A stretch of DNA of 22,799 nucleotides from a virus, in IMG/VR virus record IMGVR_UViG_3300027844_000493, positions 1 through 22,799 of that record. One strand, written 5' to 3'. The notes below the pieces were generated by a model. That model saw only the letters and a program-made list of their open reading frames with translations. It was not told the origin of the DNA and searched no databases. Positions 1 to 22,799 of the stretch are shown piece after piece. The position numbers and the translations under genes are program-made. The first letter of the stretch is position 1. Every line of letters starts with the position of its first letter.

Positions 1-472
1 CTGTTCCTGCAGCACAACATCCTGTTAAGTCAGCAACAAAATAACTGTCTCTTCCTAAGAATCTCAGTATATTATCACCTTTAAGATCAATCCTTAATTG
101 AGGATGTGAACCACAAGGATAACACGTATTACTTACAGTTACAGTAACATCAGCAGCAGCACAAGCAGCAGTACAATCCTGTGTCCATACTTTTGTTATA
201 AATTTCGGTTTAATAATTTTTGATTTAATACTCTCAGAATATCCACCATGAAGAGGATTACCTCCAATAGTATCTACAGTATTGTAGTTTCCTTGTACAA
301 GTAAAACATCTGTGTTAGCTGGTATAACTATCGCAGCTGGATCAATTGCTTTGTAAGTTGAAGCATCTACAATAGCAATATCTCCTGCACCAAATACAGA
401 TGTAGCAACACCATCAGCAGCAACATCTGCTGCTAGCATACTCTTTCTATATGCGTGATTAAAATAACTCAT
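1..472 (-). CDS. Probable virion structural protein, partial (C-terminus outside window)
   Basis: The open frame runs from the ATG at 472-470 leftward off the window edge, giving 157 codons without a stop. The product begins MSYFNHAYRKSMLAADVAAD and continues with Ala/Val-rich probable beta strands. It has an unusual cluster of cysteines (DCTAACAA, CYPCGS and GCCAAG) in its last 60 visible residues. The start is supported by an AGGAGG Shine-Dalgarno sequence 12 bases upstream (485-490), which is rare among the genes here. It follows the capsid and connector genes in the leftward operon, where crAss-like phages keep head, ring and tail proteins. I infer a structural role but do not recognise the family. 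The cysteines could bind metal or form disulfides. Confidence 0.75.
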   Translation of the reverse strand, partial: MSYFNHAYRKSMLAADVAADGVATSVFGAGDIAIVDASTYKAIDPAAIVIPANTDVLLVQGNYNTVDTIGGNPLHGGYSESIKSKIIKPKFITKVWTQDCTAACAAADVTVTVSNTCYPCGSHPQLRIDLKGDNILRFLGRDSYFVADLTGCCAAGT

Positions 473-484
473 TTTTTTTATATG

Positions 485-490
485 CCTCCT
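485..490 (-). promoter_or_regulatory. Shine-Dalgarno site of the left-edge gene
   Basis: AGGAGG is read on the minus strand, 12 bases before the ATG at 472. Most other starts in this window are preceded only by A/T-rich leaders, so a full anti-SD match here is unusual. It suggests a strongly translated product. Confidence 0.6.
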
Positions 491-542
491 ATTTTATTCA
501 AAGGACTTTATTTATTTACAAACAGAATGACTTTGTTTCACC

Positions 543-576
543 AGAATGAAGGGAGTCAAACCTGAACCCTCATCCT
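543..576 (-). terminator. Stem-loop between connector gene and left-edge gene
   Basis: On the minus-strand transcript AGGATGAGGG pairs with CCCTTCATTCT, giving ten pairs with one bulged base and one G-U pair around a 13-base loop. It lies after the stop of the connector gene and before the AGGAGG-led gene. An 8-bp direct repeat CAGAATGA (523-530 and 542-549) overlaps its edge. No strong U-run follows, so it may be an attenuator or RNA-processing site rather than a full terminator. Confidence 0.5.
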
Positions 577-595
577 TGTATACTATAATATACAA
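576..595. repeat. Perfect inverted repeat TTGTATA/TATACAA
   Basis: TTGTATA (576-582) and TATACAA (589-595) are separated by six bases. They sit in the same 147-bp intergenic gap as the larger stem-loop and share its first base. It could be an operator or an extra hairpin in the transcript. Confidence 0.45.
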
Positions 596-619
596 CTTAT
601 TTACTAAGTAAACAAATTG

Positions 620-1321
620 TTAATTATTTTTTTCTGCATATTGTGATCCTCTAATGTACTGATTTACAGCATCAATATCTCCAGCAATGATTGCTACAGC
701 TTCATCAATAATAATTTCTGCTATATCATCTTTAAATTCACATTCTATATCTGCTACTGATGCAACTTGTGTATATGGATCTACACATCCTAAGATCTCA
801 ATATTTACAGGTTTTCTATAAAATGTTAATACAGGATCTACAATATCAAAATCCCTTCTATATATTTTTATATTATTTGCATGTAATGTGCAAAATGTTT
901 CACCCCATTCAAAGTCCGGTCTTTTTAGAGGATCTCTCATTATAAGATCTATATTAGCTTCCTCTGCTAAATAAACTGTCATTGATCTTGGATCTTTACA
1001 ACATTCATTAGTTGCATCTGTACTTACTCTCTTATATTCCAAATAGTTAGATGGAAAATTTGTTCCTTTAAAATACTCACTATTTGAAGGACCAATAAGT
1101 ATTTGATTAGTAAGTAAAGGTTGGAGGTCATCTATTCTACGCTTAGATGCCTCATCTCCTTCCTTATACATATTATTACCATGAAGTTGTCTCCTACACC
1201 ACTCAATTTGTGCTTTATTAAAAGATTCAATAATTTGCCAACACTCTATATTATCATAGTCATTACTGGCTAATTTGTTTAACCTTTGTGTAAACTTTAT
1301 TTGTAGTGTAGCATTATTCAT
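620..1321 (-). CDS. Probable head-tail connector (ring/adaptor) protein
   Basis: The product has 233 residues. It is mixed alpha/beta with no membrane segment or signal peptide. The C-terminal part has two hydrophobic helical stretches around DDIAEIIIDEAVAIIAGDI, followed by a short polar tail. It is the second gene after the major capsid gene, and its size and place match the connector or ring proteins that crAss-like phages use to join portal and tail. The connector assignment is inferred from position and size; no diagnostic motif is visible. The ATG follows the stop of the upstream gene by three bases (TAG ACA ATG) and is in the same frame, so translational coupling is likely. A head-completion protein is an alternative. 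Confidence 0.6.
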   Translation of the reverse strand: MNNATLQIKFTQRLNKLASNDYDNIECWQIIESFNKAQIEWCRRQLHGNNMYKEGDEASKRRIDDLQPLLTNQILIGPSNSEYFKGTNFPSNYLEYKRVSTDATNECCKDPRSMTVYLAEEANIDLIMRDPLKRPDFEWGETFCTLHANNIKIYRRDFDIVDPVLTFYRKPVNIEILGCVDPYTQVASVADIECEFKDDIAEIIIDEAVAIIAGDIDAVNQYIRGSQYAEKNN

Positions 1322-1324
1322 TGT

Positions 1325-2341
1325 CTAATTCCAAATAGGTTCAATTTCAGTCATATATCTTGTTAATATGTCATCATTCTTAGGATCCTTTAGGAATTCA
1401 AGAACTTCAATAGGTCTCTTTCCTAATTGCTCACCAGAATATTTATCAATAATAAATCCATCAGATTTAGTTTGCATTAGGTTATTAGTTAAACAATCTT
1501 TAATTAATGCTCTAATTTTTAAATCTTCCATTGATGAACTAGATACAGTTATAAATTCTTCAGCAGCTTTCTTCTTTGATTTTTGCTGACGTTCTCCATT
1601 AATAAATGCATCCATTTCTTCATATAATACATCAACAGGAGTAGTGTGAAGGAATTCTATACTATTGGTATGAATAACTTTAGTTACATATAATAATTTT
1701 GTTGTATCAGTATCAAATAAATTTTGTAATGATGCAAGAGCTCTATTTCTTATCTTAGATAGTTTTGTTCTTGTACCTGTTGTTTCTTTAACTTTATCTA
1801 AATAGAATCTTGAACCTTTTCCCTTTGCCTCTTCAAGACTTTTAGCAACTATTGAAAAACCACCTGCTTCAATAGCGTATAGTTTAATTAGATCAAAAGG
1901 ATCTTTTACTGGATCTAAATAAAGAGGATCATTACTACATTTAAGTAATATTTTATCCCAGAATTTGTTATTATTTGGTTGTAATACTTGAACCTTCGCC
2001 CAAAAGTCTTTATCTTCTGGATCAATTACATTTGAAGCTAATTCTTTTTCAAGTTGACAAACCACTTCTCTAATTTCTTTTATTTTTGCTTTTTTCTTTT
2101 CAGGAGATAACATTTTTACTTCAGGTGCAAATTCATTTAAACCTGTTACATATCTTGTTACACCATTTCTCTCTAAACATGTTAAAGCCTCATGGTGCCA
2201 TACTCCTTCAAATAGTGTCATTTTATATTTTTCTAAGCCCATATTATCTCTTTGTGCATCAAAAAATGGACGTATAGCAACGGAATGACTTTTACCTTGT
2301 TGATACTTTTCTACAATTGTTACTGAATCATTTTTACTCAT
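1325..2341 (-). CDS. Probable virion-associated protein downstream of the capsid gene
   Basis: The product has 338 residues and is soluble. It has a charged helical segment near residues 75-100 (SPEKKKAKIKEIREVV), a Lys-rich patch (QQKSKKKAAEE) near residue 250, and a C-terminus ending EPIWN. I do not recognise the family. It directly follows the major capsid gene, where auxiliary capsid or other head proteins are usual. The start is favoured because its leader closely resembles that of the capsid gene: an A8 run followed by GTAGAAATTATG. The stop is TAG, one codon before the in-frame ATG of the next gene, so amber readthrough would fuse the two. A structural role is inference from context. 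Confidence 0.55.
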   Translation of the reverse strand: MSKNDSVTIVEKYQQGKSHSVAIRPFFDAQRDNMGLEKYKMTLFEGVWHHEALTCLERNGVTRYVTGLNEFAPEVKMLSPEKKKAKIKEIREVVCQLEKELASNVIDPEDKDFWAKVQVLQPNNNKFWDKILLKCSNDPLYLDPVKDPFDLIKLYAIEAGGFSIVAKSLEEAKGKGSRFYLDKVKETTGTRTKLSKIRNRALASLQNLFDTDTTKLLYVTKVIHTNSIEFLHTTPVDVLYEEMDAFINGERQQKSKKKAAEEFITVSSSSMEDLKIRALIKDCLTNNLMQTKSDGFIIDKYSGEQLGKRPIEVLEFLKDPKNDDILTRYMTEIEPIWN

Positions 2342-2381
2342 AATTTCTACTGGTTTTTTTTAATTATTAATTGGTTTAAAA

Positions 2382-2416
2382 GAAAGTGGGAGGAGCATAA
2401 AGCTCCCCCTTCTTTC
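2382..2416 (-). terminator. Long stem-loop just downstream of the major capsid gene
   Basis: On the minus-strand RNA the arms GAAAGAAGGGGGAGC and GCTCCTCCCACTTTC face each other across a five-base loop. Twelve Watson-Crick pairs form and the remaining three positions do not pair on this strand; on the plus strand one of them is a G-U pair. A TTTT run follows at once. It lies between the capsid stop and the next gene. It fits a partial terminator or a 3'-stabilising hairpin that raises capsid mRNA relative to downstream genes. Confidence 0.65.
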
Positions 2417-2432
2417 ATATTGTTAATTAAAA

Positions 2433-4076
2433 TTAGAATGATCCTCCTGTTACAGGATTCTTCATTACAATTTTAAGAACCTTAGTTGGATCCTTAACCC
2501 ATATAGCAGGCATTGTTTGTGTCATCATTACACGGTAACCATTAAAGTGTCCTGATGATGCAAAGCCTTGAGTTCTTCCCATGTAATCCATAGTTCCATT
2601 TTGATAGAACCATTTCAATGCATTATCCCAAGAAAGTTTCAATAAGTGGATGTTATCACTTCCTTCGTCAGTTACATCAAAAATGATGAAACTATAAGAA
2701 GATAAAGGTCTACCATCTACTAATGGATTCTCAATGTCATTAGTATGTAAGTTATCAAACGCTGGGTTTAATACAAACTTAACATTAGCTAAGAAAGGAA
2801 TTACGTAACTAGTATATGCAAATCCATATCCTAAATCCATTCCTTTTCCAGTGATAGCTCCAATATTATCAGCATTTACAGTCATTGAAGTTCCATTAGC
2901 TTCTGCAGAAATTGCAGCATTTACTAACTGCATACCACCAATACCTGTTTGAACTATTAATTGACGTTTTGGATCTGGTCCATCAAATTCAACTTTACCA
3001 GCATAGAAGTTATATAATTCATTTTTGAACATATCCAAGCTAAATGCTGACTTGTTATATACTCTTTTAAATGAGTTATCTAATTGTTTCCATAAACCTA
3101 CTGATAATCTTAAATCATCCGGCCCGTCTTGTTTAATTCTACCTCCATTACCCCACATTAAGTAAGTCTCAATGTCATTAGCAATTTTAGATAAGTGTGC
3201 AGCTTCCATTCCAGTTAAGAAAGTTCTAGAAAGTGAACCATTATCAAATGCTTTTTTAACATAATCTTTACCCATTACTGATGCAATACCTTCAATAGAA
3301 GATAAAGAAGGATCTAAGTTTTGATCAAAGTTTCTCCAAATCTCTGTTACAGGTACAGTACCGTCAGCATTCATTCCTCCTTTAAGCATTAAGTCTGCTC
3401 TAGATGAAATTGAATAATGAACATGTGCTTCAGCACCTCCAACAAAGTTATAGAATTCTCTAAACCCTGTTCCTACTTGAATATCAGAGAATCTTTCTCC
3501 GTACTCACCTCTTGCAGAACCTTTTCTAAAGAATTTAGTACCTACCTTTAAATACTTATCAGCATCTAATACAGCAGCACTATTATTATTGACAAGTTCA
3601 CAGGTATAAATCCATCCATCACCTGACTGAGTAATATCATCAGCCGTAACGTATAATTCTAGACCATTGTACTTATCATATGTAATGATATCTCCATGAC
3701 CAAACTCTCTTGTGGATAATTTGATCTTAAAAGGTACACCATCAGCACCTAAATCTCTACTACCACCTTCACATATAACATCACCTACAATCTGAGGTAA
3801 TTCTTGTGATATAGGTGTTTGCCATTTGTACTCCCCACGAGCATTGTCCACCATAATTGTATTCTTACCACCAAAAGATGCCATTTGATATAAAGGCATT
3901 TCTACCTTTTGCGTCATTGCCCACAAATCCACTGGACCCATGTCCATTGGTTCTGCGTTACCAAGCATATTAGTTAAGTGATATGAATCAATATGGGAAC
4001 TAGCTTTATAATTTGTGTCTCTGAGGAAGAGACCATTGTTTAGGACTTGTGTTTGTCCGTTTGCTGGTACAGCCAT
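2433..4076 (-). CDS. Major capsid protein (probable)
   Basis: The product has 547 residues, a good length for capsid proteins of crAss-like phages. It starts MAVPANGQTQVLNNGLFLRD and has the mixed alpha/beta, Gly- and Asn-rich composition expected of an HK97-fold shell protein, without membrane segments. The N-terminal part names a repeated aromatic/Met pattern (DLWAMTQKVEMPLYQMASFGG). The central and C-terminal parts are rich in Gly-Asn loops. It lies directly after the acidic scaffold candidate and the portal, the standard TerL-portal-scaffold-capsid order. No capsid motif can be proved by eye, so the call rests on order, length and composition. Its leader contains a CAA-rich repeat and an A8 run, and a strong hairpin follows its stop. 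Both suggest high, independently tuned expression. Confidence 0.8.
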   Translation of the reverse strand: MAVPANGQTQVLNNGLFLRDTNYKASSHIDSYHLTNMLGNAEPMDMGPVDLWAMTQKVEMPLYQMASFGGKNTIMVDNARGEYKWQTPISQELPQIVGDVICEGGSRDLGADGVPFKIKLSTREFGHGDIITYDKYNGLELYVTADDITQSGDGWIYTCELVNNNSAAVLDADKYLKVGTKFFRKGSARGEYGERFSDIQVGTGFREFYNFVGGAEAHVHYSISSRADLMLKGGMNADGTVPVTEIWRNFDQNLDPSLSSIEGIASVMGKDYVKKAFDNGSLSRTFLTGMEAAHLSKIANDIETYLMWGNGGRIKQDGPDDLRLSVGLWKQLDNSFKRVYNKSAFSLDMFKNELYNFYAGKVEFDGPDPKRQLIVQTGIGGMQLVNAAISAEANGTSMTVNADNIGAITGKGMDLGYGFAYTSYVIPFLANVKFVLNPAFDNLHTNDIENPLVDGRPLSSYSFIIFDVTDEGSDNIHLLKLSWDNALKWFYQNGTMDYMGRTQGFASSGHFNGYRVMMTQTMPAIWVKDPTKVLKIVMKNPVTGGSF

Positions 4077-4105
4077 AATTTCTACTTTTTTTTAATTAAT
4101 AATTA

Positions 4106-4120
4106 TTGTTGTTGTTGTTG
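4106..4120. repeat. (TTG)5 trinucleotide repeat in the capsid-gene leader
   Basis: Five perfect TTG units stand immediately next to the scaffold stop codon. They are read as (CAA)5 on the capsid mRNA about 30 bases before its ATG. CAA repeats are unstructured, so this may keep the ribosome-binding region open. It could also be a simple length-variable microsatellite. Confidence 0.7.
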
Positions 4121-5413
4121 TTAAAATCTTTTAAATATATTATTACCTCTTGGAAGTGTTCTCTTCTTAGTTCTACTTCTAGAGCCCTCATTATTAGCAG
4201 TATTAGTAGAAGCATTTTTGTTAGCTTGAGCTGTCTTTAATTTTCTAACTGTTTGTTCTACTGCAGCATTTGTTCCTTTTGTCATAATCTGAGATTTATA
4301 ACCTTCAGGATCAGCAAGTAACCATAATGCTTCTGATACTAGAGTATAATTTGGTTCAACAAATTGATACTTCTCTAATAAGTGTCCTAATAAATTTGTA
4401 TTTTGGCCTGATATAGACGGGTAATTTGGACTAACTAATCCATTATATAACATAGATTGAGTTTTTTTATTAACTTTCATTTCTCCTAATTTACCTTCTT
4501 TTAATGTCTCGTATACATTAGCCATATAATTTTCTGATGCCTTTTGTTGTTGTGCTTGTTTCATTTGTTGTTCTTGCAACTTTCTACCAACAACAGCTTC
4601 AGACATTTTATCTAATTTCGGTTTGAATTTACCTGCTTGTTTTTCAAGCTTTCCTAAATCCTTCCAAATTTCAATTTCTTCTTCTATATCTTCTATAGTA
4701 CCATATCCAGTTGCAGATAAATATTCTCTTACAATATTTTCTTGACCAGGTACACTCTTAATGTCTAATGATCTTGTCTCTTCAACTTGAGCTAAAGTTC
4801 CAAATAGACCTTTAAGATCTTGTCCACCATCTGCAACATATCTAGCTGCAATCTGTAATTCTTGTGGTAAACTATCAAAGAATTGTTTTGGTGTTTCTCT
4901 TCTTACTTTATTACCTCTCTCATCCATATTAGCTTGAATGAGTTCTTTCCAATCTTTTGCAGTATACTCATCTAAGTCTTTACCATCATCAAAAGGAACA
5001 ATTTGGTCCTCTTCAATCATTTTCTTAAAGACATCTGTCATGCCTTCAATTCTTTTTCTTCCTTTAACAGTTGATTTTTCTTCTTCATCTTCTGCTAATT
5101 CTAATCCTTCATTAAGAATGTCATCAACCTCAGTTGGTGTTACTTCAGATTTCTTAACCTCTTCTTTTACTTCTTCTTTTGCTTCAGTTTTTACTTCAGC
5201 ATCAGTTGATTCAACTGTTTCAGTAACTTCCTCAATCTTTTCATCAAGAAATGTTAAATCAACATTCCCATCACGTGAAAAAATATTTGGTTTACTTTCT
5301 GTTTCTTCTGGTAGTGTAATAGAATTTGCCCCAGGAGCTCCACTAAAGATCTCATCTAGGTTCACATCTACTTGTTCTACACTCGTTGTATCCATGTTTT
5401 TTTCTTCTGACAT
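4121..5413 (-). CDS. Probable capsid scaffolding protein
   Basis: The product has 430 residues and is strongly acidic in its first 115, with a Glu/Val/Lys low-complexity tract around residues 60-112. A central helical region, about residues 240-300, contains the Gln-rich stretch QEQQMKQAQQQKASE and probably forms a coiled coil. The C-terminus is basic (RTKKRTLPRGNNIFKRF). An acidic elongated protein with a basic tail between portal and capsid is the classic scaffold arrangement; the basic end would dock on the inner capsid surface. It is separated from the portal gene by a 114-bp gap. The function is inferred from composition and position. No protease domain is seen in it. Confidence 0.7.
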   Translation of the reverse strand: MSEEKNMDTTSVEQVDVNLDEIFSGAPGANSITLPEETESKPNIFSRDGNVDLTFLDEKIEEVTETVESTDAEVKTEAKEEVKEEVKKSEVTPTEVDDILNEGLELAEDEEEKSTVKGRKRIEGMTDVFKKMIEEDQIVPFDDGKDLDEYTAKDWKELIQANMDERGNKVRRETPKQFFDSLPQELQIAARYVADGGQDLKGLFGTLAQVEETRSLDIKSVPGQENIVREYLSATGYGTIEDIEEEIEIWKDLGKLEKQAGKFKPKLDKMSEAVVGRKLQEQQMKQAQQQKASENYMANVYETLKEGKLGEMKVNKKTQSMLYNGLVSPNYPSISGQNTNLLGHLLEKYQFVEPNYTLVSEALWLLADPEGYKSQIMTKGTNAAVEQTVRKLKTAQANKNASTNTANNEGSRSRTKKRTLPRGNNIFKRF

Positions 5414-5527
5414 AATATTATTTGGTTTTAATTATTGGTTATTACATATATAATATACTAAAGTTTTTTCTCTAAACCTTATAAATTTGGTAGTTAGTTA
5501 AAGATTTTCTGCAGTATATAGCTAAGA

Positions 5528-8281
5528 CTACTTTTTCTTCTTCTTATCTTCCCTTTTTACATCATATTTGTTTTTATTTTCTCTTGCTATTTGAAGATTT
5601 TTATTAGCAATATCACGTTGAGTACTCAATTTTTCTCTATCAATATCTAATTTTTGATTTGTAGCATTGTTTTTAACAACAGCTTGTTCCCTTTTAAAGT
5701 TCATTTGTTCTCTGTATTGATCTCTACCACGTATATCTTTCATTGCATCAGCAAAATCACTCTCTTGATTCTGATTAATATCTGACTGTGCTCCATATCC
5801 AGCTGCTCTTATTTCAGCAACAGTGATATCTTTTTCAATTTGAGCTTGTGCTTTTTCAGATTCAAATGCTCTTTGTTTCTCTCCTTCTTCTGCCATAGCA
5901 GCAGCTTGTTGTTGTTGCATTTGTTGCTGTTGTTGCATTTCTTGTTGTTGCATTTGTTGTGATTTAAGTTCAGCATCTTTAAGTATATCTGAAACTTCAG
6001 CAATAGAATCAGCTTTAAGTACATTACCAAGATCATAAATGCTTGCTCCTGTAGTATTATTTGTAAGTGCCATTTGCTTTAATTGTTCTAATGTAGCTCT
6101 ATGATTTGTTTTAGTAGTACAAAAAACATTAAAATCTCTTAGTAAGAGCTCTTTTCCATCTATAGTAAAATTGACTTTTTCTGCTTCAGATGTTAAATAT
6201 GTTAATCTAACAGAAGGGTTAGTACTATGATAATGTTGAGCTAAATCTGTTCTCATTTCATGAACTCTTGGCATTAAATAATCTGAGTGTTGTACAAAAT
6301 ATGTTTCAGTTTGTGCATATGATTGTTGCATTGCTTGAGTAACACCTGTTGCTGTCTGTTGATCTACTGGTCCTCCCAAACGTTGTGGATTAATACCAAT
6401 AGATTCAAATGCCTGATTTTTAAAATGATTAGCTAATTGAATTCTTGACATTAATCTATTTGTTTGTTCTAGATTTAATGTTTGATAATGATTAAAGTTT
6501 GTAGCATTCTCTGTATTAGTAATAGATGTATCTAAAGGCATCATACCAAAATCTTTCATTGCTACATATGCTTTAGCAAGATTATTCTTACCCCAATCTT
6601 CACCCATTGAATGACGTGGTAAAGCATTCTGATCAAACATAATAACAGTACCTAATTCATCTACTAAAATATCTGCTATCTGATTATTAACCATATTATA
6701 TCCTATTTGATACGGTTTCATTAAATCAACTAAAGATGTAGATCTTGTGTTTCTATCAGAATAAACTCTTCCTTCTACTGGTAGTTTACATCCATATAAT
6801 GAGTCATCACCTTTAAATTGATATTGTACTCTACCTGGTTTAGTTCTATTAATACCTAAATAAATTGGGTTAACCTCTGAATCTTCTGTATTACCAAATG
6901 TTGGAGCATTAGGACCTATTTTAACTCCACCCCATACTTCATTAATCCATATCCAATCAATATGTTCACCTTCAATAACATTTTCTTTTGTTTTTTGTTT
7001 AAATAGATGTGTATTATATATAGGTTTTTCAGTAACTTTATATGTATCATCTATTATTCCCTGTATAACTTCTCCATCTGTAGTTATTCTTGTTAAATGA
7101 CCTACCTTTCTTTGAGTTTTCCAATATGTTGTTGTAACTCTCATCATATCTGAATTACCCCAACTATTTATATCATCTCCTTCATTAAGTATCCAATTTA
7201 CAATATCAGTACCTTCACCAGGATTATTATCCCAACTTGCATTATATCTTCTATAATCTAATGAATCACCTGTAGTATTCCATTCATGTGATTTTGATCC
7301 TGCATAATATGAACCATCATTTTGCATACCTCTTAATTGATACTTTGCTGCAATAGAAGGATGTATTTCTTGTAATGATGATAATTGTTCTTCAGTCATA
7401 AGATAACCATACTTATCAATAACATCAGCAACAGTCATCATATCACATTTACCGGCAAAGTTTGAATCTGATATATATCTTGAATCAGGAGATTTTTGAT
7501 AGAATGTTAAAGCAGGGTTCCATAATTCTAGTTGATAATCATCTTCATTCATTTTAAAATGCCAGAATTCTCTATCAGAAATAAGCATATCTCTAAATGC
7601 TCTTTCTTCTAGTTCATGCATGTGAAATTTTTCTTCATCAACTTTTAATTGATGAGATGCCCATTCTTCTACTAGACTTCTATAATCTTTTGAGAAAAAA
7701 TCTTCAATCTCAGGAAGTGTTTTTAAATTTTCATCATCAATAGCTTGTTGAAATTCTTCTGATTGTGGATCAGCACCTTGATTTATCATTTCAATAGTTA
7801 ATTTATTACGTGCATCAGTTAATAAATTCTCTTCAATCTTCATTCTTTTAGATTCTAACATCTCATTATATGATGTATCATCTACAGCTCTAAACTGAAC
7901 TCTATTGTATCTTTTTGAAAATTCACCAGTTAATACATTAATAACATTAGGTATAATAGGGTAAAACTTTAACTCTAATGCAGACTCATCTTCCTTTGTA
8001 AGAACATCCATTAGATCTTGATAATCATTATCTTCTTCAACAATATAATCAGTCTTATCAATTATACCTTTTGCAAGTTTATAATTCTTTAAAATCTTTC
8101 TTGCATTTTTTCTTAAATATTCCATACCCCTTTCCTCTAGCCAATCTAGATTCCATGCAGTCCAATCATCATCTTTTTCTTTTGATGATATGAATTGAAG
8201 AGGTTGTGTTAATGAAGCATTTAAAGCAGATTTCTTTGCTTTAGCTCCATTTTTAAGTTGCATTGCACTAAGTACCTTCAT
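5528..8281 (-). CDS. Portal protein (probable)
   Basis: The product has 917 residues, longer than classic portals but expected for crAss-like phages, whose portals are about 800 residues or more. The N-terminal 400 residues are acidic and helical (for example DWLEERGMEYLRKNARKILK near residues 46-65), followed by mixed strands. The last 150 residues are highly charged and Gln-rich, with a run of Q and M residues around 770-790 followed by a long predicted coiled coil ending in KKKKK, suitable for the portal barrel. The gene lies directly after TerL and before the scaffold. The stop is TAG. The DNA encoding the Q-rich tract is a CAA/CAG repeat that is prone to length change. Confidence rests on order and architecture. 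Confidence 0.8.
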   Translation of the reverse strand: MKVLSAMQLKNGAKAKKSALNASLTQPLQFISSKEKDDDWTAWNLDWLEERGMEYLRKNARKILKNYKLAKGIIDKTDYIVEEDNDYQDLMDVLTKEDESALELKFYPIIPNVINVLTGEFSKRYNRVQFRAVDDTSYNEMLESKRMKIEENLLTDARNKLTIEMINQGADPQSEEFQQAIDDENLKTLPEIEDFFSKDYRSLVEEWASHQLKVDEEKFHMHELEERAFRDMLISDREFWHFKMNEDDYQLELWNPALTFYQKSPDSRYISDSNFAGKCDMMTVADVIDKYGYLMTEEQLSSLQEIHPSIAAKYQLRGMQNDGSYYAGSKSHEWNTTGDSLDYRRYNASWDNNPGEGTDIVNWILNEGDDINSWGNSDMMRVTTTYWKTQRKVGHLTRITTDGEVIQGIIDDTYKVTEKPIYNTHLFKQKTKENVIEGEHIDWIWINEVWGGVKIGPNAPTFGNTEDSEVNPIYLGINRTKPGRVQYQFKGDDSLYGCKLPVEGRVYSDRNTRSTSLVDLMKPYQIGYNMVNNQIADILVDELGTVIMFDQNALPRHSMGEDWGKNNLAKAYVAMKDFGMMPLDTSITNTENATNFNHYQTLNLEQTNRLMSRIQLANHFKNQAFESIGINPQRLGGPVDQQTATGVTQAMQQSYAQTETYFVQHSDYLMPRVHEMRTDLAQHYHSTNPSVRLTYLTSEAEKVNFTIDGKELLLRDFNVFCTTKTNHRATLEQLKQMALTNNTTGASIYDLGNVLKADSIAEVSDILKDAELKSQQMQQQEMQQQQQMQQQQAAAMAEEGEKQRAFESEKAQAQIEKDITVAEIRAAGYGAQSDINQNQESDFADAMKDIRGRDQYREQMNFKREQAVVKNNATNQKLDIDREKLSTQRDIANKNLQIARENKNKYDVKREDKKKKK

Positions 8282-8374
8282 AATATTCTGTTTCTATTAA
8301 TTGTTTGCAGTCCTCAACATATAGGTATGTAAAGAACCCAATTGGATATGTACATGTTGTTATATATTCAAACA

Positions 8375-10564
8375 TTATTTTAAATTTTTATATGGAGATC
8401 TTGGTCTACGTCCTCCATTTGATTTATTTCTTCCTATATTTCTATACGCTCCTATATTTAATTTACGGAATTTTTGTGTGTTATCCAACATTTCTAGTGA
8501 CTTATCTCTTTCTTTACGTTTTATATATCCTCTATTTGCTTGTTGAATTTTTGAAAAAGCTACAAGTGCTGAAAATGATACAAGTCTATCCACGTTTAAT
8601 CCTGGATAATAATGTGACATTTCAGTTAATAACATTTTATCAGGAATTCTTTCTACACCATATGTTGTTTTATATACTGTACCATCTTCTCCTACCTCTT
8701 CATCTATTGCTTCTCTTAGAAATTCTATTGCATATGATATGAGATGACTTTTAAATAATGTACCTGTATTCTTCCATCCATACTCCTGAAATACATTTGC
8801 ATTTGATCCTAAATCTTTTAAAAATACAATTTGTGATCTTGGTACTAGATATTTTTGTTTCTTTTTAGAAATCATATATTGAATAAATAAGGATATATTA
8901 TTCTCAACTAATGTCCAAGCATTATACCATTCTATAATTAAACATAGTTGCTCATGTGTTTTATTTATATCATCATATCTACCACACCATGATGCAACAA
9001 TCTTATCACCTTCAATAAAAGTTTCTAATCCTTCTAATGTTTCTTTTGTAACTTCAACAGGATTTTTATATACAAAAATGCTACATAAAGAGTCTGATGT
9101 AGTTGTCTTTCCTTCTGACACAGGGTCAATAGAAGCATAGTATGTGCCAAATCCAGGATCCTTAATAGGTCTTTCCCATACAACTAATACACCTGTTTTA
9201 TCTTCTCTCTTTTTATTTACTGGAAATTCATTTATAGGAAGTTTGTTTGATGTAGATGCTTTTATAATACCATGATCTTTTTCTAGTTTAATATGTTCAT
9301 ATGAATATTCCTTATCTTCAATACGTCTAAGTTGTTTAGAAACATATGCTTGTGGAAAGATAGATTCTTTTCTATATGCAAAAGCTTCTGCAATATCTAT
9401 AGGTTTTTGAGATACTCTTAATTGATATTGTTCTCCATCAAGATCTTTCTTCCATTTTACTCTTTCTTTTTTGATTTCTTTTAAAGCTATTTCTACTTTA
9501 GAATTACCATAATCATCTATAAAAGGAGGCATAGACCATTGCTCAGGAATAAATAATCCTGCTATACCAATAGTACCTTTATTATCCATAAGATCTGTTT
9601 CTATACCAAGTATACCATTTTCTTCTGGATATAGTATCATTGTTTTTAGAGGTTTACAATGACTAAGATCTCCAACTGATCCAGCAGCTATAAACATTCC
9701 AGTTGTTAACATACCTGATGACATTGCAGGACGTAAATATTCATAAGTCTTATCCATCTTAGGAGCAATACCTGCTTCTTCATGAAAGAAAAAAGTACAT
9801 GGTCCTCCAACACCAGTTGTTGCATTCTTTTCAAATGAACCTCCTTGAATTTTAGACATAAGACCTTTATGTGTTTTTCTATTATTTATTCTAACTTCTA
9901 TCTTTTGTTCCCATAAAAGAACTTTACCTGGATTAGAAGGTCTATACCATGCAGTATGTTCATTAAGAAATGTCTTATATTCATCTAAGAATTTCCATGA
10001 ACCTTTATCATTTATATAATCTTTAAGGGCAGCTCCAACTTTAAGTACAGCACCTTCTTCAAACCAATACATGTTTAAGAGTTTACCCATATGAAAGTAT
10101 GATGATGCTATCTGTCTTTTCTTAAGTATTGCAACATGTTTATGATTTATCTCAGCCATTATTTCATATAATGCCATATGATACTGAGCATCTCTTACTT
10201 TTGCAAATCCATATGCTTTTTCTTCCTTATCATAAATGGGAAGAAAGTTTAACCACATATAATAGTCTCTTGTTAAATACCAGGTTTCTCCTTTATTATG
10301 ATATATAACTCCCGTTCTACATTTATTCTTTTGATCTTCCCAATATTTATTGAAATCTTTTGACCTGAATGGTGCATCACAGTAATAACCTACATCATTA
10401 AACCTCCTTGCTTCCTCATTAAATATAAAAGATGTATTATTAAACTTATATTTACCAGGTTCTTTAAAAATTGAATCAATAAATTCTCTGAAGTCTTCAA
10501 TTGTTTGAAACTCCGTTTCTTCCCAAACACCATTATTCCATGTTGGGACAATTTTATACATCAA
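8375..10564 (-). CDS. terL: Terminase large subunit (DNA-packaging ATPase and nuclease)
   Basis: The product has 729 residues. The ATPase half shows a P-loop-like strand-turn HVAILKKRQIASSYFHMGK around residues 143-161, with Arg150 and Gln151 as in the R-Q start of terminase P-loops. A Walker B-like strand CTFFFHEE ends at Glu262-Glu263, and a possible coupling motif AAGSVGD follows. The nuclease half has the strand YYASIDPVSEG with Asp480 as the first probable metal ligand. The P-loop lacks the usual G-K-S/T. TerL pumps DNA into the prohead through the portal encoded next to it. The ATG overlaps the end of the co-chaperonin gene by 11 bp, so translation is probably coupled. The next codon is also ATG, so the start could be one residue later. 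Confidence 0.87.
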   Translation of the reverse strand: MMYKIVPTWNNGVWEETEFQTIEDFREFIDSIFKEPGKYKFNNTSFIFNEEARRFNDVGYYCDAPFRSKDFNKYWEDQKNKCRTGVIYHNKGETWYLTRDYYMWLNFLPIYDKEEKAYGFAKVRDAQYHMALYEIMAEINHKHVAILKKRQIASSYFHMGKLLNMYWFEEGAVLKVGAALKDYINDKGSWKFLDEYKTFLNEHTAWYRPSNPGKVLLWEQKIEVRINNRKTHKGLMSKIQGGSFEKNATTGVGGPCTFFFHEEAGIAPKMDKTYEYLRPAMSSGMLTTGMFIAAGSVGDLSHCKPLKTMILYPEENGILGIETDLMDNKGTIGIAGLFIPEQWSMPPFIDDYGNSKVEIALKEIKKERVKWKKDLDGEQYQLRVSQKPIDIAEAFAYRKESIFPQAYVSKQLRRIEDKEYSYEHIKLEKDHGIIKASTSNKLPINEFPVNKKREDKTGVLVVWERPIKDPGFGTYYASIDPVSEGKTTTSDSLCSIFVYKNPVEVTKETLEGLETFIEGDKIVASWCGRYDDINKTHEQLCLIIEWYNAWTLVENNISLFIQYMISKKKQKYLVPRSQIVFLKDLGSNANVFQEYGWKNTGTLFKSHLISYAIEFLREAIDEEVGEDGTVYKTTYGVERIPDKMLLTEMSHYYPGLNVDRLVSFSALVAFSKIQQANRGYIKRKERDKSLEMLDNTQKFRKLNIGAYRNIGRNKSNGGRRPRSPYKNLK

Positions 10565-10832
10565 TAATAACTGCTAAAATATCCCCTTTTCTTATTAAGA
10601 GATGTCTTTCTCCTTCATGATTCATTTCAACAGGTTCTGCAAATTTACCATATTGAATTAAATCTCCAATTCCTACTCCCTCTACCTCATCACCTATTGC
10701 AACAATGTATCCTTTATTTTCTTTAGTTTTTTGTGCATCCGGTATATAAATACCTGTATCACCGTAAGTTTCTTTTTCTGCTAATTGCTTGATTAAGATC
10801 CTGTTTCCTGTTGGTATAATTTGTTGTGCCAT
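10554..10832 (-). CDS. GroES-like co-chaperonin (Cpn10 family)
   Basis: The product has 92 residues, close to the usual 95 or so of GroES. Its layout follows Cpn10: NRILIKQL near the N-terminus, a mobile-loop region EKETYGDTGIYIPDAQKTKE in which TGIYIP corresponds to the GGIxLP chaperonin-binding segment, then GYIVAIGDEV, GIGDLIQYGKFA and the C-terminal strand DILAVI. GroES caps the GroEL barrel during protein folding. Phage T4 gp31 is the known case of a phage co-chaperonin needed for capsid folding. The gene sits in the late operon directly before TerL (11-bp overlap), so it probably helps fold a virion protein with host GroEL. No GroEL partner gene is visible in the window. The assignment is clear; the client protein is inference. 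Confidence 0.85.
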   Translation of the reverse strand: MAQQIIPTGNRILIKQLAEKETYGDTGIYIPDAQKTKENKGYIVAIGDEVEGVGIGDLIQYGKFAEPVEMNHEGERHLLIRKGDILAVIIDV

Positions 10833-10844
10833 TTTTATTAGTTT

Positions 10845-11363
10845 TTATAATTGATCATATGCCAATCCCTGACCGCCACGGACTGTACTTTTTTGTTCAT
10901 CTTTCATATCATTATATGCTCCTTTAAATGATTGTCTTATTGCATCAAAATTCTTAGCAGCACTAACAAGAGAATTAATGTTACCATCTCTACCATGCTC
11001 AATTTGAGTATTTTCCATATACTTAGCTAATTTATCAATCATAGATTTAATACCCTTATATGCTCTAAAGGTTGGAGTCTCATATAACTGAGCACATTTA
11101 TCTAATGCATATCTTATTTTTGGACATTCTAATGATTCTACCATAAAGACCTCATCTAATATGAGTTCTTCTTTATCTCCCTCAGGAACATTAAAGAAAG
11201 GATTTATATCAGGATCCGGACATGTCATATAGAATAAATACATATATACATTTAAATAGGTATCTGGATATTCATCCATAATAGATCTTAGAAATTTTAG
11301 TGTATAACAATGTTCAGTTGGTATTACCTTTCCATTTTGTATATCAAATAGTTTTATTAACAT
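10845..11363 (-). CDS. Protein of unknown function
   Basis: The product has 172 residues and is mostly helical. The N-terminal half is hydrophobic and aromatic (TYLNVYMYLFYMTC near residues 35-48) without a clear transmembrane profile, because charged residues and prolines follow. The C-terminal third is polar, with repeated Ala/Lys/Asp helices, and ends QGLAYDQL. It is separated from the co-chaperonin gene by 12 bases and from the next upstream gene by six. It lies among DNA-processing and packaging genes. I do not recognise the family. A role in head assembly or packaging is only a guess from the neighbours. Confidence 0.6.
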   Translation of the reverse strand: MLIKLFDIQNGKVIPTEHCYTLKFLRSIMDEYPDTYLNVYMYLFYMTCPDPDINPFFNVPEGDKEELILDEVFMVESLECPKIRYALDKCAQLYETPTFRAYKGIKSMIDKLAKYMENTQIEHGRDGNINSLVSAAKNFDAIRQSFKGAYNDMKDEQKSTVRGGQGLAYDQL

Positions 11364-11369
11364 AATTTA

Positions 11370-11630
11370 TTATTCAGCAGGATTAATTATATCTCCTAAC
11401 TCAGTATAAGTCATATCTACAACAATAAAATTTGCCATTCCTGTAATAAAAAGGGTTGATTTTTCAGGATCAACCTCTGCTGATAAATTAACATATTCAC
11501 CATAACCAATAGCTAAAGTTTTATCTATTGTTAATGTATAAGGTATATAATTATCTGTTATTTCTCCATTTACAATATCTCTGCTAACACTAATTGCTGT
11601 TATTGTTACATAAGCTACTTCTGCTGCCAT
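11370..11630 (-). CDS. Small beta-rich protein of unknown function
   Basis: The product has 86 residues and alternating hydrophobic strands throughout (AYVTITAISVS, YTLTIDKTLAIGYG, STLFITGMANFIVVD). It has no cysteine and an acidic end. It looks like a small beta-sandwich or barrel such as a decoration or assembly protein, but no family is recognised. It starts from ATGGC in an A/T-rich leader and lies 20 bases after the nuclease gene and six before the 172-residue gene, so it is co-transcribed with them. Confidence 0.6.
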   Translation of the reverse strand: MAAEVAYVTITAISVSRDIVNGEITDNYIPYTLTIDKTLAIGYGEYVNLSAEVDPEKSTLFITGMANFIVVDMTYTELGDIINPAE

Positions 11631-11650
11631 AGTTATTAATTTTTAAATTA

Positions 11651-12478
11651 TTATTCTTTATTATCTTTTATCCACATTATTAATGCTCTTACTTCCTCTT
11701 TTAAATAAGGAAGATCATGCATTTTAATATCTTTTATAACTGGTTCATCATTTACATATTTACTAATTGGGTAACCATATTGGTCATCTCCTTCTTTTTC
11801 AAAAGAAACATGTTGAATAACTAGTTTCCCTGGTTTTAATTTAGGGTTATGCTTTAGTATAATATACATATATAAACTTAATTGTATAGTATAATGATTA
11901 AGATTACAGTCATCAAGATGTGATAATGGATTATACATCTTTGAAGTTATACCTTCCCAGTTTGTAAAACCTTTCTCTTTTATCTCTTTATTAGTTTTAT
12001 AATCTGTAATGTTTACTTTACCATTAACAATTGTTACTAAATCAGCTTGACCACATATTTTTGCTGATTTTAAGTATGCAAAGTGTTCAGGATATACTCC
12101 ATCCTCTAATTTCTGCTCTGGAGCTATTTTAACACCATTGCCATCAGTTATAGGTCTTATGATGGGTACTTCTACCCCTTCACGTTCTATTGTCTTAAAA
12201 TCAAGCATTCCTTCCTCTCTCTGATCATGATACCAATTACCTAACTTAATAGCACGATCTGTTTCATTTTTCCAAATATCAGTAACTTCTTTGGGTTTAA
12301 GACCGTACCACTTTGAACGTTTATTCTTACAAGACTTCTTAGATTGCGCTTTTGCATCAAACTTAGGTTTAAATTTACTTATAAAAGTAGTAACACTAGT
12401 CCAAGTAATATTATCTTTTTCAAGATTCTCATCTAAACTTTCATATACGTGTCCATTTTCTTTAAATATTACAGCCAT
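11651..12478 (-). CDS. PD-(D/E)XK nuclease, RecB/Cas4-like
   Basis: The product has 275 residues. The catalytic core is visible as GQAD with Asp146, then NITDYKT with Asp159 and Lys161, matching the D...(D/E)xK signature. A later Gln motif follows (QLSLYMYI, Gln199 to Tyr203), typical of RecB-family nucleases. The N-terminus (ENGHVYESLDE...TSVTTFISKFKPKFD) resembles phage RecB-like nucleases. Related nucleases are conserved beside the terminase genes in crAss-like phages. A role in DNA processing, recombination or packaging is likely. There is no Cys cluster for an iron-sulfur centre, which argues against a true Cas4. The gene starts five bases after the stop of the Cys-rich protein, so translation is probably coupled. 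Confidence 0.8.
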   Translation of the reverse strand: MAVIFKENGHVYESLDENLEKDNITWTSVTTFISKFKPKFDAKAQSKKSCKNKRSKWYGLKPKEVTDIWKNETDRAIKLGNWYHDQREEGMLDFKTIEREGVEVPIIRPITDGNGVKIAPEQKLEDGVYPEHFAYLKSAKICGQADLVTIVNGKVNITDYKTNKEIKEKGFTNWEGITSKMYNPLSHLDDCNLNHYTIQLSLYMYIILKHNPKLKPGKLVIQHVSFEKEGDDQYGYPISKYVNDEPVIKDIKMHDLPYLKEEVRALIMWIKDNKE

Positions 12479-12483
12479 GATTA

Positions 12484-12822
12484 TTATTTTTTATCTTGTT
12501 TATCTAAATTCTTTAGTAATGTGCTTTCTTGTTCAGCATCCATTATTACATCCCATTTCTTTTCATCTCCTTCAAGTGGACAGTCAGTTGACATTGATCT
12601 AAGTTTAAGATCTAAACTACATCCGCATTTTCCACAACAAGGTTTAGTACCAGGTAGTGCACATTCTGTACCTTTAATATCTAAATGTGGACATGTCTTA
12701 CATTGTTTCCATCTATAATTAGCAATATCTTCAATATAAGATCTCTTAAATATCTTATTCTTAATACCTTCATATACTTTATCAATATTTTTTACGGCAT
12801 TTAATATTTTATTTATTCTCAT
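12484..12822 (-). CDS. Cys-rich probable zinc-binding protein
   Basis: The product has 112 residues. It carries eight cysteines at about positions 41, 44, 54, 62, 63, 66, 68 and 81 in the pattern CKTC, C, CCGKCGC, C. This suggests one or two zinc sites. The first 35 residues are basic and helical (NKILNAVKNIDKVYEG, then KNKIFKRS). The start overlaps the end of the HU/IHF-like gene by 14 bp, and the nuclease gene follows five bases after the stop, so the three are probably translated as a unit. A nucleic-acid-binding role is inferred from the zinc cluster and neighbours. The exact family is not recognised. Confidence 0.7.
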   Translation of the reverse strand: MRINKILNAVKNIDKVYEGIKNKIFKRSYIEDIANYRWKQCKTCPHLDIKGTECALPGTKPCCGKCGCSLDLKLRSMSTDCPLEGDEKKWDVIMDAEQESTLLKNLDKQDKK

Positions 12823-13195
12823 TTCTCCATTGGTTTTTTTGTTTTTGTTCTTTAGATATTCTATCTGAAGCTTTAATCATTTTATCTAATTTACTTTTAA
12901 GAGGTAAATGATCATGATAACCTTTGTACGTTATTTTTTCCATATTACCTAACATATCCTTATGTCTTCTAATTGCTCTATCTAATCTACCTTTCCTAGT
13001 TATAAATGTTCCAAGATTAGGGAGTAAGATTCTAGAATAATTTAAATTTTCTAATTCTCTTCTAACCTTATCATAAAAGAATCTAATTAAATCATCAACT
13101 AAATCTGGATGTACTTCACATTCTTCAGCAATTTCTTTATAGAAATCTTTATAACTCTTAGGAGATAGGTGTATTTTACCTTCTTCTATATTCAT
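12809..13195 (-). CDS. HU/IHF-like DNA-binding protein
   Basis: The product has 128 residues, somewhat longer than bacterial HU or IHF (about 90-100). The N-terminal helices (VHPDLVDDLIRFFYDKVRRE, residues 28-47) are followed by the strand-turn ILLPNLGTFITRKGR (residues 56-70), which corresponds to the conserved I-x-L-x-x-(F/L)-G-x-F segment of the HU/IHF fold. The usual beta arm is replaced by a basic helix-like part (DRAIRRHKDML), and a charged tail rich in Lys and Gln follows. IHF-like proteins are a known conserved item of crAss-like phages next to the packaging block. It probably bends DNA during packaging or replication. Confidence 0.75.
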   Translation of the reverse strand: MNIEEGKIHLSPKSYKDFYKEIAEECEVHPDLVDDLIRFFYDKVRRELENLNYSRILLPNLGTFITRKGRLDRAIRRHKDMLGNMEKITYKGYHDHLPLKSKLDKMIKASDRISKEQKQKNQWRNENK

Positions 13196-13231
13196 TTTAT
13201 CCTGGCCATATTACAACTAATCTATTTTTCA

Positions 13232-13582
13232 TTAGTCTACTCCAAGTATTTTAAAATCTAAGAATATATTACCTGTTGTTTGTATTTTCATATCAGGATT
13301 AATTGTAATATTCTTCTTATCCTTAATAACCAGCTTCTTTTTCTTTGCTTTTTGAATAGCATTTCTACAAGATTGCGGACTTTTAAAAATATTCTTTTTT
13401 GAAATAGATTTACAGAATGTTGTTACTTCAGAACTTCCTAATTTAGCTAATTCAGCTAAACATAAAAGATCAGACGAACTAATTTGGATATCATTTAAGA
13501 AACAGAAAGTGATAATTTGATATTTAATAGCACCATCTCTCTGTATCTTAATTCTTTTATCAACTTTATTTACTAGAGCCAT
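13232..13582 (-). CDS. Small basic protein, probable winged-helix DNA-binding protein
   Basis: The product has 116 residues. A helix (SSSDLLCLAELAKLG, about residues 35-49) is followed by a second one (SEVTTFCKSIS) and then by SPQSCRNAIQKAKKKKLVIK with a hairpin-like KKNITINP. This is the layout of a winged helix, with the recognition helix near residues 68-80 and a wing after it. It overlaps the end of the L,D-transpeptidase-like gene by 10 bp. Regulation of late genes is possible, but the role is not known. The call is inferred from the predicted pattern, and no family is recognised. Confidence 0.6.
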   Translation of the reverse strand: MALVNKVDKRIKIQRDGAIKYQIITFCFLNDIQISSSDLLCLAELAKLGSSEVTTFCKSISKKNIFKSPQSCRNAIQKAKKKKLVIKDKKNITINPDMKIQTTGNIFLDFKILGVD

Positions 13583-14193
13583 GATGTAGGTATATCATCA
13601 GATTCTAGTAATGTATATGTGAAATTATTACTCCATATATCTCTAGCTTTTCTGCAGATCTTCATAAACTTAGTATAATCATCATTAGCTGCTATTACTT
13701 GACATCCTGCTGACCATTTATCTACTTGAGTAGATTTTTTACCAGCATACTTAGTAGCTCTATGAATATTAATACCAAATAAACCTGTATCTGTATTTTC
13801 AGTATTCTTATTATAAATATCATCTCTATTATTATCACGATAAACAGTAACAGGGTTCTGTTGACCTAATGCTTCATATCTACCTTGATGTTTTCTAATC
13901 TTATGAGATTTTCTATATTGTCCGGGTTTTAATATAGCACACCCTACATTCTTCATCATTGGATGATCCATCCAGTGAGTTCCAGGATCAGTGGTACAAT
14001 CAAATTCATGATATTGCCAGTTATCATCTTCATCCTTATAAGATAAAGTTATTTTATCATCAAATCTGTTTGTTACCTTATCAGCTGTTGCACTATTTCT
14101 AACCCCTATAATATTAACATTATACGAACCAGACTCAAAGAATTTATAATTCTTATGAGCCATGGCACGTTTTATCATTTCAATACTATACAT
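13573..14193 (-). CDS. L,D-transpeptidase-like (YkuD-type) putative endolysin
   Basis: The product has 206 residues. The motif GINIHRA with His144, followed by SAGCQVI with Cys164, fits the H...(S/T)xGC catalytic centre of YkuD-type L,D-transpeptidases and related L,D-peptidases. The Cys would be the nucleophile acting on peptidoglycan stem peptides. The segment before it (YNVNIIGVRNS near residues 24-34) resembles phage proteins often annotated as peptidoglycan hydrolases. There is no signal peptide or transmembrane segment, so export would need a holin or a virion route, and none is evident nearby. It lies in the late operon and overlaps both neighbours (10 and 8 bp). Whether it cuts or crosslinks cannot be told from the motif. 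Lysis is the most likely role in a phage. Confidence 0.65.
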   Translation of the reverse strand: MYSIEMIKRAMAHKNYKFFESGSYNVNIIGVRNSATADKVTNRFDDKITLSYKDEDDNWQYHEFDCTTDPGTHWMDHPMMKNVGCAILKPGQYRKSHKIRKHQGRYEALGQQNPVTVYRDNNRDDIYNKNTENTDTGLFGINIHRATKYAGKKSTQVDKWSAGCQVIAANDDYTKFMKICRKARDIWSNNFTYTLLESDDIPTSWL

Positions 14194-14545
14194 TTGTTTT
14201 CTGCTTAAGTGTTCTCTTAGGAGGTGCTATGTCACCATTAGCATCCCAATCACTCCCGGCTTGTGATTGTGAGTTTGTGGATTGTTTGTTTGTTACAGTA
14301 GCAGGCATAGTATCAGGTTGTTCTGGACCAGCCATAGCTTGTGATAAGAACATCTGAGATTGAACTCTTTCTGCTCTAGCAACTTCAATATCCTTTAGAA
14401 TTGTTTCATATTCTAATTGAACTTTGAGATGTACCATGCTTTCTTTGTACCAAGCAGTAACTTCTGCTCTTTTAGCATTCATTTTTTCTTTTGATGCTTT
14501 TTCTTCTACATTTAGAGTTGTATTCTCTTTGATTTTTTTTGCCAT
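14186..14545 (-). CDS. Small helical protein of unknown function
   Basis: The product has 119 residues. Residues 1-75 are one long charged amphipathic helix, probably a coiled coil (NVEEKASKEKMNAKRAEVTA, YETILKDIEVARAERVQSQM). The rest is a low-complexity tail rich in Ser, Gln and Asn ending KRTLKQKTNV. There is no membrane segment or lipobox, so a spanin is not supported. A promoter-like TATCTTTG lies about 30 bases upstream, suggesting that it opens its own transcript followed by the peptidoglycan enzyme (8-bp overlap). It may be a minor structural or lysis-related protein; the family is not recognised. Confidence 0.6.
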   Translation of the reverse strand: MAKKIKENTTLNVEEKASKEKMNAKRAEVTAWYKESMVHLKVQLEYETILKDIEVARAERVQSQMFLSQAMAGPEQPDTMPATVTNKQSTNSQSQAGSDWDANGDIAPPKRTLKQKTNV

Positions 14546-14575
14546 TATAAATTGGTTTTAAAGATTAATATATTA

Positions 14576-14606
14576 CAAAGATACAAAAAAAGTTTAAATA
14601 AATAAA
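14576..14606 (-). promoter_or_regulatory. Bacteroidota-type promoter for the 119-residue gene
   Basis: Read on the minus strand, TATCTTTG (14583-14576) matches the Bacteroidota -7 box TAnnTTTG exactly. It stands 19 bases after TTTA (14606-14603), near the TTTG -33 box and at the expected spacing. It lies about 30 bases before the ATG at 14545, in the gap after the UVR-like gene. It suggests use of the host housekeeping sigma factor. Confidence 0.6.
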
Positions 14607-14618
14607 GTTTAAAGTAAT

Positions 14619-14972
14619 TTATTTTTTTGTTCTTCTGACAAATTTATTGAAAATCTTATTGATTCCTTGAGTAGAAATCTCTTTTTTCTTTTGTTTATTG
14701 GTTTTTATTATATCTCTAATTTTTGCACATTTCTCATACTCTTCTGTTTCAGTGAAATAACCCATCATATTTATTAAATCATCTCTTTTGATATTTGAAT
14801 CAGGATTGTGTGCTATTAAGAACTGTCCTGTCTCTTCTATAATATTTTCAAATGTTAATTTCCCCGTTATGATATGATATGAATTTCTAAAAGCTGTATC
14901 TAATAGCTTTCTCTCAGCTTCTATTCTGTCTATTTCTGACATTTCATTAAAACCTTCAATTGGATCTTTCAT
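14619..14972 (-). CDS. Small helical protein with UVR-like motif
   Basis: The product has 117 residues and is almost entirely helical and charged. Residues 70-90 (MGYFTETEEYEKCAKIRDIIK) resemble the UVR motif found in UvrB, UvrC and ClpC-associated McsA proteins, where two helices pack in a hairpin for protein binding. The C-terminus is basic (NKFVRRTKK). It is preceded by a TAACTTTG promoter-like box only 17 bases before its ATG. A role as a protein-protein adaptor is possible, but there is no clear functional link. The motif match is by eye and moderate. Confidence 0.6.
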   Translation of the reverse strand: MKDPIEGFNEMSEIDRIEAERKLLDTAFRNSYHIITGKLTFENIIEETGQFLIAHNPDSNIKRDDLINMMGYFTETEEYEKCAKIRDIIKTNKQKKKEISTQGINKIFNKFVRRTKK

Positions 14973-14989
14973 ATATTACTTTTTGGTTG

Positions 14990-14997
14990 CAAAGTTA
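14990..14997 (-). promoter_or_regulatory. Bacteroidota-type -7 box before the UVR-like gene
   Basis: TAACTTTG on the minus strand matches TAnnTTTG exactly and lies 17 bases before the ATG at 14972, giving a very short leader. No convincing TTTG -33 element is seen at the expected distance. Confidence 0.45.
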
Positions 14998-15033
14998 TAA
15001 ATAAATATATATAACTTCCTAATTATTATTCAA

Positions 15034-18000
15034 TTATATTTTTCTTCTTAGTTTATATCTAGGTAATGAACCTCCATATTTTTTCAAATTAAAAAGAAAA
15101 GAGTTATTATCATACTGTTTAGTTATGTTTATTGCATCATCAGTAATACTACTAGGAAATAAAAATTCTTGAAATAATGTTTCTACTGCATCATGATCTC
15201 CTGTTTTATAATTAGCATAATAATTTTTTAAATCTTTTGCAGGTACTTTTACTTGAAATACACCTCCATCTTCGCCTGGTTTAATGTATCTTCTAAAATT
15301 TTGATATACCTTTGGACCAAAAGGATTTGTTGTATAGAATCCAGGCATATTACTATTTGGTCCAAGAGAAGGACCTGTTGGTGTCCTACCAAATCTGTAT
15401 AAATTTACTAAATCATCACCTTCACCAGATAATGGCTGTATATAAGAATTTCTAATACCTGCTTCATTATTTAAAAGTCCCTTACTATAGTTACTTTGTG
15501 TAACAAAATCATCTGTAAGAGAAAATTTTAATTCCGCTTTAGGCATATTATATGATTGAGTTACATGTTTATTTGTTGCTTGTATAACATTATCTTCAAA
15601 CTTAATGTGACTCATCTTATTTGGATTAACTATTTCAGTAGATGATGGAATTACTTTTTCAGTAGATGATGGAATTACTTTTGGATTTGATGTAGTTACA
15701 TTAGCGGGAGTACCCGGTCTGACATACAAATCATCAACTCCTATCTCTGAATTTAATTTTGCATTTTTAGCATTTATAATATCATCAGCAGGTGTAGATT
15801 TTACCACATTAAACACATCATCTACTTTGTCTGCATGTCTAAAATTACCAGCCAAATTATAAGTAGAAAACATACCACCAGCTACACCTAATATATCCCA
15901 TCCTATATCACCAGCAGCACTCCAAGAAGGATTATCAATAAATTCTTGAATATCATCTGGTAAAGCTGTAGCACCTAAATAACCTCCATAATATCCTAAA
16001 GCATCAAAAATACTTGTTCCTGCCCATCTTGTAAGATTAGCAGAACCTAATGCAAAAGCTTCTGGAGCCCAATATGGTGCTGTAACTGCTGCTGTTGCAA
16101 CTGGAACATATTTATATAACATGTCTTCTCCAAATTCATACTTCTCTTGTATTTTACTACCATCATCTGTCATTGCTAAATTTTGATCTGTATTCTCACC
16201 TGCCCAATCAATAATTCTTTGAGTATATGGAGTACCATCTGTATAATGTGTACCAACAGGATTACCATCTTCATCTGCATAGAATACTCTATTAGTTCCA
16301 GTTTTATCACTTATATTTCTAACATCATTTCCAAAACGCCATGAAGGATCGTAAGTTCTATTATTATCTATATTATTATAATAATTCCAAGCTCCATCTA
16401 CAATTCCAAGACCATCTCCATGAACTCTATCAGACCAATTCCATTCTTGTGCAAAACCTGCAGCTGCTGCTGGATTAAGGGGATTATAATAATGTCCAGT
16501 ACCTATCATTAATGGATCCCAAGTATCAGGAGTTGCTGCGTGTTTTAATTCTTCAAGAGTCCATTCAGGAGTCCAACCGTTTAATATATCACCACTATTT
16601 AATGATCCTTTTATGTTAGTGGGTTTGTCATCATTAATTTCTATTTCCTTAACAGTTCCTGGAGCAGTATCTAACCAGGCTTTATCTGGATCATAAGTAT
16701 TAAAATCAAAACCTTCAGGAAGATAATTCTTACCTTCAATACCAACATTATATTTCTTATTTAATTTATCTATAGTATTAAATTGTCCTGAATGAGGATC
16801 AAAACCTAAAGTAGAATTGGATTGAATAACTTCAGTTGGTAATTTACTTTTACCCTCTCTCATATATATTTGATTAGCAACATCTATTCCATATAACTCA
16901 ATATTTTTAACATAATCATTATAACTTGTAGATTCATGTCCTTTATCTTCATCATTAATATCTATATCATATAAATTATATGAATCACCATAAGTATCTA
17001 ATTCATCTACAACTACTTCATTAGGTTCTTCATAATAAGTACCTTCTTCAATCTTTTGATGAAGCTCATCTATTTTCTTTTGTTTCTTAGTTCTAAATAA
17101 ATTTTTGACTTTTTTGTTAAACGAACCTTTCTTTTGAAACTTGGGTATCTCTATCTCTGCACCCAATTTAAAATATGTTAGATCATTATGTTTAAGTATA
17201 TCTTTTAGTTCTGTTCCATACATGGCTTTTAATCTCTTACCAGTATCACCTTTTACTATTGTATGTTTAACTATTTCTCCTCCCTTTCTATATAAATGTT
17301 TTATATCTGAGTCATATCCATAGTCAGGAAATATAGTATTGATATCTCTAAACTGGTCCAAATTATATTCATCAACATTAAAAGTATTATTCATTTGTCT
17401 AAATTTAGTTTCTTGATCAATTCTTTTCATTATATCATCAAATTGATTTGTATAAGATTCTACTCCCCTAAATAACTCATAATGATTTGGTGATATGGAT
17501 TTATCTAATGTTTGTTTACCATCTACATATGGAAATAATCCCATATTTTGATTAACATATTCTTGAGCTCTTACTTCAGATAAATATGGATACTTTTCTA
17601 GATTATCTAACTCTAAATTACCATTATCTCTATTTACTCTATATGTATCTGTACCAGCTACTCCTGCATTAATATCTATTGTCTTATCATAAGCCCAATC
17701 TTGTTGATCATAATAGTCTTTTCTACCAAGTGAACCCTGTTTATGTCTACCTGCACCTGTTCCTGCACCATCTTCTTTCATATAAGTATCTAAACTCCTC
17801 CATTCAGGATCAAGACCTATTAATGCCCATAGAGCAAGATCATTTCCTTCAACTTCCTCACCATTCCATAATATAGGATTACCTGTAAATGGACTTAAAA
17901 CTTTTCCATGCTTATGTTTGTGTTCTTCAGTACCTTCTGTATAATATGTTGACTCATAGGCATCAGCAAAGTGATCTGTAAATGATTTTGGATCATCCAT

Positions 18001-21000
18001 TCTCCATTCTCCAAATGTTACTTCAGTTTTGGATTTCCTAAAGTTTTTAGCGTGTTTTGTTAAATTATTATATGTCTTTTGATTAGGATTCTTTTTATAC
18101 TCTCTTATTAGATCTTTTGTCTCATCATCAAACTTTTTAAGATATAATTCCACATCACTTTGAGAATTACCTGAATACCATTTTTCTTTTTCATCTTGAG
18201 TACCAAACCAATCATTAAAATTACCTTTAATTCCATCCACAAGCATAGTTCTTCCTTCATTAGCAAACCAGTCACCTGATCTTTCAAACTTTCCCTTATC
18301 TTCATCACTATATTTACTTAGGAACATTAAATGAGTTAGTTCATCTACAAAACTTTCTACTGTATCAAATCTACCACCTGTATTAGTTATATTATTATTA
18401 GTCTTACCTAGATCTATAATATTATTATAAGTTCTAGTTGTTGGTCTTGAACCTTGTGTAGTACCCTCCCAATTACCAAGAATACCATCAGGATCATATC
18501 TACCATTTGGATCTGTCCATATTTGTTTCATACCAAGTTCTATCCATAAATCTTTTAATTTTTGTATTGAGCCAGGATAATCTTTAAATCTTGGATCAGC
18601 TGGTATGATAACTTCCCAAAAATCTCTAGTCATCTCATCAGGATAATCTTCTTTTGTAGCTGTAGTTTTTAATTGATTATTCCATAGAAATTCTCCTTTA
18701 TCTCCTAATTCTGTACGTGCTTTATTAAATGCTACACCAAAATCAGGTTCATCATTCCATGTATCATCACCTGTAAAATAATCATATGTTCTTTTTCCAG
18801 CACTATAAGCACCTTGAACACCACTCATTAAATGTCCAAATGCAGTTTTATTATGTTTTGCATTCTCTTCTCTATCTGCAGTATTCTTTGCATACCCAGC
18901 ATCTCTTTTTTCTAGTCTTATAGTACTTTCTATATGACTCCTTATACGATTTATATCCCATTTATTATATTTAATTTCTCCTCTATTCTTTCTTGATTTA
19001 AACATATCAGGGAAATTTTTCTTTTGATAATCTATAAGCTCTTGATCTGTCCAAGTTTCATAACCTTCTTGTGCTATTGGTAATTCACCTCCGTATTGTT
19101 TTTTTAGATATAATCTAGATTTACGTTTATCCCCATACTCAGTTGTTCCTCTTTCAAGAAAGTCTCCATACAGTTCCTCATATTCTGTTTGAGTTCCTGA
19201 CCAAATCAATCTACCTGCTTGATCTCTTAAATTTATTTCAGATTTACCATCATCTCCTTTTATATACCGTCCTCCACGCTTACCTCTCATTTCTATTGTA
19301 TAATAGTCAGAGTCATGTTTAATCAAATCGTATGGTGGTGCCTTTATAAGTTGGTCATCATCAATATTGGTAGGAAGTGATTGCATACCCATTGGAGGGA
19401 TTTTTGTAGGTGAGAAGTAATCTACTTCTTTTGTCAATTTTTTCTTTTCTTCCCTGTTTGGGTACCCAAATCCTACATCTATCTGTTTTACTTTAGTAGC
19501 ATCAGGAATTTCTTCTACAGGAACCCAACCTATATCATCCCAAGGAACATATTCATAGCGATCATTTACTTCTGGATTCTCAAACTGTAATCCCTCAGAC
19601 ATTTTCTGTTCTAATGTAAGCTGAACTGGATGATCTAACCATTGGGGTCCATCTTCAGTATAATGTAAATACTTACCGTCCTTTTCAGTTCCTTCAGGTT
19701 CGTATCCTAATTCTTCATAAGTTTGAAACTCTCCTTTCTTTCCTTTTAAAAACATTTCAATTACATCAATACCAGATTCGTCAGAGTTATCAAATATGTT
19801 AAAGAATTTCTTTAGTTTTTCAATACTAGATCCACCTTCTTGAAACTTTTCAATACCTGTTTGAGCTTTTGGTAAAGACCCACCTTGTTTAAAATCTTTA
19901 ATAAGATTATTATACCATTCTTCTAATTTTTCTTTATCATTTCCTATTGCTACTTTTTCATTAATTAATTTCTCATAATCTTTTGAAAACAGTCTTTCTA
20001 TCTCACCACTAAGTTCTATCATTTCTTCTTCTGTTAGACATCCTTTACATTCATTACTCAAACCTCTATCATCATTGGTACTTGAGAGAATGTTACTAAA
20101 AGATCTTGGTGCAAATTTACCTGTTTTAGTATTAACAAGATTACCTGATTCATCTAATGTTGATGTTTGATATATACCACCTGTTTTTGAAAAATCATTA
20201 GGATCAAAAAACATTTCATCAAATGTTTGATCAGTACCATATTGTTTTTCTCTATTTTGGAATCCCGCCCATGATCCCAATTGTGATTTTGTAGTAACTC
20301 CTGATTCTTGTGTTATTTCAGAAGCCTCATCTGTTTGATAACAAGATCCCATATAACAAACAACATTATTATCTTCAGGTAAATATTCTTTTAGTACTTC
20401 TGCAAATGTGTCTGTTACTCCTGGAGTATTAGTATATCCTCCCCCCTGATCTTCTCTATTACGTATACGAGATAATTCAGAAGGCATAATTTGACCTATC
20501 TTACCATCACCATGTTGCATTATTATGATCTCACCGTTAGGATCCATCCCTTCAATATATGAACCATATCTTGTAGCAATTTCAGCACTACTTAATTTAT
20601 TTTTGTTGCGGAGATTAAACATATCAGAATTAGTATCTCTAAGAGTTTCGTAAGCACCATATCCTTCATTACTTTGTTGGGCTATTTTTAACCTGTCATA
20701 CTCTTCTCCATCCATTTCATTATTCATATACTGTTTAAACCAAAGTTTCCTTTGGATTTCAATAGGGTCTGCATCTAGTGCATCCTGTGTAGTTTTTAGA
20801 TCAGCATTGTATTTATCATTATACTTTGTATTTGTTCCATGAGCAGTCCAATTACCTTCACCATATTTTTTATTGAGATGTGGTGTCATTCTTTCTAGGT
20901 CACTAGAAAAATATCCTTGTGTATCATTATCATCATATAAAATAACGGCTTTCTTATTTCCAGTATAAGTTTTATCAGTATTAGATGTAGTTTCTTTAAT

Positions 21001-21549
21001 CATTTCTGACTGAACTTGATTTGGATAAAACATACCATCTATCCATTCACCTTCACTATAAGAAGATTCCCCTAAAGTCTGAGCCTTAGGTAAACTCCCC
21101 CCTTGTTTAAAATTATATGTTAAGCCTGCCGAATATGAGGGTTTATTTCCTGTCTCATAGTTTGCAGATGCATCAAAAGTTAACCTATCATTTAATTTAT
21201 AAGATCCACCAACTCCTCCACTAAGTCCCATATCAATAATAGGACTACCCCACTGAGTAAGATTTCCCTCAGGATTCCAATTTACATTTACATCAGGATT
21301 TATATTTCCCTGAATACTAAATCTATCATTTGAATATGAAGGATTAGTTATGGTATTATAAACATCTGAGACTTCAGTAGCTGTATCTTGTAAAGTAGAT
21401 ACAATCCCTGAACCATCTCCATATGTTGGTAAACTCCCCCCTCTTCTAAATTGATTCATTTCATTACCGCCTTGACCTTCACCGTTACCACCCATTTCTT
21501 TTACGAGATCTAGATAACGTTCCACATTACTGTTTTTTAACTTCCTCAT
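15034..21549 (-). CDS. Giant multidomain virion or ejected protein with GGSLPxAQ repeats
   Basis: The product has 2171 residues and is the first gene of the leftward block. The motif GGSLPxAQ or a variant occurs at about residues 37-43, 150-157, 556-563, 820-827 and 2159-2165, with weaker forms at 572-575 and 1423-1426. Segments between copies differ. Residues 75-147 are beta-barrel-like. About 198-410 is a caspase-like candidate with His346 and Cys403. About 1069-1214 is a zincin-like segment with DELTH and TEEHKHKHG. Residues 1428-1472 are a LysM domain. About 1814-1905 is Ala/Gly-rich and hydrophobic. About 2045-2145 is ADP-ribosyltransferase-like (Arg2052, Tyr2072-Thr-Thr, Glu2128). The tail is basic. 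There is no signal peptide. A large mosaic phage protein of this kind is probably carried in the virion and may be ejected. All domain calls are by motif; overall function is inference. Confidence 0.8.
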   Translation of the reverse strand: MRKLKNSNVERYLDLVKEMGGNGEGQGGNEMNQFRRGGSLPTYGDGSGIVSTLQDTATEVSDVYNTITNPSYSNDRFSIQGNINPDVNVNWNPEGNLTQWGSPIIDMGLSGGVGGSYKLNDRLTFDASANYETGNKPSYSAGLTYNFKQGGSLPKAQTLGESSYSEGEWIDGMFYPNQVQSEMIKETTSNTDKTYTGNKKAVILYDDNDTQGYFSSDLERMTPHLNKKYGEGNWTAHGTNTKYNDKYNADLKTTQDALDADPIEIQRKLWFKQYMNNEMDGEEYDRLKIAQQSNEGYGAYETLRDTNSDMFNLRNKNKLSSAEIATRYGSYIEGMDPNGEIIIMQHGDGKIGQIMPSELSRIRNREDQGGGYTNTPGVTDTFAEVLKEYLPEDNNVVCYMGSCYQTDEASEITQESGVTTKSQLGSWAGFQNREKQYGTDQTFDEMFFDPNDFSKTGGIYQTSTLDESGNLVNTKTGKFAPRSFSNILSSTNDDRGLSNECKGCLTEEEMIELSGEIERLFSKDYEKLINEKVAIGNDKEKLEEWYNNLIKDFKQGGSLPKAQTGIEKFQEGGSSIEKLKKFFNIFDNSDESGIDVIEMFLKGKKGEFQTYEELGYEPEGTEKDGKYLHYTEDGPQWLDHPVQLTLEQKMSEGLQFENPEVNDRYEYVPWDDIGWVPVEEIPDATKVKQIDVGFGYPNREEKKKLTKEVDYFSPTKIPPMGMQSLPTNIDDDQLIKAPPYDLIKHDSDYYTIEMRGKRGGRYIKGDDGKSEINLRDQAGRLIWSGTQTEYEELYGDFLERGTTEYGDKRKSRLYLKKQYGGELPIAQEGYETWTDQELIDYQKKNFPDMFKSRKNRGEIKYNKWDINRIRSHIESTIRLEKRDAGYAKNTADREENAKHNKTAFGHLMSGVQGAYSAGKRTYDYFTGDDTWNDEPDFGVAFNKARTELGDKGEFLWNNQLKTTATKEDYPDEMTRDFWEVIIPADPRFKDYPGSIQKLKDLWIELGMKQIWTDPNGRYDPDGILGNWEGTTQGSRPTTRTYNNIIDLGKTNNNITNTGGRFDTVESFVDELTHLMFLSKYSDEDKGKFERSGDWFANEGRTMLVDGIKGNFNDWFGTQDEKEKWYSGNSQSDVELYLKKFDDETKDLIREYKKNPNQKTYNNLTKHAKNFRKSKTEVTFGEWRMDDPKSFTDHFADAYESTYYTEGTEEHKHKHGKVLSPFTGNPILWNGEEVEGNDLALWALIGLDPEWRSLDTYMKEDGAGTGAGRHKQGSLGRKDYYDQQDWAYDKTIDINAGVAGTDTYRVNRDNGNLELDNLEKYPYLSEVRAQEYVNQNMGLFPYVDGKQTLDKSISPNHYELFRGVESYTNQFDDIMKRIDQETKFRQMNNTFNVDEYNLDQFRDINTIFPDYGYDSDIKHLYRKGGEIVKHTIVKGDTGKRLKAMYGTELKDILKHNDLTYFKLGAEIEIPKFQKKGSFNKKVKNLFRTKKQKKIDELHQKIEEGTYYEEPNEVVVDELDTYGDSYNLYDIDINDEDKGHESTSYNDYVKNIELYGIDVANQIYMREGKSKLPTEVIQSNSTLGFDPHSGQFNTIDKLNKKYNVGIEGKNYLPEGFDFNTYDPDKAWLDTAPGTVKEIEINDDKPTNIKGSLNSGDILNGWTPEWTLEELKHAATPDTWDPLMIGTGHYYNPLNPAAAAGFAQEWNWSDRVHGDGLGIVDGAWNYYNNIDNNRTYDPSWRFGNDVRNISDKTGTNRVFYADEDGNPVGTHYTDGTPYTQRIIDWAGENTDQNLAMTDDGSKIQEKYEFGEDMLYKYVPVATAAVTAPYWAPEAFALGSANLTRWAGTSIFDALGYYGGYLGATALPDDIQEFIDNPSWSAAGDIGWDILGVAGGMFSTYNLAGNFRHADKVDDVFNVVKSTPADDIINAKNAKLNSEIGVDDLYVRPGTPANVTTSNPKVIPSSTEKVIPSSTEIVNPNKMSHIKFEDNVIQATNKHVTQSYNMPKAELKFSLTDDFVTQSNYSKGLLNNEAGIRNSYIQPLSGEGDDLVNLYRFGRTPTGPSLGPNSNMPGFYTTNPFGPKVYQNFRRYIKPGEDGGVFQVKVPAKDLKNYYANYKTGDHDAVETLFQEFLFPSSITDDAINITKQYDNNSFLFNLKKYGGSLPRYKLRRKI
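15634..15681. repeat. Tandem 24-bp direct repeat inside the giant gene
   Basis: Two identical 24-bp copies (15634-15657 and 15658-15681) encode KVIPSSTE twice, at about residues 1957-1972. It looks like a recent in-frame duplication in a Pro/Ser/Thr linker before the C-terminal domain. Confidence 0.85.
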
Positions 21550-21784
21550 ATAATAATATACGGAAAAACCAAAACATATCCAACTTTTCTACTCTCAGCT
21601 TTTACATTCCTGGGTACACCTGAGTATACAAAATTAATGTCCGTACTGGTAATTCTTATATGTATTAGGTGTTCAAGGGGCCCCTATGATCTGCTCCCCC
21701 GCTAAAAATTGGAGAGTGGGTACCCCCTAACATTCTTCATGTAGTACCGTAAGGGGATTTTTATTAACCATTAAAATTATTAAA
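21550..21784. other. Divergent intergenic region with a GC-rich structured island
   Basis: This 235-bp gap separates leftward late genes from the rightward genes. Against an A/T-rich background, 21671-21757 has runs of G and C: a perfect palindrome AGGGGCCCCT (21676-21685), CCCCC (21696-21700), GGTAC (21719-21723) before CCCCT (21724-21728), GTACC (21744-21748) and AGGGG (21752-21756). GGTAC/GTACC and CCCCT/AGGGG are interleaved, so the RNA could form a short H-type pseudoknot just before the rightward gene. It probably holds promoters in both directions or structured 5' leaders. No tRNA was found here. Confidence 0.55.
21629..21636 (-). promoter_or_regulatory. Possible -7 box for the giant gene
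   Basis: TAATTTTG on the minus strand fits TAnnTTTG about 80 bases before the ATG at 21549. No -33 TTTG is found at the expected spacing. In A/T-rich DNA a chance match is quite possible. Confidence 0.3.
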
Positions 21785-22057
21785 ATGGTATATTTTGTTA
21801 AGTGTCTACAAAAATCAATCTTGGTGACTGACACACCACCAAACACAAGTGAAAGAAGTTCTGTTGGAATGTTAGACGGTGTCTGGACCGGTAGAAATAG
21901 TGACTCTGGTAGATTAGGGTTAATTGTTTGTACTCCAAAAGAGTTTGAGTTTGGTACTGAGTTACCTGAATTCCAATTCTCATCTGATGTAATTCCACCT
22001 AATCCAAAGTCTAAGAAGAAATATGACAGAGATATCTACTACGTAGATCCTAAGTAA
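21785..22057 (+). CDS. Small rightward protein of unknown function
   Basis: The product has 90 residues and is soluble. It begins MVYFVKCLQKSILVTDTPPN and ends in a Lys/Pro-rich, Asp/Tyr-rich tail (NPKSKKKYDRDIYYVDPK). The ATG follows the A/T-rich leader AAAATTATTAAA, like other starts here. Balanced composition and a following hairpin (22073-22101) support this frame over the two minus-strand frames it overlaps. It is the first gene of the rightward set and is transcribed away from the late block, so it may be an early gene. No family is recognised. Confidence 0.55.
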   Translation: MVYFVKCLQKSILVTDTPPNTSERSSVGMLDGVWTGRNSDSGRLGLIVCTPKEFEFGTELPEFQFSSDVIPPNPKSKKKYDRDIYYVDPK

Positions 22058-22072
22058 AACTCTGTTAACTCT

Positions 22073-22101
22073 AAAGAGGAATCCTTCTAGGTTTCTTCTT
22101 T
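22073..22101 (+). terminator. Stem-loop after the 90-residue gene
   Basis: AAAGAGGAATCC faces GGTTTCTTCTTT across a five-base loop, forming 11 of 12 pairs. One is a G-U pair that forms only on the plus-strand RNA. It begins 16 bases after the stop codon. The U-run after it is weak. It supports rightward transcription of the upstream gene. Confidence 0.6.
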
Positions 22102-22139
22102 GTCTGAAATATCTGAAAGTATACAAACCAAAGGGTATG

Positions 22140-22157
22140 AACATTAGGAATAATGTT
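22140..22157. repeat. Perfect 7-bp hairpin with GGAA loop
   Basis: AACATTA and TAATGTT form a perfect stem closed by GGAA, a GNRA-type tetraloop on plus-strand RNA. It lies 39 bases after the preceding hairpin and may be part of the same structured 3' end or a separate small RNA. Confidence 0.5.
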
Positions 22158-22247
22158 GGAGTACGTAAGTCCCTAGACAGTCTCTGATAGCGGGTACACA
22201 GAAGGATGATGTACAAAAGGCAACTTGTTAGGTATATAATACAATCT

Positions 22248-22326
22248 CAACCAAACCTCACCTGAGTTGAAGGTCACTCACTAAGTTTTTGATTAAACAT
22301 TAGTCAAACCTTCCTCAACTTGGTTG
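22248..22326. repeat. Long compound stem-loop followed by a T-rich tract
   Basis: Nested helices are visible: outer CAACCAA/TTGGTTG (22248-22254 with 22320-22326); middle AGTTG with CAACT plus AAGG with CCTT, broken by a three-base bulge; inner ACTAA/TTAGT plus GTTT/AAAC with one bulged base. TTTTCCCCTCTTTT follows on the plus strand. It may be a terminator, a structured small RNA or a replication or packaging structure. Confidence 0.55.
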
Positions 22327-22442
22327 TTTTCCCCTCTTTTAAACAAATAAATGGTATAAATACTGGATCACTATCATCCTTTCATGTTTATCCGTGTTTA
22401 TTTCACAAAAAAAAGAAAAAAAGTGTTGTGTTCAGTGATTTT

Positions 22443-22453
22443 ACTCAATGAGT
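22443..22453. promoter_or_regulatory. 11-bp palindrome ACTCAATGAGT
   Basis: ACTCA and TGAGT flank a central A, eight bases before the tandem repeats. It is a possible operator half-site pair. It is short enough to arise by chance. Confidence 0.3.
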
Positions 22454-22460
22454 CATCATC

Positions 22461-22490
22461 ATTACCACATATTACCACTTATTACCACTT
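22461..22490. repeat. Three tandem 10-bp repeats (iteron-like)
   Basis: ATTACCACAT is followed directly by two copies of ATTACCACTT. The 10-bp period is about one helical turn, so a protein would contact all copies on one DNA face. An A-tract (22407-22422) lies to the left and very A/T-rich DNA to the right. This fits an origin or a regulator-binding array. Confidence 0.65.
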
Positions 22491-22522
22491 TAATGTATTA
22501 ATGGTACATATAAAGGATATAG

Positions 22523-22574
22523 CTATTATAAGAGTACTTATGGACACACTGTAAGATAGAAGCTCTTATGGTAG
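22523..22574 (+). promoter_or_regulatory. 12-bp stem-loop in the leader of the right-edge gene
   Basis: CTATTATAAGAG pairs with CTCTTATGGTAG (22563-22574) in 12 consecutive pairs. The two G-U pairs form only in plus-strand RNA, which supports a structured 5' leader. The 28-base loop has a further CTTA/TAAG pairing. It is 73 bases before the ATG and could be an attenuator or protein-binding hairpin. Confidence 0.5.
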
Positions 22575-22647
22575 TCTATACTATAATTCTTATACTCTCT
22601 CTATATAGAATGAGCATATTAGTAACCCAAATCTTAAAAATAATAAT

Positions 22648-22799
22648 ATGGAATCGTATATAATAAAAATCTATCCTCATAAGTATATGGATAGAGCTAA
22701 TGGAGATCATTTCAAAGCAGATACAATAGCTTGTGAAGTATCAGATGTAATAGAAACCTTATTAAAGGTTTGGTATGGTACTAAGTTTAAGAACAATTG
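22648..22799 (+). CDS. Rightward protein of unknown function, partial
   Basis: An ATG at 22648 opens a frame that stays open to the right edge, giving 50 codons. The visible product starts MESYIIKIYPHKYMDRANGD and continues HFKADTIACEVSDVIETLLK, then KVWYGTKFKNN. The A/T-rich leader (AAAAATAATAAT) resembles other starts here. No family is recognised from this fragment. It is probably the next gene of the rightward, possibly early, set. Confidence 0.6.
   Translation, partial: MESYIIKIYPHKYMDRANGDHFKADTIACEVSDVIETLLKVWYGTKFKNN

Follow-up and report, generated by a model that had tools for sequence, protein, structure and literature searches.

A conserved peptide of about ten residues, K-x-G-G-S-L-P-K-A-Q-x-G (general form [KR]xGG[SEQ]LPK[AYF]QxG), is shared by large proteins of uncultured phages, and sequence comparisons support the view that it marks the joints between interchangeable modules. 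We tentatively read it, at somewhat under an even chance, as a docking peptide by which the swappable modules of ejected (internal virion) proteins are linked and tagged. The window (the whole stretch of DNA that was analysed, 22,799 nucleotides of the IMG/VR record IMGVR_UViG_3300027844_000493) carries one such protein in a minus-strand open reading frame of 2,171 residues, upstream of a lysin-like gene and of the gene for the terminase large subunit (TerL). The following genes place the window and its motif protein:

2433..4076, minus strand: major capsid protein (phrog_11589, E=6e-30; 27.8% identity to Leptolyngbya phage Lbo-JY46)
8375..10564, minus strand: terminase large subunit, lineage marker (phrog_6681, E=1.5e-64; also matched by relatives)
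15034..21549, minus strand: gene for the motif protein, built of modules and a putative ejected cargo protein (open reading frame; relatives have a motif-bearing frame in the same place)

By its sequence markers, the lineage is probably one of uncultured crAss-like phages. The TerL of the window is about 25% identical to those of crAss-like phages, the nearest major capsid protein is that of Lbo-JY46 at 28% (the match to csAssE-Sib is weak), and a homologue of crAss001 gp49 is present in relatives.

The six motif strings quoted by the initial annotation were all found again in the 2,171-residue protein, at residues 35, 148, 554, 818, 1421 and 2157. Three of them (148, 554 and 818) match the full consensus, while those at residue 35 and at the C-terminus are partial. 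The string at 1421, RKGGEIVKH, is a variant that stands ahead of a LysM-like module; two relatives have RYGGSVRKH and EKGGSIKH in its place. The shorter pattern GGx[LI]P occurs five times in the protein, against 0.09 expected from shuffled sequences, and none of 20,000 shuffles reached five; a scan of all six frames revealed no copy elsewhere in the window. The copies and the modules between them are distributed as follows:

21412..21447, minus strand: motif copy 1, N-terminal variant, residues 35-46, RRGGSLPTYGDG
21109..21372, minus strand: barrel-like module, residues about 60-147 (YadA_anchor, E=5.8e-4, bits under the curated cut-off)
21073..21108, minus strand: motif copy 2, residues 148-159, KQGGSLPKAQTL
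19915..20982, minus strand: module of residues 190-545 with an invariant His-Gly (IIIMQHG) and CYMGxC (28.9-39% identity to modules of G010, G020 and L295)
19855..19890, minus strand: motif copy 3, residues 554-565, KQGGSLPKAQTG; the homology of the preceding module ends here
19099..19416, minus strand: module of residues 712-817 (about 46% identity to L173, residues 536-657)
19063..19098, minus strand: motif copy 4, residues 818-829, QYGGELPIAQEG
17260..17289, minus strand: motif variant 5, residues 1421-1430, RKGGEIVKHT; the homology of the LysM-like module begins exactly here
17077..17280, minus strand: LysM-like module, residues 1424-1491 (weak Pfam LysM match, E=0.039)
15775..16131, minus strand: hydrophobic module, residues 1807-1925 (common to G042 and L165; residues 1859-1925 also in G014)
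15037..15081, minus strand: C-terminal motif variant, residues 2157-2171, KYGGSLPRYKLRRKI

The full-length protein has no family at useful E-values in Pfam or PHROG, no match in named phages or among PDB sequences, and no whole-protein relative in IMG/VR by peptide patterns. Its pieces do have relatives. The barrel-like module, whose end (..SAGLTYNF) directly abuts motif copy 2, recurs in G029, L209, L225 and L237 with other C-terminal partners, which makes five different partners with the junction at the GG each time. The LysM-like module is 73% identical to G014 over residues 1421-1491 of the window protein and 57% identical to L237 over its residues 1421-1478, and the homology of module 712-817 with L173 ends about 10 residues past the motif core. 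Module 190-545 gave no match in Pfam or PDB; by eye, it resembles clan CD cysteine peptidases. The structure model of residues 130-700 has a mean pLDDT of 38, too poor to be used.

Dozens of related IMG/VR phage contigs encode large proteins with the motif, so that motif-bearing relatives clearly exist. Across 163 distinct sites, the consensus in percent is G96 G85 x L93 P82 K75 A79 Q94 x G74, with an enrichment of E at position +11 (37%), as in G-x-E. Across 134 aligned pairs, identity is 70% in the motif core and 43% in the flanks. Written for synthesis, the peptide is KYGGSLPKAQDGKE. Proteins carry from one to four or more copies, most of them internal, and copies rarely lie less than 90 residues apart (1 case versus 10.6 expected), their spacing being of domain length, with 89 residues as the minimum. 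Full motifs are in weak excess near N-termini (11 versus 5.7 expected), and half-motifs stand directly behind the start methionine (MKKLRKAQKGKE, MARKLKKLAKAQKGYVGE and MKKYKITSIPQLLPKAQTGE). The window protein suggested that full motifs might generally be enriched at C-termini, which was not borne out: 1 of 140 sites lies within 40 residues of the C-terminus, against about 4.5 expected. The motif was absent from crAss001, phi14:2, Fpv20, Lbo-JY46 and csAssE-Sib, some of which were covered in part, and a 34-residue tandem motif query found no match in named phages. A cellular origin found no support: the 43 pattern matches in genome_contigs belong to assorted unrelated taxa, where we estimate roughly 30 by chance, and the only strong in-frame match among them lies on a contig of 115 kb and 33% GC from a Pseudomonadales bin. 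A text search of the literature gave no paper with GGSLPKAQ in this sense, the matches listed being unrelated, and no described role for the motif is known.

Relatives' motif-bearing proteins can mostly be aligned only in pieces, while their TerL are mostly 55-100% identical to that of the window. The initial annotation had proposed a functional punctuation mark, either a module boundary, a docking signal or a processing site. The boundary reading stood up, since the ends of BLAST homology blocks coincide with the motif about twice as frequently as chance predicts, and individual cassettes are found in different contexts; processing we judge less likely. With the motif itself masked, 108 alignment ends fall near motifs versus 44 expected, and 88 starts versus 48, whereas 300 random placements reached at most 68 and 70, respectively. 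A control with GG dipeptides gave 51 ends and 49 starts (maxima 68 and 69). These statistics count HSPs of related proteins, a dependence that the collapsed and masked versions lessen but do not remove. In the one informative structure model, predicted by AlphaFold for a family C protein, the motif lies in a low-confidence linker (residues 253-307, pLDDT under 50) adjoining a folded domain of pLDDT 70-88; a Foldseek search with this model gave no meaningful match.

Module exchange does occur at the motif, as one would expect if the repeated DNA rather than the peptide drove it. Yet the identity of codons between copies (0.494) is that expected from background usage (0.502), and the two identical peptides of the window differ in their codons, e.g., AGT versus TCT for serine. 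A DNA recombination site is therefore refuted as the main driver and in any form seems very improbable; codon choice at background level indicates that selection acts on the peptide.

The motif proteins of relatives lie between a putative muzzle protein of the Lbo-JY46 type and the crAss001 gp49 homologue. This slot is seen directly in 13 of the 14 relatives having both anchors, and the fourteenth (G029) is split across contig ends. The motif is mainly confined to three adjacent modular genes of this cargo slot and to one accessory gene. The motif gene of the window is of the latter kind: it lies outside the muzzle-gp49 slot, near the lysin-like gene and beside TerL, as in G001 and G028. Domains within motif proteins include LysM, SLT (transglycosylase), YkuD (L,D-transpeptidase), NlpC, SET and M91. 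These proteins are probably carried inside the virion. The large gp49 homologue and proteins of about 1,100 and about 5,000 residues in the same block lack strong copies, and hence the motif does not tag every protein for loading.

We prefer docking as the mechanism because the motif proteins of relatives occupy the cargo slot. Each module would bring its own copy of the motif, set in a flexible linker, and the copies would attach to a single conserved component within the virion, which may be the portal, the tail-barrel or the inner face of the capsid. Diverse wall-degrading and effector modules could thereby be loaded, kept in order and extruded through the tail. A docking tag on each module would also explain how modules are swapped freely while the tag stays constant.

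If a protease of phage or host cut at the motif, inside the prohead or once ejection has taken place, the modules of a polyprotein would instead become separate units. The motif does sit between modules, in a low-confidence linker in at least one model; its A-Q-x-G core is strongly conserved and could serve a protease for recognition, with E enriched at +11; and the window protein has a module of its own with clan CD features (His-Gly and GxC). Self-cutting multi-effector proteins with a built-in clan CD peptidase do exist, and resemble the motif proteins in being strings of modules with repeated junctions, one module of the window protein being peptidase-like by eye. They differ in that this module, whose fold is only putative, occurs in only a handful of loci and is rare among motif proteins. 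Processing is further disfavoured by the breadth of the motif, which exceeds that of most protease sites, and by the absence of S78 or ClpP-family proteases from 17 related records, in which positive controls worked (in an S77 search the positive control was silent). The position of the SPN3US AxE cleavage site is not conserved in the motif (PMC10052503). We therefore think processing unlikely and favour docking over it, because no known head protease was found and because the motif is kept within a few residues of N-termini, where cleavage achieves nothing. If the motif were instead a passive linker, i.e., a flexible joint that allows modules to be inserted and to unfold as they are extruded and has no specific partner, one would expect the domain-length spacing, the border position and the richness in P, Q and M of some upstream sequence. 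Mere flexibility, however, needs no near-fixed L-P-K-A-Q-x-G across phages whose terminases differ by 25-45%, and we consider this explanation rather improbable. A sortase signal was rejected: it requires an LPxTG at the C-terminus with a hydrophobic stretch and a charged tail behind it, whereas the motif is internal and reads LPKAQ.

The docking reading has partial parallels in known systems. In crAss001, gp45 and gp46 are large internal cargo proteins, presumed to be ejected ahead of the DNA, and the resolved structure covers only fragments of one cargo protein (PMC10172136). The motif proteins of relatives share their slot, from the putative muzzle gene to RNA-polymerase-associated genes such as the gp49 homologue, but they are built as mosaics in which wall-degrading modules are combined with others, the crAss001 stretch examined has no motif, and no sequence relation was detected (phmmer queries with gp45, gp46 and their phi14:2 counterparts gave no homology). 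The capsid targeting sequence of T4 and the propeptides of SPN3US are N-terminal and removed at a defined site by the prohead protease (PMC10052503). They share with the motif the proposed role of a short conserved peptide that directs internal proteins to the head, but most copies of the motif are internal and it is repeated, and the searches gave no such protease (the S77 control being silent). Encapsulin targeting peptides are short, flexible and C-terminal, often with a G-S-L core, and dock cargo by demonstrated binding to the inside of an HK97-fold shell (PMC7925596). The motif resembles them as a short flexible peptide, in sequence only by G-S-L; it is not C-terminal (1/140 sites within 40 residues), and its binding is inferred. 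The Dar proteins of P1 are internal head proteins co-injected with DNA, with ordered packaging via DarA and Hdf domains (PMC12810830), a similar order that is achieved without a repeated peptide.

How large phages select the proteins that they load into the virion and eject before their DNA is an open question in crAss-like phages. The motif offers a way to divide giant proteins that otherwise resist alignment into separate modules, each open to annotation by itself. A conserved tag repeated between swappable modules, if real, predicts a single receptor, and would make the ejected proteins of uncultured phages recognisable by sequence alone. It is conceivable, though we hold it doubtful, that this amounts to a plug-and-play grammar, in which every ejected module bears the same docking peptide and one conserved part of the virion recognises all copies. 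Entry enzymes and effectors would then be exchangeable without altering the loading machine.

The largest gene of the 22,799-base window encodes the protein in which the initial annotation had reported six copies of a short repeated string. It is an accessory gene, upstream of a lysin-like gene and of the gene of the terminase large subunit (TerL), an arrangement shared with two related IMG/VR records (G001 and G028).

15034-21549, minus strand: gene of the 2171-residue motif protein
10554-10832: GroES-like co-chaperonin gene overlapping the TerL start (phrog_3188, E=1.9e-15)

All six strings are present, at residues 35, 148, 554, 818, 1421, and 2157. The core GGx[LI]P occurs five times in the protein against 0.09 expected, a count reached in 0 of 20,000 shuffles, and scanning all six frames revealed no copy elsewhere in the window.

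G+C content is about 30%. Of the window's genes, PHROGs recognises those of the terminase, portal, and capsid as well as the GroES-like gene. Terminases of crAss-like and Flavobacterium phages share about 25% identity with that of the window, and the nearest capsid protein is that of Leptolyngbya phage Lbo-JY46 (28%). The terminase search of IMG/VR gave at least 596 related stretches, which therefore represent a large uncultured phage group; 80 loci were retained. One record, G035 (IMGVR_UViG_3300030098_004828, 245,646 bases), carries two terminase genes with about 127 kb between them, both 74% identical to that of the window, and for this reason probably consists of two phage genomes joined during assembly.

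We searched for the motif in the related loci and records and then scanned every IMG/VR contig for exact matches to a degenerate pattern, which occurred in 76 stretches. The peptide is not private to the window: it recurs in large proteins of many contigs, of which the long ones are mostly about 110-125 kb. A terminase matching that of the window was found in 24 of 29 pattern-bearing records (some of them duplicates of each other), mostly at 55-78% identity and in two at 32-36%. The 163 distinct sites give the consensus [KR]-x-G-G-[SEQ]-L-P-K-[AYF]-Q-x-G-x-[E] (Q 94%, G 96%, L 93%, P 82%, K 75%, A 79%, G 74%). The motif was not found in Fpv20, Lbo-JY46, the first two thirds of csAssE-Sib, and the examined parts of crAss001 and phi14:2. 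Matches in genome_contigs were scattered, with one strong in-frame case. This case, the locus L331 (contig WLWP01000004.1, 114,697 bases, 33% G+C), is binned in a Pseudomonadales MAG; it is likely a phage of the window's group, either misbinned or hinting at the host.

The window protein can be aligned with its relatives in pieces only, though the terminases are well conserved. Residues 190-565 match proteins of three records (G010, G028, and G020), and all matches end at the motif. The counterpart of this module is flanked by motifs at 130 and 501 in L295, where the neighbours differ, and opens the protein in G010, right after MARKLKKLAKAQKG. Residues 712-837 match L173 up to about ten residues past its motif. 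From RKGG/RYGG on, the LysM-like module shares 73% identity with G014, the preceding sequence being unrelated. A GG closes the barrel-like module in each of five proteins, and what follows differs in all five. With motifs masked, about 100 nonredundant proteins gave 108 alignment ends near motifs (44 expected) and 88 starts (48 expected). The maxima of 300 random placements were 68 and 70, and a control with GG dipeptides gave means of 51 and 49 (maxima 68 and 69). Copies are at least 89 residues apart, with one spacing below 90 against 10.6 expected. The earlier proposal that the motif punctuates modules is thus upheld. Separately, a single 2737-residue protein of G010 (31507-39720) corresponds to two ORFs in G020 (44980-47727 and 41381-44944); the frame change adjoins a motif copy and reflects a real fission or a sequencing error.

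The Pfam domains identified among 30 motif proteins are LysM (8 proteins), SLT transglycosylase (6), and YkuD (4), with SET, M91, NlpC/P60, and PG-binding domains as single cases; SET and M91 effector-type peptidase domains are unusual among phage entry proteins. PHROGs matches include endolysins, transglycosylases, and an "internal virion protein with endolysin domain". The window protein's own barrel-like part matches YadA_anchor below the curated cut-off (E=5.8e-4), its LysM match is weak (E=0.039), and its module 190-545 is a putative clan CD-like peptidase, judging by an invariant His-Gly and CYMGxC.

Motif proteins concentrate in one genomic slot, with 36 strong sites inside and 13 outside, the latter mostly in accessory genes or in a record whose block runs across the contig ends (G029). 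The gene order there is a homologue of a large Lbo-JY46 protein, followed typically by three large motif proteins (families A, B, and C), a protein of about 1000-1190 residues, one of about 4400-5400, and a crAss001 gp49 homologue. This order was seen in 13 of 14 records with both anchors (the first and last of these proteins), the fourteenth being G029; G037, a more distant record, departs from it and lacks strong sites. The Lbo-JY46 counterpart of the first protein directly follows a ring-like gene, and by position we take this homologue as the putative muzzle protein. The corresponding crAss001 order is gp44 (muzzle), gp45 and gp46 (cargo), gp47, gp49, and gp50 (PMC10172136). The window protein has modules in common with proteins encoded in the slot of other phages; because its gene is accessory and outside the slot, the suggestion that it would be loaded into virions stands at one further remove. 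The three families differ in their conserved C-terminal tails (A, about DKLNRxYYxxAKxxGM..; B, xGGExxIDxDTLxxLIAAGADIEIL; C, KGKEIKKxxxPFYTGK or KYGSELRxx), which could be further docking tails. In the same phages, small proteins of 135-275 residues (ORFs at 10029, 11386, and 12232 of G005, the L037 contig; ORF at 6244 of G026) have one tail in common, about xGG[AS]xGP[HN]G[IM]L, which is another glycine-rich terminal signature.

A conserved peptide marks module borders of cargo-slot proteins; what would bind or cut it we infer. Over 134 aligned pairs (30 to 75% identity), identity reaches 70% in the motif core against 43% in the flanks; codon agreement between copies is at background (0.494 vs 0.502). 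Selection therefore acts on the peptide and not on the DNA, and a DNA site is highly improbable. That the motif is a real, selected peptide of module borders we hold with high confidence. We tentatively favour a putative docking peptide, because the sequence is fixed while modules vary, several proteins retain a half-motif directly behind the start codon, the context is flexible in a family C model, and no S78 or ClpP-type protease is recognisable in 17 related records. This last result also weighs against the motif being a cut site, which we regard as less likely than docking; a passive linker seems somewhat less likely still. Against docking, other large proteins of the slot block lack strong copies.

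The AlphaFold model of this family C protein, a single case built on 12 aligned sequences and of overall low confidence (mean 56), shows at its N-terminus a folded domain with pLDDT of about 70-88, then residues 253-307 below 50, containing the motif (around residue 266), and a helical region. In the alignment, many members have a P/Q-rich stretch immediately upstream of the motif.

Precedents exist both for short peptides that act in targeting (T4, encapsulins) and for mosaic ejection proteins. In the open papers searched we found no description of a repeated internal tag joining exchangeable ejected modules, which to our knowledge is undescribed.
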